Shown here: one piece after another, positions 1 through 64,000 of the stretch
Layout of the letters: each line of letters starts with the position of its first letter
Position numbering within the stretch: the stretch's first letter is position 1
Source of the DNA: Halosimplex rubrum
Lineage (GTDB): Archaea; Halobacteriota; Halobacteria; Halobacteriales; Haloarculaceae
Direction of reading: 5' to 3'
DNA length: 64,000 nt
Assembly: GCF_013415885.1 (NCBI RefSeq)
Contig: NZ_CP058910.1
Coordinates: forward strand, 2,914,001-2,978,000
Program-made: the position numbers and the translations under genes
The notes under the pieces: model-generated
Database searches by the model: none
What the model saw: the letters and a program-made list of their open reading frames with translations, nothing else
Told to the model about the DNA's origin: nothing

Positions 1-226
1 CTCGGTCAGCCGGTCGCAGTAGCCCGTGCCGAGTGGCTGTGCTGACCGAAATCAGGCATCGAAGCCCGGAAAGGGCGTGGATCTGAACGAGAGAAAGCCT
101 TATTCCGGCGTTGTACAAAATGGCAATGATGATCACAACTGACAGGTCGTCTGCGGTCGGAGACTCGGGCCTACGGGCGACTATGACGCAAGAGGATAAA
201 TTCCAACAGACGTGGAGCACGCAGAG

Positions 227-2941
227 ATGACTCATCGTGAATCTCTTCCCATTGATTCGCCCCGGACCACGATTGACCTAGATGGCGATTGGGAGTTCGT
301 CACGGACCCCGATGCAATGGGTGAGGACGCCGAGTGGTCCGAACCCAACGCCGCCTGGCCCGACCGAAGCCGCTCGATCACTGTGCCTCACAGCTGGCAG
401 GAACACGACGACCTGACCGAGTACACGGGTAATGCATGGTACCGCCGGACCGTCGACATCCCGGCTGTCGACGATCGTGACGTGTTCCTGCGGTTCGGCG
501 CTGTCGACTACGAGGCGACAGTTTGGGTCAATGGGACGAGGGTGGGAACGAACCGTGGGGGCTACCTCCCTTTCGAATTCGAGATTTCGGACGCACTCTC
601 GCCGGGCCAGAACCACGTTGCCGTTGCCGTCTCGGACCCGGAAGATCTCTCGGAGATCCCGCACGGCAAGCAGGGCGATCCGTGGTACACCCGAGTCAGC
701 GGGATCTGGCAATCTGTCTCGCTGGATCTACGTCCGCGGACCCGCGTGACTGTCGCGAAGATCACACCCGACCTCATGACAGACACCGCGCACGTCGAAC
801 TCGAAGTTGCGCTCGGTGATGTCGATCCCGCCGGATTAGAATACGTCGTGGAGGCGCGGCATGACGGTGATGTCGTCACCTCGACATACGGCCCGGTCAC
901 AGCCGATGCCTCCGATGTCGCTGATGTCGACCTCGACACCGCGCTCTCGTTCGACGACCCGACGTACTGGTCGCCCGACAATCCAGTGCTGTACGACCTC
1001 GAAGTACGACTCGTGTGTAATGACGAAGTGCTCGACCGCTACGCTGACACCTTCGGACTCAGGTCGTTTAGCGTCGAGGACGGCGAATTCCGCCTGAACG
1101 GTGAGACAATTACGATGCGCGGTGTGCTCGAACAGGGCTATTACCCGCAGACCAACTATCGTCCACCGCACGAGGACACGTTCGAACAGGAGATCCGGAT
1201 CGCGAAGGAACTCGGATTCAACCTCATCAGGAAGCACATCAAACCTGCCCATCCCGCGTTCCTCGCTGAAGCGGACCGACAGGGGATGCTCGTCTGGGAA
1301 GAGCCGGCGAATTCAACTCGATTCACTGAGCGGTCCCGCACGGAACTGGTCGACCAACTCCACGGCCTCATCGCCCGGGACTATAACCGGCCAAGTGTCG
1401 TCGTGTGGTCGCTTTACAACGAGGAGTGGGGAATCGGTCACGAGGACGGCGAGGAGACGCTGTGGACCGACGAGGAGAAGCAGACGTTCCTCGCGGACCT
1501 CTACCGTTCGATCCGCGAGCGTGACGTCACGCGCGTCGTCTGCGACAACTCTGGTTGGGCTCACGTTGCGACGGACATCAACGACTTTCATCGCTACTTC
1601 GTCAGCCCGGACCGCGCAGACCAGTGGGTGGGAGACCTCGACCACATCTGTGCCCACCCGCAGGACAACTACGCCACGACGGAGTTCGACGACGGCGACG
1701 CCCCCGTGGTGATCTCTGAGCTGGGGACATGGGGGCTCGGCGATGTCTCCGCTCTCCGAGATCATTATGGCGGCGACCCGAATTGGTTCGGCCACGAGTT
1801 CCTCACGAACCCCATTAAGCGAGCCGAGGGATTCGATGACCGGTTCACCGAATCGGACCTCGCGGAAGTGTTCGGCGATATGGATTCGCTCGAGAACGCC
1901 TGGCAGTGGCGCCAGTTCGTCTCGATTAAACACCTCATTGAGGAGATCCGTACCCGGCCAACCATCGATGGCTACGTCCTCACGGAGCTGTCTGACATCG
2001 AATGGGAATTCAACGGCATCCTTGACTATCTCCGGAACGAGAAGGTTTTCCACGACGACTTTGCGGCGGTAAACGGCGCGGTGTCGGTCGTCGCTGAGCC
2101 CGCCTCGCACGTCGGATGGAGCGGCGACTCACTCCCAGTCACCCTCACCGTGGTCAACGACTCACAAGAGACGCTCTTCGGGACACTCACATGGTCAGTC
2201 GGCGAGCAGTCGGGCTCTAAGGCGGTTTCAATCCCGGCTCACGAGGTAACCGAGACAACGATACTCGACCTTGCGTACCCGCCTGCGAACCGGGGCGTCG
2301 AGGCGACGACACTCTCGGTTGCGCTTGAGGGGGCCGACCGCGACGTCCGCACATGCGAGCCGATATTCGCGGCCGAACGTGACGCTGTCGTCGCTCCCGA
2401 CGCGAGAGTGTACGCCACGGGCGGATTGGGGTCACGGCTCGCAGGCGGCGGCGTTGACGTCACGCACGACCTTTCGGGCGACGTCGATGTCGCGTTCACC
2501 GACACCGTTACCGCGGAGGCTGACCAGTTCGCAAAACAAGGCGGCGCCCTCGTCCATGTCCCGACAACCGACGGCGAGATGAACACCAACGCGCCCTTTT
2601 CCTACCACGATATCCCACGCCGGGAAAGCTGGCTGGAGACGACGTCGTTGTTCTACCAAGACTCTGACCTGCTGGCCGGGATCTGCGAACCAACTCGGCT
2701 CGGCTGGGAATTCGAGGATCTGTACCCCTACGCCGTCGCCACGGACCTCGACCGCTCCGTGGACCGCGTTCACGTCGGCTACGTCGAGGGGTGGCTCACC
2801 AACTGGAGCAGCCCACTCGTCGTCCGGGGCTACGGCAACGGGTCGATGGCGGCGCTTACCTTCCGCGTCGGGGATGCGTACGGCGATCACCCGGTTGCGA
2901 CTCTACTCTGTAATCGGCTTGTCGACCGGCTGAGTGGCTGA
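227..2941 (+). CDS. Glycoside hydrolase family 2 enzyme (beta-galactosidase/beta-glucuronidase type)
   Basis: GH2 exo-glycosidase of about 904 residues. The order seen is an N-terminal jelly-roll sugar-binding domain (about 15-180), an immunoglobulin-like domain (about 180-290), the TIM barrel (about 290-620) and a C-terminal beta/amidotransferase-like region. The acid/base Glu lies in the motif YNEEWG (Glu399 from this start) and the nucleophile Glu in ISELGTWG (Glu498). No signal peptide is visible, so it should be cytoplasmic. An in-frame GTG at 212 would add five residues. I prefer the ATG at 227 because a TATA-like stretch (194-203) lies 24-33 bases upstream, as expected for a leaderless haloarchaeal transcript. 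With dgoD and arabinofuranosidases nearby, a beta-galactosidase or alpha-L-arabinopyranosidase role is plausible, but the exact substrate cannot be read from the sequence. Confidence 0.9.
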   Translation: MTHRESLPIDSPRTTIDLDGDWEFVTDPDAMGEDAEWSEPNAAWPDRSRSITVPHSWQEHDDLTEYTGNAWYRRTVDIPAVDDRDVFLRFGAVDYEATVWVNGTRVGTNRGGYLPFEFEISDALSPGQNHVAVAVSDPEDLSEIPHGKQGDPWYTRVSGIWQSVSLDLRPRTRVTVAKITPDLMTDTAHVELEVALGDVDPAGLEYVVEARHDGDVVTSTYGPVTADASDVADVDLDTALSFDDPTYWSPDNPVLYDLEVRLVCNDEVLDRYADTFGLRSFSVEDGEFRLNGETITMRGVLEQGYYPQTNYRPPHEDTFEQEIRIAKELGFNLIRKHIKPAHPAFLAEADRQGMLVWEEPANSTRFTERSRTELVDQLHGLIARDYNRPSVVVWSLYNEEWGIGHEDGEETLWTDEEKQTFLADLYRSIRERDVTRVVCDNSGWAHVATDINDFHRYFVSPDRADQWVGDLDHICAHPQDNYATTEFDDGDAPVVISELGTWGLGDVSALRDHYGGDPNWFGHEFLTNPIKRAEGFDDRFTESDLAEVFGDMDSLENAWQWRQFVSIKHLIEEIRTRPTIDGYVLTELSDIEWEFNGILDYLRNEKVFHDDFAAVNGAVSVVAEPASHVGWSGDSLPVTLTVVNDSQETLFGTLTWSVGEQSGSKAVSIPAHEVTETTILDLAYPPANRGVEATTLSVALEGADRDVRTCEPIFAAERDAVVAPDARVYATGGLGSRLAGGGVDVTHDLSGDVDVAFTDTVTAEADQFAKQGGALVHVPTTDGEMNTNAPFSYHDIPRRESWLETTSLFYQDSDLLAGICEPTRLGWEFEDLYPYAVATDLDRSVDRVHVGYVEGWLTNWSSPLVVRGYGNGSMAALTFRVGDAYGDHPVATLLCNRLVDRLSG

Positions 2942-3089
2942 CTGACATAAGCGACGAAGGTGGATCACAGCGTTGTCAGGTCAAGCTATTTCCGTTCCCC
3001 TCTAGGGTGTGCGGTGCCCATGATGCTCAGCCAACCTCAGAATATCGACTGGCTCAACACATTTCAGAACGTAAGGGGGGTACCCCTCA

Positions 3090-4554
3090 TCAGGCGGCGT
3101 TCTTCCAAGGCAACGGGTCGATCGAACCGGAAAGTCGGTTAACGATCCAGTCGGGCAGTTCGTGCTTGACGTCGGCGTAGGCCGGATCGTTCCACAGGTT
3201 GTATGTCTTGGTGGGGTCCTCGGCGAGGTCGTAGAGTACGCCAACATCGGTCCCCGAACGTGGACGAGTTTGTACGGGTCGGCCCTCAGCATTGTCGCTT
3301 ACGCGACGGCCTCATTTTCACCCTCTGTAGTGAGGGACGGTGACGCCCGCCGTTTGCTGAGATGCAGTTCACTGAGGACTGACTCGCGATGGCGATTGAG
3401 CGGTTCGTCGTCATGGAGGCGCGACTAGAGCGATTTTGCTTGCATACCCGGTATGGATCCTCGCCAGCGACTTCGAGTCGCGTGGGTACGAACTCAGCCA
3501 CCTCAATCAGTGCGTCGGTTTCGACGTCAGTTGGAAGTTCCGCAGGCCAGGAGACCACGAGCGGGGCACGGACCGCCGGATCGTAGGAGTAGAGCCCTTT
3601 GATAAATACCGTGGTCACCGAGCATTTCGCCGTGGTCGGACATGAATATCACCAGCGTGTCCTCGCGCTGACCCGTCCGCTCGAGCGCTTCTAACAGCCG
3701 CCCTACCTGATCGTCGATCAGGTCCACCATCGCTCAGTACGCGGCTCGAACGAGTCGGTGGTCCTCGTCGTTCATCTCCGGAAACGGGAATAGGCCGGGC
3801 GTGTTGTATGCGTGGCAGTGGTCCTGGCGCTGGAAGACTGGCTTGTCGTCCAGTTCACCTAGCTCGTAGTTCGGCAGCGGGATTTTGTCCAGACGGTCGG
3901 GGTAGCCTTCGAGGTACTCCCGAGTCGGAAACGGATAGTGCGGGTCGAACATGTTGACTGAGAGCAGCTAGGCCGTGGAAGCTCTCGTTTGCCTCGACAA
4001 ACTCGATCCCCTTCTCGGCGCACTAGGTCGTCTGGTGGTGCCGCGCCACTACCAATGTGGTCACATGTTCTGACTCGCGGATGGGCGTGTGTTCGAACTC
4101 AACATCTCGGCCGGCGACCCACTGGTGGTACTCGTTTGTTGGCCAGCGACATTCAATGCCGTGCAACCAGTGGGACTGGGCGTAGCCATCGTCGATCCAC
4201 CATTCCATCATCGGATTCCCCTCCTCTTTTTCCTGATTGTAGTTCGAGATGTGGAGATTGCCGGACAAACCGCATGTGTACCTACTGTCTGCCAAGTGCG
4301 CAGTGATCAGCGTCTCCTCATTCGGGATCGATTGACCATTCTGTCAGGCTCGTTCGTCTGAGGGTATCGTCCCGTCAAGAGGCTGGCACGGTTCGGTGTA
4401 CAGACCTGACTCTGGCAATAACAACGGTCGAACCGAACGCCATCGTTGCCAATCGATCGACGTTTGGTGTGTCGATGAGGTCGTTTCCGTAGCAATCGAG
4501 TGTGTCGAAGCGTTGTTGATCGGTACAGGCCCATAGGATGTTCGGACGTGTCAT
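3090..4554 (-). pseudogene. Decayed sulfatase (alkaline-phosphatase superfamily), multiple frameshifts
   Basis: Reading the minus strand in shifting frames reconstructs a sulfatase very like the intact one at 22962-24407. It starts with a typical MTRPNILWACTDQQR beginning at 4554. The formylglycine motif CTPNRASLLTGRYP follows (near 4400), then CGLSGNLHIS, the FDPHYPFPTREYLEGYPDRL segment, the metal-binding MSDHGEMLGDHGIY segment (near 3630), and a C-terminal ADPYKLVH ... LYDLAEDP segment in yet another frame ending at 3090. At least four frame changes or stops separate these pieces, so no functional protein can be made. All parts of the family domain are present in order, so decay was by point mutation and small indels rather than deletion. 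In the catalytic motif the usual Ser is Asn (C-T-P-N-R). Confidence 0.85.
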
Positions 4555-4691
4555 CTTACAAGAGGCTGGGCACGATACTACTTCTTAACCGTACTGAAGA
4601 GTAGAACTGACGGATGCCAAACTTAGCGTGAAGAATCAATTAAGTTAGATCGAGTCGGCGGCTCTGGGACGACAGCAAGGGGACCGGGTCG

Positions 4692-5846
4692 CTACCACTC
4701 GGCGACGCTGCCGTCGTCGTGGCGCCAGACCGGGTTGTGCCAGTCGACGTCCTGTTCGGCCGCTTCGCGAACGTAGTCCTCGTCGATCTCGATTCCCAGT
4801 CCCGGACCGTCGGGGACGGCGACGGCGCCGTCCTCGTAGTCGAACACGCCGGGGTCTTCGAGATAGGCCAGTTCGTCCGTGCCCTCGTTGTAATGGATAC
4901 CGAGGCTCTGCTCCTGGATGAGCGCGTTCGGCGCGTTCGCGTCCACCTGGAAACAGGAGGCGAGGGCGATGGGACCGAGCGGACAGTGCGGCGCCAGCGC
5001 CACGTCGTAGGCCTCGGCCATCGCGGCGATCTTCGAGACCTCGGTGATCCCCCCGGCGTGGGACAGATCGGGCTGGATCACGTCGACCGTGCCCTGCTCG
5101 AAGACCTCCTTGAAGTCCCAGCGGGAGTACATCCGCTCGCCGGTCGCGATGGGCGTTGTGGTGTGGTTCGCGACGTGCGGGAGCGCGTCGTTGTTCTCCG
5201 GCAGGACCGGCTCCTCGACGAACATCGGCTCGTAGGGCTCGACGGCCTCGGCGATCCGCTTTGCCATCGACTTGGCGACGCGGCCGTGGAAGTCCAGCCC
5301 GATGTCCACCTCGTCGCCGACGCGCTCGCGGACCGTCCGGACGCGGTCGACGGCCGCCTCCACGGCCGCGGGGTTGTCGACCCGTCGGAGTTCCGGCGTC
5401 GCGTTCATCTTCAGCGCCGTGAGCCCCTCCTCGACGCGCTCTTCCGCGGCGTCGCCCACGTCGGCGGGTCGGTCGCCGCCGATCCACTGGTAGACGCGGA
5501 CGCGGTCGCGGGCCTTCCCGCCGAGCAGTTCGTAGACGGGCGCGCCGAAGTGCTTGCCCTTGATGTCCCACAGCGCCTGGTCGATGCCGGCGATGGCGCT
5601 CATCAGGACGGGGCCCCCACGGTAGAAGCCGCCGCGATACATCGCCTGCCAGTGGTCCTCGATGTCCGCCGGGTCCTCGCCGAGGAGGTAGTTGTCCATC
5701 AGCTCCTCGACGGCCGTCTCGACGGTCTTCGAGCGGCCCTCGACGACGGGTTCGCCCCAGCCGACGGCGCCGTCGCTCGTCTCGACCTTCAGAAAGAGCC
5801 AGCGCGGCGGTACCTCGAACAGTTCGTAGTCGGTGATCGTCGTCAC
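4692..5846 (-). CDS. dgoD: D-galactonate dehydratase, enolase superfamily
   Basis: Converts D-galactonate to 2-dehydro-3-deoxy-D-galactonate. The 384-residue protein matches bacterial DgoD almost end to end. The capping motif PPRWLFLKVET, RGGFYRGGP, the Mg2+ ligands Asp185 (LDFHGR), Glu211 (FVEEPV) and Glu237 (TGERMYSRWD), the catalytic His in LAPHCPLGP, and the C-terminal DDGSVAEW ending are all present. It starts at GTG, and a TATA-like GTTATACT lies about 36-44 bases upstream. It stands alone between two sulfatase pseudogenes. Its partner aldolase survives only as a remnant at 7710-7905, so the pathway must be completed by genes outside this window if it is active. The D-galactose/D-galactonate family assignment is firm. 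Activity on D-fuconate or a related acid is possible. Confidence 0.93.
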   Translation of the reverse strand: MTTITDYELFEVPPRWLFLKVETSDGAVGWGEPVVEGRSKTVETAVEELMDNYLLGEDPADIEDHWQAMYRGGFYRGGPVLMSAIAGIDQALWDIKGKHFGAPVYELLGGKARDRVRVYQWIGGDRPADVGDAAEERVEEGLTALKMNATPELRRVDNPAAVEAAVDRVRTVRERVGDEVDIGLDFHGRVAKSMAKRIAEAVEPYEPMFVEEPVLPENNDALPHVANHTTTPIATGERMYSRWDFKEVFEQGTVDVIQPDLSHAGGITEVSKIAAMAEAYDVALAPHCPLGPIALASCFQVDANAPNALIQEQSLGIHYNEGTDELAYLEDPGVFDYEDGAVAVPDGPGLGIEIDEDYVREAAEQDVDWHNPVWRHDDGSVAEW

Positions 5847-6019
5847 TTGAGTAACCCCGTCACCGACGTGGTTCCGCCGAGAGTATAACTGTTCTGCCCG
5901 CCGATCCCGTAGCGGTATAGGGCCGAGGGAGTCGATGAAGACCAGCCGCCGGTCGCTCGAACATAGAGTTGTACCGGAAGTTTGAGAACGTCACGCTGGC
6001 GGTGCCCGCCAGGTGCTCA

Positions 6020-7167
6020 TTACGGTCGGTCGTCGCTCTCCCAGTAGTCGTGTGGGTTCACTATGGGTGTCGACCTTCTGGAGGAAGTCGAGCGCGTCGA
6101 CCGGGGTTGCCACGTCAGGTGGTCCTCAACCAAGTCGAGGCGGCGCTCGGCGTAGGCCGGTCGTCGTACCTGTCCTCGGTCTCGACGGGGTCAGCCACTA
6201 GGTCGAACAGTCGCCCCCGTCCCGGTCGCCGAACGGGAGCTTCTAGTCGGTCTTCTGGAAGCTGCGGATCGTGCCGTTCACAGCGGGGTACTAGGGCTCC
6301 TCGTCCGGGTCGTCTCGCCTGGACTGTCGGCCGCCATACCCGACTTCCGTGTAGACACTACCGAACTCCCGTCGGGTGCTTGCCGCCGATCACGACCGGC
6401 CACAGGCTCTTCCACTGGACACCCTCGAGGATGGAGGTGCCGACCATCTTGCACAGCGTAGGCATGACGTCAGTGAGGGAGAGGTGTACCGGATGGGCGT
6501 CCTCACTCGTCTCGACACTAGGGCCGTGGAAGAACATCAAGATGCGGATCAGCGACTCCGGCACGCCAGCGGTTTTGCGCATCATCTCGTACTGCCCTAC
6601 GTAGTCGCGGTGGTCCTCGTCGTCCATATCTGCATGTACTAAGAGATCACCGCCGTAGGCACCGTCGTGATCGATGCGCTGGAAGACGGGTTTGTCGTCC
6701 AGTTCGCCGTCTTCGTAGTTCGGGAGCGGGATTTTGTCCAGACGGTCAAGATAGCACTCGAGGTACTCCCGAGGCGGGTCAAACGGGTGATGGGGGTCAA
6801 ACATGTTGACCGAAAACAGCCACGGCTCATCCTTGTCGGCACATTTCTCCATGAAGTCGATCGCTCGTTCCGCACACCACGTGGTCTGGTGATGTTCGGC
6901 AGGCGCGTACGTCTGGACATGGTCGGACCCGTCGACAGGCGTGTGCTCGTACGAGGCACCCTGCTCCCGGAGCCACAGTTGGTACTCGTTAGCGGGCGAG
7001 GGGTGTTGGGAGCCATGGGACCAGTTGAAATTTGCATAGCCATCCTCGATCCACCGTTCCATCATTTTCGGCCTGTCTTCTTTCCTTGGATCGCGTGCCG
7101 AGATGTGAAGTTTACCGGAGAGGCCACATGTGTACCCTTCGTCGGCCATCTGCTTCGTGATCAGTGA
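6020..7167 (-). pseudogene. Sulfatase pseudogene, N-terminus cut off by an IS6 remnant
   Basis: A long open stretch (7167 down to about 6360) encodes sulfatase sequence from ADEGYTCGLSGKLHIS through FDPHHPFDPPREYL and DRLDKIPLPNYEDGELDDKP to TDVMPTLCKMVGTS and SLWPVV. The remainder down to 6020 carries recognisable C-terminal pieces (SVYTEVGYGG, LFDLVADPVETEDRYDD) broken by stops and frame changes. The first 80 or so residues, including the formylglycine CxPxR motif, are missing. At 7167/7168 the sequence changes directly into an IS6 transposase remnant. The metal-binding DHGE segment is also missing after GQYEMMRKTAG, which points to an internal deletion. The gene is therefore dead despite its 270-codon open frame. 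Confidence 0.85.
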
Positions 7168-7709
7168 GTTCAATCGCGCGTTGCGCGCCTGTCTTTGTCG
7201 AATACCGTCGAATTACTCGACGCGCTGGGTGTCTAACGCAGTCGAAAGGCGATCCATGATTGGGTACAGAAAGCCGATCTACAGCCCGAATCGGACCAGT
7301 CTCCAAATCAGGTCACGCTCGACGAGACAGTGATTCGGATCAACAACCAGCAATTCTGATCGTACGCCGCCCAGACCCGCAAACGAACAACTTGCTTCAC
7401 GTTCGGCTCTTTTCGACGACCATGACATCTCTCACCGAGATTTTCCTCCGTGAATTGCAGCAAAAAAATGATGTCGAAACGACACTCTTTCTCGTTGACG
7501 GCGTTCACACCTCCAAACTGCACTGCAACGAGTTGGGCTTCGATTTCAGATGCGTCGCCACGGAAATCGGAACGCTGTCGAACCGATCTTTCGAGAGCTG
7601 AAGCGACGAACGTCGTCGTTCTCGAATTGCTTTAGTCACGTCGACCCAGAAACCGCCGAACCATGGCTTCAAACCTTCGGTCAACGACACAATACTACTA
7701 ACTAAACAC
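7168..7709 (+). pseudogene. Degenerate IS6-family transposase remnant
   Basis: This stretch aligns base for base with the intact IS6-type element at 15004-15691, starting about 35 codons into its transposase. Shared stretches include the segments encoding HDWVQKADLQPE, LDETVIRIN and NRNAVERIFRELKRR. It has several stops and small indels, and ends with the same terminal ACTAACTAAACAC. The left end is missing. The insertion truncated the sulfatase on its left side. Confidence 0.85.
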
Positions 7710-7905
7710 CGCCGCCTTGACGGTTGGCCCGGGCCACGGCGGCGTCTCTCCCGATAACGTCGGCGACTACTTCGACGCCGATGTCGTCGTGGTCGGCGCT
7801 GGATCCGCCATCGTCGACTATCACGCCATCGAACGAAGGGACTGAGACGGTGTTCGCGACTACGTTGCGGAGTTCGTCGCGACCGTTCAGGAAGCACGGC
7901 CGTAG
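7710..7905 (+). pseudogene. C-terminal remnant of a KDPG/KDPGal-type aldolase
   Basis: The frame from 7716 reads TVGPGHGGVSPDNVGDYF, then VVVVGAGSAIVDYHAIERRD, a TGA stop, and DGVRDYVAEFVATVQEARP before a TAG. The GGVSPDNVGDYFDA and GAGSAIVD pieces are the C-terminal phosphate-binding loop and last strand of 2-dehydro-3-deoxy-phosphogluconate/galactonate aldolases (class I TIM barrel). Everything N-terminal, including the Schiff-base Lys, has been lost, and an in-frame stop interrupts the rest. It sits between two IS6 remnants. A 6-phospho-2-dehydro-3-deoxygalactonate aldolase would be the natural partner of dgoD two kilobases away. That link is inference. Confidence 0.72.
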
Positions 7906-7982
7906 GCATCGATCTCGTAGGTGTCCGACAGCAGTTGTCGGTCGGAAGGTGGATCGATTCATATTGCTTCATACATCTTTTA

Positions 7983-8047
7983 CTCGAACACTGCCGGATT
8001 ATGGCTCCAGGCCTACGATTGCTGGTACATTACTGCTAATTAAACAT
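7983..8047 (+). mobile_element. Right-end remnant of a second IS6-type element
   Basis: The bases resemble the last 65 or so bases of the intact IS6 element (encoding the ESWLQTFARWHNATN tail plus the terminal repeat), ending in CTGCTAATTAAACATC against CCACTAACTAAACAC in the intact copy. Similarity is imperfect but collinear. It lies directly upstream of the ABC transporter operon. Confidence 0.55.
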
Positions 8048-8103
8048 CATTGACATACGGCACAACGATTATTATGCTCGGCGGTCCGTATCTCAAAGAC
8101 GCT

Positions 8104-10302
8104 ATGGAGATGAGTCAATCAGGCCCGACGCCGTCGCCAGTGGATAGAGGAGACACGATCTTCGAAGTGGAAGACGTCAGCGTGACGTTTGACATGGATC
8201 GTGGGGCTTCCAAAGTTTTGAACGAAGTCGACATGGACATCTACAGGGGTGAAATCCTCGGGATCGTCGGTGAAAGCGGTAGCGGGAAGTCAATGTTTGC
8301 CTCTGCCCTACTCGACGCCGTTGTCGAACCAGGAGTTCTGTCCGGCGACATCACGTATTTCTCGGAATCAGGGGAATCGGTCAGTGTGACGGAGCTGAGC
8401 GAGCAGAAGCTCAAGAAATATCGATGGGAAGAAGTTTCGATGGTGTTCCAGGGAGCGATGAGCTCGTTCAACCCGACGAAGACAATTCAGGGCCATTTCG
8501 TCGAGACCATACGCGCCCACGATGTCGATAAGGAAACAGGAATGCGCCGAGCGCGGGAACTCCTTTCTGATCTCTATCTCGAGCCTGATCGCGTGCTTGA
8601 CGCTTACCCGCACGAACTCTCTGGCGGGATGAAGCAGCGTGCACTTATCGCTCTCTCGCTCGTTCTTGATCCGCAGGTACTCGTGATGGACGAACCGACC
8701 GCGGCGCTCGATCTTCTTATGCAACGATCGATTTTGCAACTGCTCGAAACAATCAAAGATAAATACGAATTGACGATTGTCTTCATCACCCACGACCTCC
8801 CCCTTGTCGCCGAACTTTCAGACCGGCTCGCCGTCCTGTACGCATTTGAGTTCGCTGAAGTGGGGCCAACTGAGGAAATCGTTACGGGCAGCGGCCATCC
8901 GTATACACGTGCGTTGCTCAATGCAACTCCGAACGTTGATGCCCCAGCTGATGAGATGGAGCCGATTCCAGGATCAAGTCCAGATCCGGTGAATGTCCCG
9001 GAGGGGTGCTCGTATCATCCACGATGTCCGATGTCTCAGAAGAACTGTACCGTAGACGATCCCACCTACTACTCCGTGAGCGACTCCCATGCGGCCAGGT
9101 GTCATTACTGGGACCAAGCAGAGGAAGAAATCCCTCTCCTGACCGCAGAACAGGAGGCAGTCGAATCGACATACGAGGTTCCGGCCGGGCGACAAAGCGG
9201 CGACGTGGTCGTTTCCCTCGACGACTTAGAAGTCTACTTCGAGGAGGAGACCGGGCTGTTCGATATCTTCTCAGACCCTGAAACTGTCCGAGCGGTCGAC
9301 GGCATCGATTTGGACATCCACGAGAGCGAGGTAATCGCGCTGGTCGGCGAGAGTGGCTGCGGGAAAACAACGCTCGGCAAGACCGCGATCGGTGCCCAGA
9401 AACCGACAGGAGGCAGCATCAAGTACCGTGGTCAGGACATCTGGGAGGCAAAGGGGAGTTCAGCCGATGCGGATATCTCATGGGATGAGATCCGGCGCTC
9501 GCTACAAATCATCCATCAGGATCCGGGTAGTTCGCTCAATCCGAACCGAACGGTCATCCGGTCGCTCGATCTCCCACTGAAACATCGAGATAATGATCTC
9601 GGGCCGGCAGATAGAGAAGCACGGATTCTCGGACTGCTAGACCGCGTCGGGATGGCGCCACCAGAGGACTATGCGGAGCGATATCCCCACCAGCTCTCTG
9701 GCGGCGAAAAGCAACGGGTTGCACTCATTCGCGCACTGCTGATGGAACCCGACGTGATCCTTGCTGACGAGGCGATCAGCGCGCTAGATGTCTCACTGCG
9801 TGTCGAGATGATGGACCTGATGATGGAACTCCAAGACCAGTTCCAGACGGCGTTCCTGTTCATTTCTCACGACCTCTCGAATGCGAAGTACATCACTGAG
9901 AAATCGGGCGGTCGCATTGGCGTGATGTATCTCGGACAGATTGTCGAAATCGGGCCTGCAGAGCAGATTATCCGTAATCCACGTCATCCGTACACAAGGG
10001 CGCTTCGATGGGCGACACCGAAGCTACGAAACATGCAGGAAATGTCCGACAGTCCGATCCGGACGATCGATATTCCGGACCCGGTAAATCCACCGAGCGG
10101 CTGCCGGTTCCATACCCGTTGTCCCGAGGCGAGAGAAGTCTGTACGGAGCAAGCGCCGCCTCTGTACCAAGCCGAGGGAAGTGAGGATCAACAGGCCGCA
10201 TGCTTCCGCGAAGATCCTGACCACGAATACTGGAACAGCTCTGAGCTGCCAGCGGTAAAGGAGGATAGTACAACGGCTGAATCAAATACTGCAGACGATT
10301 GA
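8104..10302 (+). CDS. Fused double ATP-binding protein of an oligopeptide/oligosaccharide-type ABC transporter (DppD-DppF fusion)
   Basis: Peripheral ATPase energising import. Two complete ABC domains lie in one chain of about 732 residues. The first has Walker A GESGSGKS, signature LSGGMKQR and Walker B LVMDEPTAAL. The second has GESGCGKTT, LSGGEKQR and ILADEAISALD. Each is followed by the cysteine-rich oligopeptide-transporter C-terminal extension (GCSYHPRCP and GCRFHTRCP). In-frame starts exist at 8050 (TTG), 8074, 8104 and 8110. I chose ATG 8104 because the region before it shows no family similarity. The binding protein and two permeases follow, completing one transporter. Family members carry peptides, nickel or, in archaea, oligosaccharides. 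Given the surrounding hydrolases, oligosaccharide uptake is the likely role (inference). Confidence 0.92.
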   Translation: MEMSQSGPTPSPVDRGDTIFEVEDVSVTFDMDRGASKVLNEVDMDIYRGEILGIVGESGSGKSMFASALLDAVVEPGVLSGDITYFSESGESVSVTELSEQKLKKYRWEEVSMVFQGAMSSFNPTKTIQGHFVETIRAHDVDKETGMRRARELLSDLYLEPDRVLDAYPHELSGGMKQRALIALSLVLDPQVLVMDEPTAALDLLMQRSILQLLETIKDKYELTIVFITHDLPLVAELSDRLAVLYAFEFAEVGPTEEIVTGSGHPYTRALLNATPNVDAPADEMEPIPGSSPDPVNVPEGCSYHPRCPMSQKNCTVDDPTYYSVSDSHAARCHYWDQAEEEIPLLTAEQEAVESTYEVPAGRQSGDVVVSLDDLEVYFEEETGLFDIFSDPETVRAVDGIDLDIHESEVIALVGESGCGKTTLGKTAIGAQKPTGGSIKYRGQDIWEAKGSSADADISWDEIRRSLQIIHQDPGSSLNPNRTVIRSLDLPLKHRDNDLGPADREARILGLLDRVGMAPPEDYAERYPHQLSGGEKQRVALIRALLMEPDVILADEAISALDVSLRVEMMDLMMELQDQFQTAFLFISHDLSNAKYITEKSGGRIGVMYLGQIVEIGPAEQIIRNPRHPYTRALRWATPKLRNMQEMSDSPIRTIDIPDPVNPPSGCRFHTRCPEAREVCTEQAPPLYQAEGSEDQQAACFREDPDHEYWNSSELPAVKEDSTTAESNTADD

Positions 10303-10383
10303 TGGCGTACCGCCAAGTCTGTTTGTAGGTTTGCCTGGATTCTGTCCGCGGTCATTCCTTCACCTAGTGCCAAACATCCTTCA

Positions 10384-10394
10384 AAAAATATAAG
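10384..10394 (+). promoter_or_regulatory. TATA box of the binding-protein gene
   Basis: The AT-rich stretch AAAAATATAAG sits about 25-35 bases before the ATG at 10419 with no Shine-Dalgarno between. This is the usual geometry of a leaderless haloarchaeal promoter. It suggests that the binding protein is transcribed separately from, and probably more strongly than, the upstream ATPase. Confidence 0.6.
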
Positions 10395-10418
10395 TACCTC
10401 TATACGGACATTCAATCC

Positions 10419-12317
10419 ATGTCACGCAGAACCAAGACCGAATTTGATACCCATAGGAATGCTGTTTCGCGGCGGCGACTCCTCCAAATGGGGGCTATAG
10501 GTACTGTGATGGGGCTTGCAGGTTGTGGAAGCGATGGTAATGGTAACGGCACCGATGGTGACGGCGACGGTGGCGATGGTGGCAGCAACGGTGGCGATGG
10601 TGGCAGCAACGGTGGCGATGGTGGCAGCAACGGTGGCGATGGTGGCGATGGTGGCAGCGGTGGAAGCCCGATCGATTCTACAGCCACATTGTTCACGAAC
10701 GCACCGCCGAATAACTCGCACTTCAATCCGTATAACCCGGCGCAGCATGCGGGATTCGAGCAGTACTACTCCATCCAGCTGTTCGCTTTCAATGGGAATA
10801 CCAACGAATACCATTCCCGGCTGGGGAGTGAGTTCACGTTGGAGGATACGACAGCGACGATCGAACTTGACGACAGTTACAGTTGGCAAGATGGGTCGGC
10901 CGTCACAGCTAACGATGTTGCAAATCAGTTCCAGATCGCTCGGATGCTCGATTATCCGATCTGGAATAGAATCGAGTCGATGGAGGTGCCCGACGACACT
11001 ACCATTGTATTCGAGGTCGATCGCCCGTATAGCAAGAATATCATTCGGAGCAACCTCAACCGGTTCATCGTTGTCAAAGAGGGTAGCGAGTGGGATCAAT
11101 GGATTGATCTTGCAAGTCAGGACCTCAGTGACGAAGAGAAGTCCAGCGCCCAAGAAGACCTGCAGTCCTGGAACTATGCCGTCGAAAAGGGCAAGACACC
11201 GGCGGCCAACGGGCCGCTAGTCCTATCAGAACGCCGTTCTGATGGGTGGCTCTTCGAACAGAACGAGCACTGGCCCTACGAGTTCAATATTCCCGAGTAC
11301 GAGTTCCGGCAGGTCACCAGCGACAATGGAATCTGGCAGATGTCGATTGCTGACGAGATGGACATGGCAAGCCACCACTCGGTGACTGCGGACACGAAGT
11401 CCCAGTACCCGGAGCACATGGAGCACTTCACGCTCCCGGCTAACGAGTGCATCGCGCCTGTCTTGAATCATGAACACCCGGTCTGGGGCCAGCGGGAGGC
11501 GCGGAAAGCGCTCGCGTATCTCATCGACAGAGAGCGTCTCATCCGGAACATGAACCCGCGCCACAGCCAGTTGGAGCAGGTCTCTGGGTACACAGACGTG
11601 CTTGCAGAGGATATCCTCAGCGAGAACTTCCGGGGTCAACTCGAGGAGTACGGCGTTAACTCCCAGCCAGAGAAGGCTGCCGAGATGATGCGCGCGGCTG
11701 GGATGGAGCGCGTCAACGGAACGTGGCAGACGTCAGAGGGCGAGACCGTCACGTTCGAATGGATGGGCGCTCGTTGGCCAGACGCGACGGGGATCGCCAC
11801 GACGCTGGGCACGCATTTCGAGAAATTCGGAGTCGACTTCACGGACACAACCGTCTCGACTAGTTCCTGGTCCCAGCGCAAGTCGCAGGGTGATTACACG
11901 ATGACCTGGCACGTCACCGCCGGGCCGGGCCACCCGTGGTTCTACACCACGAACGTCCTTAATCCGCAGATCCTCACCCAGGTCAGCGTGCCACAAGAGA
12001 CAGCGGAACTGCCGCCGGTCGGCGAACCCGACGGGGAGTTAGAAGAATTCAACCTGCGGCAGATGCAAGGCGACATGGCAGTTGCCGAGGGCGATGACCT
12101 CCAGAACTACGCTGAACAGTTCGCTTGGTTTATTAATCAGGCGCTGCCGGTGATGCCGATCACGAACGCCGGTCTGTCGTCGCTCGTGACATATGACGAC
12201 TGGGAGTTCCCGGAGACCGACGCGGACATCATGGGGATCCAGTTCCCGCCGTCGCAACTGCTCAAGGAAACCCGAGAAGGATCGAACCGCACGGTCCTAC
12301 AGGCGAAGACTGAATGA
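10419..12317 (+). CDS. ABC transporter substrate-binding lipoprotein (family 5)
   Basis: Extracytoplasmic solute-binding protein, 632 residues. The N-terminus has a twin-arginine signal (SRRRLLQM) and a lipobox (GLAGC, Cys about 36), so it is exported folded and lipid-anchored. A Gly/Asp/Asn/Ser linker follows (about 37-82), including three identical GGDGGSN heptads. The SBP_bac_5 fold then runs to the C-terminus (YSWQDGSAVTANDV, ARKALAYLIDRERL, AAEMMRAAGM). It lies between the fused ATPase and the two permeases of the same transporter. Family 5 binding proteins bind peptides or oligosaccharides, and the neighbourhood favours an oligosaccharide. The ligand cannot be read from the sequence. 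Confidence 0.93.
   Translation: MSRRTKTEFDTHRNAVSRRRLLQMGAIGTVMGLAGCGSDGNGNGTDGDGDGGDGGSNGGDGGSNGGDGGSNGGDGGDGGSGGSPIDSTATLFTNAPPNNSHFNPYNPAQHAGFEQYYSIQLFAFNGNTNEYHSRLGSEFTLEDTTATIELDDSYSWQDGSAVTANDVANQFQIARMLDYPIWNRIESMEVPDDTTIVFEVDRPYSKNIIRSNLNRFIVVKEGSEWDQWIDLASQDLSDEEKSSAQEDLQSWNYAVEKGKTPAANGPLVLSERRSDGWLFEQNEHWPYEFNIPEYEFRQVTSDNGIWQMSIADEMDMASHHSVTADTKSQYPEHMEHFTLPANECIAPVLNHEHPVWGQREARKALAYLIDRERLIRNMNPRHSQLEQVSGYTDVLAEDILSENFRGQLEEYGVNSQPEKAAEMMRAAGMERVNGTWQTSEGETVTFEWMGARWPDATGIATTLGTHFEKFGVDFTDTTVSTSSWSQRKSQGDYTMTWHVTAGPGHPWFYTTNVLNPQILTQVSVPQETAELPPVGEPDGELEEFNLRQMQGDMAVAEGDDLQNYAEQFAWFINQALPVMPITNAGLSSLVTYDDWEFPETDADIMGIQFPPSQLLKETREGSNRTVLQAKTE
10569..10631 (+). repeat. Three 21-base tandem repeats in the lipoprotein linker
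   Basis: Three consecutive identical 21-base units encode the heptad GGDGGSN, followed by shortened variants. They form the flexible linker between the lipid anchor and the binding domain, and are prone to length change by slippage. Confidence 0.9.
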
Positions 12318-12332
12318 AATCACTCCAGAGAT

Positions 12333-12355
12333 CCAGTAGATCGAACGTCTACTGT
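12333..12355 (+). promoter_or_regulatory. Hairpin between binding-protein and permease genes
   Basis: A seven-base perfect stem (CAGTAGA/TCTACTG) with a short loop lies 15-40 bases after the binding-protein stop codon. In a transporter operon such a hairpin could act as a processing or partial termination site that keeps permease expression below that of the binding protein. The role is inference. Confidence 0.35.
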
Positions 12356-12559
12356 GGATCCGGAGTCTCCGAACCGGCGCAGTTGAGTCGTGGCGGTCGC
12401 TTCCGTCAGATGCGGCGAGTGACTTACAGAAAGAAATAAGAGGCTAATTGAACCATATCAACGCATGCGCACTGATATCACTGATCACTTTCGAGGCACA
12501 GCTATATGGTGGCTGCACAGTGCCACTCTCCGTAGAGCAAGGCCCAGAAGGGTGGTCCA

Positions 12560-13576
12560 ATGAACTTCAAGTGGGCCGGAAAGCGCGTCCTCCAAGGGAT
12601 GTTCACGGCGTATCTCGTGATTACATTCACGTTTGTGCTCATCAGACGGATGCCTGGCGGGCCTGTCGAATACCTTCGAGCCCAACTGATCACGTCGCAG
12701 GGCAGCCTCACACAGCAAGAGCGCGAGCGGCTCCAACAGCTCGCGGAGACCTACGTGAACATCAACCCTGATAAGCCGCTTTGGCAGCAGTACATCGAGT
12801 ACATGGGGTCAATCGTCCAGGGCGATCTAGGGCACTCGATCTGGTATAACCAGCCTGTTGCTGACCTCATCGCAGAGGCCATGCCCTGGACCCTCCTCGT
12901 CACGGCGAGTTCCATTCTGCTTTCGTTTGCGATCGGCATTTCGATCGGCGCGTGGATGGCATACAACGAGGGGAACACGATTGACGTCGGTCTCAGTTCC
13001 TTCGCGACATTCTTGACGTCGATCCCGTACTACGTCATCGGCGTGCTCGCCGTCTACATCCTCGCCTACCAGCTCGGGTGGTTCCCTACGAGCGGATACA
13101 ACAGTGGCGAGATAGAGGCTAGCATCTCCGTCGCGTACATCTCGGACGTCCTCTACCACGCAGCACTGCCAATCATCTCGTTCACGATCCCGGCCGCGTT
13201 CGGCCAATCGCTGACGATGCGGGGGAACAGCGTCCGGATAATGGGCGAGGACTACCTTCGGGTCGCGTCGCTCCGTGGCCTCTCTAACACTCGGATCGCA
13301 CTCCACTACGTAGGGCGAAACGCAATCCTGCCAATGTACACGAACTTCCTCCTTGCCATCGGGACTGTCTTCGGAGGTGCAGTCATCTTGGAGGAAATAT
13401 TCACCTATCGTGGTGCGGGGCTGTTGCTGCTGAAAGCGATCAACAACCGTGATTATCCCCTCATGATGGGTATGTTCCTGATCATCACAATTGGAGTGAT
13501 CTGTGGAATGATCATCGCGGATCTGACGTATGGGAAGCTTGATCCGCGGATCGAGAGTGGGGAGGGTGGCCGATGA
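12560..13576 (+). CDS. ABC transporter permease, DppB type
   Basis: Inner-membrane channel subunit, 338 residues. An N-terminal helix (MFTAYLVITFTFVLIRRMPGG) begins it, a periplasmic-side loop follows (about 40-90), and then five or so more helices carry the binding-protein-dependent transport domain. The conserved EAA-like loop is seen near SVRIMGEDYLRVASLRGL. Its last codons overlap the next permease by four bases (ATGA), indicating translational coupling. The start at 12560 gives a standard family length. A 240-base gap with a hairpin separates it from the binding protein. It is part of the same importer as the ATPase at 8104. Confidence 0.92.
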   Translation: MNFKWAGKRVLQGMFTAYLVITFTFVLIRRMPGGPVEYLRAQLITSQGSLTQQERERLQQLAETYVNINPDKPLWQQYIEYMGSIVQGDLGHSIWYNQPVADLIAEAMPWTLLVTASSILLSFAIGISIGAWMAYNEGNTIDVGLSSFATFLTSIPYYVIGVLAVYILAYQLGWFPTSGYNSGEIEASISVAYISDVLYHAALPIISFTIPAAFGQSLTMRGNSVRIMGEDYLRVASLRGLSNTRIALHYVGRNAILPMYTNFLLAIGTVFGGAVILEEIFTYRGAGLLLLKAINNRDYPLMMGMFLIITIGVICGMIIADLTYGKLDPRIESGEGGR

Positions 13577-14547
13577 CAGCTTCCGAGCCAACTAATCAGG
13601 CGTCGTCATCGTTCGAGACCGTTTCTGATATAGAACGGTCGCGGAAGGACCGATACAGCGACTGGTTATCAGCAAATGTCGCGACGCCGATGAAGATCCT
13701 TCTCTCTGACCGCAGAGGCCGCGCCGGTCTTTCGATCCTCGCGCTGTACCTGCTGATGGGGACAATCGGTGTTTCCCTGGTCCCGGAACCAGAGAACACG
13801 GGACCAGTCCTCTATCCGGCGTTCCAGAGCCTTGAGTATCCGCTCGGGACCAACCGGTATGGAGCTGACATCCTTGCACAGATCGTCCATGCGACGCCCG
13901 GTATGCTACAGATGATGCTCGGCGGGGCCGTGTTCTCGATGACAGTCGCTATTGCGGTCGGGACACTGTCAGGCTACGCAGGCGGCCGGATCGACTCGAT
14001 CTTGATGACGGTCACGGACTCGGTGATCGCGATTCCGGCACTTCCGCTGATCATCGTCCTGTCTATCGTGTTCACGCCGCGTGACCCGTTTGTCGTCGGC
14101 GTCGTTATCAGCATCCCGGCTTGGGCCGGACTAGCGCGGTCTCTTCGTTCAGAGGTGTTGAGTCTCCGCGAGGAATCGTTTATCGAAGCCTCCCGGATCG
14201 TCGGTCTGAGTACCAGTACGATACTGCTCCGGGAGATTATCCCGAACCTGATGCCTTATATCGTGATTAATACGGTGAACGCCGCACGGGGCGTGATCTT
14301 CGGTTCGATCGGACTGTACTTCTTGGGGATCCTCCCCCAGACGTTCCCGAACTGGGGGTTAATGATGCAGCGGGCTTACAACGCCGGGTCGCTCTACACC
14401 TGGGAGACGGCCCACTGGCTGATCCTCCCGATGGCAGCCGTAGTGGTCCTCTCCTACGGACTCATCATGCTCGGACAAGCCGCCGACAAGATCTTCAACC
14501 CGCGCCTGAAGGCCCGTCACATCCACCCAACGCAGGAGGAGAACTGA
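13573..14547 (+). CDS. ABC transporter permease, DppC type
   Basis: Second channel subunit, 324 residues, overlapping dppB-type gene by four bases. It has a cytoplasmic N-terminal tail of about 50 residues, a first helix (GLSILALYLLMGTIGVSL), then the N-terminal OppC-like segment PLGTNRYGADILAQIVH typical of DppC/OppC. The transport domain carries the coupling loop near SEVLSLREESFIEASRIVGLS. It forms a heterodimer with the preceding permease. It ends the transporter operon, and a T-rich stretch follows at 14566-14576. Confidence 0.92.
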   Translation: MTASEPTNQASSSFETVSDIERSRKDRYSDWLSANVATPMKILLSDRRGRAGLSILALYLLMGTIGVSLVPEPENTGPVLYPAFQSLEYPLGTNRYGADILAQIVHATPGMLQMMLGGAVFSMTVAIAVGTLSGYAGGRIDSILMTVTDSVIAIPALPLIIVLSIVFTPRDPFVVGVVISIPAWAGLARSLRSEVLSLREESFIEASRIVGLSTSTILLREIIPNLMPYIVINTVNAARGVIFGSIGLYFLGILPQTFPNWGLMMQRAYNAGSLYTWETAHWLILPMAAVVVLSYGLIMLGQAADKIFNPRLKARHIHPTQEEN

Positions 14548-14565
14548 CCACTGTCCGACGCGCTT

Positions 14566-14576
14566 CATTTTTGTTT
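14566..14576 (+). terminator. Oligo-T terminator after the transporter operon
   Basis: CATTTTTGTTT lies about 20 bases after the last permease stop codon. Archaeal termination commonly occurs at such T-runs. No strong hairpin precedes it. Confidence 0.4.
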
Positions 14577-14690
14577 GCCGTTTCAGACCTCTGTTCCTCT
14601 CGATGTATGTCTGACTGTAGTGTTGACCGTTGCACCGACAGCATCGTCGCTTGTATCCACAGACCGGCGATCGGTTAGTGCATAGCCGGT

Positions 14691-14924
14691 TTAATCGAGT
14701 GGGACTTCGTCCCGCGCGGCGCATTGGCGGGAGATGAGGCCAAATACCACTAGGGTGATTAGGACAATCGTCAGTGTCATGAGCGCCGCGATGAAGGCGC
14801 CGCTATCCGGTTCAACGTGGAGAAGCGAAAATCCGACGAGGAAGAGTACCACCGTATCGATAACTATCAGTAACCGGAACCATGGCAACATCCCGCATAC
14901 GGTATCCCAGAATGTATCGTTCAT
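14691..14924 (-). CDS. Small two-helix membrane protein, function unknown
   Basis: Encodes 77 residues with two hydrophobic segments (about 14-34 and 44-64) and a charged C-terminus (QCAARDEVPLD). The ATG at 14924 is well placed, and the frame stays open with haloarchaeal codon usage. It stands alone between the transporter operon (opposite strand) and an IS6 element. No family is recognised, and whether it is expressed cannot be judged. Confidence 0.45.
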   Translation of the reverse strand: MNDTFWDTVCGMLPWFRLLIVIDTVVLFLVGFSLLHVEPDSGAFIAALMTLTIVLITLVVFGLISRQCAARDEVPLD

Positions 14925-14996
14925 ACTCGATGTACCGAGATGTCACGGGTCAAGGTTTCGATCTTCATCGTCATCGACTGGGAACAACCCGGTCCC

Positions 14997-15698
14997 AGCG
15001 GTAGTGTTTAATTAAGCGTGAAAGGTGAGGCGGTGAGATTTTTTGGTGCCTATGTCAAAAATCACCCGCCTCAGCGGACATAGAGACTGGATAGATTTGG
15101 ATTTTGTGGAGCGCGAGCGGACACCCGAGCCGGCGATAGGATTTGTTATTCAATCGCACGTTGCGGGGTTATCACTGTCGAATCCCATCGAATTACTCGC
15201 GGATCTGGGTGTCGAACGGAGTCGCAAAGCGGTCCACGATTGGGTGCAGAAAGCCGATCTACAGCCCGAATCCGGCCAATCTCCGAATCAGATCGCGCTC
15301 GACGAGACGGTGATTCGGATCAACGACCAGCGATTCTGGCTGTACGCCGCTGCAGACCCCGAAACGAACGATCTACTCCATATTCGTCTGTTTTCCACGA
15401 CCACCACATCTCTCACCGAGATCTTCCTCCGCGAATTGCAGCAAAAACACGATGTCGAAGCCGCTGTCTTCCTCGTCGATGGTGCTCAACACCTCCAAAC
15501 CGCTCTGCAACGAGCCGGACTCCGATTTCAGATGCGTCGCCACGGAAATCGGAACGCTGTCGAACGGATCTTTCGAGAGCTCAAGCGACGAACGTCGTCA
15601 TTCTCGAACTGCTTCAGTCACGTCGAACCAGAAACCGCCGAATCATGGCTTCAAACCTTCGCTCGATGGCACAATGCCACTAACTAAACACTACCGCT
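14997..15698 (+). mobile_element. Complete IS6-family insertion sequence
   Basis: The two ends carry a 14-base perfect inverted repeat (AGCGGTAGTGTTTA), continuing imperfectly inward (ATTAAG against GTTAGT), around a single full-length transposase gene. No convincing target duplication flanks it. Decayed copies of the same element occur at 7168 and 7983. Confidence 0.8.
15052..15687 (+). CDS. IS6-family transposase
   Basis: DDE transposase of 211 residues. The catalytic triad is seen as Asp in ALDETVIRI, Asp in FLVDGAQ and Glu in NAVERIFRELKRR, with an N-terminal HTH region (LLADLGVERSRKAVHDWVQKA). The ATG at 15052 gives an N-terminus like the other two copies here (MPESNRLS, MPENDRLG). TTG and GTG codons just upstream are less likely starts. 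The element is intact, so it may be mobile. Confidence 0.9.
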   Translation: MSKITRLSGHRDWIDLDFVERERTPEPAIGFVIQSHVAGLSLSNPIELLADLGVERSRKAVHDWVQKADLQPESGQSPNQIALDETVIRINDQRFWLYAAADPETNDLLHIRLFSTTTTSLTEIFLRELQQKHDVEAAVFLVDGAQHLQTALQRAGLRFQMRRHGNRNAVERIFRELKRRTSSFSNCFSHVEPETAESWLQTFARWHNATN

Positions 15699-15744
15699 CG
15701 CGGGCTCCAAAGGGATTTATCCTCACTTTCCGATCGATCCAGCG

Positions 15745-17110
15745 ATGCGAACACTGTACCTCGAAATCGATTCGTTACGCCCTGACCATCTCGGGTGCTA
15801 CGGTTACGAGGCGCCGACCACGCCGAATACGGACGCCCTCGCCGAGGACGCCGTGCAGTTCGATCGTGCCTACGCCGCGAACTCGCCGTGTATGCCCTCG
15901 CGCGCTGCATTCACGACCGGTCGCTACGGGATCAACAACGGCGTCACGACGCATGGTCCGGCTGGACGGCGGCTGTACGACGGTGGGGAGGGGGCAGACG
16001 CCTACGCTTCCGGAATTCCTCTTCGAAGACCGGACCACGACGGCCGTGTCCTCGTTCCCGCGCCACCCGGCGACGTGGTTTTCTCACCTATGGCACGAGT
16101 TCCACCAGCCCCAGGAGGAGCCCGGAGAAGGGTTCCAGTCGCCCTACGGCGAGGAAGTCACGGCGATCGCGACCGACATCCTCGACCGCCGCGCCGACGA
16201 CCTCTTCCAGTACGTGCAGTACTGGGACCCGCACGGCCCCTACCGGCGGAGTGACGAGGAGGTCGAGCGGTTCAGCGAGTATCCCACTCCGCCGTATCCG
16301 ACCGCCGAGCAGATCGAGGAACACCGCACGTGGGACGCCTGGCGCAGTGCGAGCGAGCCCGGCGTCGCTGACGAGGGACTCCGGCACGTGGACGCCGACG
16401 CCATCGAAGACCGGGCCGCTCTCGACGAACTGATCTCCCACTACGACGCCGAGATCCGCTACGTCGACCGGTGGGTCAACGAGTTGCTGGACGGACTCCG
16501 CGAGCACGGCACGTCCGACGAGACGCTCGTCGTCCTCACCGCCGATCACGGCGAGGAGTTCGGCGAACACGGCGTCTACCGCGAGCACTGGTCGGTACAC
16601 GACGGGACCCAGCGGGTCCCGCTGGTCGTGAAACCGCCGGCGTCGATCGAGTACGAGTCCGGGAGTCGCGATCAACTGGTCACGAACGTCGGTTTGGCGC
16701 CGACGATCGCCGACTACGCGGGACTAGAACTTCCCGACGCTTGGCAAGGCCGTTCGCTGTGCCCGCTCATCGCTGGGGAGGAATCCGACTGGCGCGACCA
16801 CATCGTCGTCGACCACGGGCTCTATACCGCCCAGCGCGCAGTCCGGACAGACCGCTGGAAGTTCGTGCGGACCTACAACCCCGGCCACTGGGGCGGCGTC
16901 ACCTCAGATCATCAACTCTTCGACATGGAGGATGACCCCTGGGAACAGACTGACGTGAGCGGCGACCATCCCGACGTCGTCGAGGAACTCGAGACGAAAC
17001 TACTCCGGTGGGCAGAGGACCACAGAAGCGAGAACGAGGATTCGCTCAGGCGGACCACCCGGGAGGGCCCCTTCGGGATCGAGTGGGGCGGGCCGTACGA
17101 AGGCGTCTAA
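15745..17110 (+). pseudogene. Sulfatase with a single frameshift in a G-run
   Basis: Type I sulfatase of about 454 residues if corrected. The first frame gives MRTLYLEIDSLRPDHLGCYG and the formylglycine motif SPCMPSRAAFTTG (Cys49). Near 15990-15994 (a run of five G after GGTGGGGA) the reading moves to the next frame, which continues TLPEFLFEDRTTTAVSSFP, then WDPHGPYRRSDEE, the metal site LTADHGEEFGEHGVYREHWS, and FDMEDDPWEQTDVSG to the stop at 17110. Removing one G restores a complete protein. It could be a recent mutation, phase variation or a sequencing error. It is followed at once by a GH172 gene on the same strand. Confidence 0.85.
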
Positions 17111-17206
17111 CGCGGTGGTTCTGGCGGCTGTGGCTCCAGTCCGTCCGCTCTCGCACAGTTTCTCCGCGAGGCGAATCTACATGTACTCGACGACCGTGGG
17201 GAGTGT

Positions 17207-18256
17207 ATGCATGGCGCATTCGGACTCGGCGGTCTCCTCGAACTGCGCGACGAACGGAGCCGGGCGATCACGGCGGAGAACCCGGACGGCGATGTCGGCG
17301 CCGGCGGACAGGCGGCGAGTCGCCTCGGGCCCGGACGGAAGGGAAGCCCGAACGTCCCGATCGACGCCGGCGAGACGCGGACGATCGCCGACATTGACGG
17401 CCCCGGCGTAATCAAGCATATCTGGATCACAACGCCGAACGAGCTGCACAGCCGCGCGTATCTGCTGCGAGATCTCGTCCTCAGGATGTACTGGGACGGC
17501 GAAGACGACCCGTCCGTCGAGGTTCCGCTCGGCGACTTCTTCGGCTGCGGTCACGGCCGCTGGTGTGACCTCACGTCGATACCGATGACGGTCGGATCCA
17601 GCGGCGGGATGAACATCTACTTCCCGATGCCGTTCCGCGACCGGGCGGAGATATCGGTCGAGAACGACGGGCCCGCCGACATCGACGGACCCCGTTTCTT
17701 CTACCAAATCGACTACTCCCTCGTCGGCAATATCGACGAAGAAACGCCGTATTTCCACGCGCAATGGCGTCGGTCAAATCCGGTCACGCCTGGTGAGGAC
17801 CACGTCATCGTCGACGGGATCGAGGGGGAGGGTCACTACGTCGGGACGCAGTTCAGTTGGACGGCGCTCGAAGAGAACTGGTGGGGCGAAGGAGAGGTGA
17901 AGTGCTTCATCGACGGCGACGGCGAGTACCCGACCATCTGCGGGACGGGCGCCGAGGACTACGTCGGCGGCGCGTGGGCCTTCGGCGACAACGAGACGTT
18001 CAGCGCGCCGTATCTCGGCTACCACCAGTACGAGGACGGCGACGATCAGGTCCCGCTCCACGGGATGTACCGCTGGCACGTCCCTGACCCGATCCGCTTC
18101 CGGGAAGACCTGCGCGTGACCGTCCAGGACATCGGTCACCGTGGCGAACTCTTCGAACGCTCCGACGACATCGCGACGACCGCCTACTGGTACCAGCGCG
18201 AACCCTACGGCGACTTTCCCGACCTGCCCGAGACCGAGGCACGGCGGCCGCGGTAG
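17207..18256 (+). CDS. GH172 (DUF2961) glycoside hydrolase, arabinofuranosidase/fructofuranosidase type
   Basis: 349-residue member of the DUF2961 family, now GH172, whose characterised members act on D-arabinofuranosides and difructose anhydrides. The double jelly-roll hallmarks are visible: GPGVIKHIWIT (about 65), PLGDFFGCGHG (about 110), MPFRDRAEI, and the conserved Glu-containing stretch CGTGAEDYVGGAW (about 245), then PLHGMYRWHVPDPI. No signal peptide is seen. Members normally form trimers, and the family length of about 350 fits. It lies just after a sulfatase and tail-to-tail with a GH51 arabinofuranosidase, fitting a furanoside-rich substrate. The exact sugar is not determined. Confidence 0.88.
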   Translation: MHGAFGLGGLLELRDERSRAITAENPDGDVGAGGQAASRLGPGRKGSPNVPIDAGETRTIADIDGPGVIKHIWITTPNELHSRAYLLRDLVLRMYWDGEDDPSVEVPLGDFFGCGHGRWCDLTSIPMTVGSSGGMNIYFPMPFRDRAEISVENDGPADIDGPRFFYQIDYSLVGNIDEETPYFHAQWRRSNPVTPGEDHVIVDGIEGEGHYVGTQFSWTALEENWWGEGEVKCFIDGDGEYPTICGTGAEDYVGGAWAFGDNETFSAPYLGYHQYEDGDDQVPLHGMYRWHVPDPIRFREDLRVTVQDIGHRGELFERSDDIATTAYWYQREPYGDFPDLPETEARRPR

Positions 18257-18262
18257 CTGCGG

Positions 18263-20467
18263 CTACTCCTCGACCCGCTCGAACGTGAGTCGCGTGAGCG
18301 AGTACGGCTCGATCGTCACGGTCGGATCGTCGTCGGACAGTGTGACCGTCGAGGACTCCGGAGTGACCCGCTCGGGTTCATCTCGCGTGTTCTCTGCGTG
18401 CATCGTCTCGGCCGAGAGCGTCACCCGGTCGACTTCGGCCGCAGCGTTGAACGCGCCTGTGTCGACCGAGAGCGAGACCGGTTCCCCGCGACTCGCGCAG
18501 TTGACGATCATCAGCGTGAGCGACGACTCGTCGGGTGAGAGCACGGCCATCACGTCGAGCGCCGGCACGTCTTCGACGGGGTCGATCTCCCGGAACGTGT
18601 ACTCGGTCGAGATCGTGGCGCACTCCAGTTCGACTCCGACCGGCGTTCCGCCCCACAGCGGTGCGCCCATCGCGTGGCCGTAATAACACGGATCGGCCCA
18701 CACGCGCTCTCGCTCTTTCTGGAGGCCGCCGCCGTGATTCACCGTCGCGGAGTGAGTGATCATCTCCACGAGGCCTCCCGTTCGGATGCACTCGTGGATA
18801 ATTGTCGCGTCGTAGAGCGCTTCGCTGATGGTTTGGGGGGTCGGCATCGTCTCCGGTGAGAGTGCGCTCGCACCGTCGGCTGCGTGGGGGTCTGCTTCGT
18901 CGGCGCCGTCCGCGTCGTCACCGGTGAACGTGGCGAACAGTTGCAGCTCCGTGATCGCGATCCGGGGGTCGTCGATTCCGGCGTCGCGCAGCAGCGCTTC
19001 GAGCCGCTTGAAGCGCTCGCCGAGTTGCTCTGAGAACCCCATGAACGCGTGGAACAGTTCGTCGGGGTCTGTGGTCTCGTCGACGGCCCCACCGGCGAGG
19101 ATGTGCTGCGTGAGCGCGCGGACCGACTCGCCCGCCTCGGCGAGCAGGTGCTCGTTCCAGTCGTTGAACTGCTCGCCTCGCAGGTCGCCGATGGCCTGCA
19201 GTCGGATATCCGGATCGACGGCCGTCATGGCGTCGTGGAACCGCTGGTAGCGGTCCGCGTAGCCGTCCTTCGTGGTCCAGTTCACCTGCCACTCGCCGTA
19301 CAGCTCGTTGCCGACTTCCCAGTAGGTGACGTCGTAGGGTTCGGGATGGCCGTTCTCGGCCCGGAGCGCGCCCATCTCGGTCTCGTCGGGGTCGCCGTTA
19401 CAGTACTCGACCCACTTGGCGGCTTCCTCGGGCGTCCCGTCGCCGGCGTTGACGCAGATCATCGGTTCGCAGCCGACGTTCTCGCAAAAGCGCATAAACT
19501 CGTCCGTTCCGAACAGGTTGTACTCCAACCCGCCCCACGCCGGGTTGGGCTTCGTCGGCCGCTCGTCGACCGGTCCGACCCCGTCGCGCCAGTGATACCC
19601 GGAGACGAAGTTCCCGCCTGGCCAACGCAGCAGGGGTAGTTCCCGCTCACGGAGGAACTCGATCACCTCGGGGTCGGCGTAGTCGACGTGGTCGTCGGGG
19701 TAGAGGAGCGCGCGCTCGACGACGACGTTTGCCGGCTCGGTAGTCGTGAGCGCGAACTCGAAGACCGTATCGTCGTCGAAGTCCGCCTCGGCCGGGAGTT
19801 CGAGCGTCGGCTCGTGGGTCGTCCACTCCTCGTCGAGCGAGACGGTCTCCGCTGCGAGGGCCTCGCCCGTCGTCCCGTCTTCGCCGACGACCGACAGCGA
19901 GAGCGTGAGATCGGTCGCTGCCTTCGCTCGCGCTTTCACCCGACACTCGAAGCCGCGCGTCCGGTGATGTGGGAGCGCGGTCCACTGTCGGAGTCCCGCG
20001 GGGCGGTCGGCCGCTACGTCGGTCGTTTCGACGCGCTGGGCCTGGTTGCCCGTCGGGCCGACGTCCGGACTTGCGATGACCCGTTCGGCGTCGCCCGCGT
20101 ACATCCAGCCGAACGCGACGCCGTCAGTGTAGGCGTCGAGCGTGACCTCCGCGTCGATGACCTCGGGGAGGTTGCGGTGATAGTCGTGGTCGGTGACCAG
20201 CGACTCAATTGCCTCCAGGTCGTACTCGCGTTTGAATCCGCCGGCCACGTCGCTGCCCGGCGCGTGGAACGGCCACTTCCCGAAGGTCGGGTTGAACAGG
20301 ATCTGCGCCTCCATCCCGTGGTAGATATTCCGACCCAGGTGTTCGCAGAACTTCGCGTACAGGTCCGGCTCGACCGGCGACGACAGTCGTGTCTCGACGT
20401 CGACGGCGACGGCGGCGCGATCCGAGTCCGCTCCGGAACGATGGATGAATATCTCCTCGCGTCCCAT
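18263..20467 (-). CDS. GH51 alpha-L-arabinofuranosidase (paralogue A)
   Basis: Retaining exo-enzyme releasing alpha-L-arabinofuranose, 734 residues. GH51 features are the N-terminal AKFCEHLGRNIYHGM, a carbohydrate-binding insert (about 150-250), LRWPGGNFVSGYHWRDG, acid/base Glu388 in EVGNELYGEWQ, nucleophile Glu507 in AITELQLF, and a C-terminal beta-domain (about 620-734). The open frame extends 13 codons upstream, but the ATG at 20467 (MGREEIFIH) matches the position used by paralogue B. No export signal. It is strongly similar throughout to the gene at 29300-31492, indicating duplication or parallel recruitment. A broken IclR-type regulator lies directly upstream on the same strand. Confidence 0.93.
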   Translation of the reverse strand: MGREEIFIHRSGADSDRAAVAVDVETRLSSPVEPDLYAKFCEHLGRNIYHGMEAQILFNPTFGKWPFHAPGSDVAGGFKREYDLEAIESLVTDHDYHRNLPEVIDAEVTLDAYTDGVAFGWMYAGDAERVIASPDVGPTGNQAQRVETTDVAADRPAGLRQWTALPHHRTRGFECRVKARAKAATDLTLSLSVVGEDGTTGEALAAETVSLDEEWTTHEPTLELPAEADFDDDTVFEFALTTTEPANVVVERALLYPDDHVDYADPEVIEFLRERELPLLRWPGGNFVSGYHWRDGVGPVDERPTKPNPAWGGLEYNLFGTDEFMRFCENVGCEPMICVNAGDGTPEEAAKWVEYCNGDPDETEMGALRAENGHPEPYDVTYWEVGNELYGEWQVNWTTKDGYADRYQRFHDAMTAVDPDIRLQAIGDLRGEQFNDWNEHLLAEAGESVRALTQHILAGGAVDETTDPDELFHAFMGFSEQLGERFKRLEALLRDAGIDDPRIAITELQLFATFTGDDADGADEADPHAADGASALSPETMPTPQTISEALYDATIIHECIRTGGLVEMITHSATVNHGGGLQKERERVWADPCYYGHAMGAPLWGGTPVGVELECATISTEYTFREIDPVEDVPALDVMAVLSPDESSLTLMIVNCASRGEPVSLSVDTGAFNAAAEVDRVTLSAETMHAENTRDEPERVTPESSTVTLSDDDPTVTIEPYSLTRLTFERVEE

Positions 20468-20534
20468 TGCCTGTCTCGGAGAAGCGGGACCGTGATAAAG
20501 GTTCACCCCGCCCTGGATCGAGCGCGCCGCACCG

Positions 20535-21308
20535 TCAGTCGTACTGTAGTTTAATCTCGATCCAGTCGGCGGCCGACTGCAAGAGGTCGTGGATGTCGTC
20601 TTCGCTCATCTCGATCTCCGTCTTCGGACCGGCTACGCTGATCGCCCCCTAGATCCCCTCGTCGACGAGGATGGGCCGCGCGATCCCTTTGTAGTTCCTG
20701 TGTTCTTCCTCGTCATTGACCGCGAAACCCTGTTCGCGGATGTGTCGTAGTTCGCTCTCAAGTTCCTCCCTGCTCGTGATCGATCGGTCTGTCATTCCAG
20801 ATATCCCGCGCTTCGATAGTATCGAATCGACCTTCTCCTCCGGGAGGTGGGCGAGAATCGCCTTTCCGAGGGCGGCTGTGTGGAAGTGGTCGCGCTAGCC
20901 CGCGTGAGCGCGGAATCCGACGCTCTCGTCCGGATTGATCCGTTCGAGCAGAACGAGGTCTTCGTACTCCTCGACGGCGAGGTGGACCGTCTGTCCGGTC
21001 TCCCTGTGAAGATCACGCAGTTGCGGTTTCGCCGCCATGTACAGGTCGCTACGGCTCCACGTCCGACCACCGAAATCAAGGAACTTGAGGCCGAGTTCGT
21101 ACTCGTCGTCGACTCTGCGGACGAGTTCGAGGTGCAGGAGTGCCTCGAGATAGCTGTGGGTAGTGCTCTTCGAAAGTTCGAGATGGTCGACGATTTCCCC
21201 CAGCGTGGCGCGCTGCTGATCGTGGAGGAACTCGACGACCCGAAACGCATTTCCGCGGATTTGATCCGCCCTCCGGAGTTCGATCCCATGTTAGATATTA
21301 TCGAACAC
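20535..21308 (-). pseudogene. IclR-family transcriptional regulator, three in-frame stops
   Basis: One minus-strand frame reads through an entire IclR protein: the winged-helix region (NAFRVVEFLHDQQ, ATLGEIVDHLELSKSTTHSYLEALLHLELV) and the effector domain (ETGQTVHLAVEEYEDLVLLERINP, TAALGKAILAHLPEEKV, GAISVAGPKTEIEMSEDDIHDLL). The frame ends at QYD at 20535. It is interrupted by TAA at 21291-21293, TAG at 20895-20897 (after FRAHAG) and TAG at 20649-20651 (after VDEGI). No indels were needed. IclR regulators in haloarchaea often sit beside sugar catabolism genes. This one would have faced the GH51 gene downstream. Loss may leave the cluster without its local switch. Confidence 0.88.
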
Positions 21309-22123
21309 GCGTTGATAGTTCTTGCCCCGTCATAGCGCAGTCCGGTTGCGTTTCTCGCGGAGAGATCTAGGCACCATTACAATCCTACAATCGTAATCAA
21401 TAGCAACGGTGCCGCCAACTATGCCCCTGTGACGAAACTCGCCAGCGGATTACGAACGAAAGAGTGTAATTTACAGCGGGGACTTGCCAGATGAGATCCG
21501 CCTAGCGATGCCGATCGTCCGGAGTGTTCCCGTTTGGCATTCTCGAACCGAATGAATCGCGGAGACCGACAGAGTTCCAGAGAGCGTAGACGAACCTGTC
21601 GGCCCTCGAAGGTCCACGGTGACGGATTTTCTGGGGGGCACCGAGCCCTGATGACAAGACCGTCAAGCGCTGTGCGGTAGCCGGCGCCGGACGTTGCTTG
21701 AATTTCGGACAGAATACCTCCCAACGTCTCAAACGACCACGGAAGCTAGAGCAGGCGAATTTTACGTCGCTCGGCCCAGGCATATGATTTTGCAGAATCA
21801 ATAATGTACATCCATTATGATATGGTTCGATAATTTCGAACAATCTTCGAATTAGCGCATTTCACCCCTGTACGCCTAATTTTAAGTTGTTCAGTTTGTT
21901 CGATTTCCACTGACAGCGCTCTTAGTCCACCCACTCCTCGGTTGGGATGGGAGGTAGCCAGTGTAGCGTTCGATATATTCAATTCCGGTTCGCTCGTCAG
22001 ATTCGGTCCCTCGGGCCGCCCTTGGCCGAGGCGGGAAGGGTCGGATCGCCTAGGCTCGTTCGCCCGGTCGTGATCTGCCGAATCGTCGAAACGTCTAACC
22101 AAACGGCCGCCGATCCGAGAAAC
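21309..22123. other. 815-base region without a recognisable gene
   Basis: Several short open frames occur on the minus strand (for example 21502-21843), but none has family features or consistent coding character. The last 100 bases should hold the promoter of the dehydrogenase at 22124. The base composition is mixed, with AT-rich patches at 21360-21420 and 21780-21900. Confidence 0.5.
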
Positions 22124-22900
22124 ATGCCGTACGACCTCGCAGACACGACAGCAGTAGTGACGGGAGCGGGACGCGGGAACGGACGCGAGACGGCAAAACT
22201 ACTCGCGGACGACGGCGCGAGCGTCGTCGTCAACGACATCGAAGGCGAGGTCGCAGAGACCGTAGCTGAGACGATCCGCGACGGCGGCGGCGAGGCCGTC
22301 GGCGTCGAAGCGGATGTGAGCGACGAGGTTACCGTCGAGGCAATGTTCGACGCCGCGGCCGAGGAGTTCGGAACCGTCGACGTTCTCGTGAACAACGCCG
22401 GGATCGGACAGGGGGATCGCTTCATGAACAAGCCGGACGGGTCGGACTTCAGACGCAACCTCGAAATCCATCTCTTCGGCGCGATACACTGCACGCGGGC
22501 GGCGCTCGATGGGATGGTCGAGCAGGGATACGGAAAGATCGTGAACCTCACCTCGATCCACACGAAGAACGGCGTCGGCATGTCCCCGCAGTACGACGTG
22601 GCGAAGTTCAGCCTCTTGGGGCTCACGAAATCACTCGCGCTCGAACTCGGCCGCGAAGGGATCCGCGTCAACGCCGTCGCCCCCGGCTGGGTGAATACCC
22701 GCATGACGGAGGGATTCGATCCGGAGACGCGCGAGCAGATCACGAGTCAGAACCCCCTCGGTCGGTTCGCAGAGCCCGAGGACATCGCGCAGGCCATCGC
22801 CTTCCTGTGCGCGCCGGCGAGCGATTACGTCAACGGCCACGAACTCCGCGTCGACGGCGGCCAGGTGCCCATCGACAGCTGGAAACACCGCTACGAGTGA
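22124..22900 (+). CDS. Short-chain dehydrogenase/reductase (sugar dehydrogenase-like)
   Basis: Classical SDR of 258 residues with a Rossmann fold. The NAD(P)-binding motif TGAGRGNG (13-20), an acidic residue after strand 2 (VVVNDIEGE, favouring NAD), NNAG (about 91), and the catalytic Ser/Tyr/Lys region with LTSIHTKNG and YDVAKF are seen. The typical C-terminal GHELRVDGGQ follows. It probably oxidises a free aldose or polyol released by the neighbouring hydrolases (inference). The open frame runs 59 codons further upstream, but the ATG at 22124 is where family similarity begins. It heads a same-strand run with four sulfatases, with 61 bases to the first. Confidence 0.88.
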   Translation: MPYDLADTTAVVTGAGRGNGRETAKLLADDGASVVVNDIEGEVAETVAETIRDGGGEAVGVEADVSDEVTVEAMFDAAAEEFGTVDVLVNNAGIGQGDRFMNKPDGSDFRRNLEIHLFGAIHCTRAALDGMVEQGYGKIVNLTSIHTKNGVGMSPQYDVAKFSLLGLTKSLALELGREGIRVNAVAPGWVNTRMTEGFDPETREQITSQNPLGRFAEPEDIAQAIAFLCAPASDYVNGHELRVDGGQVPIDSWKHRYE

Positions 22901-22961
22901 ACGGAGGCGAGGGTGTGTTGCCGGCACAGGAGTTAACCTTCCGCCAGACGCACACACGCCA

Positions 22962-24407
22962 ATGCCAGACCAGCCGAACGTCCTCTGGATCTGCACCGAT
23001 CAGCAACGCGCCGACACGCTGGGGTGTTACGGGAATGACTTCGTGGAGACGCCGAACATCGACGAACTCGCGAGTTCGGGCGTCAGGTTCGACCGGGCGT
23101 ACGCCCAGAGCCCCGTCTGTACGCCGAGCCGCGCGAGCTTTCTCACCGGACGGTATCCGCGGACGACGGGCGTCCGCGGCAACGGCTATCCGATCCCGGA
23201 GTCGGAGACGCTCGTCACGCGGCGACTCGCCGACGAGGGATACGTCTGCGGTCTTTCGGGGAAACTGCACGTCAACCCGGCCCACCCCGACAGCGACGAC
23301 CTGCCGATGGGCGAGCGACGCATCGACGACGGGTACGCCGACTTCCAGTGGTCCCACGGGACGACCCACCCCTCACCGGTGAACGAGTACCAGCGGTGGC
23401 TCCTGGAAGAGGGCGTCGAGTACGAGGAGCGCCCCGTCGGGGACTGCGAGCACGTGACCGTCGGGATGCCCCCGGAGCACCATCAGACGACTTGGTGCGC
23501 CCGAAAGGCGGAGTCGTTCATCGAGCGCGCAGCCGAGGACGACGAGCCGTGGCTGTACTCGGTCAACCCCTTCGACCCACACCACGCGTTCGTCGCACCC
23601 GATGGTTACCTCCAGCGTTACCTCGACAGACTGGACGAGATCCCCCTCCCGGACTACGAACCGGGCGAACTCGACGACAAGCCCCCGTGGTACCGCGAGT
23701 GCCACGAGGGGGCGTACGCCAACGAGAACCTATTCCCCTTCGAGGAGATGGACGAGCGCGACCATCGGCTCGTGATCGCCGCCTACTGGGCGATGTGCGA
23801 CCTGATCGACGACGCGGTCGGCCGGCTGCTCGACGCGCTGGAGCGGACGGGACAGCGCGAGGACACACTCGTGATCTTCACGTCGGATCACGGGGAACTG
23901 CTCGGCGAGCACGGCATCTACCTGAAAGGTGCCTTCTTCTACGAGGAGTCGCTCAGAGTCCCGCTGATCGTCTCGGGGCCGGAAATCGAGTCGGGCGTCG
24001 AGACCGACGCGCTCGTCGAGCTCGTTGACCTCGCGCCAACGCTGATGGAAGCGGCCGGACAGGAGGTCCCGCGGGCGATGCAGGGCGAGTCGCTGTGGCC
24101 GCTCCTGACCGGGGAGACGGACGCCGACACCCACCGCGAGTCCGTCTACGCGGAAGCGTACGACACGGTCCACTGGCAGGCGCCTACCGACTACTCGACG
24201 ATGGTCCGGACGAACGACCACAAACTCGTCCGCCACCACCGGGCCGAGACCGGCGAGCTCTACGACCTCGCGGCTGACCCGGCCGAGCGGGAGAACCGCT
24301 GGGACGACCCCGACTATGCTGACGTGCGCTCGGACCTCCTGGCGAGACTCGCCGACAGGATGGCAGAGACGGCCGACCCGCTCCCGGAACGGCGGACGCC
24401 GTGGTGA
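22962..24407 (+). CDS. Sulfatase (formylglycine type), intact
   Basis: Hydrolyses sulfate esters, probably of a glycan. 481 residues with every key element: WICTDQQRADTLGCYG (metal-binding Asp), the formylglycine site CTPSRASFLTGRYP (Cys53), GLSGKLHVNP with catalytic Lys/His, NPFDPHHAF, the metal site FTSDHGELLGEHG (about 305), and a C-terminal subdomain (YDLAADPAERENRWDDPDY). No signal peptide, so the enzyme is intracellular and depends on the formylglycine-generating enzyme encoded at 32685. The pseudogenes at 3090 and 6020 are close relatives. The particular sulfated sugar cannot be told from the sequence. Confidence 0.94.
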   Translation: MPDQPNVLWICTDQQRADTLGCYGNDFVETPNIDELASSGVRFDRAYAQSPVCTPSRASFLTGRYPRTTGVRGNGYPIPESETLVTRRLADEGYVCGLSGKLHVNPAHPDSDDLPMGERRIDDGYADFQWSHGTTHPSPVNEYQRWLLEEGVEYEERPVGDCEHVTVGMPPEHHQTTWCARKAESFIERAAEDDEPWLYSVNPFDPHHAFVAPDGYLQRYLDRLDEIPLPDYEPGELDDKPPWYRECHEGAYANENLFPFEEMDERDHRLVIAAYWAMCDLIDDAVGRLLDALERTGQREDTLVIFTSDHGELLGEHGIYLKGAFFYEESLRVPLIVSGPEIESGVETDALVELVDLAPTLMEAAGQEVPRAMQGESLWPLLTGETDADTHRESVYAEAYDTVHWQAPTDYSTMVRTNDHKLVRHHRAETGELYDLAADPAERENRWDDPDYADVRSDLLARLADRMAETADPLPERRTPW

Positions 24408-24524
24408 TCGGTGCCCGGCACCGTCCGAGCGAGAATCCGTTCGGCTGGGCCGGCTACCCCGGATGCGGCCGCAGCGGTCCGAACGATGGTAAATACTTTG
24501 GGTGTGGAAACCAAGGATTCCGAC

Positions 24525-25988
24525 ATGGCTGAGGATCGGCCGAATATCATCTTTATCAACACGGATCAGCAGCGGATGGACACGATCCGGGCGCTCGGCG
24601 CCGACCACATGGACACGCCCAACCTCGACCGACTGGCCGAGGAGGGGGTCACGTTCACCGACTGCCACATTACGGCGCCGTCGTGTGCGCCCTCGCGTGC
24701 CAGCCTGTTCACCGGCCACTACCCGCACACGACGGGCATCTATCGGAACGGCGACCGCTGGACGCGCTCGTGGGTCGAGGACCTCTCGGAGAGCGGGTAC
24801 TACACGGTCAACGTCGGCAAGATGCACACGGCGCCGTACGAGACGCCGATGGGGTTCGACGAGCGCTACCCCGTCGAGAATAAAGACCGCTACCTGGGGG
24901 ACATGCCCGCCGGCGAGCCGCCGCTGCCGGGGGAGAAGTTCTACCTCGACGAGTGGGACCGCGCGATGCAAGCGCGCGGGATCCTCAAGCAACAGCGGGA
25001 ATTCTATCGGCAGTGGGAGGACTACGAGGAGCGACTGGGCGCCTTCGAGTGGGAACTGCCCGAGGACACACATCCCGACGTGTTCGTCGGCAACTTCGCG
25101 ACGCGGTGGCTCGATCACATGCCGCGGCTCGAACAACCACTGTTCATGGAGATCGGCTTCCCCGGGCCGCACCCCCCGTTCGACCCCACCCCCGAATACG
25201 CCAAGGAGTACATGGACAGAGACCTCCCGTTGCCGACCGCGCCCGAGTCGGATCTGGAGAACCAGCCCGAGGCGCTGCAGGCGCTCCGGCGGCACCATCA
25301 GGGGGTCGACCACGACTCCGTCACGCACGACGTGGAGGCGAGCGAGGAGGAACTGCATCGCCAGCGCGCCTACTACTACGCGAACGTCGCGATGATCGAC
25401 GAGAAGGTCGGCGACATCATGGACGCGCTGGAAGCCAACGGGTACGACGACACGGTGGTCGTCTTCACCTCGGACCACGGCGAGATGCTCGGCGATCACG
25501 GCCACATCCAGAAGTGGACGATGTACGACGAGGTGACGAACGTCCCGATGATGGTCTGGTCGCCGGGCCGCTTCGACGCCGATACCGTCGACGACCTCGT
25601 CTCGCTGTTCGACCTCGGCCCGACGATGCTCGAACTCGCGGACGCTCCCGTCGACGACTCGATGGAGGCGGAGTCGCTCGTCCCGGCGCTGGAGGGCGAC
25701 GAGGAGTGGTCCGGGCGCGAGTACGTCTACGCCGAGCACGCCCGCGACGGCATCCTCCAGGAGACGGAGTTCATGACGATGATCCGCAGCGACGACTGGA
25801 AGCTCGTCCACTTCGTCGACTCCGATGAAGGGCAGCTGTTCGACCTGACCGAGGACCCCGAGGAGACGGACAACCGGTGGAACGACCCCGACGCCCAAGA
25901 GGTCAAGCGCGAACTCCTCGACCAGCTGCTGACCTGGCGCATCCGGAGCGGCGTCCAGACGGCCGACTGGGCCGCGGACTTCCGCTGA
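24525..25988 (+). CDS. Sulfatase (formylglycine type), intact
   Basis: 487-residue sulfatase. NIIFINTDQQRMDT opens the fold, CAPSRASLFTGHYP (Cys54) is the formylglycine site, and NVGKMHTAPY gives the catalytic Lys/His. GFPGPHPPFDP and the second metal site FTSDHGEMLGDHG (about 325) follow, with the C-terminal LFDLTEDPEETDNRWNDP. The open frame extends 38 codons upstream, but ATG 24525 starts the conserved N-terminus, and a TATA-like TAAATACTTT lies about 28 bases before it, so the gene may have its own promoter. It differs enough from its neighbours to suggest a different sulfate position or sugar. Confidence 0.93.
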   Translation: MAEDRPNIIFINTDQQRMDTIRALGADHMDTPNLDRLAEEGVTFTDCHITAPSCAPSRASLFTGHYPHTTGIYRNGDRWTRSWVEDLSESGYYTVNVGKMHTAPYETPMGFDERYPVENKDRYLGDMPAGEPPLPGEKFYLDEWDRAMQARGILKQQREFYRQWEDYEERLGAFEWELPEDTHPDVFVGNFATRWLDHMPRLEQPLFMEIGFPGPHPPFDPTPEYAKEYMDRDLPLPTAPESDLENQPEALQALRRHHQGVDHDSVTHDVEASEEELHRQRAYYYANVAMIDEKVGDIMDALEANGYDDTVVVFTSDHGEMLGDHGHIQKWTMYDEVTNVPMMVWSPGRFDADTVDDLVSLFDLGPTMLELADAPVDDSMEAESLVPALEGDEEWSGREYVYAEHARDGILQETEFMTMIRSDDWKLVHFVDSDEGQLFDLTEDPEETDNRWNDPDAQEVKRELLDQLLTWRIRSGVQTADWAADFR

Positions 25989-26066
25989 CGCGCCCGTCCG
26001 GCTACCTGGACTCCCGTTCTCGTTACCCTGCGAACGCTTAACACAGTCCGGGACGACCGGGCAGGT

Positions 26067-27572
26067 ATGCCCGACGTGCAGAACGTCGTCGTCGTGATGA
26101 CCGACCAGCAGCGAGCGGACGCCTGCGCCCGCGAGGGGTTCCCGCTCGACACGACGCCGTTTCTCGACGACCTCGCCCGCGACGGTGCGTGGTTCGACCG
26201 CGCGTACACGTCGACGCCGGTGTGCGCGCCGGCGCGGGCCAGTTTTCTGACCGGCCGCTTCCCGACCGCGACGAACGTCTGGCTCAACCAGCAACAGGAC
26301 GCCGCCAGCTACGAGCGAGACCTCTTCGACGTCGCGAACGACGCCGGGTTCGAGACGGCGCTGATCGGCAAGAACCACAGCTATCTCGGCCCCGAGGCGG
26401 CCGACCACTGGGTGCAGTACGGCCACTGGGGAGCACAGAGCGAGACCGCCGAAGCGGCGATGACCGAGGCGGACGAGGAGTGGGAAGCGTGGATGGCAGA
26501 CCTATCGCTGTTCAACGGCGGCGGCGGGTGGACTGCGGACCCGACTCCGACGCCCGTGGAGACGCAATGCGCTCACCGCTGTATCTCCCGTGCTCGAGAG
26601 TGGATCGAGTCGCTTGACGACGACCAGCCGTTTTTCACCTGGCTGTCGCTGCCCGAACCGCACAACCCCTACCAGGTGCCCGAGCCGTACTTCTCACTGT
26701 TCCCGCCCGAGGAGTTACCCCCGGTTGAGGTCGGGCCGGAGGGACTGGACGGTAAGCGGTTCAAGTGGCGCTGGCTCCGCGAGATCGGCGTCGCGCGAGC
26801 GCTGAGAGAGGCGCCCGACGCCGACTACGACGAGGAGGTCCTGCCGCGATTGCGCTCGCTGTACTACGGGATGTGCCGGACGGTCGACGACCAGGTTCGC
26901 CGGTTCGTCGAGTTCCTCGACGAGGCAGGCCTGCGCGAGGGAACGCTGCTCGTCTTCGTCTCCGACCACGGCGACTTCGTCGGCCAGTACGGCCTGATGC
27001 GCAAAGGCGTCGACCTGCCCGAGGGGACGACTCGCATCCCGATGATCTTCGACGGGCCCGGCGTGGAACCGGACCCCGATCCCCGCGACGCGCACGTCTC
27101 GCTGGTCGACGTCTTCCCGACGATCTGCGAGGCCGTCGGTGCCGAGATGCCGCCGGGCGTGCAGGGGCGGAGCCTCTGGCCGCTCCTGACCGGCGAGCGC
27201 GACGGCGACGCCTTCACGAGCGTCTACGCCGAGTGCGGATATGGCGGTCGGCACGCGACGCCCGACGACGTCCCGCCCCTCGACGAGGCGTCGAAGAACG
27301 AACTGAACGAGCACACCCAGACCGGCCGAACCGCCATGGTGCGACGGGACGACTGGAAACTCGTCGTCGACATGCAGGACGGTCCGGAGCTGTACGACCT
27401 CGCCGCCGATCCCGCCGAGACGACCGACCTGAGTGACGATCCCGATCATGCGACCGTCCTGCGGGAGATGCTCGGCGAGTTCGCGTCGTGGTCGCTGCAC
27501 GTTCGCGATTCACTCCCCGAGGTATATCCGATCAGGGAGCACCAGTCCGCGTTCGGCGACGACCTTGTCTGA
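26067..27572 (+). CDS. Sulfatase (formylglycine type) with CAPAR motif
   Basis: 501-residue sulfatase. NVVVVMTDQQRADAC opens it. The formylglycine motif reads CAPARASFLTGRFP (Cys53), with Ala where Ser is usual. The modified Cys, Pro and Arg of the CxPxR consensus remain, so maturation by the formylglycine-generating enzyme is still expected. IGKNHSYLG supplies Lys/His, SLPEPHNPY follows, and FVSDHGDFVGQYG (about 310) is the second metal site. The end LYDLAADPAETTDLSDDP is typical. It lies 78 bases after the previous sulfatase. The broken sulfatase at 6020 has a similar C-terminus (YTEVGYGGR against YAECGYGGR). Confidence 0.92.
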   Translation: MPDVQNVVVVMTDQQRADACAREGFPLDTTPFLDDLARDGAWFDRAYTSTPVCAPARASFLTGRFPTATNVWLNQQQDAASYERDLFDVANDAGFETALIGKNHSYLGPEAADHWVQYGHWGAQSETAEAAMTEADEEWEAWMADLSLFNGGGGWTADPTPTPVETQCAHRCISRAREWIESLDDDQPFFTWLSLPEPHNPYQVPEPYFSLFPPEELPPVEVGPEGLDGKRFKWRWLREIGVARALREAPDADYDEEVLPRLRSLYYGMCRTVDDQVRRFVEFLDEAGLREGTLLVFVSDHGDFVGQYGLMRKGVDLPEGTTRIPMIFDGPGVEPDPDPRDAHVSLVDVFPTICEAVGAEMPPGVQGRSLWPLLTGERDGDAFTSVYAECGYGGRHATPDDVPPLDEASKNELNEHTQTGRTAMVRRDDWKLVVDMQDGPELYDLAADPAETTDLSDDPDHATVLREMLGEFASWSLHVRDSLPEVYPIREHQSAFGDDLV

Positions 27573-27639
27573 CCGCGGCCGTTCCGGAAGGGTTCCGCCA
27601 TCCGAAGACCCATGCCCCTTCCTTGATATATGTTACTTC

Positions 27640-29266
27640 ATGCCAAACGAAGCGTCCGACGACAGCGCAACGACCCGCTCGAACGTCGTCCTAGTGATGG
27701 TCGATGACATGGGATACGCGGACATCAGCTCGTACGGTGGCGAGATAGAGACGCCAAATCTCAGTGCGCTCGCCGGCGATGGACTCCGGTTCACCCAGTT
27801 CTACAACTATTCGCGGTGCTGTCCGACGCGCCTCGCTACTCACCGGTCTCCACCCCCACCAGACTGGCATCGGTCACATGACAAATCCAGCGGACGATCC
27901 GGACGGGAACGACCGGGGGGTCCCGAGTTACCAGGGACACCTGAACGAGCATTGCGTTACGATGGCCGAGGTCCTGAGCGAGGCCGGCTATCAGACGATG
28001 GCCAGCGGGAAGTGGCACCTCGGGCAGCACCGTCAGGGAGACCGCCCGCCTGAGCGCGGGTTCGACCGCTACTACGGCCACCTCGCCGGCGCTGCGAACT
28101 ACTTCGACCCGTCGGGTGAGCGCGGGCTCTCCGAGGACGGCGGCGACCCCGGCAGCGTCGAACCCGAAAGCACCACCGACCGGCGCTACTACACCACGGA
28201 CGCCTTCACCGACTACGCCATCGATTTCATCGAGGAGGTGACCGCCGCCGACGACCAGCCCTTCTTCCTCTATCTCCCGTACAATGCCCCACACTGGCCG
28301 CTCCACGCCCACAAGGACGTCGTCGAGAAGTATCGCGGCGAATACGCGGACGGCTGGGACGCGCTCCGCAAGGAGCGCTACGAGCGCCAACTCGAGATGG
28401 GGCTATTCAACGAGGAACGGGCGCCGCTCCCTGATCGGGCCGGACCCGAGTGGGACGACCTCTCCGAGGAGAAGCGCGCGGAGATGGCTGAACGGATGGC
28501 GATATACGCCGCCCAGGTCGACATCGTTGACCGGAACGTCGGCCGGCTCGTGGACGCCCTCGAGGACTGGGGCGAACTCGACGAGACGCTGTTCCTCTTC
28601 CTCTCCGATAACGGCGCGTGCGCTGAGTTCGACATGCTGGGGAGCGGTCCTGTAGACGAGCTCAACAAAGCGAGCTCGCCGCTTGTCCAGAGCTACGGGG
28701 AGGCATGGGCGCACGCGTCGAACACACCGTTCCGCAAGTACAAGCGCTGGGTCCACGAGGGCGGAGCCGCCACGCCGTTCATCGTCCATTGGCCGGACGC
28801 GCTGGACGACTCCGACGGCGAGTGGCGACGCCAGCCCGCCTACCTTCCGGACGTCATGGCGACGGTCGTCGACGTGACGGGCGCCGAGTACCCCGACGCG
28901 CGCGACGGTGTCAGCGTCCCGCCGATCGAGGGGACGAGTCTCCGCCCCGCGTTCGAGGGGGACTCGATCGACCGTGACGAACCGCTGTTCATGGAACACG
29001 AGAGGAACCGTTTTGTCCGCGACGGGAAGTGGAAGCTTGTCTCGGCGGGCGAGGAAGCGGACTACGGCGGCCCCGACAGCTGGGAGCTTTTCGACATGGA
29101 GTCCGACCGGACGGAAACGACCGATCTATCGGCGGACCACCCCGACCGAGTCGAGCGACTCCGGAAAGCGTGGTGGGAGTGGGCCGAACGCGTCGGCGTC
29201 GTCCCGAACGGCCGGGGCGTCGAGAGTTACGAAGACTACTTGAGACAGGTGAAGCGCGGGGAATAG
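27640..29266 (+). pseudogene. Arylsulfatase A-type sulfatase, frameshift just after the active site
   Basis: If corrected, a protein of about 542 residues. NVVLVMVDDMGYADISSYGG opens it. The formylglycine motif is CCPTR (Cys60). Immediately after it (27828-27831, a GCGC run) two bases appear to be missing. The next frame continues ASLLTGLHPHQTGIGHM, MASGKWHLGQH (catalytic Lys/His), LPYNAPHWPLHAHKDV, LFLFLSDNGACAEF (metal site) and the end DLSADHPDRVERLRKAW to 29266. This belongs to a different subfamily from the three sulfatases before it. No other damage is seen, so a recent mutation or a sequencing error is possible. Confidence 0.85.
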
Positions 29267-29299
29267 CTGTTGGAACGCGACTCCCGCAGGGAGTCGCCC

Positions 29300-31492
29300 T
29301 CAGGTCGAGGAGACGGTCAACCGGATCATCGAGTAGGGGTCGAGTGTGACCTCGACCGCGCCGTCGGTGACCGCCGCTTCGTTGTACTCGGGCGTTACGT
29401 GTTCGGGGTCTTCCCGGGAGTTCTGCTCGTGCCACGTCTCCGCGCCGAGCGTCGCGATCTCGGCGTCGCCGTCGGCCTCGAAGCTCCCGAGGTCGACGGA
29501 GACGTCGATGGGCTCCTCGTGACTCGTCCGGTTGACGAGGACGACGCGCAGGGCGTCCTCGCCTTCGGTGGCCATCACGTCGACCGCGGGGACCCCCTCG
29601 ACCGGGCTGATCTCGCGGAACGTGTACTCCGTCGAGATAGTGCCGCACTCGACGTCGGCCCCCACAGGGGTGTCGCCGGCGAGCGCCGTCGTCAGCGCCC
29701 GGCCGTAGTGACACGGGTCGGCCCAGACGCGCTCACCCGACTTCTGGAGGCCGCCGCCGTGGTTGACGCTCGCCGAGTGGGTCAGCATCTCCGCGAACTC
29801 GCCCATGCGGATCATCTCGTTGCGGATGCAGGCGTTGTACAGCGCCTCGCTGATCGTCACCGGCGTCGGCAGCGTCTCCTCGGTCAGCTCCTCGGCCTCG
29901 CCGCCGGGCTCACTCTCGCCCGCGGATTCGCCGTCGCCGGCGGGTCCGCCTTCGCTGGTGTCCCCTTCGAGGCCCGCGAAGAGCTGGAGCTCGGTCAGGT
30001 CGAAGCGCGGGTCGTCGACGCCGGCCTCGCGCATCCGATCTTCGAGCCCGCGGAACACCTCGCCGAACTCCTTCGAGAAGCCCATGTACGCCCGGAAGAG
30101 CTCCCGCGGGTCGGTGTCCCGACCGACCTGCCCGCCCGCGAGAACGTGATCGGAGATGGCGCGGATGTCGTCTCCCACCCGTTCCAGTAGCGTGTCGTTC
30201 CAGCGGCCGTTCGTCGTCAGCGGGCCCATCCCGGGGTCGTCGTTGGTCTCCAGCCCGCAGGCGGTGAGTTTGATATCCGGGTCGACGTCGAGCATGGCTT
30301 CGCTGAACCGCTCGTAGCGGTCGGCGTTGCCCGCCGCCGTCGTCCAGCGGACCTGCCACTGGCCCCAGAGCTCGTTGCCGACCTCCCAGTAGGTCACGTC
30401 GTATGGCTCGGGGTGGCCGTTCTCCGCACGCAGCTGTCCCATCTCGGTCTCCTCGGGGTCGCCGTTGCAGTACTCGACCCATTTGGCGGCCTCCTCGGGC
30501 GTGCCGTCGCCGGCGTTGATACAGATGGTGGGCTCACAGCCCACGTTCTCACAGAACTGCATGAACTCGTCCGTCCCGAACAGGTTGTACTCCAGCCCCT
30601 CCCAGTTGGGGTTCGGTTTCGTCGGCCGCTCGTCGACGGGGCCGATCCCGTCGCGCCAGTCGTAGCCCGAGACGAAGTTCCCGCCGGGCCAGCGCAGCGC
30701 CGGCAGGTCCGAGTCGCGGAGGAACTCGACGACTTCCGGGTCGGCGTAGTCGACGTGGTCGCTCGGGTAGAGCAACAGCCGTTCGACGACGATTTCAGCG
30801 GGTTCGTCGGCGGTCAGCGAGATGCGGTAGATGCCGTCGGGGTCGACGTCGCTCGGCAGTTCGAAGTCGCCCTCGACGGTTGCCCACTCCTCGCCGACAT
30901 CGAGTTCGGCGTCGGCGAGTTCATCGCCGTCGTCAGTCGCGACGGTCACACGAGCCGTCGTCGCCTCGACCGCCCGGACCTTGCAGCGGAACTCGTACTC
31001 ATCGATCCGGTGGAGCGGGAGGTGCGTCCGCTGTTCGACGCCCTCATCGGCGGCGTCGGTTTCGATGCGCTGTGCGCAGTTCCCGCTCGGGCCGGTGTCG
31101 GGGCTGAACGCCACGCCGTCGTCGGTCGGGAGCCACCCGAAGGCGAGGGCGCGCTGGTAGGCGTCGAGCAGGGCGTCGGTGTCTGTCGACTCGGGATAGG
31201 CGAGCGGGCGGTCGTGTTCTTCGACCGTCTCGCGGATGTCGGCGATATCGTACGTAGGACCGTTCCCGCCGCTCGGGATGCCCGATCCCCGGAAGTGCCA
31301 CTCGCCGAAGACGGGGTTGAAGAGGATCTGCGCGTCCATCCCGTGATAGATGTTGTTGCCGAGGTGCTCGCAGAACTTCGCGAACAGGTACGGGTTCACG
31401 TCGTGGCCCGCCCGTCGGCTCGTATCGACGGTTACGTTCGCGGTCGTGGCGTCATCCGTCGCTCGGTGGACGAAGAGATCGTCGGCTGGCAT
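29300..31492 (-). CDS. GH51 alpha-L-arabinofuranosidase (paralogue B)
   Basis: 730-residue paralogue of the gene at 18263. It shows AKFCEHLGNNIYHGMDAQ, LRWPGGNFVSGYDWRDG, acid/base Glu374 in EVGNELWGQWQ, nucleophile Glu501 in DLTELQLF, and the C-terminal LDPYSMIRLTV. A Gly/Glu/Ser-rich insert (about 510-545) follows the nucleophile where paralogue A has an Asp/Ala-rich one. The frame is open 34 codons further upstream, but ATG 31492 (MPADDLFVH) agrees with the paralogue. It is convergent with the sulfatase at 27640 and divergent from the F420-dependent enzyme at 31608, sharing a 115-base promoter region. Confidence 0.93.
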   Translation of the reverse strand: MPADDLFVHRATDDATTANVTVDTSRRAGHDVNPYLFAKFCEHLGNNIYHGMDAQILFNPVFGEWHFRGSGIPSGGNGPTYDIADIRETVEEHDRPLAYPESTDTDALLDAYQRALAFGWLPTDDGVAFSPDTGPSGNCAQRIETDAADEGVEQRTHLPLHRIDEYEFRCKVRAVEATTARVTVATDDGDELADAELDVGEEWATVEGDFELPSDVDPDGIYRISLTADEPAEIVVERLLLYPSDHVDYADPEVVEFLRDSDLPALRWPGGNFVSGYDWRDGIGPVDERPTKPNPNWEGLEYNLFGTDEFMQFCENVGCEPTICINAGDGTPEEAAKWVEYCNGDPEETEMGQLRAENGHPEPYDVTYWEVGNELWGQWQVRWTTAAGNADRYERFSEAMLDVDPDIKLTACGLETNDDPGMGPLTTNGRWNDTLLERVGDDIRAISDHVLAGGQVGRDTDPRELFRAYMGFSKEFGEVFRGLEDRMREAGVDDPRFDLTELQLFAGLEGDTSEGGPAGDGESAGESEPGGEAEELTEETLPTPVTISEALYNACIRNEMIRMGEFAEMLTHSASVNHGGGLQKSGERVWADPCHYGRALTTALAGDTPVGADVECGTISTEYTFREISPVEGVPAVDVMATEGEDALRVVLVNRTSHEEPIDVSVDLGSFEADGDAEIATLGAETWHEQNSREDPEHVTPEYNEAAVTDGAVEVTLDPYSMIRLTVSST

Positions 31493-31607
31493 GGTATGTG
31501 CTGGACCAGAACGCCCGAAACCATAAACGTCGGGTCGCGCGACAACGCGCGTTCGGCCTTGCCGGTGCGCGCCGAGGAAGTATTCGATCGGCACCCCGAA
31601 CGGGGGT

Positions 31608-32564
31608 ATGGTGTCACTCGGCTACAAGCTGGCGAGCGAGGAGCACGGGCCGTCGGACCTCGCGCGATACGCGCGGCGCGCGGAGGAAACCGGGTTCGAA
31701 TTCGCGATGATCTCCGACCACTACCACCCGTGGACCAGCGACCAGGGCGAGAGTCCCTTCGTCTGGGGAACGCTGGGTGCTATCGCCGAGACCACCGACG
31801 GCATCGAGGTCGGTACCGGCGTGACCTGCCCGACGATGCGGGTCCACCCGGTGATCGTCGCGCAGGCGGCCGCCACCGCGGCGACGATGCTCGAAGACCG
31901 CTTCTTCCTCGGCGTCGGCACCGGCGAGCGCCTCAACGAGCACGTCCTCGGCGACAGCTGGCCGAACCACCGAACGCGCCTCGAGATGCTCGTCGAGGCG
32001 GTGGACGTGATGCGGGCGCTCTGGGACGGCGACCTACAGAGCCACGACGGCGAACATTACACCGTCGAGAGCGCTCAGATCTTCACCCGGCCCGATGACC
32101 CTCCGTCGATCCACGTCGCCGCGGGCGGGCCCCGAACTGCGACGACTGCGGGGCGCATCGGCGACGGCTTCGTCGGGGCCGGTCCCGCGAGCGAGCACAT
32201 CGAGCGCTTCGAGGAGGCGGGCGGCGAGGGGAAGCCGAAGTACGCCGAGATGGCCGTCTGCTGGGCCGAGGACGAGGCCGAAGCGCGCCGGACAGCACAC
32301 GAGCAGTGGCCTAACGCGGCCATGCCGGGCGTGGGCTCAGAACTCCCGACGCCCGCCCACTTCGAGCAGACGGCCGAGATGGTGAGCGAGGACGACGTCG
32401 CTGAGGCCGTCGTCTGCAGTCCTGATCCGGCCGACCACGTCGAGGAGATCGAGACCTACCTCGACGCTGGGTACGACCACATCTGTGTCCATCAGATCGG
32501 TCCCGACCAGGTGGGGTTCTTCGAGTTCTACGAGGACGAGATCCTCCCCGAGTTCGACGGGTGA
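31608..32564 (+). CDS. F420-dependent oxidoreductase, glucose-6-phosphate dehydrogenase-like (LLM class)
   Basis: Luciferase-like TIM barrel of 318 residues. Compared with F420-dependent glucose-6-phosphate dehydrogenases, LGYKLASEEHG, MISDHYHPW, VGTGVTCPTMRVHPVIVAQA, FLGVGTGERLNEHVLG, VAAGGPRTA and YDHICVHQIGPDQ all fit the F420/sugar-phosphate-binding pattern. It probably oxidises a free sugar or sugar phosphate with coenzyme F420 in the cytoplasm. Its place between an arabinofuranosidase and the sulfatase-activating enzyme suggests a role in the same pathway (inference). The first ATG is used, and the intergenic region is shared with the divergent GH51 gene. Confidence 0.87.
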   Translation: MVSLGYKLASEEHGPSDLARYARRAEETGFEFAMISDHYHPWTSDQGESPFVWGTLGAIAETTDGIEVGTGVTCPTMRVHPVIVAQAAATAATMLEDRFFLGVGTGERLNEHVLGDSWPNHRTRLEMLVEAVDVMRALWDGDLQSHDGEHYTVESAQIFTRPDDPPSIHVAAGGPRTATTAGRIGDGFVGAGPASEHIERFEEAGGEGKPKYAEMAVCWAEDEAEARRTAHEQWPNAAMPGVGSELPTPAHFEQTAEMVSEDDVAEAVVCSPDPADHVEEIETYLDAGYDHICVHQIGPDQVGFFEFYEDEILPEFDG

Positions 32565-32684
32565 GCGGCTCGTCCGCCGTTGCGGGCCGTGCCAGTCCAC
32601 ATCGCGCTCGGAGCGGAGGGCCTTGACGAACGCCACGGGGAGTCCGACGAAATCGTTTACTGACCGCTCAACGATGATCCTGAC

Positions 32685-33707
32685 ATGACCGAGGAACGAG
32701 CCTGCTGTGCAGCAGCCCGCGACTCGGAGCGGCCGTCCCGTGAGGGCGAGGTGGATGAGGGCACTGGCGAAGTCGCGGACTCCGACGCACGGTTCACCAC
32801 GACGCCTGCGACGAACGACGACGAACGGACCGCCCGGATGGCCAGACTCGACGGCGGGACGTTCACGATGGGTACCGATTCGGACGTGGGCTTCCCGGAG
32901 GACGGTGAGGGACCGGCCCGCGAGGTGACCGTCGACTCCTTCTACGTCGACAAGCACGCCGTCACGAATGCCGAGTTCCTAGAGTTCGTCCGCAACACGG
33001 GCTACACGACCGACGCCGAGCGCTTCGGCTGGTCGTTCGTCTTCGAGGACTTTGTGAACGACGGCGACCGCGACCGGATTGTCCAGCACTCCGCGGCCAC
33101 GCCGTGGTGGGCCGCCGTCGAAGGTGCCGACTGGCTCCACCCGAACGGCCCGATCCGGAGCCTCCTCGACGACCGGGAGCTACTGAAACATCCAGTCACG
33201 CACGTCTCCTGGCGCGACGCGGCGGCCTACGCCGACTGGGCGGGCAAACGCCTCCCTACCGAGGCCGAGTGGGAGTACGCCGCACGCGGGGGGCTCCACC
33301 AGCGAACGTTCCCGTGGGGTGACGAACTGAAGCCGGACGGCGAGCACCGCTGTAACATCTGGCAGGGAGAGTTCCCCGACAACAACACGGGTGGCGACGG
33401 GTTCGTCCAGACGGCGCCAGTCGACGCGTTCGAACCGAACGGCTACGGGATCTACAATCCTTCCGGGAACGTCTGGGAGTGGTGCGCCGACTGGTTCAGC
33501 GCCGACTACCACACGACCGACGAGTACGACCGCGACAATCCGACCGGCCCCGAGGGCGGCGACGAGCGCGTGATGCGCGGCGGCTCGTACCTCTGCCACC
33601 GATCATGGTGCAACCGCTACCGGGTCGCCGCCCGGTCGAAAAACACGCCAGATAGCTCGACCGGCAACATCGGCTTTCGCTGCGTCGTCGACGCCGCCGA
33701 GTCGTGA
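32685..33707 (+). CDS. Formylglycine-generating enzyme (sulfatase-modifying factor)
   Basis: Oxidises the active-site Cys of CxPxR sulfatases to formylglycine using oxygen and copper. The 340-residue protein is a clear SUMF1/FGE member: GGTFTMGTDSD (about 57), VDKHAVTNAEFLEFV, FVFEDFVN, HPVTHVSWRDAAAYADWAGKR, LPTEAEWEYAARGG, NIWQGEFP and the terminal GGSYLCHRSWCNRYR. The two copper-binding cysteines are Cys304 and Cys309, spaced exactly as in human FGE, followed by ARSKNTPDSS and GFRC. The N-terminal CCAAARDSERP is also typical of prokaryotic FGEs. It is the only maturation enzyme in the window and should serve all the sulfatases here. Confidence 0.96.
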   Translation: MTEERACCAAARDSERPSREGEVDEGTGEVADSDARFTTTPATNDDERTARMARLDGGTFTMGTDSDVGFPEDGEGPAREVTVDSFYVDKHAVTNAEFLEFVRNTGYTTDAERFGWSFVFEDFVNDGDRDRIVQHSAATPWWAAVEGADWLHPNGPIRSLLDDRELLKHPVTHVSWRDAAAYADWAGKRLPTEAEWEYAARGGLHQRTFPWGDELKPDGEHRCNIWQGEFPDNNTGGDGFVQTAPVDAFEPNGYGIYNPSGNVWEWCADWFSADYHTTDEYDRDNPTGPEGGDERVMRGGSYLCHRSWCNRYRVAARSKNTPDSSTGNIGFRCVVDAAES

Positions 33708-33887
33708 TCCACGCAGCCCGTCCGCTGCACAGAGACGGTTCCCGAAAGCGGGTCCCTGCGCGTTGCGTTCGCGCTTTGCTCCGCCGCGAAACCGTGACTC
33801 GTGAGCGACCTCAGACCGTGGAAACTGGTCTCTTCGCCGAAGCGCTCAGACGGTCCGATCGCGGTACTGCGAAAGGGCCTGCGTCGA

Positions 33888-34148
33888 CTACTCGGAATCG
33901 TAGTAGCCCGCTTCCGCGAGCGATTCTCGGAGCGGACCGCGGGCGATCGCCGTCGCACCCTCGATGGAGGGGAGTGTGCCCCACTCGGGGACCGTATCAC
34001 CGCAGTCGGGACATCGGCGGACGACCCGATCGCGGTCCTCCTGAACGGCCCAGTCCTCGACGTCCGCGTCCAGTCCGGTCCAACCGCACTCGCACGTGAA
34101 CTGGACGTTCGGATGGTCGAAACTACGGTCTACTGCTGGCTTCGCCAT
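33888..34148 (-). CDS. Small zinc-ribbon protein, function unknown
   Basis: 86 residues with a four-cysteine ribbon: CECGWTG (about 18-24) and CPDCGDTVPEWG (about 46-57). This arrangement is common in small haloarchaeal proteins that bind nucleic acid or protein partners. The N-terminus (MAKPAVDRSF) and C-terminal AEAGYYDSE show no membrane segment. It is divergent from the GH127 gene. No specific function can be assigned. Confidence 0.6.
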   Translation of the reverse strand: MAKPAVDRSFDHPNVQFTCECGWTGLDADVEDWAVQEDRDRVVRRCPDCGDTVPEWGTLPSIEGATAIARGPLRESLAEAGYYDSE

Positions 34149-34287
34149 ATCAAGTGATCCGGCCAGGCGCTCTTAAGACATGGGGTCGAGAGGACGAGAT
34201 ATTCCCGCATCCTGTCCCGTGACTCGCACCCGCTCCCCGGGTCCCACCGGCGTGAGGGTTATGCCGGCGGCGGCACGGAGTGATCGT

Positions 34288-36216
34288 ATGACCGACGCGC
34301 GCCTCGAACCGCGTGCCTACGACCCCCTCCCGCTGGGTGCCGTGAAACCGCGCGGGTGGCTCGAACGACAGCTCGCGATCCAGGCCGACGGGCTGACCGG
34401 CCATCTGGAGGAGTGCTGGCCCGACGTTGCCGACAACCAGTGGCTCGGCGGCGAACGAGACGGGTGGGAGCGCGGCCCTTACTACGTCGACGGCCTCCTG
34501 CCGCTCGCATACCTCCTCGACGACCCCGACCTGATCGAGCGAGCGGAGACGTGGGTCGAGGCCTTTCTCGCGAGTCAGAACGAGAACGGTTGGATCGGCC
34601 CGGCCGAACAGGCCCGCGACCAAGGGTACGAGTACGACCCGTGGCCGCGGTTCGTTGTCTGCAAAGTCCTCGCGCAGTACCACGAGGCAACCGGCGACGA
34701 GCGCGCCGTTGAGGCCATGCTGTTGTTCTGTGACTGGCTCGCCGACGCGCTCGAAGACCGACCACTGGAGCGGTGGGGACGCTATCGGTGGGCCGATCTG
34801 GCAGTGAGCCTCTACTGGCTCTACGACCGGACCGGTGACGAGCGACTTCTCGACCTCGTCTCGACGGCCGCCGAGCAGGGATACGACTGGGGCGACCACT
34901 TCGCGGACCTCGGTGGGTATCTCGAACCGTACGAGTGGCCGGACGACGGGGAGACGGACCTCTCGGCGCACGTCGTCAACAACGCGATGGGCCTCAAGGA
35001 GCCCGCCGTCCGCGCTCGCCTGCGCGCCCTCGAGGGTGACGGGGCGGCCGCCGCACGCGGGATCAAAACGCTCGACAGGTTTCACGGGCAAGCCACAGGC
35101 CTCTTCTCCGGTGACGAGTACTACGGCGGGAAACACCCCTCGCGCGGGACTGAGCTCTGCGGCGTCGTCGAGTACATGTACTCGCTCGAAGTGCTCGCGT
35201 CGATCACCGGCGACCCACGCCACGGCGACCGGCTCGAACGGCTCGCGTACAACGCCCTCCCGGCGACGTTCACGTCCGACATGTGGGCCCACCAGTATGA
35301 CCAGCAGGCGAACCAGGTGATCTGCAACGTCGCCGAGAAGGATTGGTTCAACGGCCCCGACGCCAACGTCTTCGGGCTGGCACCGAATTTCGGCTGCTGC
35401 ACGGCAAACATGCACCAGGGCTGGCCGAAGCTCGCTTCGCACCTGTGGATGCGCGACGGCGGTGGTAGCGACGACCGCGACGAGAGCGACGAGCTCGCGA
35501 TCGTCGCCTACGCCCCCTGCGCGGTGACGACCGAACTCGACGGGGAGGACGTAACGGTCGTCGAGGACACCGACTACCCGTTCGAGGACTCGGTGGCGTT
35601 CACCGTCGAGACGGACGTTCCGGCGACGTTCGCGCTCTCGCTCCGGATTCCCGAGTGGGTCGAGGCGGCAACGATCGAACGCCCGGGCGGCGACCGCGAG
35701 ACCGTCGACGCGACGGGATCGTATCACCGGATCGAACGGACGTGGGAAGACGGGGACACGCTCGAGATACGGTTCGAGTCGCCGGTGCGTGTCGAGCGGC
35801 GCTATCACGGTGCAGTGAGCGTCCATCGCGGACCGCTGACGTTCGCCTACCCCATCGAGGCGTCACGGAAACAGATCGCTGGCGAACGACCGCACGCCGA
35901 CTGGGAGCTGTACCCGGACGAGCCGTGGAACTACGGGCTGGAACTTGAATCGATGGATTCGGTCTCCGACGGGGCGTCGGCGCTCGCCGCGTCGTTCGAC
36001 GACCCCGGCGAGCGGCCGTTCTCGCCCGAGGGCGCGCCCGTCGAACTCGATGTGACCGGCCGGCTCGTCCCCGAGTGGGGCCTCGACGACGAGTTCGCGT
36101 GGGCCGAGTCGATCCCGAACGGCATCGTCCGGTCCGACAAGCCCGCCGAATCGCTCACGCTGGTGCCGTACGGCTGTACGAACCTCCGGGTCGCCGAGTT
36201 CCCCCTGCTCGATTGA
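34288..36216 (+). CDS. GH127 beta-L-arabinofuranosidase (DUF1680)
   Basis: 642-residue (alpha/alpha)6-barrel enzyme of the HypBA1 type, which releases beta-L-arabinofuranose using a cysteine nucleophile held by zinc. The zinc and catalytic set is visible: Glu289 and Cys291 in GTELCGVVEY, and Cys370-Cys371 in FGCCTANMHQGWPK, where the first Cys of the pair is the nucleophile in the family. The N-terminal PLPLGAVKPRGWLERQL and the C-terminal beta-domains (about 400-640) also fit. The open frame runs 36 codons upstream, with in-frame ATGs at 34261 and 34288. I chose 34288 (MTDARLEPRAYDPL), where similarity begins. No signal peptide. Together with GH51 it covers both anomers of arabinofuranose. 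Confidence 0.93.
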   Translation: MTDARLEPRAYDPLPLGAVKPRGWLERQLAIQADGLTGHLEECWPDVADNQWLGGERDGWERGPYYVDGLLPLAYLLDDPDLIERAETWVEAFLASQNENGWIGPAEQARDQGYEYDPWPRFVVCKVLAQYHEATGDERAVEAMLLFCDWLADALEDRPLERWGRYRWADLAVSLYWLYDRTGDERLLDLVSTAAEQGYDWGDHFADLGGYLEPYEWPDDGETDLSAHVVNNAMGLKEPAVRARLRALEGDGAAAARGIKTLDRFHGQATGLFSGDEYYGGKHPSRGTELCGVVEYMYSLEVLASITGDPRHGDRLERLAYNALPATFTSDMWAHQYDQQANQVICNVAEKDWFNGPDANVFGLAPNFGCCTANMHQGWPKLASHLWMRDGGGSDDRDESDELAIVAYAPCAVTTELDGEDVTVVEDTDYPFEDSVAFTVETDVPATFALSLRIPEWVEAATIERPGGDRETVDATGSYHRIERTWEDGDTLEIRFESPVRVERRYHGAVSVHRGPLTFAYPIEASRKQIAGERPHADWELYPDEPWNYGLELESMDSVSDGASALAASFDDPGERPFSPEGAPVELDVTGRLVPEWGLDDEFAWAESIPNGIVRSDKPAESLTLVPYGCTNLRVAEFPLLD

Positions 36217-36550
36217 GCCAACGCCCGGCGAATCGAACGCCGCTCTCACCGCAGGTAAACTATAAGAAACGTCACAGATGGTATATCCGGGCTAGCGTTA
36301 AACTCGGAGACAGGTGAACGAAACGGACGGCTACTGTCGGGCACACACCGCGAAACGCGGTGGCTGTCCCGACTGACCTTGCCATGACTCACCCCTTCAG
36401 TCGGCCACCGGCTCCGGCTCGTTCGCCTCTCAACCTGGCCGCTTGAGAGGAACTCTCGCTCGCACGATCAGGCACTTGTTGTACCGCGATTGTCTCCAAT
36501 CGGAGGCGCCAGGGAAACAACTATTTCCTTACCGCCGACCACGTCGGCGT
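36217..36550. other. 334-base region without a gene
   Basis: No coding sequence is recognised. AT-rich elements near 36250-36275 and 36510-36530 may be remains of promoters. The second precedes the GH51 remnant. Confidence 0.5.
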
Positions 36551-36962
36551 ATGGCCGACCTCTACAAGCACTAGCGGGTCAACGACGGGACCGCGACCGT
36601 CCGCCTCGATGCCGAGACACGGGCCGGCGCGCCGGTCGAACCGAAGCTCTACGGGAAGTTCGCCGAACACCTCGCGTGGAACGTCGACCACGGGATGGAC
36701 ATGCAGCTGCTGTACAACCCCACGTTCGGTCGGTGGCGGTTCAGGGCCGACAACCCCACGTCGGACGAGGGCTTCATCGGATCGATGGCCCCCAACGGGA
36801 GGCAGCGATGATCGAGGAAGACGCCAACCAACGGGGCTATCCCGGGACGGATCGTCTCGAAGCGGCCGTCGCCGACGGGCTGTCGTTCTGGTGGCTGCGC
36901 CGCAGCGACCAGTCGGACGTGACAGTGAGCCCCGACGTCGGTGAGCACAGGCAGCGCGCACA
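36551..36962 (+). pseudogene. N-terminal remnant of a third GH51 arabinofuranosidase
   Basis: From ATG 36551 the frame reads MADLYKH, a TAG stop, then RVNDGTATVRLD, KLYGKFAEHLAWNVDHGMDM, QLLYNPTFGRWRF and a frameshift into ANQRGYPGTDRLEAAVADGL and SDVTVSPDVGEHRQRAHG. This is the start of a GH51 protein (compare AKFCEHLGNNIYHGM of the two intact genes). It stops at about residue 135, so both catalytic glutamates are missing. Sequence after 36962 is unrelated, marking a deletion breakpoint. Confidence 0.8.
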
Positions 36963-37200
36963 CGGTGGACGCGACAAAGCGCGGTGGGGCACACGAAAAT
37001 AAAACAGGTACAGTGAAGACCCGGAGTTCTTTGCCTGACCTCTCCGTGAAAGGGCGTAAACACTCCCACTTGAAGGCGAAATACGCCAGAACAGTGTCCT
37101 CGGCGGAAAGTGGGCTCGATGCCTGTTGAAAACGCCCAGGATCGCTGAGTAAACGATCCGGTAGCCTCGAAGCCGTTTGATCAGGATGTATTACTATGAT
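36963..37200. other. Breakpoint region with no gene
   Basis: Between the GH51 remnant and the TIM-barrel gene there is no coding frame of note. The segment around 37040-37120 (from CCGTGAAAGGGCG on) is not explained. It could be an end of a mobile element or relic sequence. Confidence 0.35.
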
Positions 37201-38043
37201 TTAGTCGATATTTTTGAATTCCTCGACCTGCTTCTGGATCGCCACCTCCGTCGGGAGCCGTTCCACGCTTGAAGCACCGAAAAAGCCATGGACCCCCGTC
37301 GTCTTCTTCATTGAGTAAGCGATGTCTTCGGGTTCTGCGAGGGCGCCTCCGTGCGAGATGACGAAGATATCCCTATCCAGAGCGTCAGCCTCGTCCACAG
37401 CCGCATTGCGGATCTCCTGAATCCGCTCCGAGGCTGTGTCGAGGCCCGACACCTCCTCATTCCCGATGTCGCCACCACGGGTCAGACCGAGGTGAGCGAC
37501 GATTACGTCGCCACCAGCTCGGACCATCTTTCGGGCCTGCTCCTTGTCGAAAACGTACGGCGCAGTCAGCAATCCTTGGTCGCTGGCCAATTCGATCATT
37601 TTGATTTCTTCGTCATATCCCATACCGAGATCTTCGAGTTCTTCACCGAACTTCCCGTCGATAAGACCGTGCGTCGGGAAGTTCTGTACGCCCGAGAATC
37701 CGAGACGCTCGATCTCGTCGAGGAAGACATCCATTTCGCGGAACGGGTCGGTTCCATGGACACCCGCAAGCACTGGTGTATCTTCAATAACGGGAATGAC
37801 TTCACCTGCCATCTCCGTCACGATCTCGTTAGCGTCGCCGTAGGCGAGTAGCCCAGCGTGAGAACCGCGGCCCGCCATCCGATACCTCCCAGAGTTGTAG
37901 ATGATTATAAGGTCGGTCCCGCCCCGTTCAGCAAACTTCGCCGAGATACCGGTTCCGGCACCGGACCCAATTATTGGGTCTCCCGCATCGACCGTCTCCT
38001 GGAGCTTTGCCATTACCTCCTTGCGGCTGAATTTCATACTCAT
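37201..38043 (-). CDS. Phosphoenolpyruvate hydrolase-like TIM-barrel protein
   Basis: 280-residue member of the TIM-barrel family annotated as phosphoenolpyruvate hydrolase-like or signal-transduction TIM barrel. Family features seen are GDPIIGSGAGTGISAKFAE, ADLI-like DLIIIYNSGRYRM, GRGSHAGLLAYGDAN, VLAGVHGTDPF, GFSGVQNFPTHGLIDG, VIVAHLGLTRGG and FVISHGGALAEPEDI. The reaction of most members is not established. Relatives usually lie beside a UPF0261 (Tm-1-like) gene, but none is present here. The ATG at 38043 has a TATA-like GATATAAG 32-39 bases upstream. It marks the end of the glycan island. Confidence 0.8.
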   Translation of the reverse strand: MSMKFSRKEVMAKLQETVDAGDPIIGSGAGTGISAKFAERGGTDLIIIYNSGRYRMAGRGSHAGLLAYGDANEIVTEMAGEVIPVIEDTPVLAGVHGTDPFREMDVFLDEIERLGFSGVQNFPTHGLIDGKFGEELEDLGMGYDEEIKMIELASDQGLLTAPYVFDKEQARKMVRAGGDVIVAHLGLTRGGDIGNEEVSGLDTASERIQEIRNAAVDEADALDRDIFVISHGGALAEPEDIAYSMKKTTGVHGFFGASSVERLPTEVAIQKQVEEFKNID

Positions 38044-38349
38044 GCTAACTTAATTTCATTCTCGAACCGCCGTCTTATATCTCTTTACAGGCGTCCGCAC
38101 GGCTGTGTCACGCAGCCCGACCGTTATTCTAACATCAGTTAACCGAAGTACTCTGTGGAAGGACACTCGGGTTCAGTGGCCTCTATTCGGTTCTCTGTCG
38201 CCTTCTGAGGTTCAGGAACGCCGTCCCGGTAGAAGTTTCTCAGCTAGGTCATTCCCGGGGCAATGAAGATGTCACAACCGGTGAACGACGTCAGCGTCGA
38301 GATCGGTAACCGAATGGTTTCCCACCAGGACTCGTCGTCCGGGGCATGC
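38044..38349. other. 306-base region without a gene
   Basis: Apart from the promoter of the TIM-barrel gene, nothing recognisable is seen. Confidence 0.5.
38075..38082 (-). promoter_or_regulatory. TATA box for the TIM-barrel gene
   Basis: GATATAAG on the minus strand, 32-39 bases before the ATG at 38043. No other AT-rich element is closer. Confidence 0.45.
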
Positions 38350-38545
38350 TGTTTCGTCAGAAACCTCCGATTTCAATACGTCACGCACGGAAATCGAATT
38401 CCGTCGAACGTATATTCAAAGAGGTAAAACGGCGAACCGAACAGTTCACAAATCATTTCCGACACGCCTCATCCGAATCGCCGAAACATGGCTGCAAACC
38501 TTCGCGTTCGCGTGGAACCAGCTAATCTGAACAATGTCAATAAAA
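38350..38545 (+). mobile_element. 3' remnant of an IS6-type element
   Basis: The bases match the transposase segment encoding RFQ...HGNRNSVERVF and KRRT...SFSNCFSH seen in other IS6 copies, followed by AAACATGGCTGCAAACCTTC and the terminal CTAATCTGAACAAT. Stops and shifts make it non-coding. The left part is gone. Its end resembles the copy at 53988 (CTTATCTGAACAC) more than the copy at 15 kb. Confidence 0.7.
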
Positions 38546-38695
38546 CCGGTACAGAGATAATAACTCAGAATCGGTCGTCGAAAGTCACGATTGGTGATTT
38601 TCTACGAGCTTTTTCACGCACGAACCGATCCAGTTCAGATTACTCCGGAGAACGGGGGATGGCTCGTCCCCGCCGACGTCCATTTCTAGCGCTTT

Positions 38696-39001
38696 ATGAC
38701 GAGTGAATCACAGCTCTTCGAGACGCTTAACGACCCGAATCGGATAGCCTTCCGGGTGGAGCTCCCTGACGGGAAATCAACAGCGTTTGCGACGACTGGA
38801 CGGACCGACGTTGCAGTCGGCGAGCGATACTGGAATTCCTACGACGGCGAACTATACCGCGTCACGATCGTCGACGACACGACGGTTGAAGCAGTCCTCG
38901 AATTCGGCTGTGGGGATATCCCCCGATCAGTCTCCTTCGACTGTGAGTGGTTTACTCCAGACGGTAACTCGCTCCACCACATCGCTCCGCAGACCGAGTA
39001 A
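38696..39001 (+). CDS. Small hypothetical protein
   Basis: 101 residues, acidic, no membrane segment: MTSESQLFETLNDPNRIAF, then beta-strand-like stretches (ERYWNSYDGELYRVTIVDD, TVEAVLEFGCGDI). It lies 27 bases before the acetyltransferase-like gene on the same strand and probably shares its transcript. No family is recognised. It starts just after a TATA-poor but AT-rich stretch. Confidence 0.5.
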   Translation: MTSESQLFETLNDPNRIAFRVELPDGKSTAFATTGRTDVAVGERYWNSYDGELYRVTIVDDTTVEAVLEFGCGDIPRSVSFDCEWFTPDGNSLHHIAPQTE

Positions 39002-39028
39002 CCGCCATCACTCTATCGGCTCACCAGT

Positions 39029-39955
39029 ATGTCAGCACTTGCTTTCCCCGTTCGCGACGGTTCGGAACCAGCACCTCTTGACCATTCCTCGCTGGCCAGC
39101 AACAAACCAACCGAACTCGCATCGACGATCCGCGCCGGCGACCACATCTTCGAGCGAACCGTTATCGATTCTCGAAATCGGTTCCCCATTCCCGAGGTGA
39201 AGGCTGTTTACCGACGTCGCGTCATCACTAACGTTGAGCTCACTCGGGAAGGACGTTCATTGTCTGTCAACTTCCAAGAACGGCTCCCTGCCGATGAGTC
39301 GATGGTCGTAGCGCTCCATTCGAGTGATCCCGAGTGGCGTACATACCCGCCAGCGGGAATGCCGGATTTCCCACGACTGGGCGTCGAACCTGATGAAAAA
39401 CCGGACTGGAGGGTCTCACATTGGGAACCCGACCGTGTCACGCCGCCACCTCTCGAGGACGTCACCGACCTCACAGTCCACCGCGTTTGTGGACGAGGGA
39501 GTCGGCGACTCGTCAATCACCTTCTTATCGGTGGTCCGGACGGCCGCATCGACCATCGCCTCGGCGGTGTCGCGAAATGGAAGGCCGGATTCATCGCTAC
39601 CCAAGAGGGGCATCCGTACTCAGTGGCGGTGCTCGCGCAGCCGTACACGTACAGCTACGACGGGGCTCGTGAAGAGCTGTACGTTACACGGCTTGCGAAT
39701 CACCCGAATCGCCCACCGAATACGTCGAGTTGGATGCTTGCGCGTCTTCGAGACTGGGTACGTGAGCATACCGAGCGAGAGCGGCTCATCGCGATCGCCG
39801 GCGTCGACGACAACACTGGCGTCTGCTACCAAGCCGCTGGGTTCGAACTCGATCGGATCAAAACCGTCTCGAGTACTGATTGGGAGAACCGTGAAGGACG
39901 TACTGTGCCCCGTCGCGACGAGTGGACGAAACGAAGGTACATCTCATCAGTATAA
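39029..39955 (+). CDS. GNAT-fold protein, candidate Mom-like acyltransferase
   Basis: 308 residues. The C-terminal 150 look like a GNAT domain of the kind found in phage Mom and its relatives. GGVAKWKAGFIATQEGHPYSVAVLAQPY is followed by VTRLANHPNRPPNTSSWMLARLRDWV (the acyl-CoA-loop region) and AIAGVDDNTGVCYQAAGFELD. Then comes SSTDWENREGRTVPRRDEWTKRRY. The first 130 residues form an unrecognised domain, perhaps DNA-binding. Mom-type enzymes modify adenine in DNA to protect it, and haloarchaeal viruses carry related genes. Assignment rests on pattern recognition only. An ordinary metabolite acetyltransferase is the alternative. Confidence 0.5.
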   Translation: MSALAFPVRDGSEPAPLDHSSLASNKPTELASTIRAGDHIFERTVIDSRNRFPIPEVKAVYRRRVITNVELTREGRSLSVNFQERLPADESMVVALHSSDPEWRTYPPAGMPDFPRLGVEPDEKPDWRVSHWEPDRVTPPPLEDVTDLTVHRVCGRGSRRLVNHLLIGGPDGRIDHRLGGVAKWKAGFIATQEGHPYSVAVLAQPYTYSYDGAREELYVTRLANHPNRPPNTSSWMLARLRDWVREHTERERLIAIAGVDDNTGVCYQAAGFELDRIKTVSSTDWENREGRTVPRRDEWTKRRYISSV

Positions 39956-39966
39956 CATCTAATTAG

Positions 39967-40645
39967 TCAGGCGAACCGTTTCAGCGAGGATTTAGAGATA
40001 TCTCCGAATCGAGTATCCTCCATTACGATATCAAGGATAGCCTCAGGATTGTGGAGTAACCGATGAGAGTTGTGGCGGCCACCGCCTTTTCCCATATTTA
40101 CCTCCTTAGTTTCGATTACCTGGCTGAGCTGCATCTCATCAAGAATATCCCGGAACCGCCGTATCCCAATCGTGTCCATATCTATCGCGTTAGTGATCTG
40201 CTGGTACGCATCGTAGAGTTCACCTGTGATGATGTAATCATCACGCGAGTAAAGTGACTTAGCAGCGATCGAGAGACAAGCTGCTTTCATTTGAGTGGGG
40301 GTACCCTGGAGGAAGTCGCGGAATCGATCCTTTTCAAGTGCGTCTTGGGCTCTTCGCACGTGGTCTTCTTCGACCATGTCAGCTCCCTCACGATCGGCTA
40401 GCTCTCCTGCGGTCCTGAATAACCGCATTGCTTTCCGTGCATCCCCGTGTTCCTGGGCTGAGAAAGCCGCGACAAGAGGAATGACCTCATCAGTAAGAAC
40501 ACCATCACGAAATGCGTCATCACGCCCGCGAAGAATCTCTTGAATTTGATTTGCGTTATATGGGTCGAAGTTGAGTTCTTGGGTCTGGAAGGCACTCTTG
40601 GTGCGTGGGTTCAGCTCGTCGAAGAAGTTGATTTGATTGCTTCGC
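39967..40645 (-). pseudogene. C-terminal fragment of an Orc1/Cdc6 replication initiator
   Basis: The minus-strand frame reads INFFDELNPRTKSAF, QTQELNFDPYNANQIQEIL, RGRDDAFRDGVLTDEVIPLV, AAFSAQEHGDARKAMRLF and the C-terminal winged-helix region (VEEDHVRRAQDALEKD, AYQQITNAIDMDTIGIRRFRDIL), ending at 39967. This is the sensor-2 and winged-helix part of an Orc1/Cdc6 protein. The AAA+ core with Walker A and B is missing: reading upstream, the similarity stops at INFF, exactly where the inverted repeat of the IS1595-type element starts. The missing half is not found on the other side of the element. An origin of the Orc1-linked type may once have been nearby. Confidence 0.8.
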
Positions 40646-40703
40646 TCTTCTGTAGGAGATTGTTGATACTGCTGAGCTGTCGCTGTCGTGTCGAAGAGGA
40701 CAA

Positions 40704-41495
40704 GGACACCGCGTCAGCGGTGTCCGACACGGATGATTCCGCTAGATGTGTTTGGGTCGGAATCGGTCGCAGCGGACCTGTTACAGCAGGTTCGCTGGCG
40801 TGACGGCGTTTCCTGTCCTCGCTGCTGTTCTGACCGAACGGTCAGAAACGGCAGCTACGGGCACTTTCAGCGGTATCTCTGTAAGGATTGCGGCCGCACG
40901 TTCAACGATAAGACCGGCACGATCTTCGCTCACTCGAAGATTGCGCTCCACAAGTGGCTGTTTTCGATCTACGCGTTTTTGCGGTTTAACACGAGTCTCA
41001 GGCAGTTACAGTGCGAAATCGAGGTCACCTACAAAACGATTCACAGGCGTGTCGAGCGCTTCGCTGAAGCGCTCGACGCGCCGTCACTCGATCTCCGTGG
41101 CCCGGTTGAAATTGACGAGTTCTACGTCTCTGTCGGCTTGAAAGGCCGCGAGCGCGACCGCTGGTCGCGCTCTCGCGGCCTCTCTCGACGCGGACGCGGA
41201 ACGTATGATCAAGACAAACCGCCTGTGTTCGTCCTCGTGGATCGTGGCACCGAGCAACGGTACGTTGTGCCAGCGAAATCCGCAGACGAATCGACGATCC
41301 GACTCCTGCTGGCTGACCGCCAGCAGGAGCCTCTCACGGTCTATACCGATGGATTCTGCGCGTACGATCCGCTTGAAGAAGATGAGCAATTCGACCGCGA
41401 ATACGTCGTTCACGGAGACGGTGAATACGCCGACGAGACGGTCCACGTGAACACCTGCGAGAGCCACGCGTCGCTGGCGCGACGGTGGCTCTCGC
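40704..41495 (+). repeat. Series of five hairpins in and before the IS1595 transposase gene
   Basis: Perfect or near-perfect inverted repeats lie at 40704-40725 (9-base arms, loop GTCA), 41048-41080 (15-base arms, one mismatch, loop GCT), 41143-41181 (about 17-base arms with a 2-base bulge, loop GCT), 41303-41329 (11-base perfect arms) and 41457-41495 (11-base perfect arms plus an inner 5-base stem). All but the first lie inside the coding sequence. Confidence 0.85.
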
Positions 41496-41617
41496 CGCAT
41501 CGAGGCATCTCAAAAGATCGCCTCACACAGTATCTCCGAGCGTTCCAACTCAGACGAGAACTCTACCGCAAACCCGGACGAAAAGCGCTCAAACACGCCG
41601 TCAAAGCCACTCTCTGA
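40733..41617 (+). CDS. IS1595-family transposase
   Basis: 294 residues from ATG 40733 (MIPLDVFGSESVAADLL). An N-terminal zinc ribbon (CPRCCSDRTVRNG and CKDCGRTFND) is followed by the ISXO2-like DDE domain: VEIDEFYVSVGLKG (first Asp), VYTDGFCAYDPL (second Asp), and VNTCESHASLARRWLSPHRGISKDRLTQYLRAF carrying the last acidic residue region. The gene is open and intact. Its coding sequence contains five long palindromes, listed separately. The frame extends 15 codons upstream, into the first palindrome, but similarity begins at 40733. Confidence 0.85.
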   Translation: MIPLDVFGSESVAADLLQQVRWRDGVSCPRCCSDRTVRNGSYGHFQRYLCKDCGRTFNDKTGTIFAHSKIALHKWLFSIYAFLRFNTSLRQLQCEIEVTYKTIHRRVERFAEALDAPSLDLRGPVEIDEFYVSVGLKGRERDRWSRSRGLSRRGRGTYDQDKPPVFVLVDRGTEQRYVVPAKSADESTIRLLLADRQQEPLTVYTDGFCAYDPLEEDEQFDREYVVHGDGEYADETVHVNTCESHASLARRWLSPHRGISKDRLTQYLRAFQLRRELYRKPGRKALKHAVKATL

Positions 41618-41756
41618 AATCAACAATGTGCTACACAAGAGCGTATTCAATAAGAGCAGTGATCTGGATAATTCGCCTGCCTCCGTTACATCTCTATTCT
41701 GTAGTGAGTGGTTCTGGAGGGCTGAGATACGGATGTGCCAACCGTTCTATGACCCT

Positions 41757-42107
41757 CTAGGTTGTCGGCGTCCAAATCCCCCGCTGGACGGCCTGCCAGC
41801 CGTAGTTGAGTACGCCAATGAGGCCGATGACCACGAACACCGCCGGAATGAACGTGAGGTCGTCTGTGATGATCACGATCGTTCCCCAGACTGCAAACGC
41901 GGCTGCCTGCAGGAGATGATAGGCGATCGACTCTCCGAAGGGCTTCACACCGTGTAAGGCGACGGCGAAGGCCAAGAGGACAGTCGCGATAAGGGCAGCT
42001 GGAGCAGGCTGATAATAGTCCAGTCCAACAAGTGCGACGGCCACGATAGCGACACCGATGCCGAGGCCGACCCCGAGCGGGGAGATGGATTCGATCTGGG
42101 AGGGCAT
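41757..42107 (-). CDS. Four-helix membrane protein, function unknown
   Basis: 116 residues, almost entirely hydrophobic helices (about 11-28, 34-50, 63-80, 87-104), with a short polar tail (QRGIWTPTT). It has the pattern of many small haloarchaeal membrane proteins of unknown role. It starts a run of several such genes. The ATG at 42107 is the only reasonable start. Confidence 0.6.
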   Translation of the reverse strand: MPSQIESISPLGVGLGIGVAIVAVALVGLDYYQPAPAALIATVLLAFAVALHGVKPFGESIAYHLLQAAAFAVWGTIVIITDDLTFIPAVFVVIGLIGVLNYGWQAVQRGIWTPTT

Positions 42108-42315
42108 ACTGAGAACGTCCGCTTGTGGCTTCTAAAACCTATCCGAGGATTTCGGGCCAGCCAGGGACCAGTGCCTCTGTTGATATCACGTTCCCCAGAC
42201 GTTATTTTGGCGCAATAGCCCTTAGGCAGTCCTCTGTCTTGCTCGTGGTCGAACTGGGACAGTACTACCAGGAATCCCGAATTTCGTGTTATGGCCTGTC
42301 TGTAAACGAGTTCAA

Positions 42316-42732
42316 TCAGCTATGATTGGCCAGCCACCCGCCGACGAGGCCGCCGAGAAAGCCGCCAAGCGCACCGGTGCCGATCATCATCACACCGGCG
42401 AGTGTCATAACCAAGGTCGCTACGACAGTCGACGACCACGATGTCGCAAAACTATGCCAGGTCCGAACCATCGCGGGAAATATCCAGATGTATCCCGGCA
42501 ATCCGCCGAGGATTCCGGCACCGATAGCTGCCTTTCTCGCATTGGCCGCGTCTCGTTTTGCGAGAAACCCAGCGATGAGTCCACCGAAGAATACCATGTT
42601 GATTGAAAAGTAATGCCCCATTCCCGATAGCCAGTAGTCACCAATAACCAGTGGAATCGAAATGAGGCCACCAAGTAGGGCGTACTTCCACGTATGATTA
42701 TTTCGGAGGACGTGGTGGGTGCCGATAGACAT
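42316..42732 (-). CDS. Small membrane protein, DUF5518-like
   Basis: 138 residues from ATG 42732 (MSIGTHHVLRNNHTWKYALLGG). Four helices; the middle (MVFFGGLIAGFLAKRDAANARKAAIGAGILGGLPGY) and the end (GALGGFLGGLVGGWLAN) have the glycine-rich pattern of haloarchaeal DUF5518 proteins. Seven further codons are open upstream. Family membership is from memory of the pattern. No function is known. Confidence 0.6.
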   Translation of the reverse strand: MSIGTHHVLRNNHTWKYALLGGLISIPLVIGDYWLSGMGHYFSINMVFFGGLIAGFLAKRDAANARKAAIGAGILGGLPGYIWIFPAMVRTWHSFATSWSSTVVATLVMTLAGVMMIGTGALGGFLGGLVGGWLANHS

Positions 42733-42841
42733 AATTATCTCCAGAGGATGCAACGCAGGTGAATACGTCGCATTGTTTGGTCCATCTGGCTATAGTTGGT
42801 GAGGTCGCGAGAGTACCGTCGATAGTCCGCCGCAGTCAGTG

Positions 42842-43669
42842 TCACGACTCGGGGAAGACACTTGCTGGGTTGCGGTCGGCGAACGGGCCGACACGACGAT
42901 CCTCGGTCGCGTACTCGTAGAGTGCGGTGCGCGCGACCATGCCGAGGACCTGTGCTGTGATGATCGCCGCGACGACGCAAAGCAGGCCAAGGCCCCCGAC
43001 GATCCATGCAACGATCCCGTGCAGACCGAGGTAGGCAGCCACCAAGAGGAAGATGCCGACGAGTGCACCCGGGAGGACGACCAGCGAGACGCCCAGCGAG
43101 GCACTCACGCTCTCGCCCCAGGTCTCCTTGAATGCGCTCCCACTTTCACGGAGAATGGTGCGCAGATCTGCCGTGTCCTCAACGACGATGACGGGGACCA
43201 CGAAGAAGGTCAGGAGGCCCCACGCGAGGTCGAAGACGAGGCGCGCAGCACTCCCGAGGAAGCCGAACTTGTCGTCGAGGATGTAGAGTACGGTCCCGAG
43301 GGTGGCGGACGTGAGCGCCCACATCGCGACTGCACGGCGCGAGCGCCATGCCGCGCGGAGCCCGTCCTGGACGGTTGGCGTTCCACCGTCGAAGTATTGG
43401 AACGCGCAGTGGGCAACGGCGACGTTGAAGAACGCGCCGAGACTCGAGGTGAGCGCGAGGCCGACGAATATCGCGGCGTACGTGATGAGGTCGTTCGTGA
43501 AGATCGATGCAACGAGACCGTAGTGGAGGGCGACACCGGCCGCGATTGCGAAGCCACTCCCGACGAGCAGGAGACTGCATAGCGGGAGGACTGCGAGACG
43601 GGGGTTCGCCCGGAAGACGTCGAGGCTTCCGTCGACGACGTCAAGCCCACGACTGAACTTCCCGGACAT
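42842..43669 (-). CDS. Six-helix membrane protein, DUF6159-like
   Basis: 275 residues with six or so transmembrane helices. The N-terminus SGKFSRGLDVVDGSLDVFRANPRLAVLPL and the amphipathic segment LRESGSAFKETWGESVSASLG are typical of a family of prokaryotic membrane proteins (glycerophosphodiester-phosphodiesterase-associated-like/DUF6159 type) of unknown function. The C-terminus TALYEYATEDRRVGPFADRNP is cytoplasmic. It resembles the gene at 47858 in overall build. No operon partner is obvious. Confidence 0.65.
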   Translation of the reverse strand: MSGKFSRGLDVVDGSLDVFRANPRLAVLPLCSLLLVGSGFAIAAGVALHYGLVASIFTNDLITYAAIFVGLALTSSLGAFFNVAVAHCAFQYFDGGTPTVQDGLRAAWRSRRAVAMWALTSATLGTVLYILDDKFGFLGSAARLVFDLAWGLLTFFVVPVIVVEDTADLRTILRESGSAFKETWGESVSASLGVSLVVLPGALVGIFLLVAAYLGLHGIVAWIVGGLGLLCVVAAIITAQVLGMVARTALYEYATEDRRVGPFADRNPASVFPES

Positions 43670-43740
43670 ACGGCAGTCTCGTTACTGAGTTGTGATAAGT
43701 CTTCGTCTACCGCTTGTTGGGGGGTTTCAGAGATTAATGG

Positions 43741-44148
43741 CTACTGATAGATCGACATGCTGGTTCGGTATACGACAAGATATGCAGTCACATAGGCGGC
43801 ACCCCAAACAATTGCTTGTGGTAGACGGTTACTCCCGGAGATGGTCACGTCCAGTGCGAGGACACTCACCATCCCGATGATTCCCCATCCGATCTCCGAC
43901 GCGATCAGGACGAACGCAAAATCACCTAACCGACCGAGCGACCAGTCACCAGCAACGACAGGATACGCACCGCCGAACGCCAGCATACCGACGATCAGAT
44001 TCACTGTTGCATCTGCAACCGGGGAGCCGAGGACGGTATTGCTCAGCGACAGTACTGGATACCAGACGATCGTAAAGCCCAGAACTGCCAACAACAGGTC
44101 GTAGGTCGCTGAGAGCCAGGAGCCGATCCCCCGTTCGGCAGTCGCCAT
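43741..44148 (-). CDS. Membrane protein, function unknown
   Basis: 135 residues from ATG 44148 (MATAERGIGSWLSATYDLLLAVLGF). Four helices, small loops. An upstream in-frame start at 44196 would add 16 polar residues and is less likely. It ends 108 bases from the previous gene in the same direction. No family is recognised. Confidence 0.55.
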   Translation of the reverse strand: MATAERGIGSWLSATYDLLLAVLGFTIVWYPVLSLSNTVLGSPVADATVNLIVGMLAFGGAYPVVAGDWSLGRLGDFAFVLIASEIGWGIIGMVSVLALDVTISGSNRLPQAIVWGAAYVTAYLVVYRTSMSIYQ

Positions 44149-44255
44149 ACTCGTCCTTCGTAGTGGCCGTATGAGATGTTTGTGGTCGAGCAGCACTGCG
44201 GAATCGAATTCGAGTGACGCAATTCTTTAGGGAGGATCTGCTGTCACTCGCGGTC

Positions 44256-44938
44256 GTGTTAAGTTAAGCATGATTCCACCAGACGGCGTGAGCTTGGAGC
44301 CATGTTTCGGCAGTCGGCGGTTCGACGTGGCTGAAACAGTTTGAGAACGAAGATGTTCGACGTTCCACCTCACGAAAGACACGTTCAACCGCATTTCGAT
44401 GGCCGTGTTGCTGAACGCGGTAGCTGAGACCTTCTTTGCGGAGTCCGCCGATCAGGTCGTCGGCGTCATCGACGAGAAACATGGCGTCTTCGACGGCATG
44501 TTTCTCGGTGAGTTCGGTGAGAAACTCCCGAGCGATTGCGATCGTATACGTCGGAAACAGCCGTGCGTGGAGGATTCTGTTCGTTTCTGGGTCGACGGCG
44601 GCGTACAGCCAGTACTGCTCGTCGTTGATCCGGATCGCCTTCTGATCGACCGCAACGCGATCCGGGCTTTCACCAGCAGCTGGCTGTAGATCGGCTTTCT
44701 GAACCCAATTGTGAACCGCTGTCCGACTGCGTTTGACACCCAAGTCCTCAAGTAACACAACTGTATTCGAAAGTGATAGTCCTGCAAGGTGGTGACGAAT
44801 ACCCTTTTCAACGATCGGGCAGGGTGTCCGCTCTCGCTCCACAAAATCCAAGTCGATCCATCCAGTAGACTCGCTGAGGCGGTTGGATTCGGGCATAGAT
44901 CATTCGAATCTCTAACCGCCTCATCCTTAACTTAACAC
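44256..44938 (-). mobile_element. Complete IS6-family insertion sequence with target duplication
   Basis: Terminal inverted repeat GTGTTAAGTTAAG at both ends. The seven bases CGCGGTC occur directly before (44249-44255) and directly after (44939-44945) the element, a target-site duplication close to the eight bases usual for IS6. It inserted between membrane-protein genes and is the best-preserved copy by this test. Confidence 0.85.
44264..44896 (-). CDS. IS6-family transposase
   Basis: 210 residues: SLSNTVVLLEDLGVKRSRTAVHNWVQKADLQ (HTH), VAVDQKAIRI (first Asp; the following Glu-Thr-Val of the other copies is Gln-Lys-Ala here), FLVDDADDL (second Asp) and RNAVERVFREVERR (Glu). Full length without stops. 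It has diverged from the 15-kb copy and from the 54-kb copy, so at least three lineages of this family have entered the region. Confidence 0.88.
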   Translation of the reverse strand: MPESNRLSESTGWIDLDFVERERTPCPIVEKGIRHHLAGLSLSNTVVLLEDLGVKRSRTAVHNWVQKADLQPAAGESPDRVAVDQKAIRINDEQYWLYAAVDPETNRILHARLFPTYTIAIAREFLTELTEKHAVEDAMFLVDDADDLIGGLRKEGLSYRVQQHGHRNAVERVFREVERRTSSFSNCFSHVEPPTAETWLQAHAVWWNHA

Positions 44939-44985
44939 CGCGGTCACTCGCTCCGTCAAGATACTATTTACGGGGGTAACTGGAG

Positions 44986-45156
44986 TCAGAACGTGTTTTT
45001 GAGTTCAGCAAGTGTATATATGATGGCGACCGCTCCGAATAGTATACCAATCGAACCCAGGAGCTGATTTCGAGGAACGACAGTCGTCTGGGACACGACG
45101 AGCAGCGCCATTAAGATCACGTGGAGGGCAAGCAAGCGGTCAGTACGGTCAGACAT
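44986..45156 (-). CDS. Small membrane protein of 56 residues
   Basis: MSDRTDRLLALHVILMALL begins a first helix. A second helix (LLGSIGILFGAVAIIYTLAEL) follows before the end KNTF. Two helices with a short polar loop (TTVVPRNQ). It is open from ATG to stop with haloarchaeal codon choice, in the middle of a run of membrane-protein genes. Its small size limits confidence. Confidence 0.45.
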   Translation of the reverse strand: MSDRTDRLLALHVILMALLVVSQTTVVPRNQLLGSIGILFGAVAIIYTLAELKNTF

Positions 45157-45306
45157 ACATCATCCTTCTATCAACATCATATGAGCGTTTGGTACCTCAA
45201 TTGTCTGTATCGGAAGTTCCACTTGCTGCTCTAGTAAGGACACTGTGGCGGGAACTACTGTTCGTTTGCGAGCCACGTTTATGATACAGAGGTGATGATA
45301 TACGGT

Positions 45307-45861
45307 ATGGAACGTAACTGGCTCCGACAGAGTGTCCTCCCGTTCTTACTGCTCGCGTATCCACTCACGTTCCTTTTCTTTCAGGGCGGCCAGTACTGCC
45401 AGCCGTTGTGCTTCAAGCCGACCGCAGTGGGCGTAGCCACGTTGTTTGGTGTCCTCCTCACAGTACTGCTGGTCGCGGGTGGTCTCAGAACGCGCTTCAG
45501 ATTCGATGAGCGAGGAGAAACGCACCGGATCGTCCGCTGGCTTGGGTCTCCTCCACGTCTTGCTGGCGGCATACTCGTAGGGGTGTTCGTCGGGTTTGTT
45601 GGCTTCGTAGCGCTTGATGCGCTCTCGCTCTACGAAGCGGTTTGGAAGCCAATCGTTCTCCCCCTCAGTTTCCTGCTGTTTTTCCCGGTGTGGGTGCTCT
45701 ATATGGCGTCGTTCCCACTCGCTGTCCTGTTCTCAATAGCTGGCATCGAATCGTCTCCGCTCGTGACGCTTGTATTTCGAGGCGTCGTTGTGTTCATCGG
45801 GTTCCCCCTGTCCGCCGTGGTTCAGACGTTGATCGTCTCAGCGTTAGTTGACCAACGCTAA
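45307..45861 (+). CDS. Membrane protein, function unknown
   Basis: 184 residues from ATG 45307 (MERNWLRQSVLPFLLLAYPL). Five or so helices (about 10-26, 40-58, 83-105, 115-140, 150-175). Two cysteines (QYCQPLC) in the first outside loop could form a disulfide. Five upstream codons are also open. It is convergent with the next membrane-protein gene. No family is recognised. Confidence 0.6.
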   Translation: MERNWLRQSVLPFLLLAYPLTFLFFQGGQYCQPLCFKPTAVGVATLFGVLLTVLLVAGGLRTRFRFDERGETHRIVRWLGSPPRLAGGILVGVFVGFVGFVALDALSLYEAVWKPIVLPLSFLLFFPVWVLYMASFPLAVLFSIAGIESSPLVTLVFRGVVVFIGFPLSAVVQTLIVSALVDQR

Positions 45862-45883
45862 CTGTGTATCCCTGCAGCCTCGC

Positions 45884-46144
45884 TTAGAAAAATCGCCCGG
45901 CTGCGATAAATCCACCAATGGAGGCGATAGCGACAACGAGGGCGCCGAGAAATACAACGAGATCACGATTCGACTCGGGGGCGAGTGCGAGCGCGCCGCC
46001 GAGCAATACGAGCCCCCCGATCGCAGGAATCGCGGCTAATTGGACACCTGCCACAGCATGGAGGGCGGCGAGCGCGAGGAGGGAGATGGCGAAAACGACA
46101 CTCAGCGCGCTGCCTGTGTACCTGGCGGCGGTTGCAACTGCCAT
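45884..46144 (-). CDS. Small membrane protein, function unknown
   Basis: 86 residues from ATG 46144 (MAVATAARYTGSALSVVFAIS). Three helices, ending IGGFIAAGRFF. The frame is open to 46216, but the ATG at 46144 has a TATA-like TATTTTAG about 24-30 bases upstream, fitting a leaderless start. No family is recognised. Confidence 0.5.
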   Translation of the reverse strand: MAVATAARYTGSALSVVFAISLLALAALHAVAGVQLAAIPAIGGLVLLGGALALAPESNRDLVVFLGALVVAIASIGGFIAAGRFF

Positions 46145-46381
46145 ACTCAACACCGGGAGGAGAGTACTAAAATAGTACTGGTGGGCCCACCCTCCGGTAC
46201 TGAACGCTTGGTGCACGCGCTCTATCTAACAACTGGTTCGCTGAATATTATATGAAAATAGTTCCTTGAGGGAAGTTCTATGACACGCTTGTAAGAAGAG
46301 AACTCAATGAGAGTCAGGTGCCTGACTGCTGTCTGTTAGGAGGTTTAGGGTGTGTAGTGGGCGTCAATAGGTTCCGTCCCG

Positions 46382-46681
46382 CTATCCAATGATGAACTCG
46401 GGAGCGAAGATGATGAGAGCAAGTAGACACACCAACACGAGAATCGCTAGTACACGTAAACCACCGGCTATCCGACGTCGATCCTTCGGAAGCGCTTCGG
46501 CAATACCGGACAACGCAGACCCAACCAGCAGAAAGAGCGCAAAGCGTGGGACAGACTCGTCGAGAAACCAAGCGGTTAGGTAGAGACCGACAAAGGCGAG
46601 TGCCCCAGCGAACATCACTACTGCATGGCGGCGACCAGACGGCTCACTGAACAGCACCCTTCTGATGTTGGAGGGAGTCAC
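46382..46681 (-). CDS. Small membrane protein, function unknown
   Basis: 99 residues, GTG start at 46681 (MTPSNIRRVLFSEPSGRRHAV). A basic N-terminus is followed by three helices (about 21-38, 44-62, 72-96). A later ATG in the frame would remove the basic N-terminus. No family is recognised. It is divergent from the lipoprotein gene at 46858. Confidence 0.45.
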   Translation of the reverse strand: MTPSNIRRVLFSEPSGRRHAVVMFAGALAFVGLYLTAWFLDESVPRFALFLLVGSALSGIAEALPKDRRRIAGGLRVLAILVLVCLLALIIFAPEFIIG

Positions 46682-46857
46682 GCGGATACGTTTATCGCAG
46701 CGGTATTGAAAATCTTACTGGTCCAAGGGGTCTCAGCGGAACGTTGTCGGACCGAGCACTCATCCAACCTGTCGGCAGGATAGACGCACTGTACTTGTGG
46801 CGAAGGTATCGAAATCGTCAATGACGGGGAGTTTCAACAGAAGCGTGTCCTCCCGTT

Positions 46858-47802
46858 ATGCCCTCCACTCGCAGACAAGCCCTCCAGATCGGCGGTACAA
46901 CGATTCTGTCAGCACTCGCCGGCTGTGCGACAGCAAATCCATTCGGTTCGAAGAAATCGCCGTCCGAGTACACACTCACCGTCGAACCTATCGACGTCTC
47001 CCCAGTCGAACACGCACTCTACGAACCCGATAATGGGGCGCTGTTCGGGACGCCCGCTCGAAATGCTCTCGATGACATTCTCCCGGATGGCCGCCACACG
47101 ACGTACGGGTACAAGCCGCTCCCGAGCGACGCCTACGTGACCCACGACGGGTCGTACTACCAGACGAAACACGTCGTCACTGGACGCACACAGATGGAAC
47201 GCCAACTGGTCCGTGTCGACCCGGTCCCCAAAGAGCAGGTGCCAGCTGACGCCGTTCTGATTGACACGCTCGAACGGCCGAGCGCGCGCGTACTCAAGAT
47301 TCTTCACAGCTACACGCAGACCGACGGCGAGACGAGCACGGCCGAGTTGCTCCGCGGGGACGCCTACGTCTTGCGCCGGCCGGCAGAACGCGAGAGTCAG
47401 CTCGCAGCCGGTGATCTCGACGGCCGCGTCGTGACGATGACCGAGAGCGGCACGTGGGCCTACCGGGTCCACGTGACCCGCAAACAAATCGTCGAGACGG
47501 CGTACACGGCGTTGGCGATCAAGGTCGCCGACTCGCGGCCGCAGTTCCGCGAGGTCGTCTTTGGCTCGCGGATCGATACCGAACTCGCCCCTGCAGAACT
47601 ACCGGAGGCGGCACGGGAACTCCTCAGCGAGGCGGTCGCACAGGAGACGTACACGGAAACAGCGCCGATCTCGGACGCGTTCGATACGGTACTCGAAGCT
47701 CTGGGACTCGGTGCGGTCGACACGGCGGCGAACGGGAAACTGCTCTGGTATGACGAGGAGTTCTATCGGTACGGTCTCTACATCAATCCCCCCTCATCGT
47801 AG
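46858..47802 (+). CDS. Tat-exported lipoprotein, function unknown
   Basis: 314 residues. The signal has the twin arginine (STRRQALQIGG) and lipobox (SALAGC, Cys22). The mature part is soluble and mixed alpha/beta, with regularly placed segments such as YKPLPSDAYVTHDGSYYQTK and LLRGDAYVLRRPAERES. No family is recognised. It is followed, 55 bases on, by a membrane protein on the same strand, and the two may act together at the cell surface. Confidence 0.75.
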   Translation: MPSTRRQALQIGGTTILSALAGCATANPFGSKKSPSEYTLTVEPIDVSPVEHALYEPDNGALFGTPARNALDDILPDGRHTTYGYKPLPSDAYVTHDGSYYQTKHVVTGRTQMERQLVRVDPVPKEQVPADAVLIDTLERPSARVLKILHSYTQTDGETSTAELLRGDAYVLRRPAERESQLAAGDLDGRVVTMTESGTWAYRVHVTRKQIVETAYTALAIKVADSRPQFREVVFGSRIDTELAPAELPEAARELLSEAVAQETYTETAPISDAFDTVLEALGLGAVDTAANGKLLWYDEEFYRYGLYINPPSS

Positions 47803-47857
47803 CTCGAGAAGCTGTCCAACAGACAATACTTTTCTGGGTGCGTAATAGAGACCGGGT

Positions 47858-48655
47858 ATGGTCGTCCTGAACGCCCTCCGTCAGACGCCGGGAACTCTCC
47901 GCAGAAATCTGGTGCTGTTCGTCCCAATTCTGGTCCTCTCGCTGTTCCAAGTGCCACAACTGGCGCTTCAGGCGGTGAATCCCCTCCTCAGCAGTATCGT
48001 CTCGCTTGGCCTGTCGCTCGTGTTGCTCGTCGTCATGCCGTTCTTCCAGGGCGGATTGATCGCAATGGCCGACGAAGCACTCGACGGGAAAACCGCGCTA
48101 CGGACGTTCATAGACGCCGGCAAGGCCAACTACGTCTCGATTCTCGTCGCATACCTCGCTCTGATGGCGGTCAACTTCGTCCTCGGGATGGTCGCGTTTT
48201 TCGTCGGCGTGGTCGGTACCGTATTCGTCCTCGGAAGTGGAGGCCTCGCGTCGGCGAACGTCGCGACGCTTGCCGTCATCGGACTTGTCGTCGCCATCGT
48301 CGTTCTCCTGTACCTCATCGTCCTCTTTTTCCTCCAGTTCTACGGCCAGGCGATCGTCCTCGACGATATGGGAGCCGTCGACGGACTCAAACACAGCGTC
48401 TCGGTCGTTAGACAGCACATCGTCAGTACGCTGGGGTACTCGATTCTCGTCGGCGTTCTCGGTGGAGTGTTCGGCGGTATCGTTGGCGTGCTCTCGCTTC
48501 TCCTGTCACCGGAGTCAACGACGGCGTTCCATCTCCCAGAACTCTCCCTCCCGGTTCTGGCTGCCGTCGGCCTCCTTGCCCTCGTCGTAGGCGTGGTGTT
48601 CAGTGGCTTTTTCGCAGTGTATTCCGTGTCGTTCTATCGAGGGATTACCCAGTAA
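47858..48655 (+). CDS. Multi-helix membrane protein (DUF7847-like)
   Basis: 265 residues with six or so helices. MVVLNALRQTPGTLRRNLVLFVPIL and the loop MADEALDGKTALRTFIDAGKANYVS, then DDMGAVDGLKHSVSVVRQHIVSTLG and FFAVYSVSFYRGITQ, fit a family of haloarchaeal membrane proteins related in build to the gene at 42842. Function is unknown. Family number is from memory of the pattern. Confidence 0.65.
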   Translation: MVVLNALRQTPGTLRRNLVLFVPILVLSLFQVPQLALQAVNPLLSSIVSLGLSLVLLVVMPFFQGGLIAMADEALDGKTALRTFIDAGKANYVSILVAYLALMAVNFVLGMVAFFVGVVGTVFVLGSGGLASANVATLAVIGLVVAIVVLLYLIVLFFLQFYGQAIVLDDMGAVDGLKHSVSVVRQHIVSTLGYSILVGVLGGVFGGIVGVLSLLLSPESTTAFHLPELSLPVLAAVGLLALVVGVVFSGFFAVYSVSFYRGITQ

Positions 48656-48691
48656 GCTACCGAATTTAATACTCTGAGAAGATATCATAGA

Positions 48692-49594
48692 ATGGATGAC
48701 GACGCGTTCTTCGAACAGCTACGGTCAATTTGCTCAGATGCTGTTGATGCGTACCGGAAGGAGTACCCGGACGCACCACCCCTAACCGATTCACTCCTAC
48801 AGAGTTCCGATGGTCCTCTCGCAAGTGAGGCTGACCTTCACGAACGCTTTGATGAACTCACGCGATTTTACGACGACCTTCTCGATGTCGATTCCACACC
48901 GTACCGCGAGATGTGGCGTGAACATCTTGTGTACGACTGTTCGCGTAGGGAGCGTCTCGCACTTCTCACGAGCGATCTGCCGGCCTCATTAACGCTCGTG
49001 TTCATCGGCGGGCGATATTCCGCGCGGACGGGCAGAATCGGCGTGAGCCCAGGGCAACTCCCCGAGACGACGGCGTACACGTATTTAGCGTCGGAGTTGT
49101 GCCACGCGTATCAGCACCAGTTCGACTCGCCAACGTGGAAACACCCGTACCTGCAGGAAGGTTTCGAGCAGGCAGTGTCAGTCCGTACGCAAGCACATTT
49201 CGCCACTGAGCTACAGTACAATTTCTTGATTCATCTCGCGGAGAGACAGCATACGAAGACACTCTTGAAGGGCGTCCTTGCCCACGGAACGCGTCGAGGC
49301 GGGATCACACCGACGGCCGTTCGTGAACTCGGTGTTACCGACGAGGAGCTGGCTGCGCTTCGATCTCACCGTTTGTGGCGGCCTCTCGGATATCTTCGCC
49401 CGCGGTACTTGTGGAGTGATGTTGCATTCCTCCCCGAATACGCCCTTTTCGGCTCATTGCTCCTTGTGAGTGAGGCAGCGGACATCTCGGGTCCCTATGC
49501 CCGGGCGTTCCACGGCAACCACCCGTGGACATCAGTTATCGACGAAATCACTGCCTCAACACCCGGCTGGTTCTGGCGTCTCTATCATCAATAA
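48692..49594 (+). CDS. Soluble protein with zincin-like but altered HxxxH motif
   Basis: 300 residues, no signal peptide or helix. The central part reads TYLASELCHAYQHQFDSPTWKHPYLQEGFEQAVS. The layout, His-x-x-x-His followed about 20 residues later by EGFEQA, recalls gluzincin metallopeptidases (HExxH ... E). Here, however, the catalytic Glu after the first His is Ala (HAYQH), so it is either inactive or a different metal-binding fold. The N-terminal 90 residues are acidic and helical. It lies 36 bases after the previous gene and may be co-transcribed. Function unknown. Confidence 0.6.
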   Translation: MDDDAFFEQLRSICSDAVDAYRKEYPDAPPLTDSLLQSSDGPLASEADLHERFDELTRFYDDLLDVDSTPYREMWREHLVYDCSRRERLALLTSDLPASLTLVFIGGRYSARTGRIGVSPGQLPETTAYTYLASELCHAYQHQFDSPTWKHPYLQEGFEQAVSVRTQAHFATELQYNFLIHLAERQHTKTLLKGVLAHGTRRGGITPTAVRELGVTDEELAALRSHRLWRPLGYLRPRYLWSDVAFLPEYALFGSLLLVSEAADISGPYARAFHGNHPWTSVIDEITASTPGWFWRLYHQ

Positions 49595-49789
49595 CAACCA
49601 TCCTGACGCACGAAGGCGAGTCTTCAGCTAGCTTATCGACCTGTTCAAGGTCCTACTCCTAGGGATCAGCGGCTGTCCTCAATAGGTTTCATCGTGGCGT
49701 AATTCCGATGGGGACCATGGCGTGACTGATCGAGAAACCAATTACAGGAGAGCAATTATGCTCGACTCGCTCTGTTACTGTGGATACTG

Positions 49790-50881
49790 TTATCGGTATG
49801 GATTCCACTCGTAGACAGTTTCACCATCATCTGTCTCGGAGGCTTGATAATTGACTGAGTGGTCCCAGCCACCATGTCGCCAGAGCTGATCGAACGTCTT
49901 CCGCATCACATCCGGGACATCGACATCTGGATTGTCGATTTGGACGCGATTCAACCGTATCTCGTCCTTGGTGAAAGGTCGCACATTGCTGGGTGGTCGG
50001 TTTGATCCACTTGGTCGGGAAAGTGTGTACCCCTCGGCACCCAGTATGCTGACGTACACATAGTAGGGCGGGTAGATGTCTGCTTCGTCAAACGTCCCGA
50101 GAGCAGTGGGGACGAAGTTCGCTATGAGTCGATCAATAGACGTCCGGAGTTGGGGGTTGTCGCTGGGATACAGAGCTGTGAAGATACCTTCAGTCCACCC
50201 GTCCCGATGGATAGCAGTGTATCGCTCCCTCTCGGTGCCATCATGGAAGCGTCGATTATTTTCGGTGATCTTCACCTTCGGTCGTGTTACAGCGTATGCA
50301 TCACGTTTTTCGAACTGAGGTGGGTGGGGGAGGTCGCCTGCATACCGGTCGTGATGGTCGTCAACGGCTTCCTGAGGAATGACATGGACGACAACCAAGG
50401 CAGGGTCCTCGACAATTGTCCCATCGGGAGCTTGTCGGCGCTTCACACGATCCAGCAAATCCTCATAGAGATCATCTACTTCTGACTCAATGTCTACGAA
50501 CGGTCGATTGGGGTTGACACGGAGGTGTTCCCGGATCAGATCGTTGTTTTCACGATCGCCCACCAAGCTGTTCCGGATTTTCGAGAAGTCCCAAACCGTC
50601 GTAGGAATTCCCCATTCCTCGTGGAGCTCCTCTTCAACCCGATCCCGTTTGGTCGTACTGGGGTCTTGTGTTGTGGCGAAAATGTAGAAATCAAAGTCAC
50701 GATCGAAGTTCTCAACAGCTGTTTCGATGTCGTCGTGGGCTTTCCCGACCCAATTGTCTTTCTGCACGGAGCAATGAAGGATCCCGTCTCGGTCACCATC
50801 CACGAGGAAGGCGTCGCGACCGCCATCGGGACCGCTTGTCCCCGTTGGATCCACTGTGTATCCTTCCCGCTCCAATAAATC
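49790..50881 (-). pseudogene. Restriction-endonuclease-like protein (PD-(D/E)xK type), 5' end replaced by ISH6
   Basis: Native coding sequence begins at 50881 with DLLEREGYTVDPTGTSGPDGGRDAFLV, a classic start of Mrr-like nuclease domains. Asp in GPDGGRDA and the later HCSVQKDNWVGKAHDDI provide the D ... QxK pattern (Gln-Lys as catalytic pair). The rest (FDFYIFATTQDPSTT, WGIPTTVWDFSKIRNSL) is the usual continuation, and a C-terminal domain of about 240 residues is unrecognised. The frame stays open into the ISH6 terminal repeat (to 50938), so a hybrid protein with about 19 foreign N-terminal residues could still be made. It is likely a defence nuclease that lost its promoter and a few N-terminal residues. 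Confidence 0.65.
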
Positions 50882-52329
50882 GGTCGCGTCGCAAAGCGGT
50901 CTAGAGTTTGCCTCTGGTGCTCTCAATTGAGAGGTCACAGCTCATTGCTGTTTTGGTCGATCGCTGGAGCAGTTCGTCGAGGAACGACTGGTAGTGCTCT
51001 GGATCGGCGTACTTCACCAGCCGAAGCTGGAGTATCGCCTCTAACCCCTCCGTTGTCCAGCGCATCCACTGGTTCTTGCACCGCTTGCTGACTTCGCCCA
51101 TCAGCCGTTCGACGGGGTTCGAGGTCCACGGCACCTCGAACCCCTCGACAGCCTGCTCGGCAAACGTCACGATCGACGGCAGCCACCGCTGTAGATACCC
51201 CGCAGCTTTCTCTGACCCGAACTGATCCAACTGCCACGCTGTCTTCTCGATACGCTCGGTCGTTCGCGCGATCCGCTCGCGGATCGCCGCGAACTCCTCG
51301 TTTGGACGGTGCTTGGCGACCGAATTCTTCAGATGGAACACCTCGTCGATCACCTCCGAGACGATCTCGTTCCGCCGATCCAAGGAGAACACGCCGTCGT
51401 CCCAGAGGTTGTAGTCCAGCGTTCGGCCGACGTGGACGAGATCAAGTTGATGATTACGGTTTTCGTCGGTAAATGCCGTGACGATACCCTCATCAGCGTC
51501 ACTGACGACCGTCGCGTCGTCAGTGACTGCGTCCATGTCATCGAGTTTGGCGGCTGTCTCGTCCCAGTCAGCGTTGATCGAGAGATCCAGCAGAGAGCGT
51601 GATTCCTTGGCAGTATCTTCGCCGAGCGTGGCCTGGACGGAGTGGTACGCGCGGTCGTCGTCTTGGCTGTGACACTTCGTGCCGTCAGGAATAACGGCGT
51701 CAGCGTCTGTGTCAGCGACACAGTCTGGAAGGAACTGCTTGAGCTTGTTGCCGTACTCTTTGGCGCGACGATTGATGGTGGTCGGCGACGGCATCTTCGA
51801 GAGGATGCCGTCGCCGTGGTCAGCAGCGTCACGATAGCTGACCGAAGTAGCGAGATCGACGCTCTTGGCGGCGATGTCCTGCTGATAGCGGTTTTGCCCG
51901 TCGAAGCTGAGAACATCTTCGACGGGCCGGAAGTAGCTGGATTCGTCGTGGTCAGCGGCGGTGTCTTCGACGTAGTGAAGGTCGAATTCGTGCTCACCGG
52001 CGGTTGTGACGGCTGTGCGGGTGTCAGTACCGGCGCGTTGGAATCGCTGATCACCATTGCCGTGAGCGTGTTTCTCACCACAGAGCGCCTCGACGCGGCT
52101 CGCGTCGAGGCTCTCGACCATCGATTCGAGCAGTACAGATTCGACGTTCTGCTCGGTAACGAATTCGGCAAGCGTGGCGAGCGGTACCGTTTTGTCCTCG
52201 TCGATGCTAATCGTGAACCGCACGTCGATTGTGGCGTGCATGGGACACCTCTTGGGTGGACACCAGAGGCGTCCCGTTCCTCACGGGAGCCAGTTGCTAC
52301 TGAACTCTAGAGGACTTTGCGACACGACC
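50882..52329 (-). mobile_element. ISH6-like insertion sequence
   Basis: Both ends carry a 27-base inverted repeat (50882-50908 and 52303-52329) sharing GGTCG, GTCGCAAAG and TCTAGAGTT, with four mismatches. The total of 1448 bases and the repeat length match ISH6 as known from Halobacterium. One transposase gene fills it. The eight bases on each side do not match, so the flanks may have been rearranged since insertion. Confidence 0.85.
50901..52241 (-). CDS. ISH6-family transposase
   Basis: 446 residues. MHATIDVRFTISIDEDKTVPLATL, VESLDASRVEALCGEKH, DAVIPDGTKCHSQDDDRAYH (Asp), VVSDADEGIVTAF (Asp) and VPWTSNPVERLMGEVSKRCK (Glu) outline a DDE enzyme of the ISH6 type. Full length and uninterrupted. 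The coding sequence includes one long palindrome (52084-52114, 14-base arms with one mismatch, loop of three). Confidence 0.85.
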   Translation of the reverse strand: MHATIDVRFTISIDEDKTVPLATLAEFVTEQNVESVLLESMVESLDASRVEALCGEKHAHGNGDQRFQRAGTDTRTAVTTAGEHEFDLHYVEDTAADHDESSYFRPVEDVLSFDGQNRYQQDIAAKSVDLATSVSYRDAADHGDGILSKMPSPTTINRRAKEYGNKLKQFLPDCVADTDADAVIPDGTKCHSQDDDRAYHSVQATLGEDTAKESRSLLDLSINADWDETAAKLDDMDAVTDDATVVSDADEGIVTAFTDENRNHQLDLVHVGRTLDYNLWDDGVFSLDRRNEIVSEVIDEVFHLKNSVAKHRPNEEFAAIRERIARTTERIEKTAWQLDQFGSEKAAGYLQRWLPSIVTFAEQAVEGFEVPWTSNPVERLMGEVSKRCKNQWMRWTTEGLEAILQLRLVKYADPEHYQSFLDELLQRSTKTAMSCDLSIESTRGKL

Positions 52330-53204
52330 AGAATCTTAAGAAACTTGCTGAGGATGGAGAATATGAAGATGTGGCTACTGGCGACCTCCCATCCGGACAA
52401 TATGCCGATATTGGTTCCCTTGATGGCCGTGATGTGTTAATCGTCGATACTGACAATATCCCTATTCGGACTATCACCGATAAAGCTAGATCGAACGATT
52501 CAGTAGAGGAATATTCCGATCTCATAGATACCTTCAAGCATCTGCACAAGGTCTCCGATGGCTTCCCGATTAAAGACTGGCGAGGCGTTTCGAAAGTGAT
52601 GAACACAGAGGGTGGGATGATTGATGAGGTAATTGACCGGTTCCATGGTCGGGTTCACCCTCAGTTCCTCCCGGTTATTGAGGAAGCGTTAGTGCTTCGG
52701 GAAATGGATCGAGTTCGCGGGCTCAGCCAGGAGGAGGTATACGACATCCGGTCCGGCATCGGACAGCGCTATGCTGATCGTGGTCATGACCCGGAGGAAG
52801 CTCAGTACCTTGTGTCAATGTGTTCGATGGGTTATCTTGACAAGGGAAGTGTGTTTGATCAGATGTACTCTGACCTCGTGATTAATGGAAAAAAGACCGA
52901 AAATGAATACCGAGATACATTTAAAATGTATGTGAGTAACAACCCGTTTGCCGTCTTCGTGCGACCACAGGACAAGAGCGTTGCCGATCTAGTTGATGAA
53001 GCCACAGATAAGGCTGGCCAGATATTTGACTGGCCAGGGTCTCCAGAATTCGTTGATGTCTGTGCCAAGGGAGGTGCGCGCGCTCTCGCTCGTGACGCAC
53101 GGGCTGAACTACAAAACGAGTTTGACGGTGAGATGGAAGTCACGCGGAATGATGAGTTAGAACAGTATATTCTGACTCTCCACCCCAACGTCACTATCCG
53201 ATGA
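52317..53204 (+). CDS. Unknown protein, first gene of a two-gene unit; start lies in the ISH6 repeat
   Basis: 295 residues as an open frame, but its only early start (TTG 52317) and first four or five codons are ISH6 terminal repeat. Native sequence begins at 52330 (NLKKLAEDGEYEDVATGDLPSGQY), so the original N-terminus may be missing. Readable stretches include DVLIVDTDNIPIRTITDKA, KHLHKVSDGFPIKDWRG, GGMIDEVIDRFHGRVHPQ and CAKGGARALARDARAEL. Mostly helical and soluble. No family is recognised. It overlaps the next gene by four bases (ATGA), so the two products probably work together. The codon choice is less GC-biased than in the glycan island. Confidence 0.55.
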   Translation: MRHDQNLKKLAEDGEYEDVATGDLPSGQYADIGSLDGRDVLIVDTDNIPIRTITDKARSNDSVEEYSDLIDTFKHLHKVSDGFPIKDWRGVSKVMNTEGGMIDEVIDRFHGRVHPQFLPVIEEALVLREMDRVRGLSQEEVYDIRSGIGQRYADRGHDPEEAQYLVSMCSMGYLDKGSVFDQMYSDLVINGKKTENEYRDTFKMYVSNNPFAVFVRPQDKSVADLVDEATDKAGQIFDWPGSPEFVDVCAKGGARALARDARAELQNEFDGEMEVTRNDELEQYILTLHPNVTIR

Positions 53205-53845
53205 GCCGTCTGACTGATGGATTACGTCTGCTGGATGAGGAGGCAATTGCGCTGGCTTTTCTCCCGGTGATCAATTTCACATATATCGTCTGGCAGCTTC
53301 CTGATCCTGGATTGGCCTTGTACGGTGTAGCCGGTCTTGCTGCTCTGGTTAGCGCAGCCACCTATAATTCATACACATATATTGACTTTAGATCCTTTGA
53401 GTTTTCACAGTATGGTGAGTTTGAAACGAAAGAAGACGGAACGCCCTATAAGAAGCGAAAGGGAAATATTGTTGGAATACCGATATTGGCGGTTTGCAGC
53501 CTACTCACTATCTCTTGGGTAGCTCTACTCGGTTACAGTCTCTACCGTCTCTATTTGCTTGATAACGGGTCTATCTGGCCGATATCTCTCATTGCTATTT
53601 CTATACTCTTTGTGTGTATAGTTAGTACAGGAGTGATTTTCTCCTCGTATGAGGTGGACGGAGATGAGGATGACTCTCCGGATATTGACCGATTCGTAGA
53701 TGAGCAGGCGGGTGTCGTAATCTACATTATCACTCCTTCTAGAAGTGTAGAGTCAGTTGTTGAAGTTATTCCTATTGACGAAACGGAATTAAATTTAGAA
53801 GCGAGTGTGAACGTAGACTCTAGTAGGGAGTCGATTAGTAAGTAG
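53201..53845 (+). CDS. Membrane protein coupled to the preceding unknown gene
   Basis: 214 residues. Two helix pairs (about 16-55 and 85-150) are separated by a charged loop (SQYGEFETKEDGTPYKKRKG). A soluble C-terminal tail follows (about 155-214). It overlaps the preceding gene by four bases. A soluble protein plus a small membrane partner is a layout seen in defence and toxin-immunity pairs, but nothing specific supports that. No family is recognised. The DNA is distinctly AT-rich compared with flanking genes. Confidence 0.6.
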   Translation: MSRLTDGLRLLDEEAIALAFLPVINFTYIVWQLPDPGLALYGVAGLAALVSAATYNSYTYIDFRSFEFSQYGEFETKEDGTPYKKRKGNIVGIPILAVCSLLTISWVALLGYSLYRLYLLDNGSIWPISLIAISILFVCIVSTGVIFSSYEVDGDEDDSPDIDRFVDEQAGVVIYIITPSRSVESVVEVIPIDETELNLEASVNVDSSRESISK

Positions 53846-53987
53846 TCTATATCTTGTACGGCATTTCTAATAGACTTCTTATAAGTCATCGCTAGGAGAG
53901 GTCACTGAACAACCTGTACGGACCGCTCTCGCGAGTAGACCGGGGAGCGGTGGCCGGCGGCTCTCCCCGCTCGCGGCCGGCGGGGCG

Positions 53988-54676
53988 GTGTTCAGATAAG
54001 GATGAAGAGTGAGGCGGTACGTTTTCAAAGTGATCTATGCCCGAAAACGACCGCCTCGGTGGATGTTTGGACGAGATTGACTTAGCGTTTGTTGAACGCG
54101 AGGCGACACCGAAGCTGCTGATGAAGCTCAGTATTCAGCTGCATCTTGCTGGACTTTCGCTTTCGAATACTGTTTCGTTTCTAGAGGTATTCGGTGTCAA
54201 TCGTGCTCGTTCGACCGTTCACAACTGGGTTCACAAGGCCGATCTACAGCCGGAGGCTGGTCGGTCACCGGATCACGTTGCGGTTGACGAAACCGTGATC
54301 CGGATCGACGGCGAGCAGTACTGGCTGTACGCCGCCGTCGATCCCGATTCGAACGAATTACTCCACACGAAGCTTAAACCGACGAGAACGAACGCTCTCG
54401 CCGAGATGTTCTTCGGTGAACTCCGCGAGAAACACGATGTCGACGATGCCGTGTTTCTCGTCGACGGCGCCACTCCGCTGAAAGAAGCCTGCGACTGACA
54501 CGGCCTCGATTTCAGATACGAACGCCATGGAAATCGCAACAGCGTCGAACGTGTCTTTCGCGAGGTAAAACGCCGAACTAATTCGTTCTCAAACTGTTTC
54601 AGTCATGTCGATCCAGCAACCGCCGATGACTGGCTTAGCTCTTTCGCGTTCGCATGGAATCGGCTTATCTGAACAC
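53988..54676 (+). mobile_element. IS6-family element with a disabled transposase
   Basis: Terminal repeats GTGTTCAGATAAG and its complement lie at the two ends. An intervening transposase gene carries a stop codon. The left flank is a GC-rich palindromic stretch (53925-53985). No exact target duplication is seen next to the ends. Confidence 0.8.
54037..54672 (+). pseudogene. IS6-family transposase with one nonsense codon
   Basis: The first 153 codons (to 54498) encode the HTH, first Asp (VAVDETVIRI) and second Asp (FLVDGATPL). A TGA at 54496-54498 then interrupts. The same frame continues HGLDFRYERHGNRNSVERVFREVKRR, supplying the catalytic Glu, to a stop at 54672. A single base change would restore the gene. 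As it stands the Glu-containing third is not made. Confidence 0.85.
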
Positions 54677-54727
54677 TGCCTCGCGGCCAGCCACAACGAC
54701 TAACCCCGCCCCTCCCCATCCGCCGGT

Positions 54728-54937
54728 ATGACCGACTACACCACCGTCTCGATCCCGAAGGACCTGGCCGACCGCGTCGACGAGACCATCGAGGGGACGA
54801 GCTTCTCCTCGACGAGCGACCTCGTTCGCTTTCTCCTGCGGAGCATCGTCATCCAGAACCAGCAGCAGGGCGAGCTGACCGAGGCGGAGTTCTCCGAGAT
54901 CGCCGACCAGCTCGAAGACCTGGGCTATCTCGACTGA
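54728..54937 (+). CDS. Ribbon-helix-helix DNA-binding protein (CopG/Arc-like)
   Basis: 69 residues: YTTVSIPKDLADRVDETIEG (strand and helix 1), SFSSTSDLVRFLLRSIVI (helix 2), then an acidic tail (TEAEFSEIADQLEDLGYLD). The order fits the ribbon-helix-helix family of dimeric repressors. Small RHH proteins may repress their own promoter or act as antitoxins. No toxin-like gene lies downstream on the same strand. The ATG is 52 bases after the IS6 element. Confidence 0.75.
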   Translation: MTDYTTVSIPKDLADRVDETIEGTSFSSTSDLVRFLLRSIVIQNQQQGELTEAEFSEIADQLEDLGYLD

Positions 54938-54962
54938 GCCGCCGGGCCGCCGCTGACTCCGC

Positions 54963-55373
54963 CTACTCGGGGAACTCCTCGGGCGGCTCGACGTCGAGTA
55001 GTTCGAGCGGCTGGCGCTCGCCGCCGCGGTCGAACACCGCGACCGACTCCTCGTCCCACGGCGGGACGGCGACGAAGATGAGTTCCTTGAAATCGTCGCG
55101 CTGGCGGACGCGCAACTCGCCGTTGGGGTGGGAGACGAATCGGCCCTGCGTCTGCCCGACGGGCGTCCCCATGTCGACGCCGAAGACGAAGTTGACCGAC
55201 CCCGCCGAGTCGGGATAGTAGAAGTGCGTGAACACGGGTGTCTCGGGGGGCAGATCCGCGCCGAGTAACTCCTCGGCGGGCGTCACCGACAGCGAGATCG
55301 TCACCGGGTCCGGGTCGGACTCCCGTGCGAACCTGAGACAGGACTCGACCAGTCCGCGCGTCGCGTAGACCAC
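54963..55373 (-). CDS. Conserved haloarchaeal protein, possibly a JAB/MPN-like fold without catalytic residues
   Basis: 136 residues, soluble: VYATRGLVESCLRFARESDP, THFYYPDSAGSVNFVFGVDMG, GQTQGRFVSHPNGELRVRQRDDFKELIFVAVPPWDEES. The order (helix, core strands, histidine and proline region) loosely resembles JAB/MPN proteins, but the metal-binding His-x-His ... Asp set is not present. Its GC-rich coding and acidic composition are typical of core haloarchaeal genes. It is the first gene past the IS6 copy that reads as ordinary chromosome. Confidence 0.55.
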   Translation of the reverse strand: MVYATRGLVESCLRFARESDPDPVTISLSVTPAEELLGADLPPETPVFTHFYYPDSAGSVNFVFGVDMGTPVGQTQGRFVSHPNGELRVRQRDDFKELIFVAVPPWDEESVAVFDRGGERQPLELLDVEPPEEFPE

Positions 55374-55459
55374 GGCGGGTTATTCGCGGCACCCGGCAAA
55401 ACTCCGTCGTTCGCGCGCCTCGTCGCGCCGGTGGCTCTCGACGCCGTGACGGTGGTGGC

Positions 55460-56137
55460 TCAAAACAGGAACTCCCGCGCGGTCTTGGCGTACAGCCGCG
55501 GCGTCCGCTTGCGCGACCCGGCGAGCGCGTCCGCCAGCGCCTCGGCCGCACCCTCCATGACGCCCTCGCCGTGGCCGACCAGGATCCGCTCGGGGGAGTA
55601 GCGACCGAGCGCCTTCGGCGGTTTGAGCCGGAGCGCCGGATGGACGCCGAGGCGCTCGTCGCTCGTGCGCATGTACGACGACGTGCCGACCGCTTCGGCG
55701 ACGACCAGCGTCTTCGAGTCCTCGTCGTAGAGAAAGCCCTCTTTCCAGACCGGGTTGTCCACGAGTTTGTGGAGGTCGTAGCCGCTGTCGGCCAGACTCC
55801 GCCGGATCGGCTCGACCGGTGCCGTCAGGTCCGAGCGCACGTCGTCCATCCACTCGGGGACGTAGACGGGGACCTCGTAGCGGCGGGCGAGTGCCTCCGC
55901 GTCGCGCTTGTGTCGGTCGAGCAGGAGGACGATCCCGCGGACGGTGCCGTGCTCGGCGAGGGCGTCGTCCAGCCCGTCGATGTCGATGGGGTCGACGAGC
56001 CACACGTCGCCGTCGGAGACCAGGGCGTGGCTCACCCGCTGCATCGCCTCCTCTGGGTGGGCGAGCCAACTGATGCCGCCGTCCCACCGGTTGATCTCGC
56101 GCCACGACGTCGACCGTCCGGAGCCTTTCATCGTCAT
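55460..56137 (-). CDS. Metallo-beta-lactamase-fold protein (degenerate metal site)
   Basis: 225 residues: NRWDGGISWLAHPEEAMQRVSHALVSDGDVWLVDPIDIDGLDDAL gives the first strands of the MBL fold. TVRGIVLLLDRHKRDAEALARRYEVPVYVPEWM then stands where HxHxDH is found in active members (here Asp-Arg-His-Lys-Arg-Asp). SPERILVGHGEGV holds the late His. The changed motif suggests altered or lost metal binding. A common haloarchaeal form. Function unknown. Confidence 0.65.
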   Translation of the reverse strand: MTMKGSGRSTSWREINRWDGGISWLAHPEEAMQRVSHALVSDGDVWLVDPIDIDGLDDALAEHGTVRGIVLLLDRHKRDAEALARRYEVPVYVPEWMDDVRSDLTAPVEPIRRSLADSGYDLHKLVDNPVWKEGFLYDEDSKTLVVAEAVGTSSYMRTSDERLGVHPALRLKPPKALGRYSPERILVGHGEGVMEGAAEALADALAGSRKRTPRLYAKTAREFLF

Positions 56138-56218
56138 ACCCCGGTGTTGGCACGCCGGCTACATAAGCGACGACGCTCACGAGTTGGGCGCCTCCCACCG
56201 GTTCGCCGCGGCTGGGGG

Positions 56219-56521
56219 TCAGTCCAGCCGGCTCGCGTCGATGCCGACGCCCGGCGGCGTCACGACGAGAAAGCCGCGGAACTGCATGAGGTCGCCGTCG
56301 ATCTCGCGCACGCCGCCGGCGAACCCCGCGGCCAGTTCGTTCACGTCCCCCTCGATGGAGAGCACGAGCGTCCCGCCGTCCTCGACGATCTCGACCCACT
56401 CCTCGTCGGGGGTGGAGCCGTCGAGCACGCCCAGCACGACCCGCCCGCCCCCGTCGTCGCCCTCCTCCTCGTCGTCAAGCTCCTCCTCGACCGTCTGGAG
56501 GTCGAGGTCGATCTCGCCCAT
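56219..56521 (-). CDS. Conserved haloarchaeal protein (DUF5779-like)
   Basis: 100 residues from ATG 56521 (MGEIDLDLQTVEEELDDEEE). An acidic start is followed by RVVLGVLDGSTPDEEWVEIVEDGGTLVLSIEGDVNELAAGFA and MQFRGFLVVTPPGVGIDASRL, a pattern I recall for DUF5779. Further codons are open upstream, but similarity begins here. Function unknown. Confidence 0.6.
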   Translation of the reverse strand: MGEIDLDLQTVEEELDDEEEGDDGGGRVVLGVLDGSTPDEEWVEIVEDGGTLVLSIEGDVNELAAGFAGGVREIDGDLMQFRGFLVVTPPGVGIDASRLD

Positions 56522-56633
56522 ACCCGCCCCCTCGCGGTCGACCGAGAAAAAGGTGTGTCCGACGGGTGGCGTCGGTCGTGATGAGAACGGTCGGGGACGC
56601 AAAGGTCGCGCAGTCGTCCGCCGAAATCAGACT

Positions 56634-56783
56634 CGGACAATTGACGAACTCGAAGTCTCCCGCCACACCATCAACCGCTACAAAACCGCCTTCGCAGACA
56701 TGACCCCCACAGAAAGACTAACCCTCATCTCCTCTCTCACACAAGAAAAACTCCTCAACAAAGCAAATGGAGGAGAACAATAG
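56634..56783 (+). pseudogene. C-terminal fragment of a helix-turn-helix protein
   Basis: The frame ending at 56783 reads RTIDELEVSRHTINRYKTAFADM, TPTERLTLISSLTQEKLLNK, ANGGEQ: an HTH followed by a helix. The upstream part of the same frame is antisense to the DUF5779-like gene and not real coding. Base use changes sharply to A-rich codons here. It is probably a viral or plasmid gene fragment joined to chromosome at about 56630. Confidence 0.5.
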
Positions 56784-56976
56784 TGGCTTACGAACGGCCA
56801 AGCACAGATTTTGGATAGGAATGATGAGGAAGGTCAACCGACTGAAGGCCTAAGAAGTGTATATACGGACTGGAGGGACTCATTATCAGGTAACGGAGTA
56901 GGATTCAACAGCGATACCTCATTGAGTAGTATAAACAGTGAGGTAACAAGATAGTGAAATATAGGGGAGAAGAGTT
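56784..56976. other. AT-rich gap without a gene
   Basis: No coding frame is seen. The composition is clearly lower in GC than the genes on both sides and continues the foreign-looking stretch that extends into the next gene. Confidence 0.5.
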
Positions 56977-58758
56977 TTAAGCTGCTTCAGTCTCTAAGAT
57001 GGCCTTTGCATCGTCAAATTGGCCATTTTTGTCCCCCCATATTTGGTTAACTGTTGCTCTCTCCACACCTTCAATAGTCCATGGATTATCTACAGTACCC
57101 CCTATCACATAGTTTTCATCTTTGTCTGATACCATTTCATTAAGCATTTTAGAATGGGACTTAATTTTCTCGAATGTATCAGAATCAGTTTCTTCATAAT
57201 TATTCCAGAACCTTATCTTATCAGTTAGATCAATAATATAATCATTAGTAACTGATACATTAATATCATTGAATAAACCTCTGCCTGGTTCAGGGTTCTG
57301 CTCACTCTGTATTGAATCACTCCAACCTGTAGCTACACTTCTAAGCACAGAAGCAGCATACTTCTTAGCAACACCAAACCCAATTTCATTAAACCCTTCC
57401 GCTACCTCCCTCTCCTCGCTTCTATATTCGTCTGCAAATCTTAGTGGGTGATACCATTCGTCGGAGGCAGAGTGTTCCATGTCGAGGTAGTCTGATTCTT
57501 CTATTCGTGGGTGGAAGGTATCATTATTTGTCACTGGGGTATCATGTGATTCTACCAGTAGCATTTCGTTGTTGGTTTTGTCGTATGCTAGGCCGTTTCC
57601 GTGTGTAGATGCTGGGGCTTCCGGTAGATTGACTTCCCAGAACTGTGATTCTATGTCTGTGTGGTCGTCTATTCCTTTCTGAAGTACTGCTGCATACATC
57701 TGGTCTTCATCGGAGCGAGGTCCGGGACCTGGATAACGGAGTTGGAATTCGAAGAGGTATGGGTGAAGCCAGTCTAATGCTTCGGATAGTGTATCTGCAT
57801 TAGAAAATTTATCGTAGTTAAATTCTCCTTTATCCCCACTGATAGTGCCATCCCCATCATTCTGCACATTATTATTGGGGTACTGATTTGTACGCGGATT
57901 TTCCATCGCTTCTCTTGCACGATTTTCTGCCTCTTCGAGTGGGCCGATGCTTTCTACGAAGTCGATGGCTTCTTGTGGGTTTCCGGCGACGCCTCCGTCT
58001 CCTTGGTACGGGTAGTCGTTGTCGTGGTGCCATTCCCATGCAGCCAAATCAATTTCTTTGTCGTAGTGTTCTACGCCGTCCGGTGTATCGTACTGGTTGA
58101 GTACCGGCGAGTCTGTTATCTCTGTCTGTCCGACTTGTTCTTCGAAGTAGTCTTCCCCATACTGGTTTTTGGCTTCGTCTCTGAGGTCTTCGTTTTTCTC
58201 ATGCACCCAGTTTACTAGATGTGTTTCCGGTGTCTGTTTGGCTATTCCCACTGGATCCGACTGGATTTGAGTGTCGTCTTCGGTCACTCCCGAGACAGAG
58301 ATCCGATTCTCGCCTGCGTTCAGCTGAGCCGGATTCACCGAGACCGTGACCTCTGCATCGTTGTCCACTTCGATCTCCCGTAGAACCGACTCGTCGGTGC
58401 GAAGTTGGAGTTGCTGGACCTGTTCCCCGCTCACCGTCCCGGGAACGGTCACCGCTACCTGATACGAATCGATGGTGTCGTCCGCTTCCCAGATCGGCGG
58501 TAACGAGATCCGCCCGGAATCCGATTCGCCCGGTGTCTCCACCTGAAATTCGATCTGGACTGGTGTGTTCGGCGGTGTCCCGGTCGGTGTCTCCGCGTCC
58601 GTCTCGCTCGGGGTCGCCGTCGGTCGTTCAGTAGGGGTGTCCTGGCCGGAATCCGTCGATCGGGTGTCGTTCCCCAGGTTCTGACACCCCGCGACAGATC
58701 CGACCCCAGCCAGCGAAAGCGCAGCGAGGAAGCGTCGCCGCTCCCAGCCCTCGGTCAT
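56977..58758 (-). CDS. Tat lipoprotein with a foreign-looking AT-rich C-terminal domain
   Basis: 593 residues from ATG 58758 (MTEGWERRRFLAALSLAG). Twin-arginine signal and lipobox (GSVAGC) are followed by a Thr/Pro-rich linker (about 26-65). A beta-sandwich-like domain (about 66-165; SYQVAVTVPGTVSGEQVQQL, EVTVSVNPAQLNAGENRISVSG) comes next, then a long unrecognised domain (about 170-593) rich in Asn, Tyr and Trp (HLVNWVHEKNEDLRD, DWLHPYLFEFQLRYPGPGPR, WYHPLRFADEYRSEEREVAEGF). The DNA for the first domain is GC-rich, whereas the rest is AT-rich. The protein should be anchored at the cell surface. Function unknown. Confidence 0.75.
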   Translation of the reverse strand: MTEGWERRRFLAALSLAGVGSVAGCQNLGNDTRSTDSGQDTPTERPTATPSETDAETPTGTPPNTPVQIEFQVETPGESDSGRISLPPIWEADDTIDSYQVAVTVPGTVSGEQVQQLQLRTDESVLREIEVDNDAEVTVSVNPAQLNAGENRISVSGVTEDDTQIQSDPVGIAKQTPETHLVNWVHEKNEDLRDEAKNQYGEDYFEEQVGQTEITDSPVLNQYDTPDGVEHYDKEIDLAAWEWHHDNDYPYQGDGGVAGNPQEAIDFVESIGPLEEAENRAREAMENPRTNQYPNNNVQNDGDGTISGDKGEFNYDKFSNADTLSEALDWLHPYLFEFQLRYPGPGPRSDEDQMYAAVLQKGIDDHTDIESQFWEVNLPEAPASTHGNGLAYDKTNNEMLLVESHDTPVTNNDTFHPRIEESDYLDMEHSASDEWYHPLRFADEYRSEEREVAEGFNEIGFGVAKKYAASVLRSVATGWSDSIQSEQNPEPGRGLFNDINVSVTNDYIIDLTDKIRFWNNYEETDSDTFEKIKSHSKMLNEMVSDKDENYVIGGTVDNPWTIEGVERATVNQIWGDKNGQFDDAKAILETEAA

Positions 58759-58853
58759 ACCTCGTGTTGTACGCGACAATCGACAAGAAAGTGGCTATCA
58801 GCGCCATCGACCTGAGAGCGTAGCCGTTCGAACGGACGGAAGGGTTTTGTAAA

Positions 58854-58877
58854 CTACAGGTATTATATTCCTTGTAG
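58854..58877 (+). promoter_or_regulatory. Palindromic promoter/operator of the AbiE pair
   Basis: CTACAGG and CCTTGTAG flank the TATA-like TATTATATT, 15-38 bases before the ATG at 58892. The arms are complementary with one bulged base. AbiEi-type antitoxins are known to repress their own operon by binding inverted repeats, which makes this a natural operator. The assignment is by position and symmetry only. Confidence 0.5.
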
Positions 58878-58891
58878 CGTTAGATCCGATT

Positions 58892-59722
58892 ATGGGTACC
58901 GAGTCTGAAGAGGATATAAAGAGCGGTCTGTCCAAGCGGGAAGCTCTCGCTCTGACTCGGTTAGCCGGTCGGAACGAGACCATCGTGACGATCGACGACA
59001 TCGAATCGGTGCTCGGTTGCTCCCGTACCGCGGCGAAGAAGATCGCCAGCAATCTCGAAGACAAGAAGTGGTTGGACCGACTGAAACGGGGCACCTATCT
59101 GATCGTCCCGCTCGCTGCGGGAGAACGCGGCGAGTACACCGAACACGAGTACGTCATCGCCTCGCATCTCGCGGAGCCGATGTATCTCTCCTACTGGACC
59201 GCGCTGAACTACCACGGACTGACGGAGCAGGTCCCGACGACCGTCTTCGCGGCCACGACCGGCCGAGTCCCCGACCGGGAGATCCACGGCGTCACGTACC
59301 GGTTCGTCACCGTCACCGACGGGAAGTTCTTCGGCCACGAACCCGTCTCGATCCGCTCTCAGACGGTCGATGTCGCCGCCAGGGAGAAGGCGCTGGTCGA
59401 CTGCGCCGACCACCCGGAACACTGCGGCGGGATCGTGGAACTCGCGAAGGCGCTGGACGGCGCCGCCGACCTCGATACCGAACGCCTGGTCGACTACGTG
59501 CTGAGACTGGGCAACGGCGCAGCGGTCAAGCGGATCGTCTACCTCGCCGATACGCTCGGTGTCGAACTCCCGCAGCGGGACGAACTGGAAGCGGGGTTTA
59601 CCAGCGGGTATTCGAAACTCGATCCCACGAGAGGCGACGACGGGACACACAGCAGCGAGTATCGGTTACTGCTGAACGTCTCGACGGACGAAATCGAGAC
59701 CGCGGGAGGTCGGTTCCGATGA
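58892..59722 (+). CDS. AbiEi-type antitoxin / transcriptional regulator
   Basis: 276 residues. An N-terminal winged-helix domain (about 10-85: LSKREALALTRLAGR, VLGCSRTAAKKIASNLEDKKWLDRLKRGTYLI) is followed by the AbiEi antitoxin domain: YVIASHLAEPMYLSYWTALNYHGLTEQVPTTVFAATTGR, GVTYRFVTV, VSIRSQTVDVAAREKALVDCADHP. In the AbiE type IV toxin-antitoxin system this protein represses the operon and counteracts the toxin. It overlaps the toxin gene by four bases (ATGA). A palindromic TATA region precedes it. Confidence 0.88.
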   Translation: MGTESEEDIKSGLSKREALALTRLAGRNETIVTIDDIESVLGCSRTAAKKIASNLEDKKWLDRLKRGTYLIVPLAAGERGEYTEHEYVIASHLAEPMYLSYWTALNYHGLTEQVPTTVFAATTGRVPDREIHGVTYRFVTVTDGKFFGHEPVSIRSQTVDVAAREKALVDCADHPEHCGGIVELAKALDGAADLDTERLVDYVLRLGNGAAVKRIVYLADTLGVELPQRDELEAGFTSGYSKLDPTRGDDGTHSSEYRLLLNVSTDEIETAGGRFR

Positions 59723-60504
59723 TCTCCGAGGCGCGTGTCCGCACACTGGCGCGGCAGGACGGCGTCACCGCTGGGTTGGCCGAGAAGAACTACGTCAACT
59801 CGTGGATCCTCTACGCGCTTTACAGGTCGGACATCGATGGACTGGTGTTCAAGGGCGGAACCGCACTGAGCAAGCTGTACTTCCCGGAACTGTGGCGGTT
59901 CTCCGAAGATCTCGATTTCACCGCTACCGAGGACATCTCCGACCTCCCTAGCCGTCTGGAGACCGCGATAAACGGTATCGAGGGTCGGTCGGGGATCCGA
60001 TTCGAGATAACGAGCTATCACGAGGCAGGAACTCCGGTCGAATACCTCCAGGTGAAGATCCAGTACGACGCCGTGCTCGGACAGCGAAATACGACGGATC
60101 TCGACATCACGTTCGCCGAGCCGCTGGCGTTCCAGCCGGTCGAACACACCCACCGCTTCGAAGATGTCCCGGAGTTCCAACTGTCGGCGTACAGCGTCGA
60201 AGAGATCTTCGTCGAGAAACTGCGGAGCATCTACCAGAGAGCCCGAGCGAGGGACTACTACGACCTCTACCGGCTGATGGAACACCACGAATTCGAATCA
60301 GACGTGATCGCAGACGCTCTGCGGACGAAAGCGAGCAGTCAGGATGTCGAACTTCGATTGGATACTGGGATTCCGGACGGAGATCGGGAAGCCGTAGAAG
60401 CGTACTGGGACCGAGCACTCGACCGACTCGTAACCGAGAAACCGGAGTTCGATCGAGTGGTCGAGCAGGTCGATACGTATCTGAAACGTCTCTCGGACCG
60501 ATAA
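59719..60504 (+). CDS. AbiEii/AbiGii-type nucleotidyltransferase toxin
   Basis: 261 residues. The nucleotidyltransferase motif is GGTALSKLYFPELWRFSEDLDFTA (conserved GGTAL ... ED-L-D). FAEPLAFQPVEHTHRF, LSAYSVEEIFVEKLRSIYQRARARDYYDLYRL is the following conserved helix with the Lys and Arg-Asp-x-x-Asp set. AbiEii enzymes arrest growth, and related MenT toxins modify tRNA ends. The ATG at 59719 overlaps the antitoxin stop. An earlier in-frame start (59017) would place 234 unrelated residues antisense-like within the antitoxin gene and is rejected. The role could be phage defence or stabilising mobile DNA. Confidence 0.9.
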   Translation: MISEARVRTLARQDGVTAGLAEKNYVNSWILYALYRSDIDGLVFKGGTALSKLYFPELWRFSEDLDFTATEDISDLPSRLETAINGIEGRSGIRFEITSYHEAGTPVEYLQVKIQYDAVLGQRNTTDLDITFAEPLAFQPVEHTHRFEDVPEFQLSAYSVEEIFVEKLRSIYQRARARDYYDLYRLMEHHEFESDVIADALRTKASSQDVELRLDTGIPDGDREAVEAYWDRALDRLVTEKPEFDRVVEQVDTYLKRLSDR

Positions 60505-60640
60505 GACCCGCTGTCCCACGAATAGTACGCTGTACCCACGCAATGTGTGATTTGTCGGAACCGACACGCTCGACGAGCCGTTCCTAGCGGACGATATCGA
60601 GGACCGCCGGACTCAAACCACCGCGGCGGCAATCCCGACT

Positions 60641-61189
60641 ATGAGCGACACCGACGACTGGGCCGAGCGCCTGCGAGCGAACCGCGCCGAGAAAGACGAG
60701 TTCCTCGACGAACACCCCCAATCGCCGATCCCGCCGGAGGACCGCGACGGCTTCGACGGGCTGGAGTACTTCGACCCCGACCCCGAGTACCGCGTCGACG
60801 CGACGGTGACCGTCCACGACCAGCCCGACCCCGTCGAGATGGAGACCTCCGACGGCCGGACCGTGCGCTACGAGCGGGTGGTCACCTTCGCGTTCGACCT
60901 CGGCGGCGAGTCGTTCGACCTCCACGGCTACAAACAGGAGCCGGGCGACGAGGCCATCTTCGTCCCGTTCCGCGACAAGACGACCGGCCAGCAGACCTAC
61001 GACGGCGGCCGCTACATGGAGCTGGAGACCGAGCGCGACCTCGAAGACGGCGACGAGGTGACGATCGACTTCAATCTCGCCTACTCGCCGTTCTGCGCGT
61101 TCAGCGACACCTTCTCCTGTCCGTACCCGCCCGAAGAGAACTGGCTGGAGACGACGGTCGAAGCGGGCGAACGCCACGAGCAGAACTGA
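60641..61189 (+). CDS. DUF1684 family protein
   Basis: 182 residues. The family signature is clear: RLRANRAEKDEFLDEHPQSPIP, GLEYFDPDPEYRV, LHGYKQEPGDEAIFVPFRDKTTGQQTYDGGRYMEL and the C-terminal IDFNLAYSPFCAFSDTFSCPYPPEENWL. Such proteins are widespread in haloarchaea and bacteria, with no established reaction. It is cytoplasmic and acidic. Confidence 0.88.
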   Translation: MSDTDDWAERLRANRAEKDEFLDEHPQSPIPPEDRDGFDGLEYFDPDPEYRVDATVTVHDQPDPVEMETSDGRTVRYERVVTFAFDLGGESFDLHGYKQEPGDEAIFVPFRDKTTGQQTYDGGRYMELETERDLEDGDEVTIDFNLAYSPFCAFSDTFSCPYPPEENWLETTVEAGERHEQN

Positions 61190-61231
61190 TCCGTCGGCGG
61201 ATGGCCGCGGATCGCTGGTACGCTTATCGGG

Positions 61232-62221
61232 GTGCGGTCCGTACCTCCGTCAGTGCTCTCTGACACGCTCGGCGTGCATCACGTGTCGGTCGTCGCGGGC
61301 GATCCCACGGAGAACCGACGGTTCTACGCGGAGACGCTGGGACTGCGCTTTCTCCTGCGGACGGTGAACTTCGAGGAGCCGTTCGTCTATCACCTGTACT
61401 ACGGCGACGAGCGCGGCACTCCCGGCTCGGTGCTCACGTTTTTCACCTACCCGCGTGAGGACTCCGGTCGGATCGGCAAGCCCGACATCACGACGGCGGC
61501 GTTGCGCGTTCCCGCCGACTCGATGGACTTCTGGTACGACCGACTCGCCGAGCGCGACGTGACCGTCGACCGGACCGAGCGGTTCGGCGAGCCCGTCCTG
61601 GCGTTCGCGGACCCCGATGGCACGTCGCTGGAACTCGTCGGCGTCGCCGAGAGCGAGACCGGACCCACCGACCTCGACGAGCGCGCGGACCGCCCCTGGA
61701 CCGACGGCTCGTCGGAGGGCAAGGTCCCCGCCGAACGGGCGATCCGAGGCGTTCGCGGCGTGTCCGTGCGGTCGGCGGACCCGTACGTCACGGCGAGTCT
61801 GCTCGACACCTTCGGGTTCGAGATCGTCGCCGAACGCGACGACGCGGTCCGCTACCGGCTGCCGGGCGGGCGCGAGTCGACGGTCGACCTGCTGACGGAC
61901 GACGCCGAGTACGGCAAGGAGGGGCGCGGGTCGATCCACCACGTCGCCCTGAGCGTCGAGAGCGGCGAGCAGCTCCGGGAGTGGCGCGCGTTGCTCGACG
62001 AGCGTGACTTCGACGTGTCGCGGGTGAAGGATCGGCACTTCTTCGAGTCGCTGTACGTCCGCGACGGCGGCGGCGTCCTGTTCGAACTCGCGACCGAGCG
62101 CCCCGGACTCGGTGTCGCCGATAGGGAGCCCGACCCGGGCGGCGACCTCGTGCTCCCGCCCTGGCTGGAAGAGGACCGCGAGATGATCGCGGGGCAACTG
62201 CCGCCGTTCGACGACGGGTGA
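61232..62221 (+). CDS. VOC-superfamily ring-cleaving dioxygenase-like protein
   Basis: 329 residues with two pairs of VOC (glyoxalase/extradiol dioxygenase) modules. LGVHHVSVVAGDPTENRRFYAETLGLRF supplies the first metal His. FVYHLYYGDERGTPGSVLTFF and GSIHHVALSVE-like RGSIHHVALSVESGEQL supply the second. RDGGGVLFELATERPG supplies the metal Glu. The build matches MhqO/hydroquinone dioxygenase-like proteins. A second start at GTG 61253 would drop seven residues. It is a partner in kind of the next VOC gene on the other strand. Confidence 0.85.
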   Translation: MRSVPPSVLSDTLGVHHVSVVAGDPTENRRFYAETLGLRFLLRTVNFEEPFVYHLYYGDERGTPGSVLTFFTYPREDSGRIGKPDITTAALRVPADSMDFWYDRLAERDVTVDRTERFGEPVLAFADPDGTSLELVGVAESETGPTDLDERADRPWTDGSSEGKVPAERAIRGVRGVSVRSADPYVTASLLDTFGFEIVAERDDAVRYRLPGGRESTVDLLTDDAEYGKEGRGSIHHVALSVESGEQLREWRALLDERDFDVSRVKDRHFFESLYVRDGGGVLFELATERPGLGVADREPDPGGDLVLPPWLEEDREMIAGQLPPFDDG

Positions 62222-62275
62222 GCCCGTCGCGGGGTCAGCTCCGACCGCTCACCGCTCGGCCGCCCGGCGACCCGG

Positions 62276-63217
62276 TCAGGCCTCGTGCGCGGCGGTCGAC
62301 AGCTCGGGGAGATTCGGTTCGATCTCGGCGCGGCGGTCTTCGAGCCACTCGGGGAGGACGAGGTGCTCGCCGAGCTCGTCGACGCTCTCGTCGACGGTGT
62401 AGCCGGGCGATTTGGTGGCGAACTCGAACAGGACGCCGCCGGCGGTCCGGGCGTAGATCGACTTGAACCACTTCCGGTCGATGATCTGCGTCGGGCGGAG
62501 CCCGCGCTCGACGAGGGCGTCGTGCCACTGGGCCTGCTCGGCGTCGGAGACCTGGAAGGCGACGTGGTGGACCGTTCCGGTGCCCGACTCGCCCCGCGGG
62601 GCCTCCGGGTCTTCGAGCACGTCGACGACGGCGCCCAGGTCGCCGCCGGCGCGGAACCGCTGGCGGTGGTTCTCGCTTTTGGTCGGCTGGAACCCCATCG
62701 TCTTGAGCAGGTTCCCCGTCCCGCTGGCGGTCGCCAGCGAGAGGGCCACGCCGAAGAAGCCGCGGATGGCGTGCTGGTCCGGGACGGGGCCGTCTGGCGG
62801 GTCGCCCTCGGGCGCGTCCGCCCGAGCGACGAGCTCCATCGGGAGGCCGTCGGGGTCCTCGAAGGGGATCACGGTGTCGCCGAACCGCTCGCGTGGCGGG
62901 TCGTGGCCGACGCCCTCCGATTCGAGTCGGTCGGTCCAGTACTCGACGGAGCCGGCGGGGATCAGGAACTGGACGGCCGTCACCTGCCCCGTACCGACGC
63001 GGCCGGGCTGGGCGTCCGTGTAGGGGAAGTACGTCATGCTCGTTCCGGGCGTCCCGCTCCGGTCGCCGTAGAAGAGGTGATACACCGACACGTCGTCCTG
63101 GTTGACGCTGCGTTTCACCAGTCGCAACCCCAGCGCTTCGGTGAAAAACCGGTAGTTACGACCGGGGTCGTTCGCGATGGCCGTCACGTGGTGGATCCCG
63201 GGGATGTCTGCTGGCAT
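62276..63217 (-). CDS. VOC-superfamily ring-cleaving dioxygenase (MhqO-like)
   Basis: 313 residues from ATG 63217 (MPADIPGIHHVTAIANDPGRNYRFF). GIHHVTAIA (first His), VSVYHLFYGDRSGTPGTSMTYF, GTVHHVAFQVSDAEQAQ (second His), and RTAGGVLFEFATKSPG (Glu) are the metal ligands of extradiol dioxygenase-type VOC enzymes. DRKWFKSIYARTAGG and the ending LPEWLEDRRAEIEPNL are typical of the MhqO/PcpA-like subgroup. The frame is open 23 codons upstream, but similarity begins here. It is followed upstream by an esterase gene in the same direction, 90 bases away. Confidence 0.88.
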   Translation of the reverse strand: MPADIPGIHHVTAIANDPGRNYRFFTEALGLRLVKRSVNQDDVSVYHLFYGDRSGTPGTSMTYFPYTDAQPGRVGTGQVTAVQFLIPAGSVEYWTDRLESEGVGHDPPRERFGDTVIPFEDPDGLPMELVARADAPEGDPPDGPVPDQHAIRGFFGVALSLATASGTGNLLKTMGFQPTKSENHRQRFRAGGDLGAVVDVLEDPEAPRGESGTGTVHHVAFQVSDAEQAQWHDALVERGLRPTQIIDRKWFKSIYARTAGGVLFEFATKSPGYTVDESVDELGEHLVLPEWLEDRRAEIEPNLPELSTAAHEA

Positions 63218-63307
63218 TGGGCCCGGTTCGACGGCGACCCCGATACCCCCTCTGCCGGCACACTCAACCCCCGGACTCTCCCGCACGAACTCCGAGAGGG
63301 AGCCCGT

Positions 63308-63967
63308 TCACCGATCCGAACGCCCGCCGGTTTCACCTGCCAGGAGGGCCTCGGCCAGGTCACCTACCGCCGCGAGTTCGGCGTCCGTGATCCCGTGGTC
63401 GTCGCCGGGCTCGATCCGCGTCCGCACGTCCCCGCCGAGCGCCTCGAAGACGGCCGCCGTCTCGCGGACGCGTTCGACCGGGACCCGCGGGTCGCCCTCG
63501 TGACCGCCGACGAGCACCGGCGTCTCGTCGAGGCTGCCGTCGTAGTCGCCGACCTCGGGACCCATCAGCCCGCCGCTCGACAGGACGACGCCGCCGTACC
63601 TGCGGGGGTTCCGCGCGGCGAACTCCGCGACGACGCAGGCGCCCTGGGAGATCCCGAGGACGACAACGCGCTCCCGCGGGACGCCCGCCTCGCGGACCGT
63701 CGCGACGGCGTCGGCGACCGCTTCGAGGGCCGCGGAGAACTCCGGTTCGTTGGCCTCGTGGGGTGCGAGAAACGAGCCGGGGAACCACCGGTTGCGCCGC
63801 GCCGCCGGCGCGACCAGCGCGAGGCCGTGGCGGTAGCACTCGTCGGCCAGTGCGACCATCCCGTCGGCGCTCCCGCCGCGGCCGTGGACGAGGACGACCG
63901 CCGCTCCGGCGACCGACAGGGGGGCGCCGGCGGTGACGAGCGGTCGGTCCCGGTGTGAGCCAGCCAT
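63308..63967 (-). CDS. Alpha/beta hydrolase, carboxylesterase/MhqD type
   Basis: 219 residues. The catalytic Ser is in VLGISQGACVVAEFA, the Asp lies in GGHEGDPRVPVERVR, and the His is in EPGDDHGITDAEL. AAVVLVHGRGGSADGM gives the oxyanion loop. This set, with its length, matches the phospholipase/carboxylesterase group including MhqD, which is found with MhqO-type dioxygenases in bacterial quinone-resistance operons. The gene lies just upstream of the VOC dioxygenase on the same strand and close to the end of the window. Confidence 0.85.
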   Translation of the reverse strand: MAGSHRDRPLVTAGAPLSVAGAAVVLVHGRGGSADGMVALADECYRHGLALVAPAARRNRWFPGSFLAPHEANEPEFSAALEAVADAVATVREAGVPRERVVVLGISQGACVVAEFAARNPRRYGGVVLSSGGLMGPEVGDYDGSLDETPVLVGGHEGDPRVPVERVRETAAVFEALGGDVRTRIEPGDDHGITDAELAAVGDLAEALLAGETGGRSDR

Positions 63968-64000
63968 CTCAGTCCCCCCGTCGCGCGGTCGTCGACGGTC

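What the first reader, a model, noticed from the sequence alone, without database searches (positions are those of the whole stretch)
56977..58758. Chimeric lipoprotein: GC-rich native front, AT-rich foreign body
The first third has normal haloarchaeal codons, Tat signal, linker and sandwich domain. From about codon 165 onward the third positions turn AT-rich (TCT, ATT, TTT, AAT), and this continues into the gap and HTH fragment to 56630. It looks as if a foreign gene was joined in frame to a native secretion module, a way to make a new surface protein.
Basis: partly seen in the sequence, partly recalled or inferred. Interest (0 to 1): 0.55.

Follow-up and report, generated by a model that had tools for sequence, protein, structure and literature searches.

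The report
Archaeal surface lipoprotein with swapped body
A salt-loving archaeon carries a surface protein whose front end looks home-made while the rest looks borrowed from a low-GC source; relatives show that this rear part has been swapped between strains and species, and related genes sit in a surface-gene cluster of tiny archaea that live attached to salt-loving archaea.

Summary
The 593-codon gene (58758-56977, minus strand) drops from GC3 0.73 (codons 1-162) to 0.41 (163-593), and AGA/AGG rises from 0/9 to 9/14 Arg codons. It is not a one-off fusion: ten other genomes of a 392-genome order sample and 11 plasmid records (partly the same organisms) carry relatives, most with the full architecture. 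In several close pairs the front is nearly identical while the body is far more diverged at synonymous sites (dS 0.05-0.36 against 0.9-1.8 among four Halobacterium alleles). In two Haloarchaeobius-type genomes this happens inside syntenic DNA. Breaks cluster at the start of the body domain and at an FV(E/D)SIG block, where the window gene's best single step lies (codon 273). So bodies are exchanged by recombination. Two Nanohaloarchaea (DPANN ectosymbionts of haloarchaea) hold full-length copies, at home in composition, between large secreted Cys-rich proteins; two Halobacterium plasmid loci keep a 5'-truncated copy of one of these neighbours at the same place. They are a likely donor pool for part of the family. 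For the window gene the donor is inferred from codon usage only. Function is unknown; I favour a surface recognition protein. Family and structure searches gave nothing usable.

The parts
56977..58758 (-). whole gene, 593 aa, lipoprotein with exchangeable body
58684..58758 (-). Tat-type signal and lipobox (residues 1-25, ends ...SVAGC)
   Evidence: read from the sequence; TIGR01409 only sub-threshold (12.4 of 16.7 bits)
58558..58683 (-). Thr/Pro/Asp-rich linker (residues 26-67)
58249..58557 (-). putative beta-sandwich domain (residues 68-170), present in 13 of 17 aligned relatives, absent in L010, L011, L013, L028
   Evidence: alignment; weak Glucodextran_B hit; low-confidence strands
56980..58233 (-). 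body domain (residues 176-593), the part shared with relatives that lack the sandwich
57943..57960 (-). FVESIG anchor (residues 267-272); recurrent break in relatives; single best GC3 step of this gene at codon 273
57592..57603 (-). HGNG conserved block (residues 386-389)
57436..57453 (-). YHPLRF conserved block (residues 436-441); near another break in relatives (L013 GC3 step; L023/L037 pair)
56631..56976 (.). AT-rich tail after the gene with remains of a plus-strand HTH-like ORF (56631-56783)
   Evidence: no Pfam hit

Best explanation
This is a Tat-exported, probably lipid-anchored surface protein of a rare, horizontally spread family. Its body (from about residue 163-176 on) is exchanged between alleles by recombination at short conserved anchors, while the signal, linker and sandwich front are kept. 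In the window the front has the codon usage of haloarchaeal genes and the rest that of a low-GC donor, most like nanohaloarchaea among the three tables compared. Shown: the composition and codon switch; related full-length genes; front/body discontinuity of dS and conflicting trees in relatives; body replaced inside otherwise syntenic DNA; relatives in a nanohaloarchaeal surface locus; a truncated piece of that locus in two Halobacterium plasmid loci and a shorter piece in one Haloferax. Inferred: homologous recombination as the mechanism; that the window copy itself had its body exchanged; a nanohaloarchaeal donor for it; and the role, most likely a variable surface recognition/binding protein acting between cells (symbiont-host or kin), my confidence in that role being about 0.3.
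For: GC3 and codon switch. Of 13 pairs that I chose for dS, 8 have the body at least 1.7 times as diverged as the front (for example 0.17/1.35, 0.14/1.29, 0.05/1.11), 2 the reverse (L023/L018 1.90/1.06; L014/L021 front not computable, body 1.05) and 3 no clear difference. Four Halobacterium alleles, six pairs: front 0.05-0.36, body 0.94-1.78. L031 against L066: flanks and front 80-97% identical per 100 bases, body 43-93% (mostly 53-76%), GC about 0.6-0.76 in front, 0.37-0.57 in the body, 0.62-0.77 after it. Front and body trees of 12 genes reject each other (AU p 4e-47 and 8e-5). Of 136 pairs 15 pass the filter; their breaks lie at the start of the body (6), at SIG (5), in the linker (2), at HAW (1) and just after WHPLRF (1). 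Nanohaloarchaeal genes have GC3 0.49 against neighbours at 0.48 and 0.43; haloarchaeal copies 0.43-0.62 against 0.59-0.86, lower in 19 of 19 loci. Nanohaloarchaeal neighbours and their pieces in Halobacterium and Hfx gibbonsii.
Against: No close relative of the window copy exists in the samples (best 44% identity; 0 of 7 other genomes of its genus), so exchange was not seen in the window lineage itself. Its GC3 profile also fits a stepwise decline. The AGA/AGG excess over low-GC3 haloarchaeal genes is modest (p 0.02) and the ATA excess not significant (p 0.09); other low-GC donors were not compared. No trace of the nanohaloarchaeal neighbour lies beside the window gene, and of 12 haloarchaeal loci tested only 3 (L024, L026, L037) have one. 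The BNX82 plasmid copy is not specially close to the G512 copy (57-58% aa). Three of 13 pairs show no front/body contrast. Function is untested.
Confidence: 0.7

Rival explanations
1. The whole gene entered from one low-GC source and only the front has been replaced or ameliorated towards host composition; no body exchange is needed in the window lineage.
For: In most relatives the whole gene has low GC3 with no step (11 of 17); front modules can differ more than bodies (L014/L021 dN 0.37 against 0.13).
Against: Amelioration acts on whole genes and would not stop at codon 163-273; dS discontinuities in close pairs show segment replacement, mostly of the body.
Confidence: 0.2
2. A polymorphic toxin-like or halocin-like antagonistic protein: constant export front, variable effector end.
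For: Constant front and variable C-terminal part, low GC of the variable part, plasmid location of many copies; in three other nanohaloarchaea the slot between the secreted proteins is filled by different Tat-type proteins.
Against: No neighbour family is shared by more than 6 of 21 loci compared, so no constant immunity-like partner; no PADLOC hit; bodies of most members are homologous rather than unrelated toxin domains; no standalone cassettes among the listed matches.
Confidence: 0.15
3. Antigenic-variation-like switching from silent cassettes inside one genome.
For: Hypervariable patches between conserved blocks.
Against: Profile searches of the own genome and of 16 other genomes or records listed only whole copies, matches confined to the shared N-terminal part, and one frameshifted end in G026 (the list is capped, best first).
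Confidence: 0.03
4. Diversifying selection alone on a clonally inherited surface protein, for example under virus attack.
For: Variable loops alternate with conserved blocks.
Against: Synonymous sites are just as discontinuous (dS 0.05-0.36 against 0.9-1.8), which protein-level selection does not produce.
Confidence: 0.05

Closest known systems
VARTIG modules of Thermococcales (PMC8416519; abstract and sections 12, 13 seen)
   Same: Archaeal exported protein with a conserved front and a C-terminal region diversified by recombination between species.
   Different: VARTIG proteins are large multi-Ig proteins with short recombining partner genes nearby; here no partner genes were found, no Ig family matched, and hosts are haloarchaea and nanohaloarchaea.
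Polymorphic toxin systems (PMC3482391; search listing and start of abstract only)
   Same: Constant export part and variable C-terminal end exchanged by recombination.
   Different: No constant immunity-like neighbour or cassette found, and the bodies are homologous alleles.
Nanohaloarchaeal surface proteins proposed for host attachment (PMC10266531; passages and section 10 part 1 seen)
   Same: Secreted or membrane-bound proteins thought to mediate symbiont-host contact; the present family lies beside large secreted Cys-rich proteins in these genomes.
   Different: The word lipoprotein does not occur in that paper's main text.

Membership tests
Tat lipoprotein | twin-arginine motif, hydrophobic stretch, lipobox cysteine (motifs recalled, read by eye) | tested here: met
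   sequence; R8, L11, G24, C25 invariant in 14 aligned members; but the curated model TIGR01409 stays below its cut-off
VARTIG | homology to arCOG07710 / C-terminal Ig domain | tested here: inconclusive
   no plausible Pfam match in 14 members, best E 0.0034 (Red1, one member); arCOG07710 itself not compared
VARTIG | C-terminal region recombining between species | tested here: met
   (relatives, not the window copy)
VARTIG | companion short genes homologous to the C-terminal region | tested here: not met
   no partial body genes listed in own genome or 16 others, apart from a frameshifted end in G026
Polymorphic toxin system | unrelated toxin domains at the C-terminus with immunity gene next to it | tested here: not met
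   bodies homologous; no neighbour family in more than 6 of 21 loci
Silent-cassette antigenic variation | silent partial copies in the same genome | tested here: not met
Transglutaminase-like fold | profile similarity to Transglut_core proteins | tested here: not met
   hhalign probability 0.6% against 22 haloarchaeal domains
Diversity-generating retroelement target | adenine-specific changes with a nearby template repeat and reverse transcriptase | not tested
   -

The most novel reading that the evidence does not exclude
Haloarchaea capture, from the DPANN ectosymbionts that attach to them, the variable Tat lipoprotein of the symbiont's surface locus, keep their own front and keep swapping bodies, and use it as a decoy, exclusion or recognition factor in the symbiont-host contact.
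Probability: 0.15. Interest if true: 0.87.

Novelty: new variant of a known kind. Interest (0 to 1): 0.6.

Why it matters
It gives a clear case, with mapped joints, of body swapping in an archaeal surface protein, and links haloarchaeal plasmids to a surface locus of their nano-sized ectosymbionts. Gene flow between DPANN symbionts and hosts and the molecules of their contact are open questions. A cultivated host (Haloferax BNX82) carries a copy on a plasmid, and a genome that by size may be its symbiont carries another, so the question can be tested in a co-culture.

Tried and rejected
Transglutaminase-like fold: suggested to me by the HAW...HGNGL...MET pattern; hhalign gave 0.6%, dropped. 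Structure: two AlphaFold2 jobs with 9 sequences each gave pLDDT 41.4 and 41.5; I made no fold search, since such models give meaningless matches. Virus origin: no match in phage records or in viral contigs. Silent cassettes: none listed. A fixed site-specific joint: I first thought the SIG block was the only joint; the pair scan showed several anchors, so I now read it as recombination at conserved blocks. Direct recent exchange between host BNX82 and the G512 genome: not seen. Interrupted remnants of the nanohaloarchaeal neighbour in Halobacterium: I had read the 214- and 204-codon ORFs as broken frames, but one search shows the matching stretch of 433-449 codons free of stops in L024 and L026; it is 5'-truncated instead. 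Homology of the G504 body: seen only after G504 itself was added to the model, so not counted as shown. A degenerate inverted piece of the gene's variable region at 56850-56885: shuffle p 0.01, profile search no hit, left as unexplained. Dropped rows: the G157 hit (E 5e-4, two stops inside) is not counted as a relative; G514 and G520 match only the lipobox region and are not counted; one search lists only pairs with third-position identity of at least 0.75 on one side (its printed heading says 0.8) and LR above 20, 15 of 136; two of ten regions fetched (L143, L147) were too short and left out; duplicate loci of the same gene were not used as separate relatives.

Full report
What is there. The gene at 58758-56977 (minus strand) encodes 593 residues: Tat motif and lipobox, a Thr/Pro linker, a putative beta-sandwich (68-170) and a 418-residue body (176-593). 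In 14 aligned members the best Pfam E-value is 0.0034 (Red1, one member), the best NCBIfam one 0.035, and PADLOC gives none; the window protein itself passes no curated cut-off. PDB sequence searches gave no match with the protein and only three matches with E 0.58-1.5 with the profile. Next to it lie an AbiEi/AbiEii pair (58892-60504), an IS240-type transposase fragment and a ribbon-helix-helix protein.

Composition. GC3 falls from 0.73 (codons 1-162) to 0.55 (163-272), 0.42 (273-455) and 0.28 (456-593). One step at codon 273 is best by BIC (786.2); two steps at 163 and 456 give 788.8. Of 52 ORFs of the same genome in hand, this one has the largest step statistic. Codon tables, made from automatically called ORFs (11 resident GC-rich, 12 low-GC3 genes of the window, 72 nanohaloarchaeal), tell the same story: codons 1-162 fit the window's low-GC3 genes best (-1.133 per codon; GC-rich genes -1.180; nanohaloarchaeal -1.394), whereas the three later segments fit the nanohaloarchaeal table best. 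AGA/AGG is 0 of 9 Arg codons before and 9 of 14 after codon 162 (p 0.0026); 15 haloarchaeal neighbour genes with GC3 under 0.5 use it at 61/180 (p 0.02 for the excess). The AT-rich stretch runs on to about 56630.

Relatives. A body search of 392 genomes of the order found 12 with a match; one (G157) is spurious, so 11 including the own genome. A profile search of 391 genomes of the class found 15 including the own. Of 146 genomes of the family 2 match (the own and one other), and none of 7 others of the genus. Plasmids: 13 records, 11 with at least 80% of the query covered; some are versions of one plasmid or belong to genomes of the order sample. Phages and viral contigs: none. Of 17 relatives aligned, 13 have the sandwich; L010, L011, L013 and L028 lack it. 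So the fusion is old.

Body exchange. In L011/L010 dS is 0.17 before and 1.35 after the SIG block; in L024/L025 0.14 and 1.29; in L024/L026 0.05 and 1.11. Of the 13 pairs tested, 8 show a body at least 1.7 times as diverged as the front, 2 the reverse (L023/L018 1.90 and 1.06; L014/L021) and 3 no clear difference (L017/L018, L029/L026, L027/L026). Four Halobacterium alleles (GN101; R1; KBTZ01; and one shared by BOL4-2 and KBTZ01) give 0.05-0.36 and 0.94-1.78 in the six pairs. L031 and L066, from two genomes of one genus, hold the gene at the same place: front and flanks are 80-97% identical per 100 bases, the body as low as 43%, and GC falls at the SIG block and is back after the stop. Trees of front and body for 12 genes reject each other. 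In the 15 of 136 pairs that pass the filter, breaks lie at the start of the body (TPGNYK..VPERN, 6), at SIG (5), in the linker (2), at HAW (1) and just after WHPLRF (1), each with the N-terminal side more alike; these pairs are not independent. Significant GC3 steps occur in 7 of 18 genes (window included); 5 of the 7 have one within 10 codons of SIG: window, L010, L011 (these two share one locus), L021 (10 codons off) and L027 (weak, p 0.013). Searches of the own genome and of 16 other genomes or records listed no silent partial copies apart from a frameshifted end in G026 (capped list); exchange therefore seems to take place between cells, not within one genome.

Nanohaloarchaea. A relative turned up in Candidatus Nanohaloarchaea M3_22 (L035). 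In 28 genomes of its phylum 6 match at E 0.001; two of these (G514, G520) only in the lipobox region. Full-length relatives occur in 2 (G493 = M3_22, and G512), a diverged one in G519, and in G504 a related front whose body is not shown to be homologous. In G493 and G512 the gene has the GC3 of its neighbours or slightly more (0.49 against 0.48 and 0.43), and in G504 and G519 that of the adjacent secreted proteins (0.40 and 0.35 against 0.38-0.39), whereas haloarchaeal copies are poorer than their neighbours' mean in 19 of 19 loci. In G493, G512 and G504 the gene is convergent with a large secreted Cys-rich protein (842, 918 and 826 aa as called; 847 from a later start in G512), followed by a ~420-residue putative membrane protein, and has another large secreted Cys-rich protein on its other side; G519 has only the latter. 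The membrane protein is found in 24 of 28 genomes. Of eight further loci examined, three (G518, G510, G511) have the same frame of secreted proteins with other genes in the slot: two lipobox-type proteins in G511 and one Tat-like protein each in G518 and G510 (the Tat reading of the last two is by eye); the other five (G519, G509, G517, G513, G516) do not show this arrangement. Of 12 haloarchaeal loci tested, two Halobacterium loci (L024, L026) keep the last ~430 residues of the convergent protein at the same convergent place, free of stops but without its first half and with the first start codon only half-way, and Haloferax gibbonsii L037 about 100 residues; L025, L070, L027 and the remaining Haloferax and Halovenus loci have none. 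The whole protein in nanohaloarchaea and the truncated one in haloarchaea support transfer from nanohaloarchaea for that branch. The body tree mixes nanohaloarchaeal and haloarchaeal sequences, with the window beside G519 at 80% support on long branches. G512 has a contig of 1,046,959 bases, which fits the size implied for Ca. Nanohalovita BNXNv in PMC10266531 (64,343 bp being 6.15%); its host there is Haloferax lucentense BNX82, and L023 comes from a plasmid of a strain BNX82 filed as Haloferax alexandrinus. That identification is my inference, and the two copies are only 57-58% identical.

How it works. Best reading: an exported surface protein whose specificity-bearing body is renewed by recombination with related alleles arriving by horizontal transfer, nanohaloarchaea being one reservoir. 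Conserved blocks serve as recombination anchors. The molecular role is inferred: variable patches between conserved blocks, surface position and the nanohaloarchaeal locus suggest recognition between cells.

Known or new. VARTIG of Thermococcales is the closest published parallel (PMC8416519, abstract and sections 12-13 seen); its abstract states no counterparts outside Thermococcales. My paper searches (listings, open-licence papers only) showed no description of this family or of this transfer.

Noticed in passing
window 58892-60504 (+): AbiEi antitoxin / AbiEii toxin pair (Pfam AbiEi_4, AbiEi_1, AbiEii) directly upstream of the lipoprotein gene, divergent; the ten listed of 32 plasmid records matching this stretch match in AbiEi genes.
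   Followed up: partly
window 54037-54498 (+): Truncated IS240-type transposase (DDE_Tnp_IS240) followed by a ribbon-helix-helix protein at 54728-54937.
   Followed up: no
window 56631-56976 (+): HTH-like remnant, 64% identical to a Halobaculum limi plasmid protein, ends in a stop and the same frame stays open for 56 codons, part of which resembles residues 472-508 of the lipoprotein (shuffle p 0.01, profile search no hit).
   Followed up: partly
L141, L144, L145: Nanohaloarchaeal surface locus: between two large secreted Cys-rich proteins the slot holds different proteins in different genomes; two lipobox-type proteins of G511 share a linker stretch but not an evident body.
   Followed up: partly
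L068 9012-10300: The relative in G026 is frameshifted near its end and has its own GC3 step at PLRF.
   Followed up: no
L071 8196-9923, L025 7980-9641: H. salinarum KBTZ01 carries two different alleles on one plasmid; the 4,689 bases around one of them are identical to BOL4-2.
   Followed up: partly
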